From Helicobacteraceae bacterium (GTDB lineage Bacteria > Campylobacterota > Campylobacteria > Campylobacterales > Sulfurimonadaceae): DNA of 64,000 nucleotides. Under the pieces are notes generated by a model. It made no database searches, was not told the DNA's origin, and was given only the letters and a program-made list of their open reading frames with translations. Numbering within the stretch: the stretch's first letter is position 1; every line of letters starts with the position of its first letter. Below, one piece after another: positions 1-64,000 of this stretch. The stretch spans positions 1-64,000 of the forward strand of contig JALWGC010000003.1 of NCBI GenBank assembly GCA_027038835.1. Direction: 5' to 3'. Both the position numbers and the translations under genes were made by a program.

Positions 1-155
1 TAAAGACGAAACTAAGACCGATACTGCGTTTATGGAAAAACCGATGCGGCGTGTCCAAAAAACTCGACGACAGACTCTCTACACTACTGCCTGCCATCCA
101 AAAGGTCAACCCCGACATAACCACCACGCAAGAACTCTTTAGCAGTGATGGTTAG
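1..155 (+). CDS. C-terminal end of an unidentified reading frame
   Basis: One frame is open from the window edge to a TAG at 153-155 and would give about 51 residues ending in ELFSSDG. It is rich in Lys, Arg and Leu and shows no motif I recognise. A second plus-strand frame is also open over most of this stretch, so I cannot be certain which, if either, is coding. About 100 bases with A/T-rich promoter-like sequence separate it from thiG. Confidence 0.22.
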   Translation, partial: KTKLRPILRLWKNRCGVSKKLDDRLSTLLPAIQKVNPDITTTQELFSSDG

Positions 156-253
156 CTTGATGTTTGCAAAGAGATCGAAAAAGTGCACCTCGTTTAATAG
201 GTATTTAAAAAACCTATGATATAAATATGCAAAAATAATAAAGAGAGTTACCA

Positions 254-1033
254 ATGAGCGATACATTGAAAATCGGAAAGTACGAACTGCATTCGCGCTT
301 GATTGTCGGAAGCGGAAAATACAAAGATTTCGAAACGACCAAAGAAGCGACACTCGCAAGCGGAAGCGAGCTTATTACCGTTGCGGTAAGGCGTTTGAAC
401 ATCACCGACCCTACAAAAGAGAATCTCCGCGATACGTTCGCGGGAACGAACGTGAAGTTTTTGCCAAATTCCGCGGGGTGCGTTACGGCAGAAGAAGCGA
501 TCACCACGTTTCGTCTGACGCGTGAAGCTACGGGGATCGACCTTATCAAGCTCGAAGTTATCGGCGATACCGAAAAAACACTCTACCCCGATGTTTTAGA
601 AACTATCAAAGCGTGTGAAGTGTTGGCAAAAGAGGGCTTTACGATCATGGCGTACACTTCGGATGACCCAATCATGGCAAAAAGACTCGAAGATGCAGGC
701 GCGCACGCGGTTATGCCTTTGGCTGCACCGATAGGAAGCGGTCTTGGAGTGCAAAACCCCTACAACGTCGTGTTCGTCAAAGAAGCGGTGAGTGTACCGG
801 TTATCGTCGATGCGGGAATTGGGTGTGCGAGCGATGCGGCGTATGCGATGGAGTTAGGAGCTGACGGTGTGCTTACCAACACCGCCATAGCGCAAGCCAA
901 AGACCCAATCGCCATGGCAAGAGCGATGAAAGCGGCAGTTGAAGCAGGACGTCTTAGTTACCTTGCAGGGCGCATTCCAAAACGCCCTTACGCGACGGCG
1001 AGCTCACCGGTTGACGGGCTCATTCAGTTCTGA
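254..1033 (+). CDS. thiG: Thiazole synthase ThiG
   Basis: ThiG builds the thiazole phosphate ring of thiamine from deoxyxylulose phosphate, dehydroglycine and ThiS thiocarboxylate in the cytoplasm. The 259-residue length is normal for the family. The N-terminal half has the conserved GSGKY and TVAVRR segments, and K99 in IDLIKLEV is the expected Schiff-base lysine. The C-terminal half carries the phosphate-binding DAGIG and GADGVL segments. The ATG follows AAAGAGAG at a suitable distance, with A/T-rich promoter-like sequence at about 200-240. No thiS or other thiamine gene is visible nearby, so partners must lie elsewhere. The stop overlaps the next start by one base. Confidence 0.96.
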
Positions 1034-1443
1034 TGGATTACATGCTTCAAATGGGGCTTATAGCCCATAAGTACCTTATTTACGCCTATTTGGCGGTTTT
1101 GGCGTTTCATCTTTACAAACTCTTGAATGTCGAAGATGTCTCGGCGTACAAGCGTTTTATGCTCGTGTACAATCCGATGCTGGTATTGCCTACTTTAGGT
1201 GGGGTGATGCTCAGCGGGCTTGTGATGTTTACGGCGATGGGTTTTACTTTCAACGTCGCAAATACCGCTATGATAATAGCCTCCGTCGGACTTGTCGTAC
1301 ATGAATTCAAACGCGCAAAAGAGTTGCAACCGACTCTCAAAGAGGAGTTCGGCAGTTACAAAAAAAGGGCGATTCGCTATATAGCGACGAACTTTTTCAT
1401 CATCTTCGTCACTATCGTCATCGCCGTCAAATTCGCCTCATGA
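1033..1443 (+). CDS. Small integral membrane protein, four predicted helices
   Basis: A 136-residue hydrophobic protein. Helices appear around residues 13-30, 48-70, 77-93 and 115-134, with a basic loop (FKRAKELQ) before the last one. I cannot assign a family; the general look is that of short CopD/DUF2269-type membrane proteins, but no diagnostic histidine pattern is clear. Its ATG overlaps the thiG stop (TGATG) and its own end overlaps rsmE by four bases, so the three genes are probably translated as one unit. Confidence 0.75.
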   Translation: MDYMLQMGLIAHKYLIYAYLAVLAFHLYKLLNVEDVSAYKRFMLVYNPMLVLPTLGGVMLSGLVMFTAMGFTFNVANTAMIIASVGLVVHEFKRAKELQPTLKEEFGSYKKRAIRYIATNFFIIFVTIVIAVKFAS

Positions 1444-2111
1444 TTTTTCTCTACAACGACGAAGCGGGGAGCGAGCGCATCAAGCTAAGAGGCGAGGAAC
1501 ACAAGTACCTCGCCAAGGTGCGCCGCCACCAAGTAGGTGATATCATCTCGCTTAGAAACCCAAACGAAATAAAAACCCTCTACACATACACCATCGACAC
1601 CATCACCTCGCGCGAAATTATCCTTTTGTTGGAAAGCACGGAGGAAAAAGAGCTCAAGCCAAAGCGTTTTTTCCATCTCGGTTGGTGTGTCATAGACCCC
1701 AAAACGGTGGAAAAAACTCTCCCTGCACTCAACGAAATCGGGGTTTCGCGCATTAGTTTCATCTACTGCGAGCGGAGTCAGAAAAACTTCAAAATCGATG
1801 AAAAACGGCTCAAAAGGATACTGCGCTCTTCGAATCAGCAGTGTGGCAGAAGCGATTTTATGGAGTTTTGTTTTTATAAAAATCTCGAAACGTTCTTAGC
1901 GGCGCACCCAAACGTCAAGGTGTTCGATTTTTGTCAAAACTATTTGGGGGAAAAAGCGTCTTTGAAAGAGGCGCTTATAGGGTGTGAGGGTGGTTTTAGC
2001 CAAAAAGAGAAAGAACTCCTCGCCACGCAGGAGGTCTTCGCACTCGACACACCTCTTGTACTGCGCAGCGAAACGGCGGCGCTTAGCGTCGCTTCGAAGG
2101 TTTTAGTCTAA
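1440..2111 (+). CDS. rsmE: 16S rRNA (uracil-1498-N3)-methyltransferase RsmE
   Basis: RsmE methylates U1498 of 16S rRNA in assembled small subunits. The protein has 223 residues. An N-terminal PUA-like part contains the GEEHKYLAKVRR segment typical of the family (substrate-RNA side). The SPOUT part has SFIYCERSQKN and SSNQQCGRSD, and a C-terminal RSETAALSVAS knot segment that binds S-adenosylmethionine. The usual GGxxG-type loop is recognisable as GCEGGFS. The ATG overlaps the preceding stop by four bases (ATGA). The last nine bases overlap the convergent glcD gene. Confidence 0.93.
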   Translation: MIFLYNDEAGSERIKLRGEEHKYLAKVRRHQVGDIISLRNPNEIKTLYTYTIDTITSREIILLLESTEEKELKPKRFFHLGWCVIDPKTVEKTLPALNEIGVSRISFIYCERSQKNFKIDEKRLKRILRSSNQQCGRSDFMEFCFYKNLETFLAAHPNVKVFDFCQNYLGEKASLKEALIGCEGGFSQKEKELLATQEVFALDTPLVLRSETAALSVASKVLV

Positions 2112-3488
2112 GCCCATTTTCGATGGGTTTAGGATGTTGTTCGGATCAAACGCTTTTTTGATCGCTTTGAAAAGCTCCATCTCTGCATCGGTAAACGCCA
2201 TGTGCATATAGGGTGCTTTTGCAAGCCCTATGCCGTGCTCGCCGCTTAGTGTCCCACCCAAATCGACCGTCGCTTGAAATACCTCTTCGATCGCTTTGTA
2301 GCCTATTTCGACCTGTTTGGGATCGCTTCCGTCCACCATGACGTTGGTATGGACGTTACCGTCTCCCGTATGCCCGAAACACGGGATTTTGATCTCGTAT
2401 TTGTCGGCGATGGCGTAAAATTTTTCCAAAAGTTCAGGCAAAGCGGAGCGCGGAACGGTTACATCTTCGTTGATTTTCTTGCTTCCATACATCGTAATCG
2501 CCTGAGAAGCGTTTCGGCGCGCGAACCAAAGGTCGGCGGCTTCTTGGTCGTCTTTGGCTATTTTGAACTCGTAGCATCCGTTTTCGCGAAACACCTTTTC
2601 TATCTGTGCGAGTTGAAAATCGAGGTCTTGTTCGAGGTTCCCGTCCACATCGGTTACAAGCAACGCTCCGGCATCGGTCGGCAAACCTTTATGGTAGGTC
2701 TCTTCGACCGCGCGGATGGTGAGGTTGTCCAAAAACTCCATAGCAACCGGGGTAACGCCGCTTGCCATCGTTTTGTACACCGCCTCCATCGCTTCGCGTA
2801 CACTTTTGAAAATCCCCATCGCGGTTTTTGTCATTTTCGGTTTTGGAATCAGTTTGAGTGTGATTTCGCTCAAAACCGCAAGGGTACCTTCACTTCCGAC
2901 CAAAATCCCCGGAATGTTGTAACCCGCGACATCTTTGATGGTCTTTTTACCGGCACGAATCACTTCGCCGTTTGGCAGTACGGCGCGAATAGCCATCACG
3001 AAATCTTTGGTGATGCCGTATTTCGCCGCACGCATCCCCCCTGCGTTTTCGCTGACGTTTCCGCCGATGGTGGAATACTCTTGGCTGGCAGGGTCAGGCG
3101 GATAGAAAAGCCCCACCTCTTCGACCGCGCGCTGAAGCTCCTTGTTGATAACTCCGGGCTGAACGACGGCGACCATGTTTTTCATATCGATTTCTAAAAT
3201 CTTGTTCATGTGCTTCTCGAACGCCAAGACGATCCCCCCTTTGCTTGGGAGTGCACCGCCGGTGAAGCCGCTTCCCGCTCCTCTTGGAACTATGACGATG
3301 CCGTGTTCGTTGCAGTAGCGCAAAATCTCGCTGATATCCTCTTCACTTCGCGGAAAGACCACCGCATCGGGTTCGAAGTGGTTGCGCGTAGCGTCGTAGG
3401 AGTAGGCTATCATGTGCGCTTTGTCGCTGTAGATGTTCTCTTTGCCGACGATTTTTTCCAAAGTTTGCAGATGTTTCGCGTCTATCAT
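2103..3488 (-). CDS. glcD: FAD-linked oxidase, glycolate/D-lactate dehydrogenase subunit GlcD-like
   Basis: A 461-residue flavoprotein of the FAD-binding PCMH / VAO family that oxidises 2-hydroxy acids such as glycolate or D-lactate. The FAD pyrophosphate loop PRGAGSGFTGGA is near residue 75, with GGNVSENAGG further on. The C-terminal cap has the conserved FGHTGDGNVH and SGEHGIGLAK segments, where the histidines are catalytic or metal-binding. No glcE or glcF lies beside it, as in H. pylori, where HP0509 is also solitary. It overlaps the upstream PgbA-like gene by four bases, so the two are probably co-transcribed. Exact substrate cannot be read from sequence. Confidence 0.93.
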   Translation of the reverse strand: MIDAKHLQTLEKIVGKENIYSDKAHMIAYSYDATRNHFEPDAVVFPRSEEDISEILRYCNEHGIVIVPRGAGSGFTGGALPSKGGIVLAFEKHMNKILEIDMKNMVAVVQPGVINKELQRAVEEVGLFYPPDPASQEYSTIGGNVSENAGGMRAAKYGITKDFVMAIRAVLPNGEVIRAGKKTIKDVAGYNIPGILVGSEGTLAVLSEITLKLIPKPKMTKTAMGIFKSVREAMEAVYKTMASGVTPVAMEFLDNLTIRAVEETYHKGLPTDAGALLVTDVDGNLEQDLDFQLAQIEKVFRENGCYEFKIAKDDQEAADLWFARRNASQAITMYGSKKINEDVTVPRSALPELLEKFYAIADKYEIKIPCFGHTGDGNVHTNVMVDGSDPKQVEIGYKAIEEVFQATVDLGGTLSGEHGIGLAKAPYMHMAFTDAEMELFKAIKKAFDPNNILNPSKMGLD

Positions 3489-4285
3489 TTTTTCTCCAAT
3501 CCAAGCTCTTTAGCCAGCTTCGTTACGTTCGCTTCGCTCGAAGCGGCTATGTTCTTTTTGAGTGTTTCGTTGTTTGGGTTGTTTTTGTAGAGTAGTTCGT
3601 AGTAGTACGGTTCATAATCCTCCAGCTCGTCGCTACCCGCACCGAACCAGTTGGCGTCGATTTTATCGACACGTGTGTAAAACGGAAGTTTTTGCCCATG
3701 TTGTTGAAGCGGCGCTTTTTGGATGTTGAGGATTTTGAACGTATGGCAATCGAGCGTATAGAGGTTTTGTTCCAAGTAGAAAAAAACAAGTCCAAGCGAT
3801 ACGTTGTCGCAAAATGTCGTGAAATCCTCTTGCAAAGGGGTAGGATGCCCTTTGTAGGAGAGGTGTGTGGCGAAAACGTCTGGATGAACGAGCACTTCGT
3901 CGTGCATGGCGTTTTTGAGCGTGTAGTAGATATTTTCCGTAGGAGCTACAAGCAAACCTCGGTTGTAGGCAAATGCCAAAACGGCGATATCTCCCGCTTT
4001 GGCGGAGATTTTAAGAGTCGGCAGGTTGTTGTTTTTAAAGAGTGTAAAAGGGGTGAGTTCAAGTGTGGCTTCTTTTTTTGCTTTATCGAACGAAACGACG
4101 GTCGCATCGTTTAGGATGATGCTTCTGTCGTCACTTAGTTTGTGCACGATAAAGCCGCTCATCCCCACATCGATTTTGTCTATGTGGATGGTTGCCGTGT
4201 GCCCTTTGACCGAAGTCAGCGGAGTGGTGATGCTCGCTGCAAAAAGCGAGAGAGTCGCGAAAAAATATAAAAACAATGTTTTCAT
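3485..4285 (-). CDS. Secreted PgbA-like protein (plasminogen-binding protein N-terminal family)
   Basis: A 266-residue protein with a clear signal peptide (MKTLFLYFFATLSLFAA). The mature start contains TSVKGHTATIHIDKIDVGMSG, which resembles the N-terminal domain of H. pylori plasminogen-binding proteins. The context supports this: in H. pylori, HP0508 (pgbA) sits between csd3 (HP0506) and glcD (HP0509), as here. The C-terminal Lys/Glu-rich repeat region of PgbA, which contributes to plasminogen binding, is nearly absent; the protein simply ends with a short helix ending in lysines. The ancestral role is therefore probably in the envelope rather than with a host. Function unknown. Confidence 0.7.
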   Translation of the reverse strand: MKTLFLYFFATLSLFAASITTPLTSVKGHTATIHIDKIDVGMSGFIVHKLSDDRSIILNDATVVSFDKAKKEATLELTPFTLFKNNNLPTLKISAKAGDIAVLAFAYNRGLLVAPTENIYYTLKNAMHDEVLVHPDVFATHLSYKGHPTPLQEDFTTFCDNVSLGLVFFYLEQNLYTLDCHTFKILNIQKAPLQQHGQKLPFYTRVDKIDANWFGAGSDELEDYEPYYYELLYKNNPNNETLKKNIAASSEANVTKLAKELGLEKK

Positions 4286-4389
4286 CGAACTTTTTTTTCC
4301 TTTTTTTTGCGATATTATAGCAGATAAGTTCTATACTAAGCGTTTTTTTGCTACTCTAACGGATATTTTTTAGATTCGAGTAAATATAG

Positions 4390-5601
4390 ATGAACAAACT
4401 TTTCTTTTTCTTATTGTTGGCTGCGACGACGTTGTTTGGCTCCCATGTCGAAGAATACCGCTGGAAAAGCGATGAAACCTATTTGAAATTTTTGCAGCGC
4501 CTTGGACTGCCGAACAAACCACTGTACTACAAACTCGACAAAGAGGACCAGCGCCTTATGGAAGATATCAGAGGCGGGGTGCATTATCAGCTTTTGGTGG
4601 ATGACAAAAACGGCACTATCGAACAAGCGCTCATCCCTTTGAATGATGAGCTGCAAATCCACATCTACAAATCAAACGGCGCGTACGAGCTCGAAACGTT
4701 GCCTATCATCAGCTCTTCCAAAGAAGAAGCGTTCACGTTGACGATAGAGTATTCGCCATACTACGACATCATCAAAAAAACCGGCTCGAAAAAACTCGCT
4801 ACGGTTTTCATGCAAAGCTACAAACACTCGCTCAACTTCAAAAACGACATACGAAAAGGGGATAGGCTCGCGATGATATACGAGCAGAAATACCGCCTCT
4901 CAAAACCCTTTTCGATGCCCGTGCTCAAAGCTTCGGTTATAGAACTCGGAAAGAAAAAACATTTTATCTATCTCAACGACGATGGACGCTACTACGACGA
5001 AAAAGGGAAGCAGGTAGAGGGGTTCTTGCTTGGGCGTCCCATCCCCGGTGCGCGCATAACCTCCCGTTTTACCCGTAAACGGTGGCATCCGGTTCTACAC
5101 AGATACAGAGCGCACCTCGGGGTCGATTTCGGTGCAAGGCGTGGAACACCCATACGAGCCGCAGGAAGTGGGCGCATTGTTTTCGCAGGCTATACAAGAG
5201 GGTACGGCAATGTCATCAAAATCCGCCACAAAGACGGGTATATGACGCTTTATGCGCACCAAAAGAAGTTCAGACGGGGTATGAGGCGAGGGAAGTACGT
5301 CAAAAAAGGGCAGGTTATAGGGTATGTGGGCTCTACCGGGCTTTCTACAGGACCCCATTTGCATTTTGGGCTGTACAAAAACGGTCGCCCGATCAACCCG
5401 CTTCGAGTGGTGCAAGTGACGGTGAAACAGCTTCGCGGGAAAAAGTTGCGGGCGTTTAAAAAACTCAAGTCCAATTACGACAAAAGTTTGTTACTGCATT
5501 TGCAAAACGCCACCGCGTATGAAAAACATCCAAAATTCTACAGAGCGTGTTACTGTTACGACCGCTCCAAAAAGGGAAACGATGCCGTCTGTTCGAATTG
5601 A
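4390..5601 (+). CDS. csd3: Peptidoglycan endopeptidase/carboxypeptidase, Csd3/Pgp3-like (peptidase M23)
   Basis: A 403-residue secreted metallopeptidase. The signal peptide is residues 1-17. An N-terminal regulatory part (roughly 20-210) precedes the LytM/M23 domain (about 220-345). Zinc ligands are visible as H242 and D246 in HLGVDFG and as the HLH motif at 323-325. In H. pylori and C. jejuni the orthologue trims and un-crosslinks peptidoglycan and is needed for helical shape. It starts a seven-gene run on this strand. The C-terminal tail contains CYCYDR and ends in CSN. It overlaps the downstream Nudix gene by 20 bases. Confidence 0.92.
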   Translation: MNKLFFFLLLAATTLFGSHVEEYRWKSDETYLKFLQRLGLPNKPLYYKLDKEDQRLMEDIRGGVHYQLLVDDKNGTIEQALIPLNDELQIHIYKSNGAYELETLPIISSSKEEAFTLTIEYSPYYDIIKKTGSKKLATVFMQSYKHSLNFKNDIRKGDRLAMIYEQKYRLSKPFSMPVLKASVIELGKKKHFIYLNDDGRYYDEKGKQVEGFLLGRPIPGARITSRFTRKRWHPVLHRYRAHLGVDFGARRGTPIRAAGSGRIVFAGYTRGYGNVIKIRHKDGYMTLYAHQKKFRRGMRRGKYVKKGQVIGYVGSTGLSTGPHLHFGLYKNGRPINPLRVVQVTVKQLRGKKLRAFKKLKSNYDKSLLLHLQNATAYEKHPKFYRACYCYDRSKKGNDAVCSN

Positions 5602-6154
5602 TTCGGTAGAACCGTTGGTTGAGGGGAAGTTCATAACCCCCGTTCGTGTGCACTACACCCAAAGCGGTAGAAAAAAAACGTGGGAAGCGATAAAAAGTCA
5701 CGACAGCGTGGCGGTATTGCTCTATCATGTGGAAAAAGAGGCGTTCGTGCTTGTGAAACAGCTACGTATAACCACGATGCTCAACGCTCAAGAAGAGAAC
5801 GACGGCTATACCTACGAGTTGTGCGCAGGGATTGTTGATAAGGAGCTCACTCTTGCACAGATAGCCAAAGAGGAGATACTCGAAGAGTGCGGCTACGACG
5901 TTCCTTTGCAGAAGATACGCCGCATCACCTCCTACTACACCGGTGTCGGTTTTAGCGGTGCGAAACAGACGATGTTCTACGCCGAAATCGATGATTCTTT
6001 GAAAGTGAGCGAAGGGGGCGGAATAGAAGAGGAAGAGATAGAGCTGTTTTTTCTCCCCGTTACAAAAGCCAAAGAGTTCATGTACGATGAAAGCTATAAA
6101 AAAACACCCGGGCTTATAGCGGCGTTTTATTGGTTTTTCGATACAATCTCGTAA
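5582..6154 (+). CDS. Nudix hydrolase, UDP-sugar/ADP-ribose pyrophosphatase type
   Basis: About 190 residues from the ATG at 5582, chosen because AAAGGGAAAC precedes it; an earlier in-frame ATG at 5519 lies deep inside csd3. The Nudix box is present in the variant form AGIVDKELTL...EEILEECGYD: the metal-binding REUxEExGU core reads EEILEECGY, with Glu in place of Arg. This variant resembles UDP-sugar diphosphatases of the NUDT14 kind more than classic ADP-ribose enzymes. It would hydrolyse a nucleoside diphosphate sugar to a sugar phosphate plus NMP. Substrate assignment is inference. Confidence 0.85.
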   Translation: MPSVRIDSVEPLVEGKFITPVRVHYTQSGRKKTWEAIKSHDSVAVLLYHVEKEAFVLVKQLRITTMLNAQEENDGYTYELCAGIVDKELTLAQIAKEEILEECGYDVPLQKIRRITSYYTGVGFSGAKQTMFYAEIDDSLKVSEGGGIEEEEIELFFLPVTKAKEFMYDESYKKTPGLIAAFYWFFDTIS

Positions 6155-6169
6155 TCGAGGATTTGAAAG

Positions 6170-6376
6170 ATGGCGAAGAAAAAGAAAAGTGTCGATTTGA
6201 GCCAAGAGGAGCTTTATTTCGAGATAGAACAAGAACGTTTCAAGGCGCTGCGGTTTTACCCGTCGAATATGACGGTAGATGTCATGTGTTTTGTGGAAGG
6301 GAAAAAAAGCACGCAGCGAAATCTGCCGTTTTCACATTTGCCAAAGCGCGTCAAACAGTTGATAAAGCCGAAGTGA
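6170..6376 (+). CDS. Small basic conserved-looking hypothetical protein (68 aa)
   Basis: Starts MAKKKKSVDLSQ and ends in KQLIKPK. It has a basic start, an acidic helix (QEELYFEIEQERFKAL) and a C-terminal FSHLPKRVKQL motif. No signal peptide or membrane segment. It lies 15 bases after the Nudix gene and 10 bases before mlaE, and fills the gap neatly in the same orientation, so it is probably a real operon member. I recognise no family. Confidence 0.6.
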   Translation: MAKKKKSVDLSQEELYFEIEQERFKALRFYPSNMTVDVMCFVEGKKSTQRNLPFSHLPKRVKQLIKPK

Positions 6377-6386
6377 GGATGCGGCA

Positions 6387-7163
6387 ATGTTTGAAAAAGT
6401 GGGGGAAAAAACGCTTCAAACATTGAGTTCGCTCGTAGATGTTCTACGCTTTTTCGTTTTGTGCACCATCTCGATGTTTCGGCCTTCATCTTACAACCCC
6501 GCTATGATAATGGTGCTTATCAAGCAAATCTACTTCACCGCCGTTGGGATACTGCCGCTGTTTATTACGATGTCGGTGATTTTTGGAACTATCATCATCG
6601 GTGTCGTCATCTCGTTATCGACGCAGTACGGTTTGCAAGACAGCATCGGTTCTATCATCATCGCGTTCGTCGTGGACGAGTTCGCGCCGTTTTTTACCGC
6701 GCTGCTTATTTCGCTTCGCTCCTCCACCGCCGTCAACACCGAGATAGCGACGATGAAAGTCAACCATGAACTCGAGATGCTTCGAAGCTACAAAATCGAC
6801 CTTATAAGTTATCTGTTCATCCCAAGAATCATCAGCGGGATTGTCAGTGTCACTTCCCTCTCCATCCTTTTTGCCATCATCATGCTCGCAAGTGGATACA
6901 TCTTCGCGTTTTTCTATATGGGGATGGATTTGCATTCGTACAAACTGTTGCTGCTTAACGCCATAGAGGTCAAAGATATGGCGGTGTTGCTTGGTAAAGG
7001 GGTGGCGTTTGGGTTCGTAACGATGATGATTCCCATCTATAGCGGACTCAACGCTTTTGACAGCTACACCGCCATACCGATTTCGGTACTGAATGGCATG
7101 GTGAAGCTTTTTATTGCAATTTTCATTATCGAGGTGGCGTCATTACTTCTACAATCACTGTAA
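6387..7163 (+). CDS. mlaE: Mla-type phospholipid transporter permease (MlaE)
   Basis: A 258-residue MlaE-family permease with an N-terminal interfacial helix and about five membrane helices. The family segment with IIIAFVVDEFAPFFTALLISLR and the EIATMKVNHELEML coupling segment are clear; the latter contacts the ATPase. In Gram-negative bacteria MlaE sits in the inner membrane with MlaF, MlaD and MlaB and moves phospholipids between membranes. Gene order permease, ATPase-like, MCE protein, lipoprotein matches C. jejuni Cj1646-Cj1649. It overlaps the next reading frame. Confidence 0.92.
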   Translation: MFEKVGEKTLQTLSSLVDVLRFFVLCTISMFRPSSYNPAMIMVLIKQIYFTAVGILPLFITMSVIFGTIIIGVVISLSTQYGLQDSIGSIIIAFVVDEFAPFFTALLISLRSSTAVNTEIATMKVNHELEMLRSYKIDLISYLFIPRIISGIVSVTSLSILFAIIMLASGYIFAFFYMGMDLHSYKLLLLNAIEVKDMAVLLGKGVAFGFVTMMIPIYSGLNAFDSYTAIPISVLNGMVKLFIAIFIIEVASLLLQSL

Positions 7164-7615
7164 AACTCTTCGAGAAATACGAAGAGATAGGAACTTTTTT
7201 GGCACGAAATCCCCAAGGGGTACCGGTCTCCTCCAAGACACCGCTACTTGCGAATTTGGACATGAAAGAAAATATCGCTCTTATCAAAGAGGTGCACCGT
7301 AAAAAACCCAGACTCGAAGCGGAAGCGGAAGCGGTGGAGATGTTGCAGAAGATATCGCTTGGGCGAATCGGTTCTTTGCGAAGCAACAAATGCACCAAAG
7401 AGGAACTTTTTTACGTGATGATAATAAGAGCGCTTATGTGTGAAAGTGAAGAGATTTTCATCAAAACCCCTTTGCAACTTTTGGAAAATCTCAGCAATAT
7501 CTGCAAAATTATCGAAAATATAGAGATTTTAAATAACAACAAAGGTATAATGATACTCGATACACGCTCCAATCATTGGCACTACAAGGGATGCGGATGC
7601 AATATAGTAGAATGA
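7160..7615 (+). CDS. Degenerate MlaF-like ABC ATPase without Walker motifs
   Basis: This reading frame occupies the mlaF position but is only about 150 residues, against about 250 for a normal ATPase. The start is uncertain: GTG at 7160 or TTG at 7199. What remains looks like the second half of an ABC ATPase: LLANLDMKENIALIKEVH matches the region after the Q-loop. CTKEELFYVMIIRALMCESEE sits where the signature helix should be. EIFIKTP sits where Walker B (LLLLDEP) should be. There is no Walker A, LSGGQ or catalytic Glu. It is an intact frame in an intact operon, so it is probably expressed but unable to hydrolyse ATP. Confidence 0.65.
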   Translation, partial: VKLFEKYEEIGTFLARNPQGVPVSSKTPLLANLDMKENIALIKEVHRKKPRLEAEAEAVEMLQKISLGRIGSLRSNKCTKEELFYVMIIRALMCESEEIFIKTPLQLLENLSNICKIIENIEILNNNKGIMILDTRSNHWHYKGCGCNIVE

Positions 7616-8511
7616 AAACCGCCGTGGGGATTTTCGTCATCGTTTTTTTCGTTTCGCTCATAGGGGCGACATACCTTCTGCTCGATGCGAAAGGTTTCTT
7701 TCAAAAACGTTACAGCTACTATTTCATCACCGATACGGCATCTTCGTTCACTATCGGGATGCCCGTGAAATTTTCCGGCTTCGCCATCGGGTCTATCGAC
7801 AAAATCGAATTGCTCGACGACGGTCATGTGAAGACCATTTTTTCGATCACCGAGCAAAACCGCAAATGGATCAACAAATACACCTACTTGCTTTTGAAAA
7901 AACCGCTTCTTGGTTCGCCCCATATCGAGGTGCTCGCAAGTAGCGGCAACGGGTTTTTAAAACCCGGCTCGAAGCTTCCTATCATCATCACCGACGATAT
8001 CAACGACCTTGTAACGAAATTTGAACCGGTCGTGGACAAACTGCTCAACATCATCAAAAACATCGAAACGATCACCAACAATATGGCAAGCGAAGATTCC
8101 CCGCTTAACAAAACCATGCGCAATATCGAAACTTTCAGCGACAAACTCGCTAATGACGATTCTTTGCTAACGACCGTTACGGGGGACAAAAAAGCTGCGA
8201 AAAACGTGCTTGCATCGCTTGAGAAGATAGACTCGATTTTGCAAGATATCTCCAAAACGACAAAAACGCTGCAAGGGGATTTGGTACGACCGACCTCGCA
8301 AACGATCAAAGAGCTTCACGCCATCTTGGTCGATGTGCATGAAAAATTCAAAACGCTCCAGCCCCTTGTGAAGAGCCTCGGGGAGTCGGACAAAAGCGTC
8401 AAGAAACTGCAACAAAGCGTACAGGCGACCATAGAAAAAACCGACAAACTCATGGAGAAAATAGACTCCATCTTGATAGACGAAAAGAACAAAGAGGTGC
8501 AACTCCCATGA
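7597..8511 (+). CDS. mlaD: MCE-domain lipid-binding protein (MlaD)
   Basis: About 304 residues from ATG 7597; ATG 7612, which overlaps the previous stop as ATGA, is also possible. One N-terminal membrane anchor (TAVGIFVIVFFVSLIGATYLLL) is followed by the MCE domain (about residues 30-115) with GMPVKFSGFAIGSI. The rest is a long helical, probably coiled-coil tail with Lys/Asp/Ser-rich heptads. MlaD forms a hexameric ring under the outer membrane and holds phospholipid in its pore. It overlaps the upstream ATPase-like gene and the downstream lipoprotein gene. Confidence 0.92.
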   Translation: MQYSRMKTAVGIFVIVFFVSLIGATYLLLDAKGFFQKRYSYYFITDTASSFTIGMPVKFSGFAIGSIDKIELLDDGHVKTIFSITEQNRKWINKYTYLLLKKPLLGSPHIEVLASSGNGFLKPGSKLPIIITDDINDLVTKFEPVVDKLLNIIKNIETITNNMASEDSPLNKTMRNIETFSDKLANDDSLLTTVTGDKKAAKNVLASLEKIDSILQDISKTTKTLQGDLVRPTSQTIKELHAILVDVHEKFKTLQPLVKSLGESDKSVKKLQQSVQATIEKTDKLMEKIDSILIDEKNKEVQLP

Positions 8512-9161
8512 AAAAAGCGCTGTTTTGGGTTTTGATTTTGGTCGTGTTTGGCGGGTGCAGTTTCAAAACGGAGCCGAATTTGTGGCAGTACAAAAGCGCT
8601 TTGGCGTTTGAGAGTTACAAAAACGACTTTTTACGAGGGGAAGACGCACTTGCCAAAAGCGAGTACGAAAGAGCGCTCGATTTGGCAAAAAGTAGTGACG
8701 ATTTGAGGCAACTTGGAGCTATCTATCTTGGGAAATGCGCGCTCGATTTGGCGGTAGGGATAAAAAACGAGTGCAAGGAGTACGCACAAATAGATGAGCT
8801 TATAGGGTGTAAAAAGTTGCACAACTATTTCCTTTTTTTACGAAACGATACCAAAGCACTCCAACCCGCTTACTTGCCAAGCCGCTACCGGCGGTTCGCA
8901 AAAGCGCTTGTGCAGGGTGATTACGAAGCTGCGAAGCGTGCGCAAATCGACATAGAAGACCCCGCTTCGGCGATGATAGCGCTGGAGCTTCTTAGAACAC
9001 ATGCTTCAAAGCGAAATATCGAAGTAACTTTGAAAAAGGTTTCGTTTTACGGTTATAAAAAAGGGGTCGTTCATTTGCTTGAAAAACTCAAAAATAAAAC
9101 CAACGATATACAAGAGAAAAAACGGTTGGAAAAAAAGATAACAATCCTAACGAAAGAATAA
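8508..9161 (+). CDS. Outer-envelope lipoprotein of the Mla-type operon
   Basis: A 217-residue protein with a lipoprotein signal peptide ending in VFGGC (lipobox Cys17). The mature part is helical. It starts with a TPR-like stretch (YKNDFLRGEDALAKSEYERALDLAKSSDD) and has a four-cysteine middle part, so it may be a small repeat scaffold. Position after mlaD matches the putative lipoprotein Cj1649 in Campylobacter. A role as an outer-membrane partner of the MCE protein is inference from position. Its ATG overlaps mlaD by four bases. No strong terminator follows. Confidence 0.8.
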   Translation: MKKALFWVLILVVFGGCSFKTEPNLWQYKSALAFESYKNDFLRGEDALAKSEYERALDLAKSSDDLRQLGAIYLGKCALDLAVGIKNECKEYAQIDELIGCKKLHNYFLFLRNDTKALQPAYLPSRYRRFAKALVQGDYEAAKRAQIDIEDPASAMIALELLRTHASKRNIEVTLKKVSFYGYKKGVVHLLEKLKNKTNDIQEKKRLEKKITILTKE

Positions 9162-9291
9162 AGTGAAAACCTTCACCGTTTTGGCAAAGGCCACACAAGG
9201 AGAATCGTGGTAAAATTATAGTATAGAAAAGTTAAAAAAGTGTTAATAACGGAATATGTTGTAAAATTTATAGTAAAAAAAAGGGGGTAAA

Positions 9292-9585
9292 ATGAAAGAG
9301 TGTAAAACATTGCAAGAGGTTAGAGAAGAGGTCGATAAGATAGATACGCAAATCGTCGAGCTTATCGCCAAGCGCAACGCCTACATCAAACAAGCCGCGA
9401 AATTCAAAACCAGCGTCGATGCCATCAAGTCGGACGAGCGTATCGAAGAGGTCAAACAGCATGTACGAAAAAAAGCGATAGAACTCGAGGTCAATCCAAA
9501 CCTCATAGAGGAGCTTTTTACGATAATGATAGACGAAATGGTGGAAACGGAGATAGCCGAATTTAGAAACGGCGGCAACTTTTAA
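9292..9585 (+). CDS. Chorismate mutase, AroQ class
   Basis: A 97-residue all-helical protein. The first helix has the typical REEVDKIDTQIVELIAKRN pattern (active-site Arg, Asp and Leu/Arg positions), followed by a lysine-containing helix (YIKQAAKFK) and R110-type contacts further on (ERIEEVKQHVRKKA). It converts chorismate to prephenate for Phe/Tyr synthesis; a related isochorismate pyruvate-lyase function cannot be excluded. It has its own upstream region (9162-9291) with A/T-rich promoter-like sequence and a very strong AAGGGGGT ribosome site. Confidence 0.85.
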   Translation: MKECKTLQEVREEVDKIDTQIVELIAKRNAYIKQAAKFKTSVDAIKSDERIEEVKQHVRKKAIELEVNPNLIEELFTIMIDEMVETEIAEFRNGGNF

Positions 9586-9591
9586 ACAAGA

Positions 9592-9607
9592 GCGCACACA
9601 CGTGCGC
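9592..9607. terminator. GC-rich hairpin between convergent chorismate mutase and pnp
   Basis: A perfect six-base-pair stem, GCGCAC with GTGCGC around an ACAC loop, lies between two convergent stops only 30 bases apart. On the minus strand it is followed by a modestly T-rich stretch (TCTTGTTTAAAA), so it may terminate pnp. The T-tract is weak. Confidence 0.45.
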
Positions 9608-9615
9608 AGCGGGGG

Positions 9616-11796
9616 TTAGTCGTTGATTTTCGCCAAAGAGACTTTGTTCCCTTTGAGCTCTATCACTTCCACTTCTATTTCGTCCCCTTCGTTCACGACA
9701 TCTCTTACGTCGTTGACACGGTAAGGTGCGAGTTTGGAGATGTGCACCAAGCCGTCGGTACCGTCTGGCAATTCCACAAACGCTCCAAAATCGACGATAC
9801 GCTTGACTTTCGCTTTGTATCTATCGCCCACATGATAGTCGATTTTCGGCGCTTTTTTCGATGAAGCGGCGATATTTTGGATATGTTCTTTGGCGGCGTG
9901 GAGTTTCTCTTTGGAAGTTCCCGTCAGTTTGACTTTACCGCTTTTTTTGTCGATATCGATGGCGACTTCGAATTTTTCTATGATTTCACGTATCGTTTTT
10001 CCCGCTTGACCGATGATGTCTCCGATGACCGAAGGGTCTATGTGAAAATGGTGTGAACTTGGCAGAACCCCTTCGTTGAACTCTATTTTCTCTTCCGCTT
10101 CGAGCATGATGTCGATGATGTGCGCGCGGCCCGCTTTTGCCTGATAGAGCGCTTTTTTGAGAATCTCCAAGCTGATACCGCCAAGCTTGATATCCATCTG
10201 CATAGCGGTAATCCCCTCTTTGCTTCCGGCAACTTTGAAGTCCATATCGCCATCATGGTCCTCAAGTCCCATGATATCGGAAAGTATGGCGTATTCTTCC
10301 CCATCGCTTACAAGTCCCATCGCGATTCCCGCTATCGTATCGCTTGTTTCTATGTCGGCGGCTTTGAGAGCCAAGTACCCTCCACAAACCGTCGCCATAG
10401 AGCTGCTTCCGTTTGATTCGAGTATCTCGGAGACGAGACGCACGCTCTGGTTTTCAAGCTCGATAATCGGCTCCAAAGCCCTTTTGGCAAGGTTTCCATG
10501 TCCGAGTTCACGCCTTTTTATTCCGGTAATCGGGCTTGCTTCACCCACGCTGAATCCCGGAAAGTTGTAATGCACCATGAAGTTTTCGTTTTGGGTGGTG
10601 TCGTCGGTGAGGTTTTCGTACATTTGCGCATCTTTGGCGTTACCGAGAGTAAGTACGACGAGCGCTTGGGTTTGACCTCGAGTAAAGAGACAGCTTGCAT
10701 GCGCGCTTGGGAGGATGTTGGTTTCGATCGAGATAGGGCGTATCTCATCGAGCGCTCTACCGTCGGCTCTTTTTTTCTCTTTGAGAATCTGCGCTCTTAC
10801 CTGCTCTTTTTTGACATACTCGATAGCCTCTTTGAGTTTCTCTTCATCGGCATCGAGATGTTCCAAGATTTGTTTGCGAATCGCTTTCAAGGCGGAGCTT
10901 CGCTCGCTTTTCGCCATTTGATTGATGGCGGATTTGATATCATCAAGGTGGTTGCTTCTAACGAACGCCACAAGCTCTTGGTCTATTTCGTTTTGGAGCA
11001 AAGTAAACGGTTTTGCGGTTTTTTGAAACGGTGCGAACTCTTTTTCGTAGAGTTCGTTGGCTTGGAAAAGCTTCTCTTGCGCTTGGGAGAGTATCTCTAT
11101 GAGTTCGTCTTCAGCTAACGCGTTGGAGGTGTGTGTGGTTATAGGTTCTATCCCCATCGCCGGATCGAGTAGCGGATCGACTGCGGGCATATCGATAAAA
11201 TCGACTTTTTCTCCCCCTAAAGAGCGCATCTCGATCATCAAAAGATCCTCTTTGCTTCCTGAGAGATACAAATCGAGCGTGGAGTTTTGTAGCTGCGAAA
11301 GGGTAGGGTTGAAGAGGATTTCACCATCCACTTTGGCGATGCGTAGTGCCGTTACGCTTTTGTTGATATCGAGGTCGCTTACAAACAGTGCGGCGCTTGC
11401 GGCATTGAGCGCGAGAACTTGCAAATCGGCGTCTTTATCGACGCTAAAGACCATCACGGTTATTTGTGTCGGGTGCGCGTACCCTTTTGGAAAGAGGGGA
11501 CGAAGACTGCGATCGACGATGCGTGATGTGAGTGTTTCGAAGTCGCTGGGTTTGGATTCACGCTTGAAAAAACCTCCGGGGATTTTCCCTGCGGCGTAGC
11601 TTTTTTCTATGTACTGCACGGTAAGGGGTAGAAAGTCGGCGTCATCGACGGTGGTATCGAGTTCCGCGACGACGGAGGCCAAAAGCACCGTATTGCCCGA
11701 TTTGAGCATAACGGCACCGTTGGACTGTCTGGCGACTTGTTCGAAAGCGTATTCTTCGGTTTTGTTTTCAAGTTCTAAACATACATTGTAGTTCAT
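9616..11796 (-). CDS. pnp: Polyribonucleotide nucleotidyltransferase (PNPase)
   Basis: A 726-residue phosphorolytic 3'-5' exoribonuclease that forms a trimer and takes part in mRNA turnover. Two RNase PH domains are visible, the second with the conserved TRGQTQALVVLTLG and SSMATVCGG segments. These are followed by a KH domain (DIIGQAGKTIREI) and a C-terminal S1 domain starting near DYHVGDRYKAKVKRIVDFGAF. Length is normal. It is the last gene of the purD-lptD-pnp run; in H. pylori pnp (HP1213) lies in a similar cluster. Confidence 0.97.
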   Translation of the reverse strand: MNYNVCLELENKTEEYAFEQVARQSNGAVMLKSGNTVLLASVVAELDTTVDDADFLPLTVQYIEKSYAAGKIPGGFFKRESKPSDFETLTSRIVDRSLRPLFPKGYAHPTQITVMVFSVDKDADLQVLALNAASAALFVSDLDINKSVTALRIAKVDGEILFNPTLSQLQNSTLDLYLSGSKEDLLMIEMRSLGGEKVDFIDMPAVDPLLDPAMGIEPITTHTSNALAEDELIEILSQAQEKLFQANELYEKEFAPFQKTAKPFTLLQNEIDQELVAFVRSNHLDDIKSAINQMAKSERSSALKAIRKQILEHLDADEEKLKEAIEYVKKEQVRAQILKEKKRADGRALDEIRPISIETNILPSAHASCLFTRGQTQALVVLTLGNAKDAQMYENLTDDTTQNENFMVHYNFPGFSVGEASPITGIKRRELGHGNLAKRALEPIIELENQSVRLVSEILESNGSSSMATVCGGYLALKAADIETSDTIAGIAMGLVSDGEEYAILSDIMGLEDHDGDMDFKVAGSKEGITAMQMDIKLGGISLEILKKALYQAKAGRAHIIDIMLEAEEKIEFNEGVLPSSHHFHIDPSVIGDIIGQAGKTIREIIEKFEVAIDIDKKSGKVKLTGTSKEKLHAAKEHIQNIAASSKKAPKIDYHVGDRYKAKVKRIVDFGAFVELPDGTDGLVHISKLAPYRVNDVRDVVNEGDEIEVEVIELKGNKVSLAKIND

Positions 11797-11814
11797 CTGT
11801 TTTCTTTCTCCTGA

Positions 11815-12462
11815 TTAATTTAAAAGTTTTTCTATCCTCTCCTCCGATATGTCGGGGAGATTTTTGTAGTAGAGTTTCGTTTCTACATAATCGTCGATGT
11901 TGTAAGCGCAAAATACCTGATCCGCGAACGGCTCGAGGTTCTCTATGACCGTCGTCGGTAAGATGGGCGCGGCTATATATACCGCTTTTGGTTTGAGCGA
12001 AAGAACGCTTTTGAGTGCGGTTGTGAGTTTCACACCCGTTTCGCTCCCCTCATCAAGCAGTAGCACCACTCTGTCCTCGACATCTATAAGCGGTCGCCCT
12101 TTTCTGTATTGGTAGATGTAACTGAGGATTTTCTCTTCATGTTTGCGGTGCGCTTCGCCGTAGATGTAGTCGTACTGGATATCGAACGAGTGTGCGAGCT
12201 CGTCGATGATGATGATATCTTCGTTTTCACTCACTCGAGCTATTTCACATTCGGGATTGTTTGGTGCCAAAATCGACTCCGAAAAAAGAAAGTCGATCTC
12301 GTTTCGCAAGCTCCCTTTGATGGCATGGGCTATCTCGAGACCGCCGGGTGAGACGGCGATAAATACCCAGTTCTCCTCCTTGATTTGTTGCATAGGGAGA
12401 ACTTCTTGCAGTTTCGCGGCTGCATCGATGCGGTCTTTGAGGATATGTTTGTACTTTTGCAT
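11815..12462 (-). CDS. Phosphoribosyltransferase-like protein
   Basis: About 215 residues from the ATG at 12462; the longer open frame runs back into lptD and is not protein-like. The PRPP-binding type I motif is recognisable as VVLLLDEGSETGVKLTTAL, in which the usual VDDGxxTG reads LDEGSETG. An N-terminal AVSPGGLEIAHAI segment resembles the first loop of the fold. It belongs to the group of predicted phosphoribosyltransferases of unclear substrate. Genes of this kind sit between lptD and pnp in related bacteria. Very little space separates it from the lptD stop. Confidence 0.78.
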   Translation of the reverse strand: MQKYKHILKDRIDAAAKLQEVLPMQQIKEENWVFIAVSPGGLEIAHAIKGSLRNEIDFLFSESILAPNNPECEIARVSENEDIIIIDELAHSFDIQYDYIYGEAHRKHEEKILSYIYQYRKGRPLIDVEDRVVLLLDEGSETGVKLTTALKSVLSLKPKAVYIAAPILPTTVIENLEPFADQVFCAYNIDDYVETKLYYKNLPDISEERIEKLLN

Positions 12463-12463
12463 A

Positions 12464-12478
12464 AAGGTATTATACCTT
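12464..12478. promoter_or_regulatory. Interrupted palindrome with embedded TATAAT before the phosphoribosyltransferase gene
   Basis: Seven-base arms AAGGTAT and ATACCTT flank one central base, overlapping the lptD stop. On the minus strand it reads AAGGTATAATACCTT, containing TATAAT only about 10 bases before the ATG at 12462. It could be an operator, or an internal promoter giving an almost leaderless transcript. No other evidence. Confidence 0.3.
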
Positions 12479-14627
12479 AATTCTGTAGCACTTTTGGCAG
12501 TCGCAAGCCAAAAAAGTCCGATGCCGTGGGTTTCATAATCGGTTTGAGTACGACGGTAAAATAGATGTAACGGTCGTAGATGGACGCGGGCTTGTTTCCG
12601 TCGGTGAGGATCGGTCTGTTGTTTTCGGTATAGCGAAGACCGAAGTTCCAGCACCTTTTTTGATACAAAAATCCTACTTCCGCACGCTTTTTGAGCCGTG
12701 TTTTCAAGTCGTAGTCGTAACTTGCGCTATAACTGTAATGGGAGTCGTATCTGTAGCTGATAGATGAGGTGTAGTAGCTTGTCGTGGAATCGGTTTTGAA
12801 GTCTTTTTTGTAAAAGTGTGAAAGCGCTACGTAAAAACCGTTCGAAGCGTAGCCGATTTTGTTGAACTGCTTGGAGAAAAGCTTCTCTTTGGTATCGAAA
12901 AGGGAGTCGTTGTAGAACTCCAAAGAGGGGAGAATGTGCCAGTTGAGTTCACTCTCTATTTCACCGACCGAGCGGCTGCCCTTGAACGGTTCGGTGGTGA
13001 TGTTGCTAAGGCGGTGGTAGAGAAACTCTCTGCCTGTTTTGTCGTAGAAATACTGAGTGAAATTCAGCGCGATAGCTTCTTGGGCATCGGTGAGTTTGTA
13101 AAACAGACACACATCTTCGTTTTTCGGGTCTTTACAGTCGATATCTTTGTTCTCTTCGTAGAATCCGTTTCGAATCTCCCCTCCGTCATGGATGTACGAC
13201 GCCGACATCGAAATGGAGTGAGTGAAGGTGTCGTACGCTTTGGTAAGCTGGCTGGAGAGTTCGAGCAAGTTGGAGTTTTTGAGAAAATAGCCGTCTTGAA
13301 GTTCGGTCGTTATGTTGTGGTCGTTTTGGAAGTGGCTGTGCTGCCCGTAAACGTAAGTTTGAAAACCGACGTTTAGATATTCGTCAAAGAGCTGTGTGCG
13401 GAGCTTGATAGGGGCGGAAAAATCGGTTTGAACGGCTCTCGCCCCTTTTTTTCTGTGTAGATAGGTCGATTTGACGTTGAAGTTGTAAAAAAGATGGTTC
13501 TCCAAAAAGGTATCGAGGTATCTGTGATAATGGAGTGTCGGCAACTGCTGGAGTGTTTGGTCGTTGTTCTCTTTCGCCAAATCGTCGTAATATTTGAAAT
13601 AGGTCGCTACATAGTTCTTTTCGGTGTTGTAAAAGGCGTTGATTCTCGAGATTGTCTGCGAAGGGGTGGCGTTTTTCGTCGTGTCGTTTGTAGAGAGGTT
13701 GACGTAGTCGATGTCGTTCATGTATATCGTATCGACATAGATGACCGACTGGGCGTAGGAGTCGATGCCGAAAAACGATTTCAAGACGTTGGTGTTGTTG
13801 TAGCGAAAGTCGGCCCCGTGGTGTTTTTGGTTTTGCAAGTCGTTTCTTTCGAAGTAGTTCTCTTTCTCTTGGAAAAAACCGGCGTTGAGTTCTCCGTAGG
13901 AGTATTTCGTATCGACGAAACGGAACGTACCGTAGAGCCCTTTTCCCCGTGAGGTTCTGATTTGCGGTTTTATCTCCAAATCCCACCAGTTTTGCTCCGC
14001 TATATACAAAGGTTGTTCGAAATACACCCCTTCGTCCGCCGAGTATCCAAACGACGGTGTAAGCAGACCCGTTCTTCTTGTGGTGTCCAAAGAGTAGCCG
14101 AAGTAGGGGGTGTAGAGAACGGGAATGTCGTAGATGTACAAGATGGTGTTGTACATGTTGAGCCATTTGGTCTCTTTGTCGTAGTCGGAGGAGGAAAATT
14201 CGATTTGCCAAAACGGATTTTTAGGATCACATCCGCTCAACACCCCTTCGGTGATGTCGATCTCTTGTTTTTGGTCGCATCCCGTTTGCGCGCTGAGCCA
14301 AACTTGGGAGGGGGTGTCGAGCATGTAAAAAGGGCGGAAATCCCTTTTTTTGTTGTGGATGTCTATTTTCGCGTAATCGCCGAGAATTTTGAGTCTCTCT
14401 TTGTCGATCACTTTGACATTGTCAAAAAGCTCCAAGATGCCGCTTTTTTTGTCGTAGTGGGCATGTTTGGCGGTTAGGATGTACTCGCCGTACACAACGA
14501 CGATGTCTCCTCCAAGGTCGGCTTGGTCGTTTTTCGTTTCGAGACTTCCGGCATAAATCTCCACTTTTTTGGGAGCACCCAAAAGCGCCGTGGCGATAAA
14601 AACGAACAAAACGACCAGTCGAAACAC
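12477..14627 (-). CDS. lptD: LPS-assembly protein LptD
   Basis: A 716-residue outer-membrane protein that inserts lipopolysaccharide into the outer leaflet. Signal peptide at residues 1-17, then a short OstA/LptA-like jellyroll (about 20-120: SLETKNDQADLGGDIVVVYG). The rest is a large beta-barrel with alternating aromatic strands, including the conserved IPVLYTPYFGYSLDTTRRTGLLTPSFGYS segment. Cys pairs (DCKDPKNEDVC, and Cys at the SGC and TGC positions) could form the usual disulfides. It is co-oriented with the RDD gene and purD upstream. Confidence 0.94.
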   Translation of the reverse strand: MFRLVVLFVFIATALLGAPKKVEIYAGSLETKNDQADLGGDIVVVYGEYILTAKHAHYDKKSGILELFDNVKVIDKERLKILGDYAKIDIHNKKRDFRPFYMLDTPSQVWLSAQTGCDQKQEIDITEGVLSGCDPKNPFWQIEFSSSDYDKETKWLNMYNTILYIYDIPVLYTPYFGYSLDTTRRTGLLTPSFGYSADEGVYFEQPLYIAEQNWWDLEIKPQIRTSRGKGLYGTFRFVDTKYSYGELNAGFFQEKENYFERNDLQNQKHHGADFRYNNTNVLKSFFGIDSYAQSVIYVDTIYMNDIDYVNLSTNDTTKNATPSQTISRINAFYNTEKNYVATYFKYYDDLAKENNDQTLQQLPTLHYHRYLDTFLENHLFYNFNVKSTYLHRKKGARAVQTDFSAPIKLRTQLFDEYLNVGFQTYVYGQHSHFQNDHNITTELQDGYFLKNSNLLELSSQLTKAYDTFTHSISMSASYIHDGGEIRNGFYEENKDIDCKDPKNEDVCLFYKLTDAQEAIALNFTQYFYDKTGREFLYHRLSNITTEPFKGSRSVGEIESELNWHILPSLEFYNDSLFDTKEKLFSKQFNKIGYASNGFYVALSHFYKKDFKTDSTTSYYTSSISYRYDSHYSYSASYDYDLKTRLKKRAEVGFLYQKRCWNFGLRYTENNRPILTDGNKPASIYDRYIYFTVVLKPIMKPTASDFFGLRLPKVLQN

Positions 14628-14630
14628 GTA

Positions 14631-15083
14631 TTAGACCTCTATAACGAGCGTTTTCGCACTCAAATCGTGCCATGTGCGTTTAAGAGGGTCCATCATCCCC
14701 CACAAAAATCCAAGATAAAAAAGCATTTCGGAGAAGATGCGCACAACCGCTCTGTTGAGCGATGCACCAAAAGAGGGTTTGTCCAAATTCGTCGGCGAGA
14801 TCACTTTTATTCGCATCATCATCTTCCCAAGCGTCGCGCCGTATTGGTAGATGAAAAAAGCTTGATAGGCGATTTTGAGCAAAATATACTCCAACGTCAA
14901 TTGTTGCGAGAGGGCAACGAGCTCGAGGGTGCTTTGCGCCGAAGCGAAGCTGTTCCAAAACGCGACGACAAGGAGCATAGAGAGGATGAGCTCATCGAGG
15001 AAGAACGCCGTAGCTCTTTTACCTATGGAAGCTAAGCGTATATCCTCTCTGTAAAGGAGGCGTTCTATCTCCTCTTTGTTCAT
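14631..15083 (-). CDS. RDD-family membrane protein
   Basis: About 150 residues from ATG 15083, which overlaps the purD stop (ATGA); the longer open frame is a shadow of purD. The RDD family features are visible: an N-terminal GKRATAFFLDELILSMLLV helix with the R..D pattern, a middle YQYGATLGKMMMRIKV segment and a last helix FLWGMMDPLKRTWHDL with Asp near the end. Three membrane helices. Function of such proteins is poorly known (transport or protein insertion has been suggested). In H. pylori a comparable small gene lies between purD and the lptD gene. Confidence 0.85.
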   Translation of the reverse strand: MNKEEIERLLYREDIRLASIGKRATAFFLDELILSMLLVVAFWNSFASAQSTLELVALSQQLTLEYILLKIAYQAFFIYQYGATLGKMMMRIKVISPTNLDKPSFGASLNRAVVRIFSEMLFYLGFLWGMMDPLKRTWHDLSAKTLVIEV

Positions 15084-16354
15084 TGATCGATAGCCTGATA
15101 CGCGATGTCGCGTCTGAACTGCTTTCCTGCGAAATGAACCTGCCCGCAAAGGAGGTAGGCTCTGTCGCGCGCTTGTTTGATACTTTCGCCAAGTCCGATG
15201 CACAAGAGCACCCTTCCACCCGTTGCAAGGAGTTTCCCTTCTTCGTCGCGTTCCACTCCCGCGTAAACGATGTGGGTATTGTTCTTGAGCTCTTCGTGGT
15301 GAATCTCATCGACGATAATTTCTGCCGGAGTGGAGCTTTTGTAAGGGTAGTTCGCACTTGCCATCACCACGCCGACGGCGTATTGGTCGCTAAAGCTCAC
15401 TTCTATCTCCCCAAGTCGGTTTGTTGCGGCTTTGTAGAACATATCGCTGACACTCGAGGTCATCAGCGGCATCAAGATTTCACACTCCGGATCCCCAAAA
15501 CGTACGTTGAATTCGAGTGTCAAAGGTTCTCCATCAACGATCATCAACCCGATAAAGAGTACACCCTCAAACGGTGCGCCCTCTTTTTGCATCCCATCGA
15601 GGGTCGGGCGGATGATGCGCTCTTTGACTTTTTGGTAGATTTCGTCGTTGACAAGCGGGGTTGGGGCGTATGCACCCATACCGCCGGTGTTTGGACCTTT
15701 ATCACCGTCAAGCAGCCGTTTGTGGTCCTGTGCGGCAGGAAGGAGGATGAAATCTTTTCCATCGCATATAGCGAACATAGAAAGCTCGAAACCATCAAGA
15801 AACTCCTCGACGATCACCCGTTTACCCGCTTCTCCGAACGCCTTGCCGCTTAGCATCTCCCCTACCGTTTTTTTCGCTTCCTCTTTGGTTTGGGCGATGA
15901 TCACCCCTTTACCGGCGCACAGTCCGTCCGCTTTGACGACGATTGGCGTTTTTTCCATCGAGTCGATGAACTTGTAGGCATCTTCGATCGAGTCGGTTTC
16001 GATGTAGCGAGCGGTCGGGATGTCGTATTTTTTCAGGAAGTTTTTCATATACACTTTGCTTCCCTCAAGGCGTGCCGCTTCTTTGCTCGGTCCGAAAATC
16101 GTCAATCCCTCTTTTTTGAATATATCGACTATCCCGTCAACCAAAGGGGCTTCAGGGCCGACTATCGTAAGGTCGATACCGTTTTCTTTCGCCCACGCGG
16201 CGAGCTCTTCGTACCCCATTTTTTCGATATTGGTCGCAAACGCATCGGTCGCGCCGTTTCCGGGCATATAGAACAGTTCATGTTCGTTTTCTTTCGCGAT
16301 AGCAAGCCCTATGCTGTACTCTCTACCACCGTTACCGACTATTAAGATTTTCAT
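15080..16354 (-). CDS. purD: Phosphoribosylamine-glycine ligase PurD
   Basis: An ATP-grasp enzyme for the second step of de novo purine synthesis (phosphoribosylamine + glycine + ATP to GAR). About 424 residues from ATG 16354 (MKILIVGNGGREYSIG); an ATG five codons upstream is less likely. The family segments GNGGREY, the ATP-grasp lysine region VVKADGLCAGKGV, QDHKRLLDGDKGPNTGGMGAY and FNVRFGDPE are all present. It lies directly downstream of the probable 6S RNA gene on the same strand, an arrangement I recall for epsilonproteobacteria. Confidence 0.96.
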   Translation of the reverse strand: MKILIVGNGGREYSIGLAIAKENEHELFYMPGNGATDAFATNIEKMGYEELAAWAKENGIDLTIVGPEAPLVDGIVDIFKKEGLTIFGPSKEAARLEGSKVYMKNFLKKYDIPTARYIETDSIEDAYKFIDSMEKTPIVVKADGLCAGKGVIIAQTKEEAKKTVGEMLSGKAFGEAGKRVIVEEFLDGFELSMFAICDGKDFILLPAAQDHKRLLDGDKGPNTGGMGAYAPTPLVNDEIYQKVKERIIRPTLDGMQKEGAPFEGVLFIGLMIVDGEPLTLEFNVRFGDPECEILMPLMTSSVSDMFYKAATNRLGEIEVSFSDQYAVGVVMASANYPYKSSTPAEIIVDEIHHEELKNNTHIVYAGVERDEEGKLLATGGRVLLCIGLGESIKQARDRAYLLCGQVHFAGKQFRRDIAYQAIDQ

Positions 16355-16427
16355 ATTTGTACGCTCCATGGTTATAAAAAAAGTGGAAAGATTATATCGA
16401 AGTTATGATAAAGAAAGGTTTAGAAAC

Positions 16428-16623
16428 TACCCAAACGGCCGCCATGCTAAGGACTTTGGTTCTCAAAGTCGAAAAATATGCAGATCGAGAGGAACTTTAG
16501 GCGGCAGCTTCTCGCTTCGTTGCCGAAGCTCGAGCGAAGTCACCGACACACCGCCCCTCTACGGCATCCGCAATATGAAAATGTAGAACCCTCATATTGC
16601 AGTGATGCGCACCGTTTAGGCAT
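16428..16623 (-). ncRNA. ssrS: Probable 6S RNA (ssrS)
   Basis: This 195-base gap is full of strong helices. On the minus strand the two ends pair: CCTAAACGG (16620-16612) with CCGTTTGGG (16438-16430). Inside are three hairpins: GCAATATGA/TCATATTGC (16570-16600), a GGCGG/CCGCC arm (16500-16555), and GACTTTG/CAAAGTC (16452-16470). The last one, followed by CAUGGCGGCC before the closing strand, and the segment CGAGAAGC in the middle arm, resemble the corresponding parts of E. coli 6S RNA. A TATAAT lies seven bases before the predicted 5' end. Length and position upstream of purD fit. 6S RNA binds housekeeping RNA polymerase. End points are approximate. Confidence 0.68.
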
Positions 16624-16629
16624 TGTGGA

Positions 16630-16635
16630 ATTATA
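16630..16635 (-). promoter_or_regulatory. -10 box (TATAAT) of the 6S RNA candidate
   Basis: A perfect TATAAT on the minus strand lies between the hemD stop (16660) and the predicted start of the structured RNA at about 16623. Spacing to the first paired base is right for a sigma-70 promoter. No good -35 is visible, which is usual in this phylum. Confidence 0.55.
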
Positions 16636-16659
16636 ACATCAAAAGGATTAAACCACTCC

Positions 16660-17298
16660 TTAAAGAGCGAGTTTTTTGGCAATCTCGACGCAACTTTGTA
16701 CGCTCGTGTCGCCGCTAAGGACGTAGCGGACGTTTTTTGGGATCGTTTTCGCGGTCGTTTTACCTATGACGACGATATCTTGGTTTGGGGTGAAAGCGTG
16801 GTTTTTGAGGTAGCATTTCACACTTGAAGGGGAGGTGAAGATAAGTACTCCGTCGTTTGCCACTTCCCTTTGGAGTATCTCGCTTGAGCATTCACTTTTA
16901 TAGACGACAACCTCTTGTATGTCGTATCCCTCTTCGTTTAGACGCTTGGCGAAATCGCTGGCTATCTCTTGGGCTCGCAAATAGAGCCACTTGGTCGTTT
17001 TTGGGTATTTCGTTATCGAGTCGTAAAGGGTGTCTCCATACCCTTTGCCCACTGCTAGAACCTCACCCCCTACCGCTTCGTACGCTGCGGCACTCGCTTT
17101 GGAGATACACAGCGCTTTTTTCCCTATGTAGCTTGTTTTGTCGTAGTTTTGCAGCGCTTTTACGGCTTGTTTGGAGGTGATGACGAGGTGGTCGTATTTG
17201 TCGAAATCGATACGGGGCGTGAAAAAAGTTATGTCGAGCGGGTCGATGTGGATCGCCTCCGGATGGGAGGAGATGGAGAAAAGATAGATAGGTCGCAT
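16660..17298 (-). CDS. hemD: Uroporphyrinogen-III synthase
   Basis: A 212-residue protein with the two-domain look of HemD: an N-terminal ITSKQAVKAL segment, a central CISKASAAAYEAVGG and a C-terminal VLIFTSPSSVKCYL, the SPS motif typical of these poorly conserved enzymes. HemD closes hydroxymethylbilane to uroporphyrinogen III in haem/sirohaem synthesis. Its ATG follows the stop of the 53-residue gene immediately (TAGATG), so translation is coupled to it and to guaA. Confidence 0.85.
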   Translation of the reverse strand: MRPIYLFSISSHPEAIHIDPLDITFFTPRIDFDKYDHLVITSKQAVKALQNYDKTSYIGKKALCISKASAAAYEAVGGEVLAVGKGYGDTLYDSITKYPKTTKWLYLRAQEIASDFAKRLNEEGYDIQEVVVYKSECSSEILQREVANDGVLIFTSPSSVKCYLKNHAFTPNQDIVVIGKTTAKTIPKNVRYVLSGDTSVQSCVEIAKKLAL

Positions 17299-17460
17299 CT
17301 ATTTTTCTAAAAATTTTCCACACTTTTTCTCAGGCGTACCGCCGAAAGTTTTCACCGCTACGGCAGTACCGTCTTTGTAGATAGCGTTTCTTTTGCAAAT
17401 ATCTTTGGCGATACACTCTTGGTTGTTACATCCTATGTTTTCAGGTACTTGTTGTGCCAT
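17299..17460 (-). CDS. 53-residue four-cysteine protein between guaA and hemD
   Basis: A short frame starting ATG at 17460 with a strong GGGAG ribosome site at six bases. It begins MAQQVPENIGCNNQEC and ends KCGKFLEK. Cysteines at residues 11, 16, 22 and 47 (C-x4-C-x5-C...C) suggest a small zinc or iron-sulfur site. It fills the gap exactly: three bases after the guaA stop and zero bases before hemD. No signal peptide. I do not recognise a family. Confidence 0.65.
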   Translation of the reverse strand: MAQQVPENIGCNNQECIAKDICKRNAIYKDGTAVAVKTFGGTPEKKCGKFLEK

Positions 17461-17463
17461 TGG

Positions 17464-19005
17464 TTACTCCCATTCTATTGTTGCAGGTGGTTTGGAACTG
17501 ATGTCGTAAACCACTCTGTTGATGCCGTCCACTTCGTTGATGATACGGCGACTGATGCGCTCCAAAAGGTCATGCGGTAAGTGCGCGAACGTTGCCGTCA
17601 TACCGTCAACCGCTTCGACGACGCGGATGGCGACGGTGTTGTCATAAGTTCTGTTGTCTCCCATGACACCGACGCTCTTGACGTTCATAAGCACTGCGAA
17701 CGCTTGCCACGTTTTCGTGTAGTAGCCGCTGGCTTTGAGTTCGTCAAGCAGTATGACGTCCGCTTCGCGAAGCAAGTCGAGGTCGGCTTGGTTGACCTCT
17801 CCCATGATTCTGATGGCAAGTCCGGGTCCGGGGAAGGGATGGCGGTTGACCATCGATTCGGGCAATCCAAGCTCGAGACCGATTTTGCGCACTTCGTCTT
17901 TGAAAAGTTCGCGCAAAGGCTCGATAAGCTCGAAATCCATCCAATCGGGCAGTCCGCCGACGTTGTGGTGCGATTTGATCACTTCGCTTGGACCGTTGAC
18001 GCTGATAGACTCGATAACGTCGGGGTAGAGGGTACCTTGAGCGAGAAACTTGATGCCGTCGTGTTTTTTCGCTTCCTCTTCGAACACCTCTATGAAAGTG
18101 TGTCCGATGATCTTTCTTTTTTGTTCCGGGTCGGTAACGCCGGCTAGGCGGCTAAGGAATTTCTCTCTCGCATCGGCGACGACAAGGGGGACTTTGAGGT
18201 TGATTTTGAAAACCTGCTCGACTTGCTCCCTTTCCCCTTTACGAAGCAGACCGTTATCGACAAAGACGGGGACAAGCTGGTCGCCGATCGCTTCGTAGAG
18301 CATCGCGGCAACTACGGAGCTGTCAACCCCGCCGCTAAGACCGCAAAGCACTTTGCCGTCTCCTACTTTTTCCCGTATGAGCTTGATTTGCTCTTTGAGA
18401 AAATGCTCCATTTTCCATTTTTCATCTACGCCGCAGATGTTGCGAGCGAAGTTGCGAAGCATCAAATACCCCTCTTCGGAATGGTTGACTTCGGGGTGGA
18501 ACTGGAATGCGTAGATGTTTTTTTCTACATTCGCGATAGCTGCGTAGGGAGAGTTGTCGCTAACGGCTATCGCTTCGAAACCTTGCGGTAGTTCTTCGAC
18601 TCTATCGCTATGGCTCATCCAAACGATGCGGTTGTCTTCGCAATCTTTGAAGATGGGGTTGTCCGGCTGGATGATATGTAGTTCGGCTTTGCCGTATTCG
18701 TGGTGGTCGCTTCGAACGACGCTACCGCCGAAATCGACCGCTATGCGTTGCATCCCGTAGCAGATACCGAGGATAGGAAGTCCGAGGTTGTACACCTCTT
18801 GATCGACTTCGTAGGCGTCTTTGTCGTACACCGACGACGGACCGCCGCTTAGAATCACCCCTTTTGGGTTTTTCTTCTTGATATCTTCCGCTTTCGTGTA
18901 GTAAGGAAGAATTTCGCAGTAAATCTCCTGCTCACGCAGTCTTCTGGCGATAAGTTGCGTGTATTGGGAGCCAAAATCCAAAACGATTATGCTTACATTT
19001 GTCAT
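17464..19005 (-). CDS. guaA: GMP synthase (glutamine-hydrolysing)
   Basis: A 513-residue two-domain enzyme that converts XMP to GMP. The class I glutamine amidotransferase domain has LGICYGMQ with the nucleophilic Cys near residue 84, and [13 protein letters not shown] with the His-Glu pair. The ATP pyrophosphatase domain has the P-loop LSGGVDSSV, and the C-terminal dimerisation domain ends in the conserved KPPATIEWE. Length is normal. It is the first gene of a three-gene minus-strand unit. Confidence 0.97.
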
Positions 19006-19104
19006 ACAATGACCCTTTGGAGAGAAAATAGATGAGAAATGATAGCGAAAAATAGATAAAAATTAGTTTGATAGCGACGATTAGGAAGTGGTTGTGCGGT
19101 GTTG

Positions 19105-19120
19105 GCGGCGGTCTCGCCGC
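19105..19120. terminator. GC-rich hairpin downstream of the chemoreceptor gene
   Basis: GCGGCG pairs with CGCCGC around a GTCT loop, about 20 bases after the end of the minus-strand chemoreceptor gene and upstream of guaA. There is no T-tract on either side, so it may slow polymerase or protect a 3' end rather than terminate efficiently. Confidence 0.35.
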
Positions 19121-19138
19121 TTGGTAGATAGAGTGTTC

Positions 19139-20467
19139 CTATTCCCCGATAATTGTTTTGATATCGATATCTTCACCCGTTTCTTCGACAAGTCTGTCCA
19201 TCAGCTCGAAGAGTTGATTGGAGTGCTCTTCGGCTTTTGTGAAATTGTCGATAAGATTTTGGATATCGCTGGGTTTGGAACTTTCACATGCACCATGCAT
19301 AGCGCAGTCTATACTTTCGTTGATAAGGTCATGGAACGCTTTGTGGTGCGTTTCCATACTTCTGTATGTAGGGCTGGAGCCGAAGCTCTTCTTGCCGCTG
19401 CCGTAGTACCAGATGCCGAAATCGCAGTGCTTGTAGTCTTTTTTCAGTTCGTCGTTGGCGGTACCGTTGACCACCGCGGAGTAGGCGAACGACTTGAAGA
19501 CGATATGGTGGATTTTGAAATTCGCTAAAAAGAGCGCGAAAGAGCTTTTGTTCGAATCGCCTGCGAGACTACTCATACTTTCGTTGAGTTTGTGGATGGT
19601 GTCGGAGAAGTTCTCCATCGTTTCGTTCGCGCTGTCGGCTATATTGCTGATGTTCGATGCGTTTTCGGCGATCGAGTTGGATTGTTGTTGCAGTGTCTGA
19701 ATGGTGATGTTTATCTCGCTTGTCGCTTTGCTGGTACGCTCGGCGAGTTTTCGCACTTCATCGGCGACGACGGCGAAACCGCGACCGTGCTCACCCGCAC
19801 GTGCGGCTTCGATGGCGGCGTTGAGAGCGAGGAGGTTGGTTTGGTCGGCGATATCTTTGATAAGGTTGATAACGCTGGTTATTTCGTTTACATGATCGTT
19901 CATTTGGTCGATGGCGTCGGAAGTGTCCGAGACGATTTCGTTAAGACTTGAAATCTGGCTTGTCGTGGCGTTGACCGACTCGAAGGTTCTTTCGGTTGCG
20001 TTGGAAGCTTCGCTTGTGAGTTCCGCAGAACGTAAAAACGCGTTTTTGGTTTTGTCTATATCGCTGTTGATAACGTCGTAGTTGTGTTTCATACCGCCGT
20101 TGATTTTGGAAAATTCGGTCGAGAGTACCCCTATGCGTTTGTATTTTTCACTCGCTTTCATCAAGTTGACGGCGTGTTGGATCTGTTTTGCCGTCATTTG
20201 GAACTCACCGTGCAGACCGTCTGGGAACATGTGTCTGTACATCTCCCCTTTACCCACCGCTTCGATGGTGTTTCTGCTTTCACGCAAGATGATTTCGACT
20301 TGGTCAAGAAGATTGTTGATATCCCAAGCTATCTTTTGTAGCGGGGTGTCGCTTTTGTCTATGATCACTCTTGAAGAAAGTTTACCGTTTTGGGCATCGT
20401 CAAGCACTTTGGCTATTTGCGCGATGAGTGCCGATTCGTTGGAAGATTTGTTATTGCTGAAAAACAT
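19139..20467 (-). CDS. Soluble methyl-accepting chemotaxis protein with C-terminal zinc-binding (CZB) domain
   Basis: A 442-residue chemoreceptor without membrane segments or signal peptide. The signalling hairpin is unmistakable ([19 protein letters not shown] and [18 protein letters not shown]). The C-terminal part is a CZB domain with the expected pattern: an early [13 protein letters not shown] helix, [10 protein letters not shown], and a later THHKAFHDL helix; His and Cys there bind zinc. CZB receptors respond to metal, pH or oxidants. The start overlaps the adjacent PAS gene by one base. This resembles the CetA/CetB arrangement in Campylobacter, in which a PAS protein and a separate receptor together sense energy state. 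Confidence 0.9.
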
Positions 20468-21015
20468 TATAGTTTCGCTCCTATCTGTAAGCTGATGACA
20501 AGCTGGTTGTAACTCATATTTTTCTCTTTTAGAAGTTCGTCGAGAAGTTGTTGCGAGGCGCTCACACCACCGCTTCGTTCCGCTTCGAGGAGTTGATTGT
20601 ACAACGGCGCTACCGCTTTTTTTGCGGAGTCAGACATTTTGCGGCGCACGGAAGTGTAGGAGATGATGTTACCGTGCTGGTCGAAGTCGGGCGTGATGTA
20701 AGCAAAAACCCAGTAATAACCGCCATCGGCGCAGAGATTTTTGACAAAGCCGAAAAACTCTTTTTTGCTTTGAATCAAATCCCACAATATTTTAAAGGCG
20801 ACTTTGGGCATATCGGGATGGCGGATAAGATTGTGGTTAGCACCTATGAGCTCATCGAAGGAGTAGCCCGCCATTTTCGCGAAAATCTCGTTACAGTAGA
20901 TGATTTTCCCTTTGAGGTCGGTTTTGGAAACGATGAAATCGTCCGCTCCCAACACCTTTTCGTTGTTGGTAACGTTTTTTGGCTGATCGAGTTTCGATAG
21001 CGATTTGGTTGACAT
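20467..21015 (-). CDS. PAS-domain sensor protein, Aer/CetB-like
   Basis: A 182-residue cytoplasmic protein with one PAS domain (about residues 25-130). [24 protein letters not shown] and the [10 protein letters not shown] motif are typical of the FAD-binding PAS domains of Aer and CetB. A helical C-terminal tail could dock on the receptor. It is followed directly by the CZB chemoreceptor, so the pair probably forms a redox or energy-taxis sensor. The flavin is inferred from the motif. Confidence 0.85.
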
Positions 21016-21167
21016 AGCGAAATAGCCTTTTATGGAAGATAGTGTCTTATTATAGAATTTTTTATGTTTGAAAAAGCAATAATGTTTTAAAAAATGGTAA
21101 AATTGTGTAGATTTGTAACAAAATGCGTTGTTGTGGTTTGTTGATTTGTTAAAACAAGTACGGTTAA

Positions 21168-21193
21168 AAGGCTACCGAATTTTCGGTAGCCTT
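21168..21193 (-). terminator. Rho-independent terminator of nhaD
   Basis: A 12-base-pair perfect stem, AAGGCTACCGAA with TTCGGTAGCCTT around two bases, lies ten bases after the nhaD stop. Read on the minus strand it is followed by TTTTAACC. It ends the nadB-nhaD transcript. Confidence 0.85.
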
Positions 21194-21203
21194 GCCGTAG
21201 GAG

Positions 21204-22517
21204 TTAGTACAACCCCAAAATTTCGAACTGAACATACCATATAATCATAGAAAGTGCGTATCCGGCAAGGATGGTCCAAGCGTATTTGAGGTGGCTTCCA
21301 AAAGTGTAGATACCGCGAAGTCTCCCCATGACACCGACACCTGCTGCAGAACCGAAGCTAATAAGGCTTCCCCCAATTCCCGCAGTCAAGGTTACAAGCA
21401 TCCACTCATCGACACCCATGCTCGGAGAAGATTTCAAAATGGCGCTCATAACCGGTACGTTATCGACGATAGCGGAGATGAACCCGACACCGATGTTCGC
21501 CGCGGTCGCTCCCACAAGGTCGTAGAGGTGGTGGATGTACTCGAGCCACCCGAGGAAGTGAAGCGCACCAACGGCTGCGAGGATACCGAAGAAGAAAAGC
21601 AGCGTGTCGTTTTCGACTTTTTGCATGTTGACGTAGATGTCGAAGTGTTGTCGCCCGGTTTTTTCGAGTTTGATGGAGTAGAGTTTAAGCAGTGCCAAAC
21701 CGAACATCATACCCCACATCGCCGGGAAGTGGAAAAACTGATGCCCCAAAACCGCGATGGCGATAGTGCCCACACCAAGGTAAACGACCCCCATACCGCC
21801 GTCTTTGAGTACCGGTTTCTTTTCGGTCGAAGCATCGAAATGGGGCTCCCCTTTAGGAACGAACATAGAGAGCAAGAACGCTGTAAGCATCCATCCCAGA
21901 ATCGAAGCGGGGAAGAGGAAAAGGAAATCCACGAACTCCCCTTTGCCTGCCGTCCAAGCCATAAGTGTCGTGATGTCTCCAAAGGGACTCCATGCACCCC
22001 CGGCGTTAGCCGCGACGACGATGTTGATAGCACCCGGAACCAAAAAGTCGGTTTTTTTCTTGTCTATCGTGAACAAAACGGTAGAGAGGATGAGTGCGGT
22101 GGTAAGGTTGTCGGCGACGGGAGAGATGAAAAACGCAAGAAGCCCCGTCAGCCAAAACAGTTTTTTGTAGCTGTACCCTTTGGAGACGAGTTTGAATTTC
22201 ATCAAATCGAACACGCCACGCTCTATCAACGTTTCGATGTAGGTCATCGCTACGAGCAAGAAGAAGAAAATCTCCGCTATTTCGAGTATGAGATGTTCGA
22301 GCTCATTGTGCATAGGTTCGGGATCGAGCCCGTTAAGAGCGTAATAGACCCCAATAAGCATGAACATGAACGTTCCGGTAAAAAGTGCCGGCTTCGCCTT
22401 GTTTATTTCGTAGCTTTCTTCGGTAGCTATAAAGTAGTATCCTATGACGAAAACCGCCAAGGAAACCCACCCCACCCACGTGGTGGCGAGGTTTATCATT
22501 TCGGTCGCTTCATGCAT
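21204..22517 (-). CDS. nhaD: Na+/H+ antiporter, NhaD type
   Basis: A 437-residue inner-membrane antiporter of the ion-transporter superfamily with about 11-12 helices. Signature stretches FISPVADNLTTALI and VVAANAGGAWSPFGDITTLMAW match NhaD, as do SAIVDNVPVMSAI and GIGGSLISFGSAAG near the C-terminus; the Asp and Asn residues in these helices form the transport site. It expels sodium in exchange for protons, which fits a marine or saline habitat. The N-terminus overlaps nadB by eight bases. Confidence 0.93.
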   Translation of the reverse strand: MHEATEMINLATTWVGWVSLAVFVIGYYFIATEESYEINKAKPALFTGTFMFMLIGVYYALNGLDPEPMHNELEHLILEIAEIFFFLLVAMTYIETLIERGVFDLMKFKLVSKGYSYKKLFWLTGLLAFFISPVADNLTTALILSTVLFTIDKKKTDFLVPGAINIVVAANAGGAWSPFGDITTLMAWTAGKGEFVDFLFLFPASILGWMLTAFLLSMFVPKGEPHFDASTEKKPVLKDGGMGVVYLGVGTIAIAVLGHQFFHFPAMWGMMFGLALLKLYSIKLEKTGRQHFDIYVNMQKVENDTLLFFFGILAAVGALHFLGWLEYIHHLYDLVGATAANIGVGFISAIVDNVPVMSAILKSSPSMGVDEWMLVTLTAGIGGSLISFGSAAGVGVMGRLRGIYTFGSHLKYAWTILAGYALSMIIWYVQFEILGLY

Positions 22518-23961
22518 CCTGTTTCTCCTTGATGTAGTGTACTCCTATGGAATGTTCCCTTTTTAGAGCCGCTTGTACAATCTCACGCGCTGTGAGCAAG
22601 CGAAATTGTAGTAGTTTACCAATTTTTTCATTTAAAAGAGCATTAATCTCCTCAAGCGCTTCGTTTAATCCCTCTTTTGTCCTGATAACTCCCACTTTTT
22701 CCCACATGATTTTGCGAAGACGATTTTTTTTGGCTTTATCCCCTTTGTAGCTCATCACCGCATCGGTAGGTGTGAAGTGAGGGGGCGAGAACGGTTTATC
22801 GTTTTTGAGGATGTCGTTGATGGCGCGTTTGCTAAAGACCATCCCCTCCAAAAGGGAATTCGAAGCGAGTCTGTTCGCTCCATGTACGCCCGTCGAGGCG
22901 ACTTCCCCTACGGCGTAAAGCCCCTCTACATCCTCTATGTGAGCGTCGATATCGGTTTTGATACCCCCGATGGCGTAGTGAAACGCAGGAGAGATGGGCA
23001 CGCGCTGTTTCGGTACGTTAAATCCCAAAGCGTGAAATTTTTTGTAGATATTGGGGAAGCGGTGCATAAAGAAAAGTTCGTCGAAATTCGACATGTTCAA
23101 ATAAACCTGCGAGCCGGTTTTGGCGACATAGTCGAAGATGCTTTTGCTGACGATATCGCGAGATGCAAGCTCGCCCCTTTCGTCGTAGTCGAACAGAAAA
23201 CGTCTGCCCTGTTCGTCTTCGATGGTCGCTCCTTCGCCGCGAAGCGCTTCGGTAAGGAGCATTTTCTGTGCAAGGTCGCTGTGGACGAACACGGTTGGGT
23301 GAAACTGCATCATCTCCATATTTTCAAGCGCTATCCCTTTTTCGACGCATAGCCCTTGCATATCGGCGCTGATGGTCGGGGCGTTGGTGTGGTACTCGTA
23401 GAGACTTCCCACTCCGCCCGATGCCAAAATGACGTTTTTGGCGTAGATGTTGTAGGTTTTTCGATTTTTGAGTACCGTTACGCCGTAACATTTCCCCTCG
23501 TGTATGAGCAAATCGACTACGCGGGTATCGCTTAGCATCGGGTGGGGGTTGTGGGAGAGGAGGAAGTAGTGGATGTACCTTCCCGTCGCGTCTCCGCCGG
23601 CGTGGAGAATACGTTTTGTGGAGTGAGCCGCTTCTTTGGTGTAGAGAAGGTTTCCGTTTTCGTCAGTGTCGAAGTGAAATCCCATCGCGATTAGTTCGTC
23701 GATCACCTCACGGGAGTTCTCGCTCATCACCCGAACAGCTTCTTCGTTACACAGACCCGCTCCGGCATTGAGGGTGTCTTTGATATGCAGCGGAATGTCG
23801 TTTTCGTCTTTTGCCAGCGCGACGCCCCCTTGTGCGTAGAAAGTGTTGCATTTGAACGTTTCTCTTTTGTTGATAAGGAGTACTTTTTTCTCTTTGGGGA
23901 TGTGGCTTGCCGCATACAGCCCGGCTATTCCCGTTCCGACTATGACGACGTCGTAAATCAT
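22510..23961 (-). CDS. nadB: L-aspartate oxidase
   Basis: A 483-residue flavoprotein that oxidises aspartate to iminoaspartate for quinolinate and NAD synthesis. It has the dinucleotide motif VGTGIAGLYAA at the N-terminus, YAQGGVALAK, the conserved RILHAGGDATGRYIH, and the FHPTVF and HYAIGGIKTD active-site segments shared with the succinate dehydrogenase flavoprotein family. The TGA of the upstream small lipoprotein overlaps its ATG. No nadA or nadC nearby. Confidence 0.95.
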   Translation of the reverse strand: MIYDVVIVGTGIAGLYAASHIPKEKKVLLINKRETFKCNTFYAQGGVALAKDENDIPLHIKDTLNAGAGLCNEEAVRVMSENSREVIDELIAMGFHFDTDENGNLLYTKEAAHSTKRILHAGGDATGRYIHYFLLSHNPHPMLSDTRVVDLLIHEGKCYGVTVLKNRKTYNIYAKNVILASGGVGSLYEYHTNAPTISADMQGLCVEKGIALENMEMMQFHPTVFVHSDLAQKMLLTEALRGEGATIEDEQGRRFLFDYDERGELASRDIVSKSIFDYVAKTGSQVYLNMSNFDELFFMHRFPNIYKKFHALGFNVPKQRVPISPAFHYAIGGIKTDIDAHIEDVEGLYAVGEVASTGVHGANRLASNSLLEGMVFSKRAINDILKNDKPFSPPHFTPTDAVMSYKGDKAKKNRLRKIMWEKVGVIRTKEGLNEALEEINALLNEKIGKLLQFRLLTAREIVQAALKREHSIGVHYIKEKQDA

Positions 23962-24113
23962 TCGTTTCCTTTTTCGATGACGACATTTACGTTATCGTCG
24001 ATTTTTTCTTCGTAATATGGGGGCTTCTTGTAGCCGCAACCGCCAAGGTTTAATAAAATAAAAGCTATAATTAGCGTATGAAAAAAGCCAGTGACGTTAT
24101 CTCTTTTTTGCAA
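23958..24113 (-). CDS. Small LptM/YifL-like lipoprotein (51 aa)
   Basis: The frame upstream of nadB contains a lipobox, NLGGC, followed by GYKKPPYYEE, close to the short CGxKGPLY pattern of LptM/YifL lipoproteins. No ATG fits. I chose the TTG at 24113 because GAGG lies six bases upstream and it gives a proper signal peptide (MQKRDNVTGFF, then LIIAFILLNLGGC). LptM helps LptD mature in E. coli; that role here is inference. The gene overlaps the divergent DUF721-like gene by 36 bases and nadB by four. Confidence 0.55.
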   Translation of the reverse strand: MQKRDNVTGFFHTLIIAFILLNLGGCGYKKPPYYEEKIDDNVNVVIEKGNE

Positions 24114-24515
24114 AGCGAGCCTCGATTCAAAAAGTTGCAAAACGTGCGGTGCATAGAGAAGATAGTCGATGCTTTCTTGCCCACTACCCGCCGTTTTGTG
24201 GAGTTCGGTTACATAAAGAACAAAACTCTGTTTCTCGTGTTGAGCCATAATGCCGGCAAACAAGAACTCGATAATAATATAAAAATGATTAAAGAAGTGT
24301 TAAATTCGATAGTTATTCAGGAGTGCCAAGGGGTGGAGTTTAATGAGATTCGCTCTTTCGTTACCAACAAACCGAGAAAGAAGAACCAAAAAAAGCGAAG
24401 CAGCGTACCGTTTTACGAAGAGCGTGCCGATGGGGAGTTTCGCATCGATATGTTCAAAGACGAAAAACTCAAATCGCTCGCGTTGGAGATCAAGAAGATA
24501 GTAAGCCATGCGTGA
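24078..24515 (+). CDS. DUF721/DciA-like protein
   Basis: A 145-residue basic protein. The N-terminal half (about residues 5-85), with FLPTTRRFVEFGYIKNKTLFLVL and then a helix beginning HNAGKQELDNN, has the look of the DUF721/DciA fold (a KH-like domain linked to replicative helicase loading in other bacteria). The C-terminal half is a Lys/Arg-rich linker (KPRKKNQKKR) and a helix. The family call is tentative. It overlaps uvrC by eight bases, so it is co-translated with it. Confidence 0.6.
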   Translation: MKKASDVISFLQSEPRFKKLQNVRCIEKIVDAFLPTTRRFVEFGYIKNKTLFLVLSHNAGKQELDNNIKMIKEVLNSIVIQECQGVEFNEIRSFVTNKPRKKNQKKRSSVPFYEERADGEFRIDMFKDEKLKSLALEIKKIVSHA

Positions 24516-26316
24516 AGAAGCGTTGGAGAAAAAGATAAAAAACCTCCCCAAATCCCCGGGAGTGTATCAGTACTACGACAAAGAGGGTCGCCTTTTGTAT
24601 GTGGGAAAAGCGAAAAATCTCGCTAACAGAGTCAAAAGCTACTGGAGCTTTTCGCCACTTCGAGCCGCTTCGAACCTCTCGCTGCGCATAACGAAGATGA
24701 TAAACGAAACCCACTCGCTCGAATATATAGTCGTTCCCAGCGAACACGATGCGCTTTTGCTCGAAAACTCCCTTATCAAACAACTCAATCCCAAATACAA
24801 CATCCTTTTACGGGACGACAAAACCTACCCCTACATCTACATCGACAAACTCGAACCCTATCCCCGTTTCGAGATAACGAGGAAAGTGATAGAAGCCAAA
24901 GGGGTGGAGTATTTCGGTCCTTATTCGGTCGGAGCGCGCGATATTTTGGACTCGGTGTACGAGCTTTGCAAACTGGTGCAGAAGAAATCGTGCCTCAAAG
25001 GGGGCAAGGCGTGTTTGTTCTATCAGATAGACAAATGCCTAGCACCATGTGAAGGTAGCGTGACGAAAGAGCGTTACGACAAAGAGGTGGAAAAGGCGCG
25101 CGAGTACATCAAAGACAAAAAAAAGCTTCTAAGCGAGCTTCATGCGAAGATGGAGTTTTACGCCGAGGAGCTGCGCTTCGAAGAAGCGGCGACTTTGCGA
25201 GACAGGATAGAAAAGATACAACGAAGTACCCTCCATAGCGAAATCGACTTGGCAAGCAAGGAAAACTACGACATTTTCGTCGTCGCCAACGATGAAAAAA
25301 GAGCGACGGTGGTGCGGGTGTTCATGCGAGAAGGGAAGATAGTCTCAAGCGATTTCGAAACGATCGCGACGGTGGAGAATTTCGATGCTTCGGAGATGCT
25401 AAAGCGCTCCATTCTCAACCTCTACGCTTACAAAAAACCCCCTATCGTCGCTCCCATACTCGTCAACGAAACGATAGAGGACAAAGAGAGCATAGAGGAG
25501 TTCTTGCGCAATGAATTCGGCAGGAAAATCCCTATTTCCCAACCTAAACGGGGGATGAAAAAGAAGCTTGTCGATTTAGCGCTTTTAAATGCCCATGAGG
25601 TGCTGCGCCAAAACGCGACGAAACAGAAAAACGACATCTTGGAAGAGTTGCGAGAGCTTTTTGGGCTTTCCCATCTGCCGCGGCATATCGAGTGTTTCGA
25701 CAATTCCCATCTAAGCGGTAAAGCGACCGTGGGGGCGATGGTCGTATGGGAGGGTGAAGGGTTTTCCAAGGAGCGATACCGCCATTACCATCTCCAAGCC
25801 AAAGACGAGTATGCCCAGATGAAAGAGATACTGACAAGAAGGGCGCAAAGTTTCGATGAAAACCCTCCGCCCGATTTGTGGGTTATCGACGGTGGAGCGA
25901 CACTGCTCAAGCTTGCGCAAGAGGTGGTTGCAAGTAGCGGTGCGAACATAGACGTCGTCGCGATAGCCAAGGAGAAGCTTGCCGCAAAAGCGCACCGCGC
26001 AAAAGGGAGCGCACAAGATATCCTCCATTTCGGCTCGAGCGAGTACCGTCTCAAACCGACCGATAAACGGTTGCAGTTTTTACAGCGTTTGCGTGATGAA
26101 GCGCACCGTTTCGCTATCAAGTTTCACCGACAGACAAAGTTGAAACTCGATAAAGAGAGCGAGCTTTTGAAACTTCATGGGATATCGAGTGCAAAAGTGA
26201 AAAGGCTTATCGATTATTTTGGAACGTTCGAAGCTATAAAATGTGCACAATTTGAAGAGATTTGTACCATTCTAAACACAAAAGATGCAAAAATTATAAA
26301 AAAACTATATCAATAA
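24508..26316 (+). CDS. uvrC: Excinuclease ABC subunit C
   Basis: A 602-residue nucleotide-excision-repair endonuclease. The GIY-YIG domain opens the protein (SPGVYQYYDKEGRLLYVGKAKN), and a UvrB-binding UVR motif sits near residue 205 (ELRFEEAATLRDRIEKIQ). The UvrC RNase-H-like domain has IECFDNSHLSGKATVGAMV and LWVIDGGATLL, with the catalytic Asp residues, and C-terminal helix-hairpin-helix repeats are present. It nicks both sides of a lesion marked by UvrAB. Length is normal. Confidence 0.96.
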   Translation: MREEALEKKIKNLPKSPGVYQYYDKEGRLLYVGKAKNLANRVKSYWSFSPLRAASNLSLRITKMINETHSLEYIVVPSEHDALLLENSLIKQLNPKYNILLRDDKTYPYIYIDKLEPYPRFEITRKVIEAKGVEYFGPYSVGARDILDSVYELCKLVQKKSCLKGGKACLFYQIDKCLAPCEGSVTKERYDKEVEKAREYIKDKKKLLSELHAKMEFYAEELRFEEAATLRDRIEKIQRSTLHSEIDLASKENYDIFVVANDEKRATVVRVFMREGKIVSSDFETIATVENFDASEMLKRSILNLYAYKKPPIVAPILVNETIEDKESIEEFLRNEFGRKIPISQPKRGMKKKLVDLALLNAHEVLRQNATKQKNDILEELRELFGLSHLPRHIECFDNSHLSGKATVGAMVVWEGEGFSKERYRHYHLQAKDEYAQMKEILTRRAQSFDENPPPDLWVIDGGATLLKLAQEVVASSGANIDVVAIAKEKLAAKAHRAKGSAQDILHFGSSEYRLKPTDKRLQFLQRLRDEAHRFAIKFHRQTKLKLDKESELLKLHGISSAKVKRLIDYFGTFEAIKCAQFEEICTILNTKDAKIIKKLYQ

Positions 26317-26379
26317 GAGACTTTTACACCGTTTTTTGATATATTTAGGAAAGTGAGTGATTTTTTACAAGAAGGTACA

Positions 26380-26820
26380 ATGATGGGGAATATTACACCA
26401 ATCGATGAAGAATATGAAATTGAAGGGGAAGGTGCGCTAGTATATCAAATGGATATGGAGGGCATCTTGACGTATGTAAACCGCAGGTTTCGCCAAGTGA
26501 GTATGTATGAATACGACGAACTTGTCGGACACCCTGAGAGCATACTGCATCATCCGGATATGCCAAAAGCGGCTTATAAGAAGATGTGGGATACGATAAA
26601 AGGCGCACAAGTCTTTAACGGTACTGTAAAACTTTTAAGAAAAGACGGGCGCTATTTTTGGGTCAACTTGGAGATTTTGCCCGTAAAAGAGGAAAAAACG
26701 GGTCAAATAGACAACTTTATCGCTGTCGCGCGTCCTGCATCGAGAAAAGATATAGAAGAAAACGAAGAGTTATATAGAAGAATGCTCGAAGCAGAGAAAA
26801 AAGGAGAAGAAGAGATATGA
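26380..26820 (+). CDS. PAS-domain sensor protein at the head of a phosphorelay operon
   Basis: About 146 residues from ATG 26380 (a GAAGG site precedes it; a GTG at 26353 is also open). One PAS domain: MEGILTYVNRRFRQVSMYEYDELVG, HHPDMPKAAYKKMW and DGRYFWVNLEILPV. It is clearly related to the PAS protein at 20467-21015 and shares the HPDMP motif of flavin-binding redox sensors. It overlaps the following Hpt gene by four bases, so it probably supplies the sensory input for the kinase system downstream. Confidence 0.85.
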   Translation: MMGNITPIDEEYEIEGEGALVYQMDMEGILTYVNRRFRQVSMYEYDELVGHPESILHHPDMPKAAYKKMWDTIKGAQVFNGTVKLLRKDGRYFWVNLEILPVKEEKTGQIDNFIAVARPASRKDIEENEELYRRMLEAEKKGEEEI

Positions 26821-28748
26821 TACTTTATAACCATAAAAAAGAATTTGTAGGGATCGATGATTCCGATCTTGAAACACTCGGCTTTTCGAGTTTGGTGGAA
26901 TTGCAAAACGAAGTGAGCGATTTTGCCGACTTGTTCGTCAAGACACCGGGTCATGTGCACAACTTTCAACATGTGCATTGGCTCGATTTTATAGCCAATA
27001 CCGACTCGATAGACGAAAACAGAGCTATTATAGAGGTAAACGGCAAGAACTACAAAGTGACGCTTGGATTGCAAAGAGTTTATTTCGTGGACGAGCCCGA
27101 GAAAAAGGGTTACGGTGTTGTTTTGAACATTCAAAGAGCGCTTGGCAAAGGGGAGGAAAACCGTTTTTCCACCGCCACCGCAACCCCGCCACCACCGCCA
27201 CCGCCCCCTCCACCTTCGGAACCGGAAATCACCGCAACACCCCAAGAGACTACGCCAATGCGAAACGACGAAGCACTCGAAGATATGTACGCTCCTTCAA
27301 ATGCTTCGTTGCAAGAGAACGACGATGCCATTGAGATAGGGCTCGATCTTGATTTTGACGATGAGGTTGCAGAAAAAACTCCGCAAACATCGGCGCCATC
27401 GCCTAAAGAGGATGAAGCGATCGATTTGCACATACCGCAAGAACAAAACGATGTTTCGGTGCAAAAGCCGCAACCGCAGCAGAGTGTCGGCGTTGTCGTC
27501 GCAGATGAGGACGACAAGTTCAAAGACTACCATTTCGATCCGGAATTCGCGGCAAAAGAGCTTGGATTGCCGGTCGATTTGGTCGAAGAGTTCATTGAAG
27601 ATTTCATCGCTCAGTCGGACGAGTTTAAACCGCAGCTTTACGAAGCGCTCGATATCGGCAGAATGGACCAGTTGCGTATGCTCTCGCACAAGCTCAAGGG
27701 TGTCGCGGCGAATTTGCGTATCGAAGACGCTTTGGATGCGCTCATTACCATCAACACTTCCGACGATGTAGATTTGGTCAAGTACAAGCTTGACTACTAC
27801 TACGGCGTCATTATGAAAAAACTCGCCGGTGAAGAAGTAGTGTTCCAGACTCCGAGTGAAGCAACTCCACAAACAAACACTCCGCAGAGTGAACAAACGA
27901 TACAAGCTCCAAAAGAGGAAGAATCGCTTCCGCCGCTAAAGGAAGAAAAACCGCAACAGCCGGTTCAAGAAGAGGAGGAAGAGGAGCTGCTATCTCTTGA
28001 GATGGAAGAAGAACCGGTCTTGCCAAGCAAACCGCAAGCCACCGTGCAAGAAGAAGTGAAAGAGGAGGAAGAACCGCTTTCTTTGGAACTCGATGACGAG
28101 GAGATAGAACCGTTGTCGCTCGATGACGAACTCGAGCCGCTTGTACTCGAAGAACCGCAAGAGGAAAAACCGGCTCCTCAACCGCAAAGAGAACCTAAAA
28201 GAGTGGAAGAGGAGCTTGGAGCGCTCTTGCTCGATGAGGTAGAAGAAACACCGCCTGCGCCAAAACGACAGCCTAAGGTGGAAGAAAAACCAAGCGAGCC
28301 GTCGTTGTCGCTCGATGACGAGTTGGAATCGCTTTCGATAGATGAAAAAGAGCTCGAATCGTTGCTTGTTGAAGAAGAGAGTGTACAACCAAGCGTCGAA
28401 GCGGATGTTGCGACGCCTGCTGCAAGCTCGAGCTCAAGTGAAGAGTTTAGCATAGATAAGCAGATTGCAGCCAAAGAGCTCGGACTCGATATCCAAACAT
28501 ACGAAGAGATGCTTGGATATTTCGTAAACGATGCGATAGTGGATATGGCGCAACTCCAAGCGGCATCTTTGCAAAACAACGACAAAAAGATGAGGCACTA
28601 CGCTTTGCGCCTCAAAGGGATGAGTGACAATATGCACCTCAAAGAGCTTTCAAGCGATTTCGAAGCGCTTATTAGAGGTTCGAAAACCAAGGATGGTTTG
28701 ATAGAGTCTATCAAGCGAAAATTGGATTCTATAAGTAGGATGGTATAA
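26817..28748 (+). CDS. Multi-domain Hpt (histidine phosphotransfer) protein with a degenerate second Hpt
   Basis: A 643-residue protein. An N-terminal domain of about 115 residues of unknown type leads into a proline stretch of ten. A first Hpt domain lies at about 245-335 with the phosphoacceptor H291 in [12 protein letters not shown] long Glu/Pro-rich linker (about 345-545) is strongly acidic, and a second Hpt-like domain lies at about 550-643. In the second, the position equivalent to H291 is Leu597 ([10 protein letters not shown]), with a His three residues earlier. The linker is built of repeated EEP/LSLDDE-type units. It probably passes phosphate between the hybrid kinase and the response regulator that follow. 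Confidence 0.85.
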
Positions 28749-28750
28749 AG

Positions 28751-31700
28751 ATGAAAATAGGACTCAAGAACAGATTACGCCTTATCAGTTTGGTACCGCT
28801 TGTGATGCTTTTCGCGATCGCGAGTTATTTCGTTTATACGTCGTACCAAAGCTACGTCAATGCCGAAAAGCTCAAAAGTAAGCTTGTTGAGAACAAGCAC
28901 CTTAGTGATATGCTAACCGAAGTGGCGCGTGAAAGGGGTATGAGCGCGATGTATCTGGGGAAACCGTCGGATGCGATTCTCACTTCTTTGAAAAAGCAAA
29001 GAAGAATCACCGACGCATCGATACAAAAAACCCTCTCTTTCATCGAGCAAGAAGCCCAAAGTGACAAAGCGCTCAAAGAGCAGTTTCTAAAACGTTTCGA
29101 CGCGCTCTATACGAAAATAAAGAAAATCCGTTCGCTTGTAGATAAGCGGGATATCGAATTTTCCGATATGTTCCAACTCTATTCCAACTCTCAAGCGGCA
29201 CTTATCGGTAGGATGGAAAGGCTCGAGCTCAAGAATATCGACTCCACCATCTCGAAACTCTTTTCGGTTTATATCGCATTTATCAAAGCCAAAGAGTATA
29301 GCGGTATAGAACGGGGATACGTTTCTTATGTTCTAGCGAAACAAACACCGATGGAAGAGGAAGAGATCAGTAACCTTCTTTCCATTATCGGTAAAGCGGA
29401 TGCCATCGGTTATGCCGCTTTGCAAACATCTGCCATAAAGAAACAACTCGATGATATTTTCAACGATGAAGATACCAAAGAGCTTTTCGAAGATATCAAC
29501 GCAGAGAGAACCAACATCCTCGCCGTTGCGAAAGACGGTGATTACGATATCACTCCGGGTGTATGGTTCGCGATGATTTCGGAAAAGATCAAGCTTCTTA
29601 CAAAAGCGGAGAACATCCTCTCCAAGGCGATGGATGAACGAGCAGAAGAGATTCAAACAAGTTCTATTCAAATTCTCGTAGTTTCAATCACCATTTGGAT
29701 CATCGCTATTTTGTTGGCGTTGCTTGGGTATATCATCTCCAACCAAATCGCCAAAAACATCAAAGGGTTGCAAGAAGTTCTTGTCAAGGCTGCAGAAGAT
29801 ACCGGCGGTGCATCCGCGTTCGATATCGACCTCGATACCACAGAAGGTACGGCACAGGCATACAAACTTCTCGAGCGTATTATCGAGCAGACACAACAAG
29901 ATAAAGAGGCAGCACTCGAAGCCAACGAAGCCAAGTCGATGTTCTTGGCGAACATGTCGCATGAAATCCGTACGCCGCTTAACGGTATCGTCGGTTTTAC
30001 CGAGCTTTTGAAAGATACCGGTCTAAACGAAGAGCAGATGGAGTTTGTCGAGATTATCGAAAAATCTTCGGAAAACCTGCTTGAGATTATCAACAACATT
30101 CTCGACCTCTCGAAAATCGAAAGCAACAAACTCGAGATCGAAGATATCGTCTTCAATCCGATCGAAGAGTTCGAAAGTGCGGTCGAAGTGTACGCGGTAC
30201 GTGCGAGCGAGAAAAATATCGACCTTGGAACGTTTATCGACCCACGTTTGGAATCACCGCTCAAAGGGGACCCGACCAAGCTCAAAGAGGTTCTTATCAA
30301 CCTTCTTTCCAACGCCGTCAAGTTTACCAGCAGCGGTGGAGCGATCAATGTCGAGATTCGCGAAGTGGAGTCTATTCACGATGGATTCAGACGGGTTCAC
30401 TTCCAAGTTCAAGACAGCGGTATCGGTGTAACGAGCGAGCAAAAAGCGCGTATTTTCGAAGCGTTCTCCCAAGCCGATACTTCCATTACGAGAAAATACG
30501 GCGGTACCGGGCTTGGACTTACCATCTCGAGCCGTTTCATCGAACTTATGGGCGGTCAGCTCGATTTGGAATCGGAGCCGGGTGAGGGGACTACGTTCTT
30601 CTTTACCATCGACTTCGAAGAGGTGGAGTCCAAAGAGGAGACGAAAGAAGGGAAATTCTCCCATCTCAACGCGCTTATACTCGAAAATCCTCATAGACAG
30701 AAAAAGCAAGAAGAGTATCTCAAAGAGTACCTCGATTATTATGGAGTGAAATACACTTTGAGTGACAGCTTCGAGCGTTTGGAAGAGAGTGTCAAAGCGA
30801 AACACTACTCCTTGATGTATATCGATTACGACTATCTTGGCGGCGATGAGATAATAGAAGCGAGCAAATTGCCGACATCGCTCGTGCTTCTTACCAAGTC
30901 GTTCAACATGAAAAAGATAGAATCACTCGGTGTCAACCTTTACAAAACGATTTACGAGCCTGTAACGACGTCCAAAGTGTTGCGCTCGCTCGAAGATTAC
31001 CGTAAAAAAGAGCTTCATGAGGAATCAGGCGATTACAACGAAGTGAAAAAAGAACCTAAGAAAGTCGTTTCGGTGGCTTCTGGAGAAGCTAGGTTCAAAG
31101 CCAAGGTACTCGTTGCTGAAGACAATATCATCAACCAAAAACTTATCAAGCGCACACTTGAGGATTTGGGACTTGAAGTGGGCATAGCCAGCAATGGACT
31201 CGAAGCGTTCCAAAAACGAAAAGACGGTGATTTCGATTTGGTCTTTATGGATATTCAGATGCCGTTTTTAGACGGTGTCGAAGCGACGAAAGAGATTCTC
31301 GCTTGGGAAGAAGAATTCCACAAAGAACACATACCTATAGTCGCACTTACAGCCAATGCACTAAAAGGGGATAGAGAGCGTTTCCTTGCAGCAGGATTGG
31401 ATGAATACACGACTAAGCCGCTCATTCGTCAGGAAATAGTCGCTATTTTGGAGCATTTTCTCGCAGACCACATTGTAGCCGAGGGGGAGGAAAATGCACC
31501 AAGTGAAAATTCAAAAAGCGAAGCACCTAAGCAACCTCAAGAGGAGATCGAAGCGGTTGAACCTGTAGAGGAAATCGAGTCTATTTCACTCGATTTGGAA
31601 GTGCCGGAGGCGGCATCGCCAAACACGCAAAAGGTCGAAGAAACTAAAAACGATAAAGGGAATCTTGATATAGTGATTTTGAAAAAGACTCCATTTGAAA

Positions 31701-32005
31701 CCGACCTTGTGGCGAAAATTGTGGAAAAACTCGGCTATAGCGTTGAAAGAGCGAAATCTCAAGAAGAGCTGTTGTCGATTTTAGAACAAAACGAACTCAA
31801 AGGGGTGTTTGTCGATTACGAAGTTGAGGATTTAAATTTAGGTGCTTTGAAAGCGCATTTGGGTGGCGCCAAACTGGTGATTTTCAAAGACGCTGTAAGC
31901 GATACGGATGAATCTATCGTAAGCGTTGCCGATGAGATTATCGACAATGCGGTTAGTAAAGATTTGTTACGATTGTTACTTGAAAAAATTATAAAGCGAG
32001 GATAA
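28751..32005 (+). CDS. Hybrid sensor histidine kinase with NIT-type sensor and receiver domains
   Basis: A 1084-residue membrane kinase. Transmembrane helix 1 at about 10-30, a periplasmic NIT-like helical domain with [20 protein letters not shown], and helix 2 at about 303-325. The HisKA domain carries H404 in [12 protein letters not shown], and the ATPase has the [10 protein letters not shown] loop near residue 584. A degenerate receiver-like segment (about 638-750) is followed by a good receiver with D834 (LVFMDIQMP) and TKPL, and a second weak receiver-like segment at the C-terminus. NIT domains sense nitrate/nitrite in characterised proteins; the ligand here is unknown. It follows the Hpt gene by two bases. 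Confidence 0.93.
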
Positions 32006-32006
32006 T

Positions 32007-32384
32007 ATGAATAGAGAAGATTTGGTTGTTTTGGCCGTCGATGACGATATAATCAATTTGAAGCTTTTGAAATCTATGTTGCTAAAAACAGGAAAAGTAA
32101 AAGAGGTAATCGAGGCTAAAAACGGAAGCGACGCTATAGGAGTGCTAAAAAGTAGAGAAGATATAGACTTGATTCTTCTTGATATTATCATGCCGATAAT
32201 GAACGGTATAGAGGTGCTTAAAGTTGTGCGCGCGGACGACTCGCTACGTCAGTTGCCTATTATCGTTTTGACGACTGACGAGACGAAAAAAGTCGAAGCG
32301 CTCGACCATGGAGCCAACGGCTTTTTGACAAAACCGATACGCAACGACGAGCTTATAAAGCAGATTTCCCAAATGATAGTCTAA
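32007..32384 (+). CDS. Single-domain response regulator (CheY-like)
   Basis: 125 residues forming one receiver domain and nothing else. The acidic pocket is VDDD at residues 11-14, the phosphoacceptor is D59 (LILLDIIMP), and the switch Thr and Lys are in LTTD and TKPI. It has no DNA-binding or enzyme output, so it must act by protein contact or as a relay step. It begins one base after the kinase stop and closes the operon. Confidence 0.92.
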   Translation: MNREDLVVLAVDDDIINLKLLKSMLLKTGKVKEVIEAKNGSDAIGVLKSREDIDLILLDIIMPIMNGIEVLKVVRADDSLRQLPIIVLTTDETKKVEALDHGANGFLTKPIRNDELIKQISQMIV

Positions 32385-32387
32385 GCT

Positions 32388-34811
32388 CTATACAAGAGCT
32401 TTTTCTATCACCTCTTCTATACGCGAAACAGGGGTGATTGCAAGGGCATCTTTGACCTCTTGCGGTATTTCATCCAAATCCCTTTCGAAATTTTTCTTCG
32501 GTATAAGCGCTTCACGGATTTCGGCTTTGTAAGCGGCTATAAGTTTTTCTTTCAGACCACCAATTGGCAGGACGTTTCCGCTTAGACTCACCTCTCCGGT
32601 CATCGCTACATCGCCACGTACTTTTTTCGAACTGAGAATCGAAGCTATGGCGCTGACCATGGCGATTCCCGCACTCGGTCCGTCTTTTGGAGTCGCTCCG
32701 TCTGGAACGTGGAGGTGGAGGTCGTAGCGTTTGTACACTTCGCTTGGGTCTATTTCTTTGTTCTCCTCTTTTTCTTTGAGGGTTTTTGGTATCTCTTTTT
32801 GCGCTATATCGAGTTTGCGTGTATCTATAAGGGTTTTGACGACACTAAAAGCGATGCGCGCCGACTCTTTCATCACTTCCCCAAGACTACCCGTTAGTTG
32901 TAAACTTCCTTTGCCTTTAATGCGTATAGACTCTATCTTGAGCACATCACCCCCCACAGAAGTCCATGCCAAGCCGTTGACGATGCCGACAAGGGGTTTT
33001 TTCTCCACTCTTTCTATTTCGAAAACCGTTTTTTCGAAATAGGTTTTGAGATTTTTTAGCGTAACGGAGACTTTCTTTTTCTCTGGATTTTCCAAAAGTT
33101 CACGCGCGGCTTTTCGACACATCTGCGCTATCTTGCGGCGAAGATTACGCACACCCGCTTCACGCGTGTAGCTATGGATAAGCTCTTTAAGAGCGGAGTC
33201 GCTGATGCTTATTTCGCTTTTTTTCAGTCCGTGCTTTTTCATCTCTTGAGGAATAAGATATTTTTTGGCTATTTCGAACTTTTCGCTTGGTGTGTATGAG
33301 CTGACGAATATGAACTCCATTCTATCACGAAGCGGTGCCGGAATACGCCCGACGTCGTTGGCGGTCGCAATGAAGATAACGTTGCTTAGGTCTATGTCGA
33401 AGTTGAGATAGTAGTCCCTAAAGGCGCTGTTTTGTTCCGGGTCGAGAATCTCCAAAAGTGCCGAAGTGGGATCGCCTCTGTGGGAGATGCCGACTTTGTC
33501 TATTTCATCCAGCACCATCACCGGATCCATCTCCTTGGCGTCGATAAGCCCTTGAACGATGCGACCGGGCATCGCACCGACATAGGTACGTCTGTGTCCT
33601 CGAAGTTCGTTGACATCCTCGAGTCCACCAAGCGCTATACGCACAAGACTGCGTCCAAGAGCCTTGGAGATGGAGTTGGCAAGAGAGGTCTTTCCAACCC
33701 CCGGAGGTCCTGCAAAACACAAAATCGCACCATCGCCTTGTTCGTTCTTTTTGCCGCGAAGCTCCAAAAGCTCCTTGACGGCAAAATACTCCACTATCCG
33801 TTCCTTGGGTTTTTCGAGTGAATAGTGGTCTTCATCGAGCTGCTCTTTGACCTTTTTGATATCGAGCATTTTCGAAGAGAATTCCCCAAAAGGGATATCG
33901 AGCACGAAATCGAGGTAGGTTTGGGTCATACTTGCATCGCTTGAGTCCGGATGCATCCGCGCATACCGCTCTATTTGCTTGGCGATTTCGTTGTAAGCGT
34001 CTTCGCTCATTTTCTCTTTTTTCGCTTCGAGCTTTTTCCAGTACTCTTCTATTTCATCATCTCGCGCACTATCGATACCGAGTTCTTTTTGTATCTCTTT
34101 GAGTTGTTCTTTGAGGAAGTACTCTTTGTTGACCTGCTCGATTTTGTTGTGTACTTTGGAGCGAATCTCTTTTTGGAGTTTGTTGGCTTCTATCTCTTCT
34201 ATAAGGTAGTCGATAAGCAGGAAAAAGCGGTTTTCGGTGTTCTCCTCTATGAAAAGTTTATACGCTTGCTCTTTTTTGAGCTTGATGGTACTGGCTATAA
34301 GGTCGATGATACGGTTGTAGTCGTGATTCTCCTCGATGGTTCGAAGCAAATCGGGCGGAAAATAGTTCGTGATTTGGGACAAGGTTCTCACCTTTTCGCG
34401 AACTATCGCCAAAATCGCTTCGGCTTTGATATCGTCAAGAGGGGTCGGGATGATGGTATCGACATGCGCTATGAGCGGATCGGAAGCTACGGGATGGAGA
34501 ATCTTCGCGCGCGAGAGCCCTTGGAAAAGGATTTTGACCCTACCATCAGGCAGCGAAACCTTGCGCATGATATTACCGACGACCCCGGCGTCGTAGATGA
34601 CATCGAAACTGCGCTCCCCTTCATGGGAAGGTTTTGTCGGCGTTACCATCACGAGCGTGTTGTCGTGCATCGCCGTATTGACCGCTTTGATGTTGGCGTC
34701 GTCGGACAAAAAGATAGGCGATATCATAAACGGATAAAGAAAGATATCGTCCTCTGCGACTATCGGGATGTCTGCTGGAAGTTCTGCGTAGTTACTTAGT
34801 TTCATCTTCAC
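32388..34811 (-). CDS. lon: ATP-dependent Lon protease
   Basis: An 807-residue cytoplasmic AAA+ protease that removes misfolded and regulatory proteins. N-terminal substrate domain with PFMISPIF, Walker A GPPGVGKT, Walker B VMVLDEID, and C-terminal serine protease domain with the catalytic Ser in GATPKDGPSAGIAM and Lys further on. The ATG at 34805 or 34811 is possible (M-K-M). It overlaps the bamD gene upstream by 20 bases; the bamD-lon pair also exists in H. pylori. It converges on the response regulator with three bases between stops. Confidence 0.96.
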   Translation of the reverse strand: MKMKLSNYAELPADIPIVAEDDIFLYPFMISPIFLSDDANIKAVNTAMHDNTLVMVTPTKPSHEGERSFDVIYDAGVVGNIMRKVSLPDGRVKILFQGLSRAKILHPVASDPLIAHVDTIIPTPLDDIKAEAILAIVREKVRTLSQITNYFPPDLLRTIEENHDYNRIIDLIASTIKLKKEQAYKLFIEENTENRFFLLIDYLIEEIEANKLQKEIRSKVHNKIEQVNKEYFLKEQLKEIQKELGIDSARDDEIEEYWKKLEAKKEKMSEDAYNEIAKQIERYARMHPDSSDASMTQTYLDFVLDIPFGEFSSKMLDIKKVKEQLDEDHYSLEKPKERIVEYFAVKELLELRGKKNEQGDGAILCFAGPPGVGKTSLANSISKALGRSLVRIALGGLEDVNELRGHRRTYVGAMPGRIVQGLIDAKEMDPVMVLDEIDKVGISHRGDPTSALLEILDPEQNSAFRDYYLNFDIDLSNVIFIATANDVGRIPAPLRDRMEFIFVSSYTPSEKFEIAKKYLIPQEMKKHGLKKSEISISDSALKELIHSYTREAGVRNLRRKIAQMCRKAARELLENPEKKKVSVTLKNLKTYFEKTVFEIERVEKKPLVGIVNGLAWTSVGGDVLKIESIRIKGKGSLQLTGSLGEVMKESARIAFSVVKTLIDTRKLDIAQKEIPKTLKEKEENKEIDPSEVYKRYDLHLHVPDGATPKDGPSAGIAMVSAIASILSSKKVRGDVAMTGEVSLSGNVLPIGGLKEKLIAAYKAEIREALIPKKNFERDLDEIPQEVKDALAITPVSRIEEVIEKALV

Positions 34812-35553
34812 CTCTGTTATTTGTTTCGTTTAGGTCTTGAACGGAGTTTCTCGAAACGACACTTTGGGTGTCGGGTATCAAGAAAGCGTACCAACTGCTT
34901 GTGCCGTCCCCTTCGAACCATGCTCTATACCATGGAGTTTGAGCACGCTCGACTTCGCTCCAGTCTATCCATTTTTCATCCTCTTTTTGGAGGTAAAATT
35001 TCGCCGCTTTTGGTTTGTCGATACGCTCGTAGAGTGAAGCGACGGCATCGTTGAGTACCGCCTTTGCAAGCAATAGGCGCGTGAGCATCGAATCTACCGT
35101 ATAGTAATGCATCGAGTTTGGATAGTTACGTTTGAAATTTTTCGCCTCGATTATCGCTTCGTTTATGAGCGCTTGGTCGCGGCGCGGGTTTGGAAGGGAG
35201 AGGTACTTCGCTTTTATCTTGAGAAACTCCGCTTCCTCCTTGTCGCTTTCGTTCGAAGCGAAACGTTTCATGTACTCATCGAGATAATGTTCGCTTAAAA
35301 GATACTCTTCGTTGTACATGTGAGCAAGCGCCATGATAAGCGTCGCTTCGGGTAGAAGGGGTGAACCGATGTGCTCACCTTGTAAGGAACTATAGTAGTT
35401 GTCGGCACGGTCCAAGTCCCCTTCGGAGATCGAAGCGACCATTTTGGAATACCAATACAAAGCGGGTTTGTTGTACTCGTCCAAATCCTTGGAGCATCCG
35501 CCAAAAAAGAGCAGAAGCGTTGCCGTTAGGAGAATGTATTTCGTTATTTTCAA
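34792..35553 (-). CDS. bamD: Outer-membrane assembly lipoprotein BamD
   Basis: A 253-residue lipoprotein (lipobox LLLFFGGC, Cys20) with TPR-type helices (about 30-190) such as YWYSKMVASISEGDLDRADNYYSSL, matching BamD/ComL in length and layout. It belongs to the essential Bam complex that folds outer-membrane proteins. The C-terminal 50 residues, after YLQKEDEKW, are a polar tail beyond the usual repeats. Its promoter lies in the region before the divergent giant gene. Confidence 0.88.
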   Translation of the reverse strand: MKITKYILLTATLLLFFGGCSKDLDEYNKPALYWYSKMVASISEGDLDRADNYYSSLQGEHIGSPLLPEATLIMALAHMYNEEYLLSEHYLDEYMKRFASNESDKEEAEFLKIKAKYLSLPNPRRDQALINEAIIEAKNFKRNYPNSMHYYTVDSMLTRLLLAKAVLNDAVASLYERIDKPKAAKFYLQKEDEKWIDWSEVERAQTPWYRAWFEGDGTSSWYAFLIPDTQSVVSRNSVQDLNETNNRGEDETK

Positions 35554-35709
35554 AAGAGACCCTTTTTTTAGATGATATTTTATCGAAAAGTTGTATAACG
35601 AAGATTAAATTCTGGTCTTGTAGGGTTGGCAACAGCTAAATTTAGCGATATAGCGTTAATAAAACAATAAAATTGTTCTATTTTAGTTATATTTAAGATA
35701 TAAAAAGGG

Positions 35710-35766
35710 TATAATTGTGAGTTAGCGAGTATTTTTTGCTACGATAGCCCTACATAAGTGTGTAGG
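35710..35766 (+). promoter_or_regulatory. Promoter and leader hairpin of the first giant gene
   Basis: TATAAT at 35710-35715 follows an A/T-rich stretch, a typical epsilonproteobacterial sigma-70 promoter. In the leader, CCTACA (35749-35754) and TGTAGG (35761-35766) form a small hairpin 20 bases before the ATG. An AAGGAAGG ribosome site follows. I looked for a copy of the riboswitch seen before the second giant gene and did not find one. Confidence 0.6.
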
Positions 35767-35786
35767 AATAAAACCAAAAGGAAGGT

Positions 35787-38700
35787 ATGATGCAAAGGGT
35801 GTTTTTTATCATTTTGATTCTACTTTCGGTCAGTGCCGGCGCGTCTGCTAGATGTAACGGTTGCGACTGTAGTTTAGATACGCGAGCGAACGACAGTTCT
35901 CCCGGGGTCGCCATCCCGGAGTTGGATGGAGCGACGGATGATGTAACTAAATGTATAAGCGGGAGTTCAAGAAACGATGATAAGGATTATTATCATTTTA
36001 CGCTAGAGAGCGATGGGAAGTTGGAGATTACGACATCTTCTCCAAACGGTCATGACTATCATATGAAGATAAGATCGAATAAGCAGGGGACTTTGCTTAG
36101 CTACGATACCGCTCAAGATAGGTTGCTTTTTTATGATGTAACCGCCGGAGAGAAGATAACGGTTGAATTTGTAGAAACCGGAAGCGGTACGGATGAATAT
36201 GAAGCGACTTTCAAGTTCACGAAATCGGAATCGAGCGGGGGAGATTGTGGCGAATGTGATTGCACGTTGGATACGCCGGCGAACGACAGATCTCCTGGAG
36301 TCGCTATTCCGGAGTTGGATGGAGCGACAAGCGATGTAACGAAGTGTATAATCGGAAGTTCGGAGGACGACGATAAAGATTACTACCATTTTACCGTAGA
36401 AAAAGAGGGTAGACTCGATATCAATACATCTTCTCCAAATGGTCATGATTACCATATGGAAATCGTCTCAAGCGAGAATGGAACCTTATTGGAGTACGAT
36501 ACCGGTCAAAATAGAAATCTTTCCTATTACCTTTCCGAGGGTGAAAAGATAACGATTTTGTTGAAGGAAACCGGAGACGATTTGGATAAATATAAAATCG
36601 ATTTAAGTTTTACGACCGGTATTGTCATTGAAAATGCCGACGATCTTTGCTACGAAGAGAAAGAGTTGGAAGGAGTCTGTCAAGATATAGGTTTGTGTGG
36701 AGGGGGTCTTGGTTGTAAAACTATATACCCGATCAAAAATGTTGGAAGCGAAAATCTTTCAAGTGTAAAAATTGTTATTGAAGAGAGTGAACCGGGAGGA
36801 TCTTTGTTTAGCGATTGCGGTGTGGATCCTGAAGGAGCTGGAGAGTGTAGCAATCAAAGCGATCTCAATTTTGGACCAATTGGAGTGTTGGGGGGTGCGA
36901 CCGTTTACGATTTTAACAACGAGATAGCACCAAACGATAACAGTAACAAGTTTTGGTTTAAAACGAGGGTGTCGGGAAGCTGCTTTTCAAGCGAAGATAT
37001 CTATGCTAGTTATATCAAAAACGGCACTTCGCATCGAGGAAAGTTAAAACGATGCATCGTTGTCGGTAAAGGAAAGGACCGACCATTTAAGATCAGGAAT
37101 CCAGAGCCGACGCGTAATATAGTAGGGAACTATACGATAATAGGTAACAGCAACCAGTGTGCGTTGCATAGTACCAGAGTCACCCCCCCATGGACGGGAA
37201 AATGTTATCAGTCCTACAGCAACAAGCGTCCTTCACGTTATATAGATGTGGATGATGATGTTTCGACGAAAAACTCGACGACTTCCACTTTAAACATACC
37301 TAAAGGTTCTACCGTTGTTTGGGCAGGGCTTTACTGGCAAGGGGTAGTTCACAACTCTACGGTACGCGGTGACTTTATGGGAACATCAGGGCGAGCCAAT
37401 GGTGATACCATCAAGGGTGAGCCGCTGTTTAGTTCGGGTAGGCAAATCAATTTTGAAAAAGCCGGAAGTTCGTACGGTGCGGAGAAGGTTTTGTTCAAAC
37501 TTCCCGGAGGTACTTATACGGAAGTGACGGCGGATGTGTTTGATTATCATAACTTAGGGTATGCCGGGTTTAAGGATGTTACCGATATGTTGAATGCTTC
37601 CGACCCTAACGGTGTATATGCCGTAGCCGATATCAAGTCAAATCAAGGGGTTGAAGACAATCACGGAAATTATGCCGCGTGGTCGTTGGTGGTTATATAT
37701 AAAAACGCCAATGAAACATTTAAAAATATCAGTATTTTTGACGGTTATGCGACAGTCGATAGTCATTTTAACGAAGATCTTGTCGTTAAAGGTTTTTTAA
37801 CACCGAAAACGCCCCCAATCAATTCAAAGATCGCGATGTTCGCTACGGATGGTGACGACGACGAGAACTCTTTGACTGTCGTTTCGCAAAGAGGGAAAAG
37901 TACAAAAATAGAAAATCAAGATCACCCCGGGCATTATCTATTTGATTCGACCATTTCGAATTCGATAGTGCGCAATCCAAATACAACAAGCCTTCGTACC
38001 GATTTGAAAATTTTGGATCTAGTCGATGTTTTAGGACCTACTGAAACAGAAGCGATACTAAAGCCGCGTACCAATGGGGATCGATATACTCCATCCTTTT
38101 TTATTATGTCTGCAGATCTGCGAACCATTGATTTATGCTACGACTATACGTATGGACAAGGTGGTTTTTTTCAGACGGCGCCAAGTATCAAGCCTACAAA
38201 AATCGAAGGAACATTCGATAGTTCAAAACCGATCAATGTTAAATTCTATTTGAAAAATCAAGAGAATTCCGATGTTACGATCGAAAATCTAACTGTTAAT
38301 ATAGAAGATATTAATACTTCGCAAGCCACATATAAAAGAGATACGACTTATGTAACGGTACCGGGAAGCTCTGAACGAACTTTTGTAAAAGATAGTGGAA
38401 GAAAAATTTCGGATGAATACGATAAGGATATCCCCATAGGAGATGTTAATTCGATGGAATATTTCTATACCTATTTTAGTCTTGATCCAAAAAAACCGGA
38501 TATTGAATTCCCTTTACATATTACCTTTAAATATAATTTGATCGTTAAAATAGATAATGAAGTGCTTAGGCTTGATGATTCCAGTGTTAGTATAGAAAAT
38601 ATGAATCCATGCCAAGCAACCAATGGGTACAAGCCTGTACCGGGTCGTTTCAACGTCGTTCACCAAGCGTATAAAAATACCAACTTGAGTTCTGGATACT

Positions 38701-40889
38701 ACTACAACATCCCGACACAGGTCGTAAAAAGATATACCGATAATTTCGTCGTCGAGTCGATGAATCCAAACGACTTGAACGATACCGAGCCAATCAGTAC
38801 CGCCGTCGCGCTGGAGATGGTCGATATGGACGGATTCCACTACGTTACGGCAACTTGTACCGACGTTAACGCGACCGTTTTGAGTAAAAAAAGGTTGTGG
38901 GTGATTTTCGACTCCAACACCTCCGCGTTCAAGCCGCTTACCAAAACCGACTTGGAGCGTGCGGGATTTTTCGACAACGCATCGCGAAACGCTGCGTTTA
39001 GGCTCGCTTACAATGTCGCCGATGCTAACGACAGCGTCATACAGTTGTCGAAAAACGCGAGCGGCAAATACACTATGTTGAACTTTTCCAACTATGCCGG
39101 AGCGAACTGCGCGAGCAGTTTCGTCTCCAGTACCGGAAGCAGGGGTGGAAAGGTGTCTGATTATTGCGGAAGCGGTGCTGGAAAAAGCGGTAACGGTATG
39201 GACGCCAACGAGTTGCGCGAATGTATGGAGTGTATATTCAGTATCAATACGTTTAGAATGTGTTCAAGAGACAACTTCGCCATCCGCCCAGAGGCTTTCA
39301 AGCTGATGTTCTCGGATCAAAATCAAACCAACCCGTCGCAACTCATTTCGCTGGGCAACACAGCGACCAAACTCGATTTGGCATCGGGATACGACTACAA
39401 AGCCGAAGTGAACGCTACAAGCCATGTTGACGACAACGCGACTCCGGGTTACTACGGTGCGGGTTCTACCTTGACGCTTCAGTGGAACTCCACAAAACCG
39501 GCAGGAGCGTGTAACGACACCAACGATGTGGATGTCAATGTGAGTATTATAAACGGTAGAGGAACCGGAGATGTCGTTCTCAATCAGGTAGGGGAGTATA
39601 AATTGCACCTCGAAGATAAAGAATGGACGGCGGCGGATTGGAGATACCTCGCCCACCATAGCGGAAAATATTTCAAAAACGGTACGGATTGTATCGCCAA
39701 TTCCCACGCAGTCGCCAAAGCTTCCACTATGAAGAAAAACGGATGTGTCATCAGTAGTGAGCACAACAACTCCGAGTTTTCGGCATTGAAGTATTTCGAC
39801 TATACGATGGAATTCCACCCTTACAAGTTCGATATCTCTTCGATTGTCAGTTCAGTGGGGCTAGACGACAGTAACGTAACGACGAACGCTTTTGTTTACA
39901 ATGCGAACATGGATGAAAACGCAAGCGGGAACTACGACGATATCAACATGTCATACCACCTCTACGGTTCGGTAATCGCACAAGGGGAGAACAACGCCAC
40001 CTTGTCGAACTTCGTTTCGGGATGTTACGCTAAAGATATCAAAATAGTGCTCCCAAGAAGCGCTTATGCAGATACGAGCATGACTTTCAAAGGAAGCGTC
40101 GAAACGCTCGATGGAAGCAACAACCGCTTGACGATCGTCTTTGAAGATGTGAACAACTCCAAAGATTTCGTCGATGTTTCGAAAAACGCTTTTGCAAAAT
40201 CATTAAACGGAACTGCGAACGTGCGCATCCGCTACAACTTCAAACGTGATATCAACGAATCGAAAAATCCGCAGACTATCACGTTCAAAAAGTTGAGTGT
40301 CGGATGTAAAAACGCTGCCGAGTGCCGCACCAAAGCCGACTTGGGCGATCATGACGTAAATGCGAGTTCGTTTAAAGATATCAACGAAACGATCCGTTTT
40401 TATTACGCAAGAGCGTATGTGCCAGATAGTAAAATCATCGGTAACAGCGGTACGGTCAAGGGGTATTACGAGATTTACTGCTCCGGTAGCGGATGTAACA
40501 AAGCGCTACTACCTCAAGGTGCGGCGTCCAAAGGAAGCGATGACCCAAGATGGTGGATCAACGAGTCCCACACAAGCGGATACGGTAAAATGAAAGAGAT
40601 AAAACAAAAACGAACACCGGTTCATGTAACGTTAAACGGTGCTTCGCCAAGCGGAAACGCTACGGAGAATATTCCGCTTCTTTACGATGAACAAAGGGGG
40701 TATCCGTACAAAGCGACTATGAAGATTATACCGAACAGATGGCTGATATACAACAAATACAACGCAAACGCCGATCATAACGAGTTTGACGTCAAGTTCG
40801 AAGGCAACGGCGAATGGGCGGGTAAAAACTCCTCCAAAAGTGTTACAAACACTTTCAACGCAGATAAATCAAGGATTCTCCAATGGTAA
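35787..40889 (+). CDS. Giant secreted surface protein 1 of the pilus locus (1700 aa)
   Basis: Signal peptide at residues 1-22. Two tandem domains of about 120 residues (starting CNGCDCSLDT and CGECDCTLDT) resemble pre-peptidase C-terminal (PPC) domains and share YYHFT...SSPNGHDYHM. A Cys-rich domain begins at NADDLCYEE (about 283), and a domain with STVVWAGLYWQG (about 508) has a DUF3344-like look. From about residue 951 the tail is almost identical to that of the second giant protein. It contains DNFAIRPEAF and many Asn/Asp-rich strands, so it is probably beta-rich and cell-surface. I do not know its exact family. By context it resembles MshQ/PilY1-type pilus proteins. Its own pilin partner downstream is truncated. 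Confidence 0.8.
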   Translation: MMQRVFFIILILLSVSAGASARCNGCDCSLDTRANDSSPGVAIPELDGATDDVTKCISGSSRNDDKDYYHFTLESDGKLEITTSSPNGHDYHMKIRSNKQGTLLSYDTAQDRLLFYDVTAGEKITVEFVETGSGTDEYEATFKFTKSESSGGDCGECDCTLDTPANDRSPGVAIPELDGATSDVTKCIIGSSEDDDKDYYHFTVEKEGRLDINTSSPNGHDYHMEIVSSENGTLLEYDTGQNRNLSYYLSEGEKITILLKETGDDLDKYKIDLSFTTGIVIENADDLCYEEKELEGVCQDIGLCGGGLGCKTIYPIKNVGSENLSSVKIVIEESEPGGSLFSDCGVDPEGAGECSNQSDLNFGPIGVLGGATVYDFNNEIAPNDNSNKFWFKTRVSGSCFSSEDIYASYIKNGTSHRGKLKRCIVVGKGKDRPFKIRNPEPTRNIVGNYTIIGNSNQCALHSTRVTPPWTGKCYQSYSNKRPSRYIDVDDDVSTKNSTTSTLNIPKGSTVVWAGLYWQGVVHNSTVRGDFMGTSGRANGDTIKGEPLFSSGRQINFEKAGSSYGAEKVLFKLPGGTYTEVTADVFDYHNLGYAGFKDVTDMLNASDPNGVYAVADIKSNQGVEDNHGNYAAWSLVVIYKNANETFKNISIFDGYATVDSHFNEDLVVKGFLTPKTPPINSKIAMFATDGDDDENSLTVVSQRGKSTKIENQDHPGHYLFDSTISNSIVRNPNTTSLRTDLKILDLVDVLGPTETEAILKPRTNGDRYTPSFFIMSADLRTIDLCYDYTYGQGGFFQTAPSIKPTKIEGTFDSSKPINVKFYLKNQENSDVTIENLTVNIEDINTSQATYKRDTTYVTVPGSSERTFVKDSGRKISDEYDKDIPIGDVNSMEYFYTYFSLDPKKPDIEFPLHITFKYNLIVKIDNEVLRLDDSSVSIENMNPCQATNGYKPVPGRFNVVHQAYKNTNLSSGYYYNIPTQVVKRYTDNFVVESMNPNDLNDTEPISTAVALEMVDMDGFHYVTATCTDVNATVLSKKRLWVIFDSNTSAFKPLTKTDLERAGFFDNASRNAAFRLAYNVADANDSVIQLSKNASGKYTMLNFSNYAGANCASSFVSSTGSRGGKVSDYCGSGAGKSGNGMDANELRECMECIFSINTFRMCSRDNFAIRPEAFKLMFSDQNQTNPSQLISLGNTATKLDLASGYDYKAEVNATSHVDDNATPGYYGAGSTLTLQWNSTKPAGACNDTNDVDVNVSIINGRGTGDVVLNQVGEYKLHLEDKEWTAADWRYLAHHSGKYFKNGTDCIANSHAVAKASTMKKNGCVISSEHNNSEFSALKYFDYTMEFHPYKFDISSIVSSVGLDDSNVTTNAFVYNANMDENASGNYDDINMSYHLYGSVIAQGENNATLSNFVSGCYAKDIKIVLPRSAYADTSMTFKGSVETLDGSNNRLTIVFEDVNNSKDFVDVSKNAFAKSLNGTANVRIRYNFKRDINESKNPQTITFKKLSVGCKNAAECRTKADLGDHDVNASSFKDINETIRFYYARAYVPDSKIIGNSGTVKGYYEIYCSGSGCNKALLPQGAASKGSDDPRWWINESHTSGYGKMKEIKQKRTPVHVTLNGASPSGNATENIPLLYDEQRGYPYKATMKIIPNRWLIYNKYNANADHNEFDVKFEGNGEWAGKNSSKSVTNTFNADKSRILQW

Positions 40890-40929
40890 ATAGAAACGGG
40901 TTTTCGATGATAGAGCTGATATTCGCTAT
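38641..40929 (+). repeat. Long direct repeat, copy 1
   Basis: This 2289-base block is repeated at 44116-46404 without insertions or deletions (offset 5475). By eye I see a few mismatches before 38826, none from 38826 to 40842, a handful in 40843-40880, then identity again through the first 47 bases of the pilin frame. It covers the last ~750 codons of the giant gene. Weaker similarity extends to about 38601. Confidence 0.93.
40837..40855 (+). other. Hairpin near the 3' end of giant gene 1
   Basis: AAAGTGT and ACACTTT pair around TACAA, 28 bases before the pilin start. The second copy has the same hairpin at 46312-46330 with a C-G pair where this one has T-A. Confidence 0.4.
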
Positions 40930-40972
40930 AAGGAGCGATGTTGTTTTAAGTCGTGAAAAACATAAAAAGTGA
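40883..40972 (+). pseudogene. Truncated type IV pilin-like remnant
   Basis: The frame begins MVNRNGFSMIELIFAI, identical to the start of the complete minor-pilin gene at 46358, with the peptidase site and Glu5. Identity stops after 47 bases, in the middle of the membrane helix. It then continues for 13 unrelated residues (RSDVVLSREKHKK) to a TGA. A 29-residue product cannot be a pilin. It marks the right end of the duplicated segment. Confidence 0.85.
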
Positions 40973-41040
40973 GTAATAAGGGAAGAAAAGGTGCTATTAA
41001 TAGTTGTCTAAGGTCTTTTTTATATTTCTTTTATCTTAAG

Positions 41041-41050
41041 TATGCTATAT
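41041..41050 (+). promoter_or_regulatory. Promoter-like -10 region before the riboswitch
   Basis: TATGCTATAT lies in A/T-rich sequence about 15-20 bases before the conserved aptamer core. It would start transcription just 5' of the riboswitch, giving the second giant gene and the pilins a promoter separate from the first gene. Confidence 0.5.
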
Positions 41051-41065
41051 TTTGGAGAATTGTGT

Positions 41066-41143
41066 ATGGAGAAAAGCCAAACCTGTCGCGAGGCAGGGAC
41101 GGAAAGCCACGGGTCTCAAAGAGGCAGCCGGGCTGCCTATCAT
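41066..41143 (+). promoter_or_regulatory. Cyclic di-GMP-I (GEMM-I) riboswitch
   Basis: The aptamer core is clear: GCCAAACC (41076-41083), a stem CCTGTC/GGCAGG closed by a GCGA (GNRA) tetraloop (41088-41091), the invariant GGGACGGAAAGCC (41096-41108), a GTCTC/GAGGC hairpin (41113-41125), and the AGCCGGGCT strand with GCTGCC (41126-41137). Aligned to the V. cholerae Vc2 aptamer and to the Geobacter cGAMP aptamer from memory, the base at 41076 is the position-20 specificity base. It is G, as in c-di-GMP binders, not A as in cGAMP binders. The outer P1 helix is weak. It lies in the 5' leader of the second giant gene; the ORF that appears to run through it is not real there. Confidence 0.9.
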
Positions 41144-41190
41144 TTTGAACTCCCGCAAACGGTGTCTTTTCCCACTATACACGCCCATTT

Positions 41191-41216
41191 CACCCTTTTT
41201 TTCAGGGTACAAGGTG
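41191..41216 (+). promoter_or_regulatory. Possible expression platform: pairing over the ribosome site
   Basis: CACC (41191-41194) can pair with GGTG (41213-41216), which includes the AAGG ribosome site of the second giant gene; alternatively ACCC and GGGT form a small hairpin around a T7 run. This suggests translational control, but I cannot model the switch, and no classic terminator with a T-tract is obvious. Confidence 0.35.
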
Positions 41217-41222
41217 CTAAGC

Positions 41223-44200
41223 ATGGAAAACATAAAAACTATCTTTCGAATTGTAGGGTTGTTCTCTTTATTCACGTCGGTACTTTTTGCCGCAAGCTAT
41301 TCATGTCCGGGTGAAGATGTACTTCATATCGACGGTGCAATTGAAAGTACCGCTAAGTCTTACGATACTACAAGCAGATTTATACAAAATGGAGGGGGAC
41401 GTTATTGGAAGTTCGAAACTATGGTCGATGGAACCATAACGATTATGCAAAATACGTTAAAAAATGAACAAAACTACAGAAACCATCGGCTTTTAGTCGG
41501 AACCTCTTGTGGTGGTAGCGATATCTATCAGGGAAAAACATCGACAGCCGATTCGACGACTTTTCCTGTACAAAAAAATAAAACGTACTATGTAAAGATT
41601 GAAGAAAGAAACAATAGAAATCAATTGAATGTTCGTGTTTCATTCGTTTTTGCAAAACAAGGGGATAGCGGATGTAGCGGATGTGATTGTAAGTACGACA
41701 CGGGAAACAATGAAATTTTCAATGATACCTCTCCCGGTGTGAAAATAGCGGAGCTTAGTAATAAAACTACCAAAGAGCAAAAATGTTTCAGTGGTATATC
41801 GGTAAGCGGAAGTGGTCATAACGAGGATAATTTCTATTTTATCGCCGGTACCGATGGAAATGTAAGTGTCAATACTTCTTCTCCGAATATGCACGACTAT
41901 CATATGAAGGTAACAAGAGGCGGCACTGTTGTCTATGCAGATACGACAACAATCAACCATAGCGTACATTTCAAGGTTGCAAAAGGGGATAGAGTAGTTC
42001 TTTACTTCAAAGAAGCGGGAGACGATGCAGACAAATACGAAGCAACAGTAACCTTTGAACCATCCTCTTCCGGGATTATCGAAAATGCCGACGATATTTG
42101 TTACGAAGATATCGTTACGTCCGGAATGTGTATCGGGGCAGGACCGTGTGCCGGTGGTATGCAGTGTAAAAAAGCGTATCCGCTTAAAAATATCGGAGAC
42201 GGAGAGTTGAGCGATGTTACGATTTATTATGACGAAACTGGTTTGGGAGGGACTTTCGGTAAGAGTTGCGGAGTCGATCCATCCGGTACTTGTCAGACCA
42301 AAAGTAATATTGACCTTGGTCCCGTCGGTTTGCTTGGAAAAACCACGGAGTACGACATAACCAATCCTATGCCTATAGGAGACAATTCCACATCTATATG
42401 GTCTAAACCGTTTGCAAGCGGGAGTTGTTTCAACGGAAGCAACCTTTATGCGACCTATATAAAAAACGGTAAACGACATAGAGGGAAAGTGAAGCCTTGT
42501 AGTGTGGATTTTACCTGTGCGAACCCGAAAGATTACGATATCATATACCGAGGAAACGCACATAGTAAAATGATAATGGCGGGTAATACGAATTTGTGCA
42601 AAAGAAAAGGAAAGACAGGTCATGTTTGTCAAACGAATGTGAGCACAAGTACGACCAATAACAATATTTTCATGATCAATGACGATTACGACGACATTAT
42701 AGGCGAGGCGGACTATACCGCTACGCTACATAACTCCTCTGCGGCTTATGTAGATATACCGAAGGATAAAAAAGTCGTATGGGCTGGACTTTTCTGGCAG
42801 GGATATATGGCTGGGACGCTTACCGACGCAGACAAACGCAAAGGCAGAGAGATCAAATTCAAACAAGAGGGCGATACTTATCAAACATATACCGACGGTG
42901 ATATGCATTGGGTTTACATTACCGATAAAAGAATGTACTACCAAAGCTTTGTCAATGTTACAAAGTATGTCAAATCTCATGGTGGCGGTTACTACTGGGT
43001 TGGAGACATCGCTACATCCGAAGGTACACCTGAAGGAGGAAGCTATGGTGCATGGACGCTTGCGGTGGTATATGAAGATGACAACGAACCGTTTCGAAAC
43101 ACAACGATCTTTTACGGCTACAAAGGGTTGATGAAGGGGAAAGATGTTACAAACGCTAAAAGTTATGCTCGTGCGCATGGGTGCCCTAGTGATGACGATA
43201 GTATAGGAATCGCCAACAGCATAGAAGAAACGATTAGCGGATTTCTTACGCCAAAATCAGGCAACGTGGATGCTTCGCTTATCATATTTGCGGGGGAAGG
43301 TGATACATGGGCAAGCGGCGAGTATGGTTATATAACAGATAAGTATGCAAAGAGGCATAAGTTGACAAACGCAAAAAACCCCGATGGCAACATTATGAAC
43401 TCGACCATCACGAAAGATGGTAATTATGTAACAAACGGTAAGCCCCACTTCGGTAACAATAGTTTGGGAATCGATATCGATACGTACGATATGAGCGGAA
43501 AATTAAGCAACTATCAAACATCGACGAAAATTGGTCTTCAAACGGATGGCGATGGTTATTTCCCCGGTATGTTCGGATTTGAAGCGCAACTCAAAGAGAT
43601 GCGGCTCTGTTACGATTTTACATATGGTCAAAACGGTCATTTTCAAACAGCGCCGACAGTTAAACCCCCAAAAATCGAAGCGCAAGTTTCCAAGAATGAC
43701 TCGCTCGATGTCAAGATATATTTCAAAAACCTTGAAAAAGACAGCGATGTGATCGCAAAGAATATCACCGTCGATATCGATGATATCAACACGACACAAG
43801 CAACTTACAAACGTGATTCGACGTATGTAACGCGCCCTAATTCGGCGACGAGAATCGCAGTTCAAGATTCGGGAAGAAGGGTAGCTGACAAGTACGATAA
43901 AGATATACCCGTCGGTGATTTGGGAGGATTGGAGTATTTTTACACCTACTACAGTCTCGAGCCGAAAAAAAGCACTATCGATATGATGTTAAACGCTTTC
44001 TTACGTTACGATCTTGCGGTAAATATAGGTGGAACTACCGTTACGCTTCCGGGCGCACAGACATATATGAAAGACATGAATCCATGTCAGACAACCAATG
44101 CGTACAAGCCTGTACCGGGTCGTTTCAACGTCGTTCATCAAGCGTATAAAAATACCAACTTGAGTTCTGGATACTACTACAACATTCCGACACAGGTCGT

Positions 44201-46364
44201 GAAAAGATATACCGATAATTTCGTCGTCGAGTCGATGAATCCAAACGATTTGAACACTACCAAGCCAATCAGTACCGCCGTCGCGCTGGAGATGGTGGAG
44301 ATGGACGGATTCCACTACGTTACGGCAACTTGTACCGACGTTAACGCGACCGTTTTGAGTAAAAAAAGGTTGTGGGTGATTTTCGACTCCAACACCTCCG
44401 CGTTCAAGCCGCTTACCAAAACCGACTTGGAGCGTGCGGGATTTTTCGACAACGCATCGCGAAACGCTGCGTTTAGGCTCGCTTACAATGTCGCCGATGC
44501 TAACGACAGCGTCATACAGTTGTCGAAAAACGCGAGCGGCAAATACACTATGTTGAACTTTTCCAACTATGCCGGAGCGAACTGCGCGAGCAGTTTCGTC
44601 TCCAGTACCGGAAGCAGGGGTGGAAAGGTGTCTGATTATTGCGGAAGCGGTGCTGGAAAAAGCGGTAACGGTATGGACGCCAACGAGTTGCGCGAATGTA
44701 TGGAGTGTATATTCAGTATCAATACGTTTAGAATGTGTTCAAGAGACAACTTCGCCATCCGCCCAGAGGCTTTCAAGCTGATGTTCTCGGATCAAAATCA
44801 AACCAACCCGTCGCAACTCATTTCGCTGGGCAACACAGCGACCAAACTCGATTTGGCATCGGGATACGACTACAAAGCCGAAGTGAACGCTACAAGCCAT
44901 GTTGACGACAACGCGACTCCGGGTTACTACGGTGCGGGTTCTACCTTGACGCTTCAGTGGAACTCCACAAAACCGGCAGGAGCGTGTAACGACACCAACG
45001 ATGTGGATGTCAATGTGAGTATTATAAACGGTAGAGGAACCGGAGATGTCGTTCTCAATCAGGTAGGGGAGTATAAATTGCACCTCGAAGATAAAGAATG
45101 GACGGCGGCGGATTGGAGATACCTCGCCCACCATAGCGGAAAATATTTCAAAAACGGTACGGATTGTATCGCCAATTCCCACGCAGTCGCCAAAGCTTCC
45201 ACTATGAAGAAAAACGGATGTGTCATCAGTAGTGAGCACAACAACTCCGAGTTTTCGGCATTGAAGTATTTCGACTATACGATGGAATTCCACCCTTACA
45301 AGTTCGATATCTCTTCGATTGTCAGTTCAGTGGGGCTAGACGACAGTAACGTAACGACGAACGCTTTTGTTTACAATGCGAACATGGATGAAAACGCAAG
45401 CGGGAACTACGACGATATCAACATGTCATACCACCTCTACGGTTCGGTAATCGCACAAGGGGAGAACAACGCCACCTTGTCGAACTTCGTTTCGGGATGT
45501 TACGCTAAAGATATCAAAATAGTGCTCCCAAGAAGCGCTTATGCAGATACGAGCATGACTTTCAAAGGAAGCGTCGAAACGCTCGATGGAAGCAACAACC
45601 GCTTGACGATCGTCTTTGAAGATGTGAACAACTCCAAAGATTTCGTCGATGTTTCGAAAAACGCTTTTGCAAAATCATTAAACGGAACTGCGAACGTGCG
45701 CATCCGCTACAACTTCAAACGTGATATCAACGAATCGAAAAATCCGCAGACTATCACGTTCAAAAAGTTGAGTGTCGGATGTAAAAACGCTGCCGAGTGC
45801 CGCACCAAAGCCGACTTGGGCGATCATGACGTAAATGCGAGTTCGTTTAAAGATATCAACGAAACGATCCGTTTTTATTACGCAAGAGCGTATGTGCCAG
45901 ATAGTAAAATCATCGGTAACAGCGGTACGGTCAAGGGGTATTACGAGATTTACTGCTCCGGTAGCGGATGTAACAAAGCGCTACTACCTCAAGGTGCGGC
46001 GTCCAAAGGAAGCGATGACCCAAGATGGTGGATCAACGAGTCCCACACAAGCGGATACGGTAAAATGAAAGAGATAAAACAAAAACGAACACCGGTTCAT
46101 GTAACGTTAAACGGTGCTTCGCCAAGCGGAAACGCTACGGAGAATATTCCGCTTCTTTACGATGAACAAAGGGGGTATCCGTACAAAGCGACTATGAAGA
46201 TTATACCGAACAGATGGCTGATATACAACAAATACAACGCAAACGCCGATCATAACGAGTTTGACGTCAAGTTCGAAGGCAACGGCGAATGGGCGGGTAA
46301 AAACTCCTCCAAAAGTGCTACAGGCACTTCGAACGCAGATAAATCAAGGATTCTTAAATGGTAA
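41223..46364 (+). CDS. Giant secreted surface protein 2 (1713 aa), riboswitch-controlled
   Basis: Start set at ATG 41223, preceded by AAGG, because it gives a proper signal peptide (MENIKTIFRIVGLFSLFTSVLFA); the open frame continues upstream through the riboswitch. Domains: a unique N-terminal PPC-like domain (about 25-142), a second PPC-like domain from CSGCDCKYDT, a Cys-rich domain at NADDICYED, a DUF3344-like part with VVWAGLFWQG, a linker and the constant tail from about residue 965. Head domains are homologous to the first giant protein but well diverged, while the tail is nearly identical. The stop overlaps the pilin start by seven bases. Probably a surface or pilus-tip adhesin made when c-di-GMP changes. 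Confidence 0.82.
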   Translation: MENIKTIFRIVGLFSLFTSVLFAASYSCPGEDVLHIDGAIESTAKSYDTTSRFIQNGGGRYWKFETMVDGTITIMQNTLKNEQNYRNHRLLVGTSCGGSDIYQGKTSTADSTTFPVQKNKTYYVKIEERNNRNQLNVRVSFVFAKQGDSGCSGCDCKYDTGNNEIFNDTSPGVKIAELSNKTTKEQKCFSGISVSGSGHNEDNFYFIAGTDGNVSVNTSSPNMHDYHMKVTRGGTVVYADTTTINHSVHFKVAKGDRVVLYFKEAGDDADKYEATVTFEPSSSGIIENADDICYEDIVTSGMCIGAGPCAGGMQCKKAYPLKNIGDGELSDVTIYYDETGLGGTFGKSCGVDPSGTCQTKSNIDLGPVGLLGKTTEYDITNPMPIGDNSTSIWSKPFASGSCFNGSNLYATYIKNGKRHRGKVKPCSVDFTCANPKDYDIIYRGNAHSKMIMAGNTNLCKRKGKTGHVCQTNVSTSTTNNNIFMINDDYDDIIGEADYTATLHNSSAAYVDIPKDKKVVWAGLFWQGYMAGTLTDADKRKGREIKFKQEGDTYQTYTDGDMHWVYITDKRMYYQSFVNVTKYVKSHGGGYYWVGDIATSEGTPEGGSYGAWTLAVVYEDDNEPFRNTTIFYGYKGLMKGKDVTNAKSYARAHGCPSDDDSIGIANSIEETISGFLTPKSGNVDASLIIFAGEGDTWASGEYGYITDKYAKRHKLTNAKNPDGNIMNSTITKDGNYVTNGKPHFGNNSLGIDIDTYDMSGKLSNYQTSTKIGLQTDGDGYFPGMFGFEAQLKEMRLCYDFTYGQNGHFQTAPTVKPPKIEAQVSKNDSLDVKIYFKNLEKDSDVIAKNITVDIDDINTTQATYKRDSTYVTRPNSATRIAVQDSGRRVADKYDKDIPVGDLGGLEYFYTYYSLEPKKSTIDMMLNAFLRYDLAVNIGGTTVTLPGAQTYMKDMNPCQTTNAYKPVPGRFNVVHQAYKNTNLSSGYYYNIPTQVVKRYTDNFVVESMNPNDLNTTKPISTAVALEMVEMDGFHYVTATCTDVNATVLSKKRLWVIFDSNTSAFKPLTKTDLERAGFFDNASRNAAFRLAYNVADANDSVIQLSKNASGKYTMLNFSNYAGANCASSFVSSTGSRGGKVSDYCGSGAGKSGNGMDANELRECMECIFSINTFRMCSRDNFAIRPEAFKLMFSDQNQTNPSQLISLGNTATKLDLASGYDYKAEVNATSHVDDNATPGYYGAGSTLTLQWNSTKPAGACNDTNDVDVNVSIINGRGTGDVVLNQVGEYKLHLEDKEWTAADWRYLAHHSGKYFKNGTDCIANSHAVAKASTMKKNGCVISSEHNNSEFSALKYFDYTMEFHPYKFDISSIVSSVGLDDSNVTTNAFVYNANMDENASGNYDDINMSYHLYGSVIAQGENNATLSNFVSGCYAKDIKIVLPRSAYADTSMTFKGSVETLDGSNNRLTIVFEDVNNSKDFVDVSKNAFAKSLNGTANVRIRYNFKRDINESKNPQTITFKKLSVGCKNAAECRTKADLGDHDVNASSFKDINETIRFYYARAYVPDSKIIGNSGTVKGYYEIYCSGSGCNKALLPQGAASKGSDDPRWWINESHTSGYGKMKEIKQKRTPVHVTLNGASPSGNATENIPLLYDEQRGYPYKATMKIIPNRWLIYNKYNANADHNEFDVKFEGNGEWAGKNSSKSATGTSNADKSRILKW

Positions 46365-46404
46365 ATAGAAACGGGTTTTCGATGATAGAGCTGATATTCG
46401 CTAT
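44116..46404 (+). repeat. Long direct repeat, copy 2
   Basis: Second copy of the 2289-base repeat described at 38641-40929, at a constant offset of 5475. After 46404 the sequence continues into the intact pilin gene, while copy 1 breaks off. Confidence 0.93.
46312..46330 (+). other. Hairpin near the 3' end of giant gene 2
   Basis: AAGTGC pairs with GCACTT around TACAG, the counterpart of the hairpin at 40837-40855, with a compensated base pair. It lies just before the start of the first minor-pilin gene. Confidence 0.4.
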
Positions 46405-46771
46405 CGTGGTGATATCGATAGGGGTTTTGTCGCTGCCGATGATGAGCGAGGTAACTTCCAACGCATCGGCTAGCACGATGAAAACAGAAGAGGCGGTGTT
46501 CGAAGCGTATGTAAAGGCGCTTGAAGTGACCGATGCCGGATACGACGACTTAAACGGTACCGGCGGCTATGTGAACGTAGCTTCACTTGCAAGTGACAAG
46601 TCGCAAGGATTGAAGTTAGGTACACAGATGAAAGCGACGGTTCAAAGAGGTGTCGCTTTTTTACAAGGTGGCGCGGCGGATAACAATATAGCGCTCGTTA
46701 CCGTCGAGGTCAAAGATGCCGACGGGCTCATAGCACGTTTATACACGTACGATTTTAACGTGAGTAGGTAA
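46358..46771 (+). CDS. Type IV minor pilin / pseudopilin, PilV-MshD-like
   Basis: 137 residues. MVNRNG is the leader; cleavage before FSMIELIFAIVVISIGVLSLP leaves Phe1 and Glu5 and a hydrophobic helix, the hallmark of class III signal peptides processed by PilD. The globular part is short, with no Cys pair. Its ATG lies inside the end of giant gene 2 (ATGGTAA), so translation is coupled. It is the first of three consecutive pilin genes, as in the minor-pilin clusters of type IV and MSHA pili. Confidence 0.87.
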   Translation: MVNRNGFSMIELIFAIVVISIGVLSLPMMSEVTSNASASTMKTEEAVFEAYVKALEVTDAGYDDLNGTGGYVNVASLASDKSQGLKLGTQMKATVQRGVAFLQGGAADNNIALVTVEVKDADGLIARLYTYDFNVSR

Positions 46772-46773
46772 TT

Positions 46774-47736
46774 ATGAAACTGCGAAGAGATGGATTTACC
46801 CTTTTGGAATTGGTTTTTGTTATTGTCGTGTTGGCGATAATATCGAAATTCGGTGTCGAGTTTTTGGCGCAGGCTTATAGAAACTACCTCGACCAAGAAG
46901 TAACGAGCAGACTTGCCAATACAAGTTCGAGTGCCGTGGAGTATATAGCCAAGAAGCTCCAATACCGCATACGAAGCTCGGTGATAGTGCGAAAAGATTT
47001 GAGTGATTACAAAGCGCTCGAGGGGTTCAATCTAACAGGTGCGAATGCCGAAGAGTACAAAACGCTTGAGTGGATAGGGTACGACATAGAAGGTTTTAGA
47101 GGAGCTGGAGACGGTGAGCCGTACTGGAGTGGCGTAATCGATAAAAAAGCCTCTTTGGACAGTAACACGTACATCTTCACTAAAGGAAGCAATCTCAACA
47201 AAGTCAATCTTTTGATTAAAAAGCTTTCATACAACCACTCTACTATCGACGATGCCGCTATTTACATTTTTTCCGCACAAAACGACATATACAAAAGTTT
47301 CGGATGGTACGGAGGGGAGAAAATAAAAGACCAAACGCTCGAGTACGCTATGCATCCGGTTAAAGAACAAAACACTACGGCATTCGCTCCGGGGCCGGAT
47401 TCAGATGGCAACCCGACAACCTTTAGCGACCTTTTTACCGATGTCAAAGATAGAGGGGAATGGGACGCTCGCTACTACCTCGCTTGGACGGCGTATGCGG
47501 TCAAACTCGATGCGGCTACGAAAAAGTTGATACTCTATTACGATTTTCAACCGTGGCAAGGGGAGAAATATACCGACGGGAAACAGCAAACACTTATGGA
47601 GAACGTCAATACGTTCAAAATGATTCAAAAACAAGGAATTATAAAAATTCAGGTGTGTACGACAAGCGACGTAAACGGAACTGGAAAACTCGATATAGGT
47701 GGATTCGCGCTATGCAAAGAAAAAACTATTTACTAA
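46774..47736 (+). CDS. Type IV minor pilin / pseudopilin, PilW-MshO-like
   Basis: 320 residues, long for a pilin. Leader MKLRRDG, then FTLLELVFVIVVLAIISKFGV with Glu5. The large C-terminal part is polar and ends with CTTSDVNGTGKLDIGGFALCKE, a Cys pair likely to form a disulfide. Size and position (second, after the PilV-like gene) fit PilW/MshO. It starts two bases after the previous stop and overlaps the next gene by 25 bases. Confidence 0.85.
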   Translation: MKLRRDGFTLLELVFVIVVLAIISKFGVEFLAQAYRNYLDQEVTSRLANTSSSAVEYIAKKLQYRIRSSVIVRKDLSDYKALEGFNLTGANAEEYKTLEWIGYDIEGFRGAGDGEPYWSGVIDKKASLDSNTYIFTKGSNLNKVNLLIKKLSYNHSTIDDAAIYIFSAQNDIYKSFGWYGGEKIKDQTLEYAMHPVKEQNTTAFAPGPDSDGNPTTFSDLFTDVKDRGEWDARYYLAWTAYAVKLDAATKKLILYYDFQPWQGEKYTDGKQQTLMENVNTFKMIQKQGIIKIQVCTTSDVNGTGKLDIGGFALCKEKTIY

Positions 47737-48209
47737 AAAAAGGCTCCAAAAGAGGCGGTTTCGCCTTGGTCATGGCGGTAGCGTTGTTAGTGATTTTGGC
47801 GACCATTATGGCGTTTTCGATTCAGATGACGGCGAAATCGCAAAAAAGAGCGGTCGATATTTACGTAGAAAACCAAGCTATACTCTATGCCAAAAACGTA
47901 GCGGAATATTTCGTCTATAAAATCAGCCAAGACAAAAACTGTACGACACAGAAAAATTTCGACATCAACATCAACCAAAGCCCGAAATATCATGCGAAAG
48001 TGAAGCTTTTTTATATCGTTTCCGATATGGACAACACCCATTACTGTAAACAGCAAAGTGATCTGAACCTGACTGCCGGGCATGATGAAGACCCGTACGC
48101 TTACGTGCGTATCGACGTTACGATGGATGTGAGTGACGGCAACATCACTTCGGAGCCTATCAGGATTTTTCGACGCTATGTGGAGGATATCACCCCGTTT
48201 GTGTATTGA
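47712..48209 (+). CDS. Type IV minor pilin / pseudopilin, PilX-GspK-like (no Glu5)
   Basis: 165 residues from ATG 47712, with AGGTGG eight bases before it; the longer frame is a shadow of the previous gene. A basic leader MQRKNYLLKKGSKRGG precedes FALVMAVALLVILATIMAF. Position 5 is Met, not Glu, as in GspK and other tip pilins. A Cys pair (NCTTQ and HYCKQQ) may form a disulfide. The gene closes the riboswitch-controlled operon. Confidence 0.85.
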   Translation: MQRKNYLLKKGSKRGGFALVMAVALLVILATIMAFSIQMTAKSQKRAVDIYVENQAILYAKNVAEYFVYKISQDKNCTTQKNFDININQSPKYHAKVKLFYIVSDMDNTHYCKQQSDLNLTAGHDEDPYAYVRIDVTMDVSDGNITSEPIRIFRRYVEDITPFVY

Positions 48210-48273
48210 TTTTATCCCTATTTAACTCTGTAGTGATATAATTCGAAATTAATGCAATAACAAAGGGTTGAAA

Positions 48274-48816
48274 ATGAACGTTTCTTTCACAGGAAGACAC
48301 ATAGAGCTTACAGATGCTATCAAAACGCACCTAAACGCTTCTTTGGAGTCTTTGAGCAAATTCAATATGGATATAATTTCCGCCAATGTCGTCGTGGAAT
48401 CGCAGCAACGAAAAAGTAAAGAGCATTTTACCGTCGAGTTTACGATAAATCTCGCACATAAAGGAACGGTCGTCATCAAACAAAGAGATGAAGACCTGCA
48501 TGCAGCTATCGATTTGGCGACCGATAGAGCGCAAAAGGCGCTTCGTCGCATTCACGATAGAGAGACCGACCATCAAAAAGTAGGGCTCAATGCCGCAAAA
48601 GCGGAAGCGAACGAGGGGATAAACTTAAGTGAAGCCAAACTCAGCGAAGAGGACGAGATAGTTCCGGTAGAGCTTGATTTGTACAAACCGCGAGAAGTGG
48701 AAGATGTTTTGGAAGAGTTGAAAAACTCCGACAAAATGTTCGAAATCTTCATCGACAACGCCGGTAAAACACGTGTTTTGTACAAAAGAAACGATGGGCG
48801 TTTCGGGCTGTATTGA
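48274..48816 (+). CDS. hpf: Ribosome hibernation promoting factor, long form
   Basis: About 180 residues from ATG 48274, with AAGGG upstream. The N-terminal HPF/RaiA domain has the typical VSFTGRHIELTDAIKTHL, DLHAAIDLATDRAQKAL segments. The C-terminal domain (about 125-180: VEDVLEELKNSDKMFEIFIDNAGKTRVLYKRNDGRFGLY) is the dimerisation domain of the long type. It parks ribosomes as 100S dimers in slow growth. A separate leader follows the pilin operon. Confidence 0.93.
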   Translation: MNVSFTGRHIELTDAIKTHLNASLESLSKFNMDIISANVVVESQQRKSKEHFTVEFTINLAHKGTVVIKQRDEDLHAAIDLATDRAQKALRRIHDRETDHQKVGLNAAKAEANEGINLSEAKLSEEDEIVPVELDLYKPREVEDVLEELKNSDKMFEIFIDNAGKTRVLYKRNDGRFGLY

Positions 48817-48824
48817 TAGGGTTT

Positions 48825-48842
48825 CGAGCTTGTTATAGCTCG
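48825..48842 (+). terminator. Possible terminator after hpf
   Basis: CGAGCT pairs with AGCTCG around TGTTAT, just after the hpf stop. The T-run (48853 onward) comes about ten bases later, so termination may be weak. Confidence 0.45.
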
Positions 48843-48962
48843 GAATCTCCATTTTTTCAAACTCTTCTTTCAAAAAAAATTCGATTTGTACTTTCTCCGT
48901 TTATCGTTTTCTCTACAATTTTTCGATATAATCGCAACAATTTTTCCACAAAGTGAATAGTT

Positions 48963-51512
48963 ATGGATGTACGTAAAGAATTTTTGCAATATTTCGAATC
49001 GAAAGGGCATACGATAGTCCCTTCAGCTCCGCTCGTTCCAGACGATGCGACACTCTTGTTTAACAATGCCGGTATGGTACCTTTCAAGTCGATTTTCACC
49101 GGTGAAGTACCGCCGCCGAAAAACCCTCGCGCGACTTCATGCCAAGTGTGCGTACGTGCCGGCGGAAAACACAACGACCTTGAAAACGTCGGGCATACAG
49201 CAAGACACCACACATTTTTCGAGATGCTTGGGAATTTTTCGTTTGGCGATTATTTCAAAGAGGACGCCATCAAGTACGCTTGGGAGTTTATCACCGAGAT
49301 TTTGCGCTTGCCTGTGGATAAGTTGTGGGTAACCGTACATGAAAGCGACGATGAAGCCGAAGCGATATGGAAAAAATACATAGCCGCAGATCGCATCAAA
49401 CGCTTGGGTGATAAAGACAACTTTTGGCAAATGGGCGATACCGGACCGTGTGGACCGTGTAGCGAGATATTCTACGACCAAGGCGCGGAACACTTTAGCT
49501 CCGATGAGGACTATCTTGGAGGGGACGGTGACCGCTTTTTGGAGATATGGAATCTCGTTTTCATGCAGTACGAGCGAAGTGCCGATGGGACGCTTACACC
49601 GCTTCCAAAACCCTCTATCGATACCGGTATGGGATTGGAGCGGGTAGTGGCTATCAAAGAGGGTGCACTTAGCAACTACGGCTCGAGTTTGTTCATGCCG
49701 CTAATTCAAAAAGTCGAAGAGCTTATAGGCAAAGAGTATGTGTATGAAACGGGTGCGAGTTACAGAGTTATCGCAGACCACATTCGAACGACGACGTTCT
49801 TGCTCGCTCAAGGGGTGAACTTCTCCAACGAAGGAAGAGGATACGTGCTTCGACGCATACTTCGACGCGCGATTCGCCACGGGTATTTGCTTGGGTTTAG
49901 AGAGCCGTTTATGTACAAGATAGTCGATACGTTGGTGGAGATGATGAAAGACCCTTACGACTATCTCGAAGCGAAGAAAGAAGCGGTCAAAGAAGCGATA
50001 GAGCTTGAAGAAGCGCGCTTTTTCAAAACGATAGAGAGCGGTATAGAGCTTTTTAACAAAGAGCTTGCCAACACCGACAAGGTCTTTAGCGGTGAAGTCG
50101 CGTTCAAGCTTTACGATACGTACGGTTTTCCGCTTGATTTGACCGAAGATATGCTTAGAGAAAAAGGGCTCTCGCTCGATACGGAGCGGTTTGTGGAGTT
50201 GATGCAGGCACAAAAAGAGCGCGCCAAAGCAGCATGGAAAGGGAGTGGGGACGAAGCGGTAAGCGGTGATTTCAAAGCATTGCTCGAAGAGTTCGGTACA
50301 AACGAGTTTGTCGGGTACGAATTGACCCACCACAAGTCCAAAGTTCTGGCACTACTCGATGAGAACTATTCCAAAAAAGAAGCGTTACAAAGCGGTGAAA
50401 AAGGGTGGGTGATGCTCGATGTCACCCCTTTTTATGCCGAGAGCGGCGGGCAAGTTGGAGATATCGGCGAGCTTGTCGGTAAAGCCAAAGTGGTAGATAC
50501 TAAAAAGTTTTTCGACCTCAACCTTTCCCAAGTGGAAATCACAAGCGAATTGCGCGTGGGCGAGGAAGTAGATGCCAAAGTCGATATCGCTCGCAGCGAG
50601 GTAGCCAAGCACCACTCCGCGACCCATTTGCTCCATGCGGTGCTTTACGATGTTTTGGGTGAGCATATCTCGCAAGCGGGTTCCCTTGTCGAAGCCGACA
50701 GACTCCGCTTCGATTTCTCCCATCCAAAAGCGTTGGAGCATGACGAGCTTGCCGAAATAGAGACGAAAGTTAACGAGCTTATTCTTCGCGGTATCGCCCA
50801 AGAGACCAAGGTGATGGATATCGAAGAGGCGAAGAAAAGCGGCGCGAAAGCGCAGTTTGGGGAGAAATACGGTCAAAAGGTGCGCGTTGTCGGTTTTGGA
50901 GAAGCGAGTGTCGAGTTTTGTGGGGGAACTCATGTGGACAACACCGCTAAAATCGGCTCGTTCATCATCACCAAAGAAAGCGGTGTAAGCGCCGGTGTAC
51001 GGCGTATAGAGGCGGTTTGCGGTCATGCTGCGTATAGACATTTTTGCGACCAACGCATACTGCTAAAACGGGTCGAAGCGGAAGTGAAAAACCATGACGT
51101 CCTTGCGGGAGTCGCAAGACTGAAAAACAGTATCGAAGAGCTGAAATCAGAGCTCAAAGAGGCGCAAAAAGCGGCAACGGCGAAGATAGAAGAGGAAAAA
51201 ATCGGCGATACGACTGTGATTGTCGCGGATTTGCCTGCTGGAGATATCAAAGCCAAAATAGACGAGATAAAAAACAAAAACGACAAAGTTGCCGCTATCT
51301 TGTTCCAAGTCAAAGGGGACAAAGTGCTAATTGCTGCTGGCGTGAAAAATGCCGATGCAAAAGCGGGCGATTGGATAAAACGTGTCGCACCGGTTCTTGG
51401 CGGAGGCGGCGGAGGAAGAAGCGACTTCGCTCAAGCCGGCGGTAAAGACGTAAGCAAGCTCGACGAGGCGAAACAAGTCGCCAAAGCGTATTTGGAGGAG
51501 GTGCTCTCTTGA
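48963..51512 (+). CDS. alaS: Alanine-tRNA ligase
   Basis: An 849-residue class II synthetase. Motif-bearing N-terminal catalytic domain with [11 protein letters not shown] and [12 protein letters not shown], editing domain with the [11 protein letters not shown] zinc site and [10 protein letters not shown], and a C-terminal oligomerisation part ending in the DHHA1-type [17 protein letters not shown] segment. Length is normal. It precedes the membrane protein gene with a four-base overlap. Confidence 0.97.
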
Positions 51513-51991
51513 GTGACTTCGTCATGACCTATCGTGTGGAACTTATTTTGTTGCATGTGATGGGTGCCGTCGTTTGGGTGGGCGGTATGATTGCGATGCG
51601 TTTTGCCGCACACTATGCATTTTTAGATATCGCTACCCCGATGGAGCGCCTACCGATACTCTCGCATGCACTCAAACGTCTTTTTTATATAGTGCTTCCT
51701 TTCGTTATCGTACTCTTGGCTACGGGAGGTATTTTGACGGTAGGGTACGGGATGAAACATACCGACTTTTACTATCTCGCACACATCAAAGAGACTATTT
51801 GGACGGTAATGTTTCTCAACCTCATGGCGATGATGGTTCGCCGATCCAAAGCTGACAAAGCGATGGAAGCGGGGGATTATAAAAAAGCTGGAGCGCTCCT
51901 TGGGCCAATAGGCAAGGTGATGGTGCCGGTGAACATCGTTTTGGGTATTACGGCTATTGCCGTAGGTGCGCTTTTGCGGGTGAACCTTTAA
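51509..51991 (+). CDS. Integral membrane protein, CopD/DUF2269-like
   Basis: About 160 residues with four membrane helices at roughly 15-35, 50-75, 90-108 and 132-155. The start is TTG at 51509 (TTGA overlap with the alaS stop) or ATG 51524. [17 protein letters not shown] at the N-terminus, with His and Trp-Val-Gly-Gly, is a pattern shared by CopD/HemJ-like small membrane proteins that may bind haem or copper. Function unknown. Confidence 0.75.
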
Positions 51992-51992
51992 A

Positions 51993-52547
51993 ATGAAACT
52001 ACGCCTTGCTTCCGCTTCGAGTACAAGAGCTGCTTTGCTTAAGCGTTTTGGAGTGGAGTTCATTCAAGAAAGTGTCGAATTCGACGAAGAGAAAATAGCG
52101 GCAAAAAGCCCAAAAAGTTTTGTCTATCAAGCCACCCTTGGAAAATACGAAGCCAACTACAAACACTTCGGCATAGAGGAACTTCCTTTGCTCGTCGCCG
52201 ACACGGTGGTGACATCGGGCGGCTTGATACTGCGCAAAGCACGTTGTGTCGATGAAGCCAGAAACATTCTTCTTACCCAAAGCGGCAACACCACCTCCAT
52301 CATAACCTGCATGATATACCATAGCGAAAAATTGAAGCTTGTCGATATCTCCTATACCGATTATATTTTCGATACGTTCGAAGAAAAGGAGTTAGAGCGC
52401 TACCTCCAAAGCGGAGAGTGGCGAGGTAAGGCCGGAGCGTGCATGGTCGAGGGGTTTTGTAAAAAGTACATCAAAGAGGTGCGAGGGTACGAGAGTACGG
52501 CTATGGGGCTTTGTGTCGAGAAACTTCTCCCATTTTTACGTTCTTAA
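51993..52547 (+). CDS. maf: Maf family nucleotide pyrophosphatase
   Basis: A 184-residue protein of the Maf/HAM1-like fold. The N-terminal LASASSTRAALLKRFGVEF loop and LPLLVADTVVTSGG with the catalytic Asp are typical, as is KAGACMVEGF near the end. Maf proteins hydrolyse dTTP, UTP or modified nucleotides. It begins right after the membrane protein stop. Confidence 0.88.
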   Translation: MKLRLASASSTRAALLKRFGVEFIQESVEFDEEKIAAKSPKSFVYQATLGKYEANYKHFGIEELPLLVADTVVTSGGLILRKARCVDEARNILLTQSGNTTSIITCMIYHSEKLKLVDISYTDYIFDTFEEKELERYLQSGEWRGKAGACMVEGFCKKYIKEVRGYESTAMGLCVEKLLPFLRS

Positions 52548-52583
52548 TGAATTTTTAACGTTTTTCACAATACAATCAAAGTC

Positions 52584-53642
52584 ATGAATTTTTTTTATAC
52601 TAGACATTTTATCTTTACCGTGGTGTTCGTTTCGCTGTGTATAGCGTATGGACTTTTTTCGTTCTATCAGATGACAAAAGAGGAGATAGACGCCGTAACG
52701 ATGGCTTCGAGAGTTTTTTTGGCGTTTGTCTTTTCTATTATAGCGATTTTCGTATATGTAGGCAACTCCCTTTATCTTCAAAAAGAGTACTACGGAAGCA
52801 TCATCGACAACAGTAACAATATCGTCGTTATTACCGACGGGGAAAAGTTGCTTGAAGTGAATAAAATCTTCCTCGAGCGGTTCGGTTTCAAAGATGTCCA
52901 AGAGTTCTCTGCGCGAAAGAACTTCCGTTTGACCGATTATTTTGTCGAGGAAGAGGGGTATTTGCATATCGAGGAAAACGGTATGCTTTGGTTTTACTAT
53001 GCTTTGAACTATCCCGAAAAACGGCTCAAAGTGAAGATGAACATCGACGGTAAAGTTTACTATTTCATTCTCAATACGTATCCGGTAAAAGCGCCGAAGA
53101 AACTCTACAGTATAGTTCTTTCAGATATAACCGACGAGGAGAACTACCGTCTCGAGCTTGAAGAGAGTGTCTTGACCGATGCGCTTACTAGAGTGAGAAA
53201 CAGACGCTATTTCGATGAGAAGATTCAAGAAGAGGTGTTTTTTGCACAGAGGTATCAGCGCCCTTTTTCTTTGGTTTTGCTCGACTTGGACTACTTCAAA
53301 GATATCAACGATAAGCACGGGCACGACATAGGGGACAAAGTACTTGTGTGGTTTAGCCAAACGGTACAGAAGGAGATTCGCAAGCCCGATGTGTTTTGTC
53401 GTATAGACGGGGAGGAATTTGCTATTATATTGCCTGAAACAAGACTCAACAACGCCGTGCGGTTCGCGAAGAAAATCAACAAGATAGTCAAAAGAGAAGA
53501 GGGATGTTTCGTGGAAGTTTCCGTTAGCTTGGGAGTGGTCGAATACACCAGAGGGGAAAGCGAAAAAGATATTTTCAAACGGGCGGAAAACGCTTTGTAC
53601 AAAGCGAAAATTTCAGGGAAAGACAAAGTCGTTATCGGATGA
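52584..53642 (+). CDS. Membrane-anchored diguanylate cyclase (PAS-like + GGDEF)
   Basis: 352 residues. Two membrane helices (about 8-27 and 42-60), a PAS-like domain (about 68-185: IIDNSNNIVVITDGEKLLEVN, ending IVLSDITDEENY), then a GGDEF domain (about 190-350) with TDALTRVRNRRYFDE and LLDLDYFKDIND. The catalytic signature reads DGEEF rather than GG[D/E]EF. Five residues before it, RKPD matches the RxxD inhibitory site, a feature of active cyclases. It makes c-di-GMP, the ligand of the riboswitch at 41066. It overlaps bioF by four bases. Confidence 0.9.
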   Translation: MNFFYTRHFIFTVVFVSLCIAYGLFSFYQMTKEEIDAVTMASRVFLAFVFSIIAIFVYVGNSLYLQKEYYGSIIDNSNNIVVITDGEKLLEVNKIFLERFGFKDVQEFSARKNFRLTDYFVEEEGYLHIEENGMLWFYYALNYPEKRLKVKMNIDGKVYYFILNTYPVKAPKKLYSIVLSDITDEENYRLELEESVLTDALTRVRNRRYFDEKIQEEVFFAQRYQRPFSLVLLDLDYFKDINDKHGHDIGDKVLVWFSQTVQKEIRKPDVFCRIDGEEFAIILPETRLNNAVRFAKKINKIVKREEGCFVEVSVSLGVVEYTRGESEKDIFKRAENALYKAKISGKDKVVIG

Positions 53643-54742
53643 GCGGTGGATACTACGAAAACGAACTAAAAGCACTGAAGCGAAGCGGACGGTTTCGAAA
53701 ACGGGAACTTGTCGGCGAAGAACTTGCCGATTTCGCAAGCAACGACTATCTGGGGTTGGCACATGATAAAACGATTCACCAAAAAGCGTGCCGAAGGATA
53801 GAACAGCAAGTGTGTCATGCCCCAAAAGCTTCCCTGCTCGTTGGCGGTTACCATCAATTTCACCGAGAGTTCGAACGAAAACTATGCGCCTTTAACGGCT
53901 TCGAGGACGCGATAGTCGTCGGAAGCGGTTTCGCGGCGAATATAGCGCTGATAGAGTCGCTTGTGAGAAAGGGGGATGTTTTACTCCTTGATAGCTCCTA
54001 TCACGCTTCGGGTATGCTCGCTTCGAATATCGGCTCTATAGAGAAAGAGGAGTTCTTTCACAACGATGTCGCTCATCTCGAGTCGCTTTTGAAAAAACAC
54101 AAAGGGAAAAAACGGAAAATCGTCGCGGTCGAGGGGATTTACTCGATGGAAGGGGATATGGTTCCCAAAGAGGTTTTCGAGCTTTGCGACGATTATGACG
54201 CTTTGCTCGTTGTCGATGAAGCGCACAGTAGCGGTGTCGTAGGGGAGAGACTGATGGGGGTGTTCGATCATTACGCCATAACACCCAAACCAAACCATAT
54301 AAAAATGGGAACGCTTGGAAAGGCGTATGGGAGTTTTGGTGCATACATCCTCGCTTCGAGCCATATCGTGAGTTATCTTGAAAATAGAGCCAAACCGCTT
54401 ATTTACGCCACCGCGCTTGGGCTTTACGATACGCTTGCCGGGATGTACGCTTTGGAGTATATCGGAAGAAACGCTCAACTGCTCAAAAACGAGATAGCCA
54501 AACGCCAAGAGATCGTTTACAACCATTTTGGAGTGAAGATGCAAGGGCTTATTTTTCCGGTCGAAATAGGGGATAATCGCAAAGTGATGCAGATAAAAGA
54601 CGCTCTGGTTCAAAAAGGGTATTTTATCGGAGCGATTCGAGAGCCGACCGTGAAAAAAGCGATACTGCGTATAATCGCTCGACTCGGTGAAGATAAGCGG
54701 AAGTTCGAAGAGTTGCTTGATGAGGTGAAGCGTTTTCGATGA
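53639..54742 (+). CDS. bioF: 8-amino-7-oxononanoate synthase (BioF)
   Basis: 367 residues. A PLP enzyme of the alpha-oxoamine synthase family; BioF joins pimeloyl-ACP/CoA and alanine in biotin synthesis. Seen: FASNDYLGLA, the VDEAHSSGVVG cofactor segment, and the PLP lysine in KMGTLGKAYG. The only biotin gene in the window, sandwiched between a cyclase and an ABC ATPase with four-base overlaps on both sides. A different acyl substrate cannot be excluded. Confidence 0.9.
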   Translation: MSGGYYENELKALKRSGRFRKRELVGEELADFASNDYLGLAHDKTIHQKACRRIEQQVCHAPKASLLVGGYHQFHREFERKLCAFNGFEDAIVVGSGFAANIALIESLVRKGDVLLLDSSYHASGMLASNIGSIEKEEFFHNDVAHLESLLKKHKGKKRKIVAVEGIYSMEGDMVPKEVFELCDDYDALLVVDEAHSSGVVGERLMGVFDHYAITPKPNHIKMGTLGKAYGSFGAYILASSHIVSYLENRAKPLIYATALGLYDTLAGMYALEYIGRNAQLLKNEIAKRQEIVYNHFGVKMQGLIFPVEIGDNRKVMQIKDALVQKGYFIGAIREPTVKKAILRIIARLGEDKRKFEELLDEVKRFR

Positions 54743-55431
54743 TAAAGATAAAACGACTGCAGGTACAAGCGCGAGACAAAACGTTGGTCGATATAGCTTT
54801 TGACGTTCATGCGGCGCTTGGGCTTGTCGGGCAAAGCGGTAGCGGCAAGAGCTTGACGCTCAAAGCGCTCCTTGGAATGTTGCCAAAAAACCTTCATGTG
54901 AAGCTCGACGTCGAAGCCGATTTCACACTCAAAGCTGGGGAGAGCGTATCGTTGGTGCCGCAAAACCCTTTTACGGCACTTTCACCGTTGACAAAGATAA
55001 AAAAACAGTTCTTTTGCTCCAAAGAGAAGATGGAGCGGCTTTTGCGATCGGTCGAGCTCGATAGCGCATTGCTCGAGCGCTATCCGCCTGAGCTCTCCGG
55101 AGGGCAGCTTCAGCGTATCGTTATCGCGATGGCGCTTGAGCGCGATCCGAAACTTCTGCTTTTGGACGAGCCGACGACGGCACTCGATGCTAAAACGACA
55201 ACGACGGTTTTGGAGCTTTTGAAAACCTTGCAGCGTGAAATGGGTTTTTCCATCCTTTTTGTTACCCATGAAATAGACGCCGCTGCGAAGATTTGCGAGG
55301 AGATATGTGTGATTAAAGAGGGGCGTTTAGTGGAGTATGGTACAATTAGCGAGATTGTAAACGCACCTAAAGAGCCTTATACCAAAGAGTTGATAGAGGC
55401 AAGTTTTCATAACAGGGAATTTAGAAAATGA
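54739..55431 (+). CDS. Orphan ABC transporter ATPase, peptide/nickel type
   Basis: 230 residues. Walker A GQSGSGKS, Q-loop in LVPQNPFTAL, signature LSGGQLQR, Walker B LLLLDEP and the H-loop FVTHE are all present, so it should be active. The PQNPFTALSP segment is typical of the DppD/OppD/NikD group. No permease or binding protein lies beside it. It overlaps bioF and the PBP1A gene by four bases each. Confidence 0.88.
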   Translation: MIKIKRLQVQARDKTLVDIAFDVHAALGLVGQSGSGKSLTLKALLGMLPKNLHVKLDVEADFTLKAGESVSLVPQNPFTALSPLTKIKKQFFCSKEKMERLLRSVELDSALLERYPPELSGGQLQRIVIAMALERDPKLLLLDEPTTALDAKTTTTVLELLKTLQREMGFSILFVTHEIDAAAKICEEICVIKEGRLVEYGTISEIVNAPKEPYTKELIEASFHNREFRK

Positions 55432-57416
55432 TAAAAAAATTGCTCCTTTTTGTCGCCGTTTTGATAGTGCTTAGCCCTTTTGGAGTGCTTGGATACTATT
55501 TGGTTTCGTACGATTACGACATCTCCAAAGTGGTTCATTACAATCCGCCAAAAACGACGAGAATATTCGATAGAAACGGTGAGAAAATCGCCAACGTTTT
55601 TTTCAAAGAGCATCGATACTACGCTGTTTTCGAGGAGATTCCACCCCGTCTTGTCGAAGCGCTTTTGGCTATAGAAGATACCTCGTTTTTCGAACACCCC
55701 GGAGTCAATTTCGACGCTATTTTTCGAGCGCTTATCAAAGATATAAAAGCGCGGAAAATGGTCGAAGGGGCAAGTACGATAACCCAGCAGCTTGTCAAAA
55801 ACGAACTCCTTACAAGGGAGAAGAAGATTTCAAGAAAGATAAAAGAGCTTATCTATTCCATCAAGCTCGAGCGCTATTTGACAAAACAGCAGATTTTGGA
55901 GCGATACTTGAACGAAATCTATTTCGGGCATGGGTACTATGGTGTCAAAACGGCGGCAGATGGTTACTTTCACAAAGAGCTTGACAAGTTGACACTCAAA
56001 GAGATGGCGATACTCGTAGGATTGCCAAAAGCTCCCTCGACATACAATCCGACACGAAACTACGAGATTTCGCTCGGTCGCGCCAACAGGGTGATAGAGC
56101 GGATGTACCGCCTTGGATGGATAGATGAGCGTACCTATCATGAATCGCTTGCGGAGCGACCGACGGTATATAACGGTACATTGACCCAAAACAAAGCACC
56201 TTTTATAGTTGATGAGGTGATGCGAAGAGCGAAAGAGATGGGGTATGCAGATATAAAAACGGGTGGATACGACATCTACACGACAATCGATATTAAGCTT
56301 CAAGATGCTGCGAAGGAGGCTTTGCGCTACGCTTACGACAAAACGCTCGAACGTATAGAGAGGTACAAAGCCAAAGAGGAAGAAAAGCTCCAGCGTGACC
56401 CCTCTTACGTGGTACAAGATATAAACGTTTCCAAACTCAACGGCGCTTTGGTGAGTCTTGATTCCCATACGGCAGATATCTTGGCGCTTGTAGGGAGTGT
56501 CGATTACAAAAAGAGCTCCTACAACCGTGCTACACAAGGGAAACGTCAGCCCGGTTCGGCGTTCAAACCATTTATCTATCAAGTAGCGCTCGATTTGGGT
56601 TACAGCCCCGCAACGAAGCTTATAGACGTGGCGCGAACCTACAAGTACGAAAAAGACGGTGAAGACCTTAAATGGCAGCCGAAAAACTACGAAAAGGATT
56701 ACAAAGGGCTTATAACGTTGCGTGAAGCGCTTGTGCATTCGAGAAACCTCGCGACTATCAACCTTGTCAACGATATCGGTTTGGCTACGCTTTTGCGTGA
56801 GCTTGAAAAGTTCGGCATCAAAAACCTTCCGCATGATTTGTCGATTTCGCTTGGAACGATTTCCCTCTCCCCTTTGGAGCTGGCGCACTACTATACCTCT
56901 TTTTCCAATCATGGGCTCCAGCTTGAGCCTCATCTTATAGACAAAATAGAAAAAGATGGTTCGAAAATATATGAAAAACAGGAACATTCGCGCTACATCA
57001 CCTCGCCACAGCAGGCGTTTTTGATGACGACGATTCTTCGTGATGTCGTCAAAAGAGGAACGGGACGAAGAGCTGCAGTCGATGGGATAGAGCTTGCGGG
57101 AAAAACCGGAACGACGAACAAGAGTATGGACGCATGGTTTGCCGGATACTCGCCAAGCGTCGAAACGGTCGTGTGGTTTGGTAACGACGACAATACCCCT
57201 ATGTACAAAGGGGAGACGGGTGGGCGCGTAAGTGCTCCGGCGTTTTCGTTCTATTTCAAGAAGCTTATAGAGCTTTATCCTCAGCTGCCAAGAAAGTTCG
57301 AAATCCCCTCCGGTGTAAGGGAAGTGAAAATCGATGGTAAAACGGAGTATTTCACCGATGTTTCGAAACCGCCCAAGGAAGAGGAAGTTAGCGGAGAGGA
57401 TGAGCTTTTATTTTAA
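55428..57416 (+). CDS. Penicillin-binding protein 1A
   Basis: 662 residues, bifunctional. One N-terminal anchor (about 4-24), glycosyltransferase domain with IEDTSFFEHPGVNFDAI and EGASTITQQLVKN, then a transpeptidase domain with the nucleophilic serine in RQPGSAFKPF, the SRN motif as HSRNLATIN and KTG in LAGKTGTTN. It polymerises and crosslinks peptidoglycan. Ends in an acidic tail. Overlaps the ABC gene by four bases. Confidence 0.94.
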   Translation: MIKKLLLFVAVLIVLSPFGVLGYYLVSYDYDISKVVHYNPPKTTRIFDRNGEKIANVFFKEHRYYAVFEEIPPRLVEALLAIEDTSFFEHPGVNFDAIFRALIKDIKARKMVEGASTITQQLVKNELLTREKKISRKIKELIYSIKLERYLTKQQILERYLNEIYFGHGYYGVKTAADGYFHKELDKLTLKEMAILVGLPKAPSTYNPTRNYEISLGRANRVIERMYRLGWIDERTYHESLAERPTVYNGTLTQNKAPFIVDEVMRRAKEMGYADIKTGGYDIYTTIDIKLQDAAKEALRYAYDKTLERIERYKAKEEEKLQRDPSYVVQDINVSKLNGALVSLDSHTADILALVGSVDYKKSSYNRATQGKRQPGSAFKPFIYQVALDLGYSPATKLIDVARTYKYEKDGEDLKWQPKNYEKDYKGLITLREALVHSRNLATINLVNDIGLATLLRELEKFGIKNLPHDLSISLGTISLSPLELAHYYTSFSNHGLQLEPHLIDKIEKDGSKIYEKQEHSRYITSPQQAFLMTTILRDVVKRGTGRRAAVDGIELAGKTGTTNKSMDAWFAGYSPSVETVVWFGNDDNTPMYKGETGGRVSAPAFSFYFKKLIELYPQLPRKFEIPSGVREVKIDGKTEYFTDVSKPPKEEEVSGEDELLF

Positions 57417-57497
57417 TTTATGTTTTTTGTTGTTACAATGAGATTTACGTAAAAAAGAGCGATACACATGAATACAAATTCAATCAAAGAGTAGCAT

Positions 57498-59774
57498 ATG
57501 GAAACGATAAGAAGATTTTTTGCCGGGATAACGATAAAGAAAAGATTGCAGATACTTATGGCGATTTCGATGTCGATGATACTCGCTTATGCGGTGTATG
57601 TATGGGTTGGAGATTACGGCAGATACAAAGATGCTAAATCGACGTTGCAAATAGCCAAAATCAGCGTCAAACTCGGCAACATTCTCCATGAACTGCAAAA
57701 AGAGCGGGGTGCGAGTGCCGGATTTTTGAACTCCAAAGGAGCGAAATTCGGCGATATCCTTTTGGAGCAAAGAAAACAAACCGACCAAAAGCTCGATGAC
57801 TTGCTTTCGTACATGAAACAAAACGATGACCCTTATACCGAGTACGCACGAGCTCATATCGATTTTTCCAAACTTGGTGAAGTTAGACAAAAAGTGAGTG
57901 CGTTCGAAATGACAACGGCAGAGGAGGTGAAGTACTACACCGCTTTGAACAAATCGATCCTCGATACCATGACGAAATTTTCGACAGGCCCGGTCGATAA
58001 AACGACCAAGAATATCATGACATCTTTGGTGCTTTTCGATACCGCCAAAGAGCGTGCGGGAATAGAACGTGCGGTGCTTTCTGCGACATTTGCTTCGGAT
58101 CGTTTTTCAAGAGCGATGTATTATAAATTCGTTTCGGTTCTCTCTCAGCAACAAGTGCTACTCAATATCTTCAAAAACTCCGCATCGTCGAATATGGTGA
58201 AAAAGTTCGAAAAGCTCTCTAGCGATCCTGCGTTTGCCGAAGTGGAAAGGATGCGTTCTATCGCTCTTTCGAAAGACAATGGTTTTGGTATTGAAGCGAC
58301 GTATTGGTTCAAAACGATTACGAAAAAAATCAATCGCCTCAAAGAGATGGAAGACTATATCTTTACATTGTTGACAAATCGTGCCAATGAGGTCGAGAGT
58401 ACATCGTTTATGCGTTTGGTTGCGTTCGTACTCATTTCGCTTATAGCTATTGTAGTGATAGGGTATGTTTCTATCAGCATCATCAAATCTATTTTGGGTT
58501 CTATCCATCGCTTCGAATATCTCATAGACAAAGTAAACGAAGGGGACCTCTCCATCGTGGTCGATCGAAGAAAAACCGTGCGCAACGAGATGGATGTCAT
58601 TACCAGAATGCTTGCACAGCTGGTCAACACCATCAAAGAGCTTACGACACGCATCAACACTTCCGTCGCCGAAGCGGCAAGAGGGAACTTCTCTTACAAT
58701 CTCACGACAGAGGGGATGCATGGAGAGTTCGCACGGGCTATCGAGATGGTTCAAAGCGGTATTTCCGCTATGCACAAAGCGCATCAGCAGCAGATCAAAA
58801 TCCGCTTCAACGCAGAAGTGATGGAGATAGGGGACGTAAAAAAAGGGCTTGTGCTCATTCAAGGGGAAACGACGGAGTTGATGCAGAACCTTTCGGATGT
58901 TTTCGACGTAACGAAAAAAACGAGCGAGCTCGCGACACAAAGTCTTGGAACGCTCGAGGACGTTTTTGTGAAAATGCAAAGTCTGGATGAGGAGATTCAA
59001 GATACCAATATCTCCATCAATTCCCTTAACGAGATGAGCAACGAAATCACCTCCATAGTCGAGCTTATCAAAGATATCGCGGAACAAACCAATTTGCTCG
59101 CACTCAATGCAGCCATCGAAGCTGCGCGTGCGGGTGAGCATGGGCGCGGTTTTGCCGTCGTTGCGGACGAGGTGAGAAAGTTGGCCGAGAGAACCCAAAA
59201 AGCGACATCGGAAATCAACGTCTCCATCAACTCTATGAAGCAAGAAACGAGTGCTATAGTCGAGAAATCGCAAGTGATGACGAATGTCTCTTCGGAAGTC
59301 TCAAATGTCGTGATGGAGTTCAAAGAGCAGATGGAAGAGTTGGAAAGCGACTCGCAAAATACATCTATGCTTACCGAGGATATGAAAGATAGACTCTTCT
59401 TGATGCTTGTGAAGATAGACCATATCATCTTCAAAGACCGTATCTACGATATTGTTGTCGAAGGGGAGAAAAACGTGGAGGTTGCCGACGAGCATTCGTG
59501 TCGTTTTGGAAAATGGTACGACAATGTCGGTAAGCGCCATTTTGGTTTCCTTGAAGCGTATCCGAAAATTGCCAGACCGCATCAGATTGTGCATGAAAAA
59601 GCGAAAGAGAACGTTTCGTACGTAGAGCCGGATCGCCGCGTCGAGATGGCGCAAACTATCATCACCAATTTCAAAGAGATGGAAGAAGCAAGCTACGAGC
59701 TGTTTGATCTTTTGGACATGTTGAAAAACCAGATGTCTCAAAGTAGAAACAAACAAAAAAACGATAACGCGTAA
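57498..59774 (+). CDS. Transmembrane chemoreceptor with NIT-like sensor and CZB domain
   Basis: 758 residues. Helix 1 (about 17-37), a periplasmic helical NIT-type domain with [19 protein letters not shown], and helix 2 (about 305-328). HAMP follows, then the signalling hairpin ([37 protein letters not shown]) and a C-terminal CZB domain ([23 protein letters not shown], and a later [10 protein letters not shown]). The sensor is of the same kind as in the hybrid kinase at 28751. It probably steers motility to a small anion or similar ligand, with zinc or redox tuning by CZB. Confidence 0.9.
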
Positions 59775-59799
59775 AAAAGTCGCATTAAGCGGCTTTTTT
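59773..59799 (+). terminator. Rho-independent terminator after the chemoreceptor gene
   Basis: AAAAAAGTCGC pairs with GCGGCTTTTTT around ATTAA, with one G-T pair. The stem starts at the stop codon and ends in a T6 run, a standard intrinsic terminator. Confidence 0.85.
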
Positions 59800-59899
59800 G
59801 CAAAACCTAACTTGAAGAATGTGTCTATTTGTTGTAAACGTTATACGTGCATAAGCTCAGATGGAGTATAATTGCTAAAAAATTCCAAAGGGAGTCGTT

Positions 59900-61255
59900 T
59901 TGCTTGAAAATATGAACGAAAAATGTGCCGTTGTCGGTATTTTCGGTCACGAGGAGGCCTCTAAACTGGCTTATTTTTCTCTTCATTCACTCCAACACAG
60001 AGGTCAAGAAGCAGCCGGTATCAGCGCTTCGGACGGGAAAAAACTACGTACCATCAAAGATAGAGGTCTTGTAACGCAAGTGTTCGACCAAGAGAAGCTT
60101 TCGACGTTGAGCGGAAGAAGTGCGGTAGGACATACACGCTATTCGACGGCAGGTGACGACTCCATTCTCGATGCGCAGCCCGTTTTTGCGCGTTACGACC
60201 TTGGTGAAATGGCGATCGTTCATAACGGAAATCTGACCAACGCTAAAGAGGTCAGAGACGCGCTTATCGAAAAAGGGGCGATTTTCCAAACTTTCATGGA
60301 CACCGAAAACCTCATTCATCTTATCGCAAAAAGCTCCAAGGAAAAATTGCTCGATCGTATCATCGATGCCGTACAGCGAATCGAAGGTGCGTTTTCGCTT
60401 GTGTTTCTCAGTAGAACGAAAATGTTCGCGATGCGCGATCGATTCGGTTTTAGACCGCTGAGTCTTGGAAGATTGCAAAACGGGGGGTATGTCGTAGCGA
60501 GCGAAACGTGCGCGTTCGATTTGATCGGAGCGGAGTTCATACGCGACGTGGAACCGGGTGAATTGCTCATTTTCGAAGAGGATAAAGCTCCCCAATCTAT
60601 CAAGATTTTTAAGCCCGAGCCAAAACGGTGTATTTTCGAGTACGTTTACTTCGCAAGACCCGACTCGAACGTCTTTGGACAAAGTGTTTACGAAGCGCGA
60701 AAGAACATGGGGCGTGAGCTTGCCGCGATCAAACCGGTTGAAGCCGACATGGTCGTCCCCGTACCTGACGGCGGTGTTCCCGCGGCTATCGGCTACGCGC
60801 AGGCAAGCGGTATTCCTTACGAGATGGGGATTATGAGAAACCACTATGTGGGTCGCACTTTCATAGAACCGACCCAAGAGATGCGGGATTTGAAAGTGAA
60901 GATGAAACTCTCTCCTATGGTCGATCTTATCAAAGGAAAAAGTTTGGTAGTGGTTGATGACTCGATCGTTCGCGGTACGACAAGTAGAAGAATAGTCAGA
61001 ATGCTCAAAGAAGCGGGTGCCAAAGAGGTGCATATGCGCATCTCTTCACCTCCGACGACAGATCCTTGTTTCTATGGCGTCGATACACCGGATAAGGAGA
61101 AGCTCATAGCGTCGAATATGAGCGTAGAAGAGATTTGCGAGTATATCGAAGCGGATTCTTTGGCGTATTTGAGCGAAGATGCGCTTTTAAGAAGTGTCAA
61201 CGCTCAAAACGAGAGTTACTGTACCGCTTGTTTTACTGGAAAATACATCGTATAG
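59900..61255 (+). CDS. purF: Amidophosphoribosyltransferase PurF
   Basis: 451 residues from TTG 59900 (GGGAG upstream), or 447 from ATG 59912. First step of de novo purine synthesis. The nucleophilic Cys follows a short propeptide (NEKC-AVVGIFGHEE). The amidotransferase domain has LQHRGQEAAGI and VGHTRYSTAG, and the PRPP loop is VVDDSIVRGTTSRR. The C-terminal SYCTACFTGKY suggests an iron-sulfur cluster as in the B. subtilis enzyme. The next gene starts immediately after the stop. Confidence 0.96.
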   Translation: MLENMNEKCAVVGIFGHEEASKLAYFSLHSLQHRGQEAAGISASDGKKLRTIKDRGLVTQVFDQEKLSTLSGRSAVGHTRYSTAGDDSILDAQPVFARYDLGEMAIVHNGNLTNAKEVRDALIEKGAIFQTFMDTENLIHLIAKSSKEKLLDRIIDAVQRIEGAFSLVFLSRTKMFAMRDRFGFRPLSLGRLQNGGYVVASETCAFDLIGAEFIRDVEPGELLIFEEDKAPQSIKIFKPEPKRCIFEYVYFARPDSNVFGQSVYEARKNMGRELAAIKPVEADMVVPVPDGGVPAAIGYAQASGIPYEMGIMRNHYVGRTFIEPTQEMRDLKVKMKLSPMVDLIKGKSLVVVDDSIVRGTTSRRIVRMLKEAGAKEVHMRISSPPTTDPCFYGVDTPDKEKLIASNMSVEEICEYIEADSLAYLSEDALLRSVNAQNESYCTACFTGKYIV

Positions 61256-62215
61256 ATGGAGCAGATTTATACTTTTGGAACGTACTTGCGCGAAAAATTC
61301 GGTCGCAAGGTGCACAAAGTCGGTATAAACATCACCGGTTTTACCTGCCCCAATATCGACGGAACGGTCGCACGTGGGGGATGTACGTTTTGTGAAAACG
61401 ACTCTTTTAGCGCAAGTACCGGCGAGGTCAAAGAGCTAAAAGGGTTCCATCTCAACTTGCAATCGAAATCGAATCCATATCTTGAAAAACAGCTCAAGCA
61501 GCTTGAAGTGCAGTTTGAAGCGATAAGCACCAGACAGAGAAACGAGTACGGCAGTGAAGCGTTTTTGGTCTATTTTCAAAGTTTTACAAACACCTACGCT
61601 CCGTTTGACACACTCAAAGCGCTTTACGACAGGGCGCTCGAGCTCGAGGATGTCGTCGGGCTGAGTGTAGGTACGAGAAGCGACAGCATCACCGAAGAGA
61701 CCCTTGCGTATTTGGGTGAGCTTGCCAAAACCAAAGAGATATGGATAGAGTTCGGTATTCAGTCGATTTACGACCAAACACTCAAGCGTATCAACCGAGG
61801 GCATGATGCAAAAAACGTCGAAGTATGGATAAAAAAAGCGAAAGATGCCGGGCTGAACGTGTGTGGGCATCTTATTTTCGGGCTTCCGGGTGAGAATAAG
61901 GAGATGATGCTTCAAACTGCGAAAAAAGCGTACGAATGGGGGATAGATTCGGTAAAATACCACCCTTTGTACGTTGTGAAAAAAACAGCTTTAGCGAACG
62001 AGTACTTGCGAGGGGAGTTTATTCCTATAAGCGAAGAGGATTATCTCGAGGTACTGCTTCAAGCACTTTTGCTAAAACCCAAAAACGTCAGTGTCCAGCG
62101 AGTAACTGCGGGTATAAACGACGATTCACTTCTCGCTCCGCAGTGGTGCAAAGATAAAAACACCCAAATCCGCCATATCAACCAAGCGCTCAAAAAAGCG
62201 GGGCTGAAGTATTGA
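61256..62215 (+). CDS. Radical SAM protein, YhcC/TIGR01212-like
   Basis: 319 residues. The N-terminus has the cysteines of the family: CPNIDGTVARGGCTFC. Later parts include YFQSFTNTYAP, VVGLSVGTRSDSI, EFGIQSIYDQTLKRINRGH and HLIFGLPGE, all typical of the Elp3-related YhcC group. It binds a 4Fe-4S cluster and S-adenosylmethionine; its substrate is not known. It follows purF without a gap and overlaps the DUF523 gene by four bases. Confidence 0.9.
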   Translation: MEQIYTFGTYLREKFGRKVHKVGINITGFTCPNIDGTVARGGCTFCENDSFSASTGEVKELKGFHLNLQSKSNPYLEKQLKQLEVQFEAISTRQRNEYGSEAFLVYFQSFTNTYAPFDTLKALYDRALELEDVVGLSVGTRSDSITEETLAYLGELAKTKEIWIEFGIQSIYDQTLKRINRGHDAKNVEVWIKKAKDAGLNVCGHLIFGLPGENKEMMLQTAKKAYEWGIDSVKYHPLYVVKKTALANEYLRGEFIPISEEDYLEVLLQALLLKPKNVSVQRVTAGINDDSLLAPQWCKDKNTQIRHINQALKKAGLKY

Positions 62216-62649
62216 AAGCGATAGTGAGTGCATGTTTGCTTGGAGAGTATTGCCGCTATGACGGTAAAACGAAAAAAGACGACAGCGTAACAGAAGCGCT
62301 CAAAGGGTATGAGATAATCCCGTTTTGTCCGGAAGCTCCGGTTTTTGGTACGCCAAGGGAGCGTATAAACGTGATGGAGTGCGAAGGGGAAAAAACAATC
62401 TTTCGCGATAGCGGCGAAGATGTGACCCAAAAACTTCAAAACGAAATAGAGCGTTTTGTCGCCAAGTATCCCGAAGCGGATTTGGTGGTGCTCAAATCGA
62501 AAAGCCCTTCATGTGGTATCGGTACGACGCCGATATTTGACTGCAAAAAGCGGCAAATCGGCGTTGGAAACGGCTTGGCTGCGGATATTTTCTTGAATCA
62601 CTACAAAGAAGCGACTATCAGCGACGAGAGACGATTCCATTCTCTTTGA
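62212..62649 (+). CDS. DUF523 (TudS-like) protein
   Basis: 145 residues from TTG 62212 (TTGA overlap). Hallmarks: SACLLGEYCRYDG, IIPFCPEAPVFGTPRE and KSKSPSCGIG, with three Cys that bind a 4Fe-4S cluster in characterised relatives such as thiouracil desulfurase. Likely a desulfidase; substrate unknown. Its last 32 bases overlap the convergent cvfB-like gene. Confidence 0.88.
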   Translation: MKAIVSACLLGEYCRYDGKTKKDDSVTEALKGYEIIPFCPEAPVFGTPRERINVMECEGEKTIFRDSGEDVTQKLQNEIERFVAKYPEADLVVLKSKSPSCGIGTTPIFDCKKRQIGVGNGLAADIFLNHYKEATISDERRFHSL

Positions 62650-63466
62650 GCTCTATCACCCCTTTTTCTTGCAAAATGACAAGTGTTCTTTTGAACTCTT
62701 TTTTGCTCATTTGAAAAAACTCGACAATCGAGTCGGCATCGCTTTTGGAGGTAAAAGGGAGTCGCCCTTTGTGCTTTTTTAGAAGCGAGACGATTTTTTC
62801 TTGGGAGTTTTTAGCCCCTTTTGAGCCGAGTTTTTTTAGACTCAAATCGAGCTTCCCGTCGCTTCGTCTTTTTTTCAGATAAACTTTTTTCACCTCACCG
62901 AGTGTAAGTTCTTCAAAAATTTCGTTGTGGTACAGCAACCCTTCGTACCTGTCATCGACGATACATTTCCATCCAAGGTCGGTTTCTTTGACAAGAAGCG
63001 CTTTTAGTTCTTGGTTTGGCTTCAGCCCTTTTGGATTTTGCTCGAGGTATTTCGAATATTTCTCTGTTGCCACGAGTCGATGGGTCTTTTCGTCGTAGAT
63101 GATGCGTAAAAACCGTTTCTCGCCTACTTTGAAAGGCTCTTTTTGCATTTTCGAAGGGACAAGTAGATGTTTTGGCAGTCCCCAATCGACAAACGCTCCA
63201 AAAGGTGCGACATCGACCACTTCGAAAAATCCGAACTCACCGAGCGCGGCTATCGGTTTTTCGGTCGTTGCGGTGAGTCTGTCTTCACTGTCATGGTACA
63301 AAAATACCGTGATTGTATCGCCGATGTTCATCGACTCGCTAACATAGGCGTTTGGAAGCAGTACTTCGCTACCTCGAGCGTCCTGAAGAAAAAAACCGAA
63401 ATCGCTTTTACGTGCGATTTGGAGATTGTTGTATTTTCCAAGTTGGAGGATGGGGGTAATTTTCAT
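62618..63466 (-). CDS. cvfB: S1 RNA-binding protein, CvfB-like
   Basis: 282 residues. It shows three S1-like beta-barrel parts (about 5-60, 70-130, 150-215; for example FGFFEVVDVAPFGAFVDWGLPKHLLVPSKMQ) and a C-terminal winged-helix-like domain (LPFTSKSDADSIVEFFQMSKKEFKRTLVILQEKG). That layout is CvfB, an RNA-binding regulator known from Gram-positives and others. It is downstream of two tiny membrane proteins. Confidence 0.87.
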   Translation of the reverse strand: MKITPILQLGKYNNLQIARKSDFGFFLQDARGSEVLLPNAYVSESMNIGDTITVFLYHDSEDRLTATTEKPIAALGEFGFFEVVDVAPFGAFVDWGLPKHLLVPSKMQKEPFKVGEKRFLRIIYDEKTHRLVATEKYSKYLEQNPKGLKPNQELKALLVKETDLGWKCIVDDRYEGLLYHNEIFEELTLGEVKKVYLKKRRSDGKLDLSLKKLGSKGAKNSQEKIVSLLKKHKGRLPFTSKSDADSIVEFFQMSKKEFKRTLVILQEKGVIELKENGIVSRR

Positions 63467-63468
63467 AC

Positions 63469-63567
63469 TTAGTGCTTTGAGTGGGTTAAGCTATTTTCTC
63501 TAATGATATAAAAAAAAGCACCTATAAAAAATATTAGTGTAGTTGTTAGTAAGATATCTTGTATCAT
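63469..63567 (-). CDS. 32-residue single-helix membrane peptide
   Basis: Starts ATG at 63567, with AAAAGGAA in the end of the previous gene at a good distance. It reads MIQDILLTTTLIFFIGAFFY then IIRENSLTHSKH: one membrane helix and a polar tail. It starts one base after the preceding stop and ends two bases before cvfB. Small, but the ribosome site and the tight packing argue that it is real. Confidence 0.5.
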   Translation of the reverse strand: MIQDILLTTTLIFFIGAFFYIIRENSLTHSKH

Positions 63568-63568
63568 C

Positions 63569-63799
63569 TTATTCCTTTTCGATTTCGTCTGTTTTTTGAC
63601 GAATTTTGTTACCTATGTATAAGATCACTACTATAAGTAAGTTGATCGCTATGATTGAGAGATAAAAGCGAATATCAAAAATTTTTCGATCATAAAGGTT
63701 TGACACTCCAGCTCCTAACCCCAAAATCAAACCAACGCTGAGACTCAAAAGCACTCGTAGTGTGTTTAGTTGCTCTTTAATCTTGTCGATCTTTGCCAT
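63569..63799 (-). CDS. 76-residue two-helix membrane protein
   Basis: 76 residues with a basic amphipathic start (MAKIDKIKEQLNTLR), helix 1 (about 17-33), a polar turn and helix 2 (about 42-62), then a charged tail (QKTDEIEKE). No family recognised. It precedes the 32-residue peptide and cvfB on the same strand and follows the end of the spore-photoproduct-lyase-like gene by six bases. Confidence 0.6.
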   Translation of the reverse strand: MAKIDKIKEQLNTLRVLLSLSVGLILGLGAGVSNLYDRKIFDIRFYLSIIAINLLIVVILYIGNKIRQKTDEIEKE

Positions 63800-63805
63800 A
63801 GCTAA

Positions 63806-64000
63806 TTATACCAAAAACTCTAACCCGAGTTTTTTGGAGTAGTTGTAGAGCATATCTTTTTCGAAATCGTTGTTGGTGGCGTACTCGTACCCAAAACATT
63901 CTCTCCAGAGTTCATGTGGTTCCATACAGAGGTAGAAAAACACCTTTTTGTGCCAAGGTGCAAAGCTTTTATAAGCGTGGGAGAACATTTCCACTTTCGT
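63806..64000 (-). CDS. C-terminal end of a spore photoproduct lyase-like radical SAM protein (partial)
   Basis: The open frame runs off the right edge of the window. The last ~60 residues include WHKKVFFYLCMEPHELWREC and FGYEYATNNDFEKDM, which look like the C-terminal end of spore photoproduct lyase and its homologues in non-sporulating bacteria. The radical SAM Cys cluster lies outside the window. Without it, the call rests on these motifs. Confidence 0.55.
   Translation of the reverse strand, partial: TKVEMFSHAYKSFAPWHKKVFFYLCMEPHELWRECFGYEYATNNDFEKDMLYNYSKKLGLEFLV

Follow-up and report, generated by a model that had tools for sequence, protein, structure and literature searches.

Two giant genes beside minor-pilin genes

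The 64,000-nucleotide window analysed here lies on contig 3 of a 1.97-Mb draft genome in 19 contigs. It carries two giant genes in tandem (Table 1), which a first-pass annotation had described as encoding two proteins of about 1700 residues with signal peptides, diverged heads and the same tail. That description holds. Both reading frames are intact, both N-termini look signal-peptide-like when read by eye, the last ~760 residues are 98–99% alike and the heads are ~30–40% alike. The longest frame of gene 2 opens at TTG 41052, at the riboswitch. Because this longer frame overlaps the riboswitch, TTG 41052 is not a credible start and we prefer the ATG given in Table 1.

Table 1. Features of the giant-gene locus and of the pilus assembly cluster in the same genome.
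Feature	Position	Strand	Description
Giant gene 1	35787..40889	+	1700 aa, uninterrupted ORF and translation
Head 1 core (DUF3344-type)	37053..38147	+	headcore HMM 333 bits; nearest relatives Sulfurovum L111, L081
Gene-conversion tract, copy A	38826..40842	+	100% identical to 44301-46317
Pilin-gene stub after gene 1	40883..40929	+	matches the pilin at 46358 over its first 46 nt; unrelated beyond
c-di-GMP-I-GGC riboswitch aptamer, gene 2 leader	41067..41141	+	RF03167, 67.7 bits (gathering cut-off 59)
Giant gene 2	41223..46364	+	1713 aa from ATG 41223, intact ORF
Head 2 core	42495..43619	+	head type differs from head 1; headcore HMM 386 bits; sister to Nitratifractor L104
Tail of gene 2	43620..46361	+	~930 aa; Ig-like domain first, no Pfam family, NRRxxW-type C-terminus
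Gene-conversion tract, copy B	44301..46317	+	100% identical to 38826-40842
PilV/GspI-like minor pilin	46358..46771	+	N_methyl PF07963, weak TIGR02523 PilV
PilW/GspJ-like minor pilin	46774..47736	+	320 aa; N_methyl, GFxxxE
PilX/GspK-like pilin	47712..48209	+	165 aa; from sequence; weak ComGG match
HPF/S30AE gene	48268..48816	+	~2 kb past the end of the tail; neighbour conserved by synteny
MSHA-type assembly cluster (L050)	own genome, contig 14, 145001-165000		MshE-related c-di-GMP-motif ATPase, MshL-like secretin, four pilin-like genes

The stop codon of gene 2 overlaps the start codon of the PilV-like pilin (ATGGTAA), and the PilW- and PilX-like genes lie downstream; such placement of a giant gene in a minor-pilin operon is a feature of PilY1. 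The PilX/GspK-like pilin lacks a Glu at +5 (GFALVMAVALLV). An AlaS-like gene follows HPF, and BamD and Lon lie upstream on the other strand. As the first-pass annotation had also noted, only the second giant has both a riboswitch and an intact set of three pilin-like genes. Gene 1 is followed by a stub that reads MVNRNGFSMIELIFAIRSDVVLSREKHKK and then stops. This remnant shows that pilins once followed the upstream copy as well.

Tail identity and its edges

Compared base by base, the tails of the two genes match over 2017 bp without a mismatch, third codon positions included. The left flank of this tract holds 17 mismatches in 235 bp and the right flank 7 in 39 bp; beyond the right flank, 48 identical bp take in the opening 46 nt of the pilin gene, and there homology ends abruptly. 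This identity, together with the edges of the tract, is far beyond chance. Because perfect identity is bounded on both sides by diverged, alignable sequence, we read the pattern as gene conversion inside an older duplication; on this sequence evidence, recent conversion is what made the two tails identical. Selection alone was ruled out as the cause, since 2 kb are identical at third positions too and the flanks differ. A simple fresh tandem duplication was also ruled out, because the heads differ by ~60–70% and both tract edges have diverged. A phage or defence origin of the locus was rejected (0 matches in PHROGs and PADLOC), and none of the plasmid records searched carries a related tail; the locus called for no interpretation in terms of defence, toxins or virulence.

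At aligned positions, the two giants are 13–66% identical up to about residue 950 of giant 2 and 94–100% identical from there to the C-terminus. The first-pass annotation had placed the split between head and tail at this point (~950 and ~750 residues). The edge of near-identity does fall there, but it is the edge of the conversion tract and not the domain boundary, which comparison across species puts at about residue 800 (see below).

A misjoined repeat could in principle have produced the tandem, given that short reads cope poorly with a perfect repeat of 2 kb and that the genome is a 19-contig draft. However, the tract copies differ at both edges, their flanks are distinct and similar but diverged tandems are present in other genomes. 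We consider an assembly artefact very improbable.

Domains of the heads and the tail

Giant 1 is built from a signal peptide, two PPC-like domains, a Cys-rich domain, a DUF3344-type head domain and the tail. Its PPC match (PF04151; E 1.3e-4) scores 23.2 bits, below the curated cut-off of 25.9. The DUF3344 model (PF11824) matches the head 1 core at 37215-38090 with 29.4 bits, above its curated cut-off of 27.2; this match is seen with the core and is absent from a full-length scan of giant 1. The head 2 core does not reach the DUF3344 model. Our structural model of head 2 (pLDDT 75) begins with PPC/ColG-CBD-like domains and superimposes on ColG CBD 3B with Z 12.5 and an rmsd of 2.4 over 108 residues, a likeness that does not imply collagen binding. 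A PDB sequence search with the head reached only E ~0.07, to ColG collagenase.

The AlphaFold model of the tail has a pLDDT of 86. Structure comparison identifies its first domain as Ig-like (Z 10.4 over 130 residues); past this domain, Foldseek yielded diffuse beta-sandwich matches only, from which we assign no fold, and most matches of the tail are to generic beta-sandwiches. No Pfam family matched the tail, and a PDB sequence search with it found no relative. The domains had been called unfamiliar in the first-pass annotation, which suggested modelling head and tail separately. That description holds only in part, given the PPC/ColG-like folds of head 2, the PPC and DUF3344 matches of head 1 and the Ig-like start of the tail. 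The separate models gave folds for head 2 and the start of the tail but little for the remainder.

In the model of the tail alone, the last 25 residues are unstructured (pLDDT <50). A terminal Trp is nevertheless present in 71/71 complete tails, with an R/K pair at -4/-5 in 62/71. By a strict motif, a prepilin start overlaps the giant's stop in the overlapping NTG frame in at least 51 of 71 giants, with several more found by eye. This start/stop overlap constrains the tail end at the DNA level, and the terminal Trp is kept also in copies where no pilin uses the overlapping frame. We infer that the NRRxxW C-terminal peptide is a candidate pilin-docking strand. The idea that the tail is unusually conserved across species was ruled out: it is only ~29–45% identical in other genera, like the heads.

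Related loci in Campylobacterota

Relatives of the giants are encoded in 187/228 genomes of the same taxonomic family, and nearly all named relatives of the tail are from Campylobacterota (Sulfurimonas, Sulfurovum, Sulfuricurvum, Sulfurospirillum, Hydrogenimonas, Nautiliaceae and Arcobacter). Homologues were gathered with tail-derived patterns, so the sample is non-random and biased to recognisable tails, and many of its members are metagenome bins. A literature search on Sulfurimonas pilus adhesins found nothing relevant. Across the family the proteins consist of a variable N-terminal extension (0 to ~600 aa), a head core of ~345–375 aa and a tail of ~930 aa. The extensions match PPC, PKD, Ig, cadherin-like and galactose-binding-like domains.

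The usual locus has one giant that overlaps the first of three PilV/PilW/PilX-like pilins, followed by HPF. Thus the layout seen in the window, which the first-pass annotation proposed to look for elsewhere, recurs across genera in the same order, with HPF ~2–2.8 kb past the tail end in most of 38 loci. Its two-giant system is real here but is not the norm, since most of the 79 loci carry a single giant.

Different histories of heads and tails

Trees of heads and of tails, built from 35 proteins, disagree at strongly supported branches. The two tails of the window form one branch (100/100) of the tail tree, beside L081 and L057. Four genomes have two usable giants (that of the window, L074, G028 and L129), and in each the tails pair within the genome in 98–100% of bootstrap trees; pairing was judged against the other groups, with weaker support for L129 and with a sequence that belongs to none of the groups placed inside the G028 pair. 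The heads pair within the genome in 0% of bootstrap trees for all four. The head 1 core is instead sister to Sulfurovum L111 (100/99), and the head 2 core, in a different part of the head tree, is sister to Nitratifractor L104 (100/100); both heads have their nearest relatives in Sulfurovaceae. Giant 1 is 64% identical to L111 in the head and 29% in the tail. The head 1 core differs from that of L111 with a dN of 0.30 and saturated synonymous change; dN/dS was dropped as a measure for the heads because dS is saturated.

The codon composition of both heads is foreign. GC3 is 0.42–0.44 in both heads of the window, whereas the tails have 0.57 and the AlaS-like gene 0.54; over 59 giants, the mean head-minus-tail difference is -0.009 (sd 0.049). 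The most economical interpretation is that both heads were acquired laterally.

Over 44 giants, tails diverge in step with the PilW-like pilin next to them (Mantel r 0.70, p 5e-4), whereas heads do not (r 0.13). We used HPF as a vertical marker at 39 loci and obtained r values of 0.71 with the tail, 0.76 with the pilin and 0.11 with the head. The tail–pilin correlation given HPF is 0.36 (permutation p 0.001). Much of the co-divergence of tail and pilin is shared vertical descent. The proposal that the tail belongs with the pilins is supported by these values, by its overlap of the first pilin gene and by the conversion that keeps the two copies the same.

The mosaic is also visible in pairs. 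Where tails are at least 60% alike, heads fall below 35% in 5/10 pairs (four from one Sulfuricurvum group, plus the window pair); where heads are at least 60% alike, tails fall below 40% in 10/30. Sliding identity plots of independent pairs switch sharply at about residue 800 of giant 2, just before an FCYDY motif. For example, L083 and L086 are 29% identical in the head and 77% in the tail, and L055 and L096 drop from ~71% to 25% at the junction. Sequence comparison across species thus places the head/tail junction at about residue 800. Read together, the trees and the identity profiles show that heads are traded across genera and families at a fixed junction and that tails are passed on with the pilins.

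Leaders and expression signals

The selectivity position of the gene 2 riboswitch is a G, as in c-di-GMP binders, according to our own reading of the Rfam alignment. Gene 2 and its pilins are probably under control of this element, with c-di-GMP as the predicted ligand. Folding of the gene 2 leader revealed no clear switch and was not better than shuffles (z -0.84). The genome has seven c-di-GMP-I-GGC riboswitches in all. The six others, all over the gathering score, are on contigs 2, 5, 11, 14 and 16 (L164-L168) and precede lipoproteins or secreted proteins: an MtrC/F-like multihaem cytochrome, a DUF1800 protein, collagen-repeat proteins (one with a CAP domain) and an F5/8-metallophosphatase. 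From these neighbours, the set looks like a surface-protein regulon. A riboswitch precedes the giant also in G039, G036 and G221, with a weak match in G036 (24.5 bits). Elsewhere in the window, a purD RNA motif (16429-16562, minus strand; RF01069, 72.4 bits) lies directly upstream of the minus-strand gene at 15080-16369 and is an ordinary cis-regulatory RNA.

Nothing comparable to the gene 2 riboswitch was found upstream of gene 1, and scoring for a consensus sigma-70 promoter there returned none. With its pilin stub, gene 1 could be a silent relic, a duplicate without pilins whose tail is identical only through recent duplication or conversion; upstream giants without pilins recur in L074 and L075. 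Against this stand the 1700 uninterrupted codons, the identity that the head 1 core has kept with L111 despite saturated synonymous change, and two signals read by eye, an SD-like AAGGAAGG before the ATG and a TATAAT at ~35710. We think it rather unlikely that gene 1 is a relic.

Loci with several giants

Tandem or multiple giants were found in L074, L075, L126 and L129, and the contigs of L115 and of the genome of L092/L128 point to them there too. L129, a Sulfurovum MAG contig, has three giants in a row, the first of them followed by complete pilins; its giants 2 and 3 have 1.1 kb of 3' sequence in common at 78.5% identity. L126 is a contig binned as a Thermoproteota archaeon that carries two Campylobacterota-type giants, probably a binning error. 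The contigs of L092 and L128 (one genome) and of L115 end inside the tail, those of L092 and L128 at the same tail position. Identical tails have perhaps been collapsed in assembly, and multi-head loci may therefore be under-counted in drafts.

The two copies of the tract are direct repeats of 2017 identical bp at a spacing of 5475, and RecA-type exchange between them would delete 5,475 bp (head 2 and the riboswitch) and fuse head 1 to the intact pilins. The population would then be mixed, with gene 1 as a reserve head. The recurrence of multi-giant or collapsed-tail loci (L074, L075, L126, L129, L115 and G028) fits such a switch, as does the common end point of L092 and L128, as if assembly broke there. 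However, the deletion is one-way without re-supply, and no recombinase or site-specific signal came to notice. We regard a recombinational head switch as unlikely.

Filament machines in the same genome

On contig 14, the c-di-GMP motif of the MshE-related ATPase is over its cut-off and the MshL-like secretin, at 231.7 bits, is slightly below its own (250.2). This cluster also encodes a 1329-aa giant with two LamG domains, the C-terminal part of which weakly matches the tails of the window (31%, E 4e-9). Because the genome has three GspE/PilB-type ATPases, the pilins of the window could serve any of three filament machines.

Alternatively, the giants might belong to a type II secretion system, as its substrates or pseudopilus partners. 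An I/J/K-like pilin trio is common to type II secretion and type IV pili, and the genome encodes a separate GspG-like pilin as well as a further GspE/PilB-type ATPase on contig 14. But the fused giant–pilin operon has the layout of PilY1 and MshQ loci, the tail is evolutionarily locked to the pilins and an MSHA-type machine is at hand in the same genome. A secretion role strikes us as quite improbable.

Proposed role of the locus

The giants are probably tip adhesins of a type IV (MSHA/PilY1-like) pilus, in which a lineage-locked tail docks on the pilins and exchangeable heads bind ligands. The ~930-residue tail, translated in overlap with the first minor pilin, would dock the giant on the minor-pilin tip complex. 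The head, in which a DUF3344-type domain joins a varying series of PPC/Ig/PKD-type domains, would contact a surface or ligand. The locus has undergone duplication and loss of the upstream pilins, of which only the stub is left; its copies bear two different heads, most simply read as laterally acquired, on tails that gene conversion has equalised. Gene 1, with its own leader, could load head 1 on the pilin set of gene 2. Gene 2 may be raised or lowered by c-di-GMP, and, if the MSHA-type machine is used, the MshE-related ATPase would let the same messenger act on both pilus extension and tip choice.

A further step would be that tips are swapped by homologous recombination. Conversion-locked tails would be the handle by which incoming heads, or reserve heads held in tandem, move onto one fixed pilin operon, with the riboswitch timing the head at the expressed site. 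We offer this step as doubtful. If it is true, homologous recombination gives a cell lineage the means to change its adhesion specificity.

What a cell sticks to is decided by its type IV pilus tip adhesins, and ideas on changes in their specificity come largely from PilY1. The giants form a family separate from PilY1 that is common in Campylobacterota, for instance in Sulfurimonas and Sulfurovum. In this family, sequence directly reveals the head/tail junction, the locking of the tail to the pilins and the exchange of heads between families. The junction at about residue 800 offers a precise cut site for domain studies. Tip choice would also be linked with a riboswitch regulon, among whose members are a multihaem cytochrome and other surface proteins.

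Comparison with known systems

The first-pass annotation likened the layout to MshQ/PilY1 loci, a resemblance that stands, yet without a match to PF05567 or PF20419. The MshQ gene adjoins mshO/mshP-type pilin genes, and MshQ, like the giants, is a giant putative adhesin next to such pilins; an MSHA-type machine is present in the window's own genome. Unlike MshQ, the giant precedes its pilins and has no DUF6701 (PF20419) match: Pfam searches at E<=1 found none in giant 1, giant 2 or 32 tails, and a whole-genome search for DUF6701 was silent, as were all its controls. A distant MshQ/DUF6701 relation of the giants may exist. The role of MshQ as an adhesin of MSHA pili is described as putative (PMC7096442).

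A single filament with alternative tip complexes is also found in the Kil (Tad) pilus of Myxococcus, where tips are interchangeable (PMC12075869). In that pilus, the variable domains sit on the minor pilins themselves, whereas here they are part of a separate giant that is not a pilin. DUF3344 proteins are related to the locus through the head 1 core, which matches above the cut-off; the head 2 core is below the model. DUF3344 is among ambiguous clusters predicted as fibrillar adhesins (PMC9210967). On the regulatory side, the GEMM-I (c-di-GMP-I / cGAMP) regulons of Geobacter resemble the one described here in that several riboswitches of this class stand ahead of genes for surface proteins, a multihaem cytochrome among them (PMC6456294).

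The giants are also alike in logic to the PilY1/PilC tip adhesins (Myxococcus PilY1.1-3 and Acinetobacter ComC). These, too, are large proteins encoded with minor pilins, have a conserved C-terminal and a variable N-terminal part, come in several versions per genome and undergo cassette exchange. For PilY1, genomes encoding several proteins that share a conserved C-terminal part and differ in the N-terminal part are on record (PMC13190605); for ComC, the picture of one handle with an interchangeable tool has been put forward (PMC10374093). The giants differ in lacking PF05567, which a sequence-based search at E<=1 did not find in either giant or anywhere in the genome, and in having as their tail a different, unnamed beta-rich domain. 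They also exchange heads within the gene at a fixed junction, with tail and pilins staying in place. The logic of interchangeable tips is thus already published for PilY1/ComC; by analogy, it would operate here in an uncharacterised protein family.

Follow-up and report, generated by a model that had tools for sequence, protein, structure and literature searches.

The window, by which we mean the whole stretch of 64,000 nucleotides analyzed, comes from a marine bacterium and lies on a contig of 170,548 bp (C3) of a genome assembled in 19 contigs (G000). It contains two giant genes in tandem, each of which appears to encode a protein with three parts: an N-terminal head, which is variable, a linker, and a C-terminal tail of considerable length. 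The features needed for the description of the locus are, in the coordinates of the window:

35787–38606, + strand: gene 1 head and linker (variable part), the head being nearest to the heads of Sulfurovum (62%), G027 and G003
38150–38606, + strand: gene 1 linker domain, A+T-rich, directly before the tail (32.9% GC for 38150–38599)
38607–40889, + strand: gene 1 tail, 760 aa, homologous to the gene 2 tail
38826–40842, + strand: exact 2017-bp repeat, copy 1, the putative conversion core (pairwise match, search of the own genome)
40883–40972, + strand: pilin gene stub, a 29-codon open reading frame with a prepilin-type leader whose first 47 bases equal the pilin start at 46358
41067–41141, + strand: predicted c-di-GMP-I-GGC riboswitch aptamer (RF03167), 67.7 bits against a cut-off of 59 (covariance model)
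41223–44081, + strand: gene 2 head and linker, with the ATG at 41223 as presumed start
44082–46364, + strand: gene 2 tail, homologous to the gene 1 tail
44301–46317, + strand: exact 2017-bp repeat, copy 2 (pairwise match, search of the own genome)
46358–46771, + strand: pilin-like gene A (N_methyl, PF07963), overlapping the end of gene 2
46774–47736, + strand: pilin-like gene B (N_methyl, PF07963)
47712–48209, + strand: third pilin-like open reading frame, PilX-like, with a hydrophobic N-terminus and no family at its cut-off

The start of gene 2 was set at the ATG because the TTG listed for this gene (41052) is located upstream of the aptamer. Gene 2 is directly followed by the N_methyl genes, the first of which begins within the end of the tail gene, and the aptamer sits between the pilin stub and gene 2.

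Comparison of the two tails reveals that 38826–40842 and 44301–46317 match over 2017 bp without any mismatch, synonymous sites included, at an offset of 5475, and that this match is maximal; the perfect identity of about 2.0 kb originally noticed between the giant genes is therefore real. The homologous block is wider than this exact core and reaches from about 38607, where a MNPCQ motif is found, to 40929, so that the islands of homology are not bounded by the exact stretch, contrary to the original prediction. The left edge (38607–38825) contains 13 mismatches in 219 bp and the right edge (40843–40929) seven in 87 bp, all of the latter within 40843–40881; edges with about 6.5% mismatch thus stand against a core with none in 2017 positions (Fisher p = 1.4e-18). 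The last 40 bases of the genes, which had been described as differing again, do contain the seven mismatches, but the copies are once more identical for 48 bp at 40882–40929, past the stop codon of gene 1. Within this stretch 40883–40929 equals 46358–46404, the first 47 bases of the pilin gene behind gene 2, and beyond them the sequences are unrelated. As the start of the pilin gene has been copied behind gene 1, the duplicated or pasted segment took in the junction between tail and pilin gene.

The tail repeat is present in two copies only in its own genome, and no other exactly repeated 40-mer was found in the 64-kb window, which together with the length of the exact match rules out a chance repeat. 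A transposon or phage as the cause was rejected, given that there is no tRNA and no relevant tandem array and that the repeat lies inside coding sequence. A diversity-generating retroelement, suggested by the differing 3' ends of the tails, was judged unlikely from the type of substitution, as the 7 + 13 differences at the edges involve G, C and T besides A. A third tail copy in the own genome was also sought: there is no further DNA match, and only a distant protein relative is encoded on contig C14 (L066 9625–13635, - strand, approximately 159.6–163.6 kb of C14), with pilin-like genes and a PilT/PilB-like ATPase gene close by.

The heads of the two genes are full-length homologues with 34% amino acid identity over 966 columns and with third codon positions that are near random, in agreement with the distant homology first proposed for the upstream parts. 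The A+T-rich stretch suspected before the boundary proved more pronounced than stated: 38150–38599 has 32.9% GC, and among 1271 windows of 450 bp (50-bp steps over the 64 kb) only one, which possibly overlaps it, is as low. The GC content at third positions is 25.8% in 38150–38599, 39.4% in the whole head of gene 1 and 57.3% in the tail. The linkers, comprising the approximately 165 residues before the tail, are 52% identical between gene 1 and gene 2, and the gene 1 linker is equally similar to that of G003. This is an old split, and the identity of the tails cannot, therefore, date from the duplication of the linkers. The nearest head module of gene 1 belongs to Sulfurovum and that of gene 2 to a genome labelled Nitratifractor (63%). 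The genes are mosaics, as had been surmised, both in base composition and in the affinities of linkers and heads; from these affinities linker and tail look resident, the heads foreign.

A relative of the tail was identified in 41 of the 60 genomes searched, the own genome included, and in at least 140 contig stretches of the named collection, mostly from Sulfurimonas, Sulfuricurvum and Sulfurovum. In this collection an alignment-based profile recovered 140 of 154 stretches, of which 80 were kept; a query with a single tail found no relatives. The genus of the window genome includes MAGs labelled Helicobacteraceae, and its family includes many records labelled Sulfurimonas; going by these labels, the family would be Sulfurimonadaceae. 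Most genomes possess one giant gene of this family. The same pilin genes come after the giant gene in most of the 30 loci examined, and the locus is often flanked by yfiO/lon and hpf; gene 1 of the window adjoins yfiO, as does a gene of G003 with a head of the gene 1 type. A description of this protein family was not found in the PMC literature searched and may still exist there. Two of the loci show particular features: a contig labelled as a Thermoproteota archaeon (L137) carries a campylobacterotal tandem pair and is probably mis-binned, and in L109 (9764–12271, the same as L058) a stop codon close to the start of the tail interrupts the tail gene.

We compared phylogenetic trees of heads and tails, based on 102 tail-bearing open reading frames; the head tree has 82 rows and the tail tree 91, after removal of frames that were too short or lacked the tail start. 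The two trees disagree widely across the family. The heads of gene 1 and gene 2 fall into separate, well-supported clades that mix families, and their tails are sisters that group with those of G003 and G002 from the same genus. Among the 3160 pairs formed by 80 genes, 36 have a tail identity of at least 55%; their heads are 61–89% identical in 22 pairs, 51% in one and 19–48% in the remaining 13, which correspond to about eight independent cases, six of the pairs stemming from one event. Taking pairs with a tail identity of at least 55% and a head identity of at least 60% as apparently vertical, the head is better conserved than the tail in 19 of 22, so that a head identity of 38% on a tail identity of 99% is not the result of slow tail evolution. 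Breakpoints were estimated relative to the tail start in 12 of the pairs with exchanged heads: six lie at -166 to -197 aa, two near 0 (+6 in the window, -13 in G027) and four at +389 to +500 aa. The stretches of G031 and G018, both on single contigs, illustrate the replacement of a head: they are colinear until 15 bp inside the gene, do not align over about 1.2 kb of head (6053–7221 of the reversed G031 stretch) and are colinear again to the end, with flanks of 72.6% and 74.1% nucleotide identity. On these observations the genes form part of a modular family, located at a conserved pilin operon, whose members trade heads and keep their resident tails. Two single-copy genes from Sulfurimonas MAGs (L067 and L072) are 88% identical past tail position +500 and 34% before it, apparently a between-genome exchange of nearly the whole protein.

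Tandem genes were compared in nine genomes (G000, G010, G023, G027, G028, G033, G036, L130/G072 and L137/G074), three of which contain near-identical tail stretches. Left out were L082 (overlapping open reading frames in two frames), L058/L109 (one genome, with the stop-split tail), named loci that duplicate G genomes, and contigs C26 and C6 of G045 (L035/L036), where the end of the locus is present on two contigs that are 100% identical over the common tail end, by either duplication or assembly redundancy. G023 and G033 represent two species of one genus; the contigs that bear their tandem genes break off within the tail and have identical terminal stretches there, of 141 and 149 bases, which we read as the likely sign of a long repeat that breaks the assembly. 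In an alignment of their four genes the informative sites group the orthologues through the head and the tail as far as +449 (e.g. 59:0 and 26:1); from +450 onwards it is the paralogues that are grouped (29:12, then 6:0), indicative of concerted evolution in an independent species pair. The same analysis of G028 and G036, from one other genus, gave orthologue grouping throughout and no homogenization. The comparison of tails in relatives that had been recommended with the original prediction, carried out here between species, consequently speaks for joint evolution in the former pair but not in the latter. Homogenization was not seen in the tandem pair of G010 either, and tail identity is only moderately raised in that of G027; the last window of the G074 pair reaches 89%. 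A Sulfurovum bin (D100SM; L130/L208, G072) has three tandem genes, copies 2 and 3 being alike in patches of 82–93% nucleotide identity in the tail and copy 1 having none. A count over the four genes of the window and G027 was uninformative because the species are far apart. As another candidate pair, G066 was dismissed, since it shows a 125-bp overlap of two contigs and no third contig, which a simple contig break also explains. On this comparative evidence conversion seems to occur in some tandem pairs and not in all.

No Pfam family was found in the tail, either with both full proteins or in the 16 tails scanned, and head 1 gave only a weak PPC match below its cut-off. The structural model of the tail (mean pLDDT 88.9) is mostly β. 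The proteins that it matches best carry Ig-like repeats, for example PrgB, filamin, FdeC and invasin, and none of these matches reaches Z 8; no β-propeller is among them. The core of the gene 2 head was modeled with a mean pLDDT of 90.2, and 47 of 994 chains reach Z 8 against it. Its residues 139–306 match jelly-roll domains (furin P domain, PNGase F). Residues 309–466, which are the linker, match the C-terminus of antigen I/II (Z 9.7, 3.0 Å over 126 residues), and the linker model also matches S. sanguinis PilA (Z 9.6, 3.7 Å over 140) and RrgB (Z 9.1, 3.7 Å over 130). The linker of gene 2, the equivalent of 38150–38606 in gene 1, is accordingly modeled as an adhesin-type Ig-like domain. By these models the head would resemble an adhesin and sit on an Ig-like stalk, with the reservation that a common fold shows no function. 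All 37 genomes gave a PilT-family match, 34 of them over the cut-off, as did 13 of 14 control genomes (five over the cut-off). PilY1 (PF05567) had no match in the full proteins, in the 16 tails (E up to 1) or in the 37 genomes, where the genome control was likewise silent; DUF6701 (PF20419; MSHA MshQ) had none in the 16 tails or in the own genome, again with a silent control. Membership of the giant proteins in either family is not supported by this result from tails and genomes, both genome controls being silent.

The own genome contains seven aptamers of the c-di-GMP-I-GGC type, and none was scored before gene 1. The first long open reading frame behind each of the other six (L202–L206; contigs C5, C2, C11, C14 and C16) looks like a large secreted protein or lipoprotein with a Cys-Gly-rich start and is not linked to pilins; two of the six are then followed by open reading frames that we take to be DUF1800/DUF1501-like. 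These six further riboswitches appear to form a large riboswitch regulon. The search of 27 loci of relatives yielded no riboswitch, which excludes it as a general feature of the family and makes it no general part of the system. In the window its position implies that head 2 and the pilins probably have their regulation in common and that head 1 is controlled in another way, and the aptamer of gene 2 may respond to c-di-GMP. Elsewhere in the window, a purD RNA motif (RF01069) scored 72.4 bits against a cut-off of 41 (16429–16562, - strand).

The best explanation of the identical tails, and one that we regard as well supported, is recombinational homogenization, by gene conversion or an equivalent recent paste of the tail. 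Gene conversion or recent recombination had been put forward at the outset, and the contrast between linkers of 52% identity and a tail core with no difference even at synonymous sites speaks in its favor. The foreign source and exchange of the heads, the stub of the pilin gene, the riboswitch and the operon go beyond what had been noted there. An old duplication followed by strong purifying selection on the tail and fast divergence of the heads, without any recombination, could draw on the many invariant positions in the tail profiles; it is already contradicted by 2017 bp without a synonymous difference and fails because 19 of the 22 pairs that look vertical conserve the head better than the tail. 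The grouping of the heads with different foreign lineages and that of the paralogues in G023 and G033 go against it as well, and it can hardly be maintained. Improbable, though less so, is an assembly artefact in which a single consensus was built from two tails that differ slightly and was then placed twice, differences being left only within read length of the flanks. The mismatches do have such a shape, none being farther than about 220 bp from the unique flank on the left or about 90 bp from that on the right, and the genome is assembled in 19 contigs. Copies that differ by 6%, like the edges, should however be separable with ordinary reads, so that only small differences could be hidden in this way; moreover, the four outer flanks are all different and are found on a single 170-kb contig, and in G023 and G033 the assembly is interrupted at the tail copies in the manner of true long repeats. 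The insertion of the second head by a single, Campbell-like crossover in the tail deserves more weight, even if we find it somewhat unlikely. The 2.3-kb direct repeat would then be the duplicated arm and its identity a matter of youth, with no later conversion. Such an arm would fit the abrupt end of the repeat in the pilin gene and the stub behind gene 1, as well as the ancestral place of gene 1 next to yfiO, shared with the G003 gene. Yet the 6.5% mismatch at the edges against 0/2017 in the core means that some homogenization is needed in addition, and the linkers, of the same lineage but only 52% identical, also count against it.

A further alternative concerns function and is compatible with the recombination history: the proteins might be other giant secreted surface proteins that merely share the pilin operon, to which the six other riboswitch-preceded genes, also apparently for large secreted proteins without link to pilins, lend some weight. 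Against this stand the succession of giant gene and pilin genes in most of the 30 loci of relatives, the overlap of the pilin gene start with the end of the tail gene, and a linker modeled like adhesin and pilin stalk domains at Z 9–10; we consider a function apart from the pilus rather doubtful. An adhesin function and attachment to the pilus is what we infer for the giant proteins instead, which may take the place of PilY1.

Returning to recombinational homogenization, the locus would encode two giant secreted proteins of modular design, arranged in tandem at a type IV pilin operon that is conserved among Sulfurimonadaceae and their relatives. Recombination between conserved flanks would bring in heads from other strains and other genera, and the tail would remain resident in the lineage; the window genome would carry two heads in tandem on copies of its resident tail. 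Its history may have begun with a resident unit of head, linker, tail and pilin, to which a second unit with another head and the riboswitch was added; recombination would then have put tail and pilin start behind linker 1, and renewed conversion would have affected 2 kb of tail. Homologous recombination of the RecA type would recently have made the 2017 bp identical over an older layer of about 6.5% divergence. The own genome encodes RecA and a ComEC-family protein, which makes uptake and recombination plausible; we infer the RecA dependence and the direction of copying. Most likely the two genes supply a single pilus-associated stalk with a choice of adhesive heads, and the common tail would stay compatible with the pilin partners encoded downstream; the c-di-GMP-class riboswitch would govern head 2 along with the pilins, but not head 1. 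This account as a whole, with resident tail, foreign heads, homogenized tandem tails and alternative pilus heads, appears to us probable. More tentative, and in our opinion unlikely to hold in full, is the idea of head switching. The constant recombining tail, reaching into the next pilin gene, would serve both as universal docking part and as homology arm for head exchange across genera, and the 2-kb direct repeat would let the riboswitch and head 2 (5475 bp) loop out or return reversibly, so that some cells would have one head only and others a c-di-GMP-controlled head in addition.

Whole-head exchange on a resident tail suggests that surface or pilus binding can be altered in this way, allowing a fast change of attachment specificity. 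It also offers breakpoints to work from; counted from the tail start, these fall near -170, near 0 and between about +390 and +500 aa. For metagenome assemblies it serves as a warning, since such tails break in them or may be collapsed.

The closest precedent is found in the same phylum with babA/babB and homA/homB, likewise paralogous surface genes with a variable 5' and a homogenized 3' part. The bab and hom products are outer-membrane proteins of about 700 aa, unrelated to the 1700-aa modular proteins encoded here beside pilin genes. For babA/babB of H. pylori the available account describes 5' and middle regions that are alike between strains and 3' segments that are alike within a strain, i.e. 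concerted evolution, and the same pattern for homA/homB of this species, with gene conversion between loci (PMC3960876). The exchange of whole heads across genera suggested here is absent from that account of bab and hom, as far as the part of it available goes (PMC3960876). PilY1/PilC proteins, in the portions consulted of two reports, have a variable N-terminal and a conserved C-terminal part, are encoded with minor pilins, are in some cases horizontally acquired, and include paralogues with different roles such as PilC1/PilC2 of Neisseria and Kingella and the myxobacterial PilY1 proteins (PMC13190605, PMC12607826). The giant genes are alike in the variable N-terminal part, the conserved C-terminal part and the minor pilins alongside. 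According to the same portions PilY1 is defined by a C-terminal β-propeller, whereas the tail is modeled as resembling strings of Ig-like domains. The PilV shufflon known from conjugative plasmids relies on a site-specific recombinase, which inverts the C-terminal segments behind a constant N-terminus; as proposed here, one pilus thus receives interchangeable adhesive ends on a constant part, but in our case the C-terminus is constant and recombination would be driven by homology. Clostridioides difficile, from another phylum, has c-di-GMP riboswitches upstream of adhesin-like surface genes and of a type IV pilin gene, as described in the part of the report consulted (PMC6200980); here the aptamer precedes just one of two tandem genes and its ligand is predicted. 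Concerted evolution of the bab/hom kind is, by this analogy, already known from the phylum. New are the protein family, its setting in a pilin operon, a riboswitch that only one copy carries and an exchange of entire heads that crosses family boundaries, and the adhesin logic of H. pylori would thereby extend to mostly free-living Campylobacterota, on a giant family without Pfam match in the scanned tails.

Follow-up and report, generated by a model that had tools for sequence, protein, structure and literature searches.

The window, that is, the whole 64-kb stretch of DNA analysed, carries on its forward strand a riboswitch aptamer followed by the gene for a giant secreted protein and three genes for minor pilins:

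41067–41141, + strand: c-di-GMP-I riboswitch aptamer, matched by the Rfam models RF03167 and RF01051
41223–46364, + strand: giant secreted protein copy 2 (1713 aa), an ORF with an ATG start downstream of the riboswitch
46358–46771, + strand: PilV-like minor pilin (GFSMIELIFAI; N_methyl PF07963, 24.5 bits; TIGR02523 PilV, E 3e-5, under its cut-off)
46774–47736, + strand: PilW-like minor pilin (GFTLLELVFVI; N_methyl PF07963, 22 bits, and position)
47712–48209, + strand: PilX-like minor pilin (GGFALVMAVALLVILATIMAF; 165 aa), called from its sequence, the choice of start and an equivalent gene in orthologous operons

This is the layout that the first-pass annotation had described, namely the leader of a 1713-residue secreted protein followed by three minor pilins, and it stands with one refinement: the best start of the third pilin gene is 47712, within the ORF listed from 47460. 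The 1713-residue protein had no match in Pfam or NCBIfam, and a profile built from 23 giant homologues found no relative in the PDB. PilY1 (PF05567) was not matched in the giant protein, nor in 31 relatives in a search whose positive control also gave no match, so its absence is not claimed. Structure prediction for the C-terminal half (the window copies and a Sulfuricurvum homologue, L052; three rows) reached a pLDDT of 28.7, too low for use. Of 151 genomes of the host family, 122 encode a homologue, and a search of the phylum from a related query reached 57 of 396 genomes at E<1e-20; the protein is a member of a phylum-wide, unnamed family. Its relatives share a conserved C-terminal half and carry varied N-terminal modules (PPC, Ig, cadherin, DUF11 and Calx-beta). 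In classical type IV pili, PilV/PilW/PilX minor-pilin genes accompany PilY1 (PMC8833165, PMC5979040), and a giant gene lies side by side with PilV/W/X-like minor pilins in the window, in L186, in L187 and in other loci. We therefore read the giant protein as occupying the PilY1 position and, from gene position, as a predicted PilY1-like pilus-tip adhesin. The host genome also holds five matches to PilB/PilT-type ATPases (PF00437). A GGDEF-domain protein is encoded a few genes beyond the pilins (52584–53642, + strand; PF00990, E 1e-40 at 53172–53624).

Comparison of the window with all Rfam families (cmscan) gave two matches, one of which is c-di-GMP-I-GGC (RF03167) at 41067–41141 on the + strand, scoring 67.7 bits (gathering cut-off 59; E 7e-14). 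The c-di-GMP-I model RF01051 scored 64.2 bits at 41066–41140, above the Rfam cut-off of 35. This result bears out the earlier claim of a full GEMM-I aptamer with its GNRA tetraloop, read as GCGA at 41088–41091, and its conserved core; the aptamer alignment likewise upholds the reading of the specificity base, 41076, as a G of the c-di-GMP type. In the numbering of the crystal structures, the Rfam alignments place the pocket bases, all of c-di-GMP type, at G20 (41076), A47 (41103) and C92 (41136). Pair 21–46 is C41077–G41102, whereas the Vc2 reference aptamer has G21–C46; on the aligned bases, this is a compensatory flip that preserves pairing. By these sequence features, the window aptamer is of the c-di-GMP-I class. 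The second Rfam match in the window is the 'purD motif' RF01069 (16429–16562, − strand; 72.4 bits); the purD-motif region in Campylobacterota has been reported as a 6S RNA homologue (PMC3847290).

Around the aptamer, the leader contains the following elements:

41042–41051, + strand: extended −10-like promoter element, TGcTATATT at 41043–41051 as read by eye
41062–41076, + strand: 5′ strand GUGUAUGGAGAAAAG, common to the aptamer (P1 5′ side, J1 and G20) and to an alternative helix, from duplex energy and leader comparison
41166–41182, + strand: putative anti-aptamer element CUUUUCCCACUAUACAC, complementary to 41062–41076 in a duplex test
41192–41208, + strand: hairpin ACCCU-UUUUUUC-AGGGU, just 5′ of the Shine-Dalgarno, supported by a hairpin in orthologous leaders
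41211–41216, + strand: Shine-Dalgarno AAGGUG, with AAAGGUG at the equivalent place in four of five orthologous leaders

The riboswitch had been credited with its own promoter-like sequence, and this claim holds in part: in addition to the extended −10 element read by eye, the promoter block TTTTATATnnnTTTTATCTTnnnTATGnTATATTT is 71–78% identical to three riboswitch leaders (L186, L187 and the host's own contig C2), but a sigma-70 consensus scan of the window gave nothing above chance at 41042–41051. The 5′ strand and its downstream complement form a duplex of −14.6 kcal/mol, with a descriptive p of 0.006 against dinucleotide shuffles of the downstream element; this and the other p values for leader features were calculated after the features had been noticed. 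On the 5′ side of the aptamer, the segment GTGTATGGAGAAAAG is identical in the window, L186 and L265 and reads TTGTATGGAGAAAAG in L187. Across six alignable orthologous leaders, an element complementary to the 5′ strand lies downstream of the aptamer with a combined descriptive p of 0.003, the alternative pairing being individually below 0.05 in only two of the six (window and L186). Among six leaders of the host genome itself it is significant in two, the window leader giving p 0.10 in that comparison, which used a longer downstream stretch. All six orthologous leaders also have a hairpin a few nucleotides 5′ of the Shine-Dalgarno, its sequence differing from leader to leader (descriptive Fisher combined p 6e-6).

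RNAalifold on the orthologous leaders recovered the aptamer stems along with a long 5′-strand helix. In the riboswitch leader L031/L214, the 5′ strand differs (GACAAGAU) and the complementary downstream element differs accordingly (AUCUUGUC; p 0.01), which supports a model of competition for the 5′ strand. Such competition is the likely switch, as judged from these pairings. Another candidate for the switch, a terminator-like stem of 7 bp within reach of the aptamer sequence (41122–41138, overlapping it), was set aside because the orthologous leaders do not conserve it.

We regard it as very probable that the leader of this giant-protein/minor-pilin operon holds a true c-di-GMP-I riboswitch, one that acts through the proposed 5′-strand competition. 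Transcription would begin near 41058, the start we infer for this leader. In the absence of ligand, 41062–41076 would pair with 41166–41182, leaving the pocket unable to form; c-di-GMP, bound by G20, A47 and C92, would retain the 5′ strand within the aptamer and release the downstream element, and this release would alter expression of the giant protein and the PilV/W/X-like pilins. Given a well-formed aptamer before the operon and a pairing that recurs in relatives, attachment is probably switched directly by RNA.

As to direction, we lean modestly towards raised c-di-GMP turning the operon ON, which better fits attachment biology. The opposite sign, in which c-di-GMP would free the CU-rich element to cover the Shine-Dalgarno, is a realistic though less favoured outcome, and as a sub-question it is compatible with the riboswitch reading. 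Two-state folding with the aptamer enforced masks the Shine-Dalgarno in the bound state of the sister leaders on contigs C5, C11 and C16, and the 5′ strand of the C5 leader (GGAGAAAAAG) mimics its Shine-Dalgarno (GGAGAAAAA). Such masking is not seen in the window leader (C3), where, as in C14a, C14b and C2, Shine-Dalgarno exposure changes little, and adhesion genes are usually raised by c-di-GMP. Because the change in exposure is not uniform across leaders, we claim no sign of control from folding.

Upstream of the riboswitch lies a second giant gene, related to the first by a tandem duplication:

35787–40889, + strand: giant protein copy 1 (1700 aa), its leader without a riboswitch (no Rfam match upstream), orthologous to the lone giant gene of a same-genus genome
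38591–40929, + strand: direct repeat copy A, spanning the 3′ half of giant gene 1 and running ~45 nt into the start of the pilin gene (99.0% identity)
40883–40972, + strand: truncated pilin stub (MVNRNGFSMIELIFAI, then out-of-family sequence), read from the sequence
44064–46404, + strand: direct repeat copy B, 99.0% identical to copy A over 2341 bp

The two giant genes have divergent 5′ halves and 3′ portions of 2341 bp that are 99.0% identical. The N-terminal half of copy 1 is closest (52%) to the protein of L183, a single copy at the same position in a same-genus genome, and that of copy 2 is closest (47%) to riboswitch-less proteins from other genera of the host family. Transfer of the whole giant gene with its leader from Sulfurovaceae was considered and is unsupported, given this affinity of the copy 2 N-terminal half to same-family, riboswitch-less proteins. 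Same-genus relatives with a readable locus (L166 and L183) have a single giant gene and no riboswitch. Since the duplication ended copy 1 in a pilin stub, the only intact minor pilins at the locus sit behind the riboswitch. In layout, the minor pilins have been rewired to the riboswitch-led giant gene; their regulation would have been altered with it. The tandem repeat may be an assembly error. A crossover between the repeats, within 35787–46404, would remove the riboswitch and give the single-gene layout of the relatives.

The duplication bears on an explanation that we consider unlikely, in which the aptamer is real and its regulation has been lost through duplication or transfer, or the operon is driven by read-through from giant copy 1. 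The recent, chimeric nature of the duplication is compatible with such a loss, as are the 3′ part of the leader, only 50–54% identical to its orthologues, and the absence from the window leader of a hairpin that lies just 3′ of the aptamer in four orthologues. However, the aptamer core, the start codon and the Shine-Dalgarno are intact, the 5′-strand pairing is strongest in the window (the p of 0.006 above), and the junction of the duplication, which separates giant copy 1 from the riboswitch promoter, has a terminator-like hairpin (40923–40938). The aptamer itself is 91% identical to those of L186 and L265, which precede giant operons in another family, 85% to that of L187 and 73% to that of the host's own contig C2. 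An origin by copying from a sister riboswitch was rejected with respect to C2, the one sister compared, on the difference between 73% and the 91% shared with L186 and L265.

The host genome (1.97 Mb, 19 contigs) contains seven c-di-GMP-I riboswitch copies including that of the window, hence six more, with the following downstream genes:

Contig C3 (window): giant protein
Contig C2 (L015, 7396–16684): MtrC/MtrF-like multihaem lipoprotein, then DUF2202, DUF1800 and DUF1501 genes
Contigs C5 and C16: collagen-repeat proteins with lipoprotein-like starts
Contig C11: lipoprotein with discoidin and metallophosphatase domains
Contig C14: a DUF1800/DUF1501 pair behind one riboswitch and a GGGGG lipoprotein behind another

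The downstream lipoproteins would be exposed at the outer surface, and control of extracellular electron transfer by c-di-GMP through the C2 cytochrome operon is possible. Another same-genus genome (L338) has a riboswitch upstream, at a distance, of genes resembling the C2 operon. The same host genome encodes 30 GGDEF and 16 EAL domains. The GGDEF signature was readable in 18 of the 30, all of which carry the Asp typical of diguanylate cyclases; Ser-type (Hypr) GGDEF domains were absent among these 18, the other 12 falling outside the pattern read.

These enzymes are relevant to a further alternative, slightly less probable still, in which the aptamer senses 3′,3′-cGAMP or is a variant with altered ligand. 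In its favour, the variant-aptamer model RF03167 scores above RF01051, and the G21–C46 pair is reversed to C–G. The flip nevertheless preserves a base pair, base 20 is G whereas cGAMP (GEMM-Ib) riboswitches carry A20, and no Hypr domain appeared among the readable GGDEF signatures. At position 47, where the RF03167 consensus has G (the central base of GGC), every one of the seven aptamers of the host genome has A, so that despite the better score the window aptamer is not read as GGC-type. Over 90 distinct Campylobacterales aptamers, three of them out of register in the alignment and placed by eye, G20 and A47 are constant (90/90), pair 21–46 is nearly always C–G and pair 22–45 alternates between C–G and U–A. 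Coincidental similarity to a compact RNA motif, for which nothing but small motif size speaks, is already refuted by the score (E 7e-14 in the window) and by recurrence, with seven similar cores in one genome and a conserved operon context.

Beyond the host, 75 of 399 genomes sampled from the order Campylobacterales have RF01051, as do 19 of 87 genera, with up to ten riboswitches per genome among the matches listed. A pattern scan of GTDB for the C21–G46 type returned at least 113 loci, including some in Desulfobacterota and Methylococcaceae, and the subtype is therefore not confined to Campylobacterota. Among 81 riboswitch loci from the order, eight are immediately followed by the gene for a protein of >900 aa accompanied by pilin genes, and in 14 a lipoprotein gene comes next. 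The order riboswitch–giant gene–pilins recurs in L186, L187, L207, L210, L243, L263, L265 and L276, the large protein of L276 having no detectable similarity to that of the window; a Sulfuricurvum MAG (L052 = L329) has the riboswitch and a giant homologue on a contig that stops before the pilin position. The pairing of riboswitch and giant gene is nonetheless patchy among relatives. Most giant homologues have no riboswitch in the locus examined (19 of the 19 closest in the family and 18 of 19 loci of the phylum set, some of which may miss the leader), and no riboswitch was found at L343, whose giant homologue shares 69% identity with that of L265. Other contexts were also observed: in L335 (G416:C1:1936800-1949000), two tandem aptamer pairs ~160 nt apart each precede a related lipoprotein-like gene; in Sulfurovum-type genomes, many riboswitches (L211, L214, L223, L224, L232 and L267) precede a gene with a PilJ-like N-terminus followed by one for a protein of ~1000–1070 aa; and a further set (L225 and L238–L240) lies before PAS-domain (Aer-like) proteins.

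A 2013 transcriptome paper on this group reported TPP as the sole metabolite riboswitch of C. jejuni and cited a prediction that related bacteria lack them (PMC3847290). Other branches of Campylobacterales commonly carry c-di-GMP riboswitches (the 75 of 399 genomes above). A search of openly available papers found no earlier report of a c-di-GMP riboswitch in Campylobacterota; as far as that literature shows, their occurrence in this phylum, their multi-copy use and the tip-protein/minor-pilin target are new. If they are functional, these riboswitches would connect c-di-GMP to attachment directly through RNA in bacteria of the sulfur-oxidiser type, with extracellular electron transfer as a possible further output, and would supply a named set of candidate targets on which the many GGDEF proteins of such genomes could act. 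We tentatively advance a broader hypothesis, which we hold to be rather doubtful as a whole: that in sulfur-oxidising Campylobacterota a multi-copy riboswitch regulon is a main c-di-GMP output, with surface lipoproteins, a multihaem cytochrome of the outer-membrane type and the tip complex of the type IV pilus adjusted together, and that the duplication moved the host's minor pilins from an unregulated giant gene to one under riboswitch control, in a manner reversible through the 2.3-kb near-identical repeats.

Set against known systems, the riboswitch class itself is already known, and so is a c-di-GMP riboswitch that governs type IV pili, in Clostridioides difficile. With c-di-GMP-I (GEMM-I, RF01051), the window aptamer shares the architecture, the GNRA loop, the G20/A47/C92 pocket and a score above the cut-off; it differs from the Vc2 reference of that class in C21–G46 and in a very short P1. 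To c-di-GMP-I-GGC (RF03167), its best-scoring model, for which the literature searched yielded no tested ligand, it is alike in general sequence, but like its six sisters it has A rather than the consensus G at position 47. In Clostridioides difficile, the target of the c-di-GMP-II riboswitch is the major pilin operon. Type IV pili of that species are described as being under this riboswitch by Bordeleau et al. 2015 (cited in PMC13234629), and the likeness lies in the route from second messenger through riboswitch to type IV pilus genes; the riboswitch class and the phylum are unrelated, and the target in the window is a predicted tip protein with minor pilins. The fimU-pilVWX-pilY1 operons (PMC8833165, PMC5979040) have, as in the window, the gene for a large secreted protein beside PilV/W/X-like pilins, whereas the giant-protein family combines variable N-terminal modules (PPC, Ig, cadherin or DUF11) with a conserved C-terminal half and has no PDB relative by profile.
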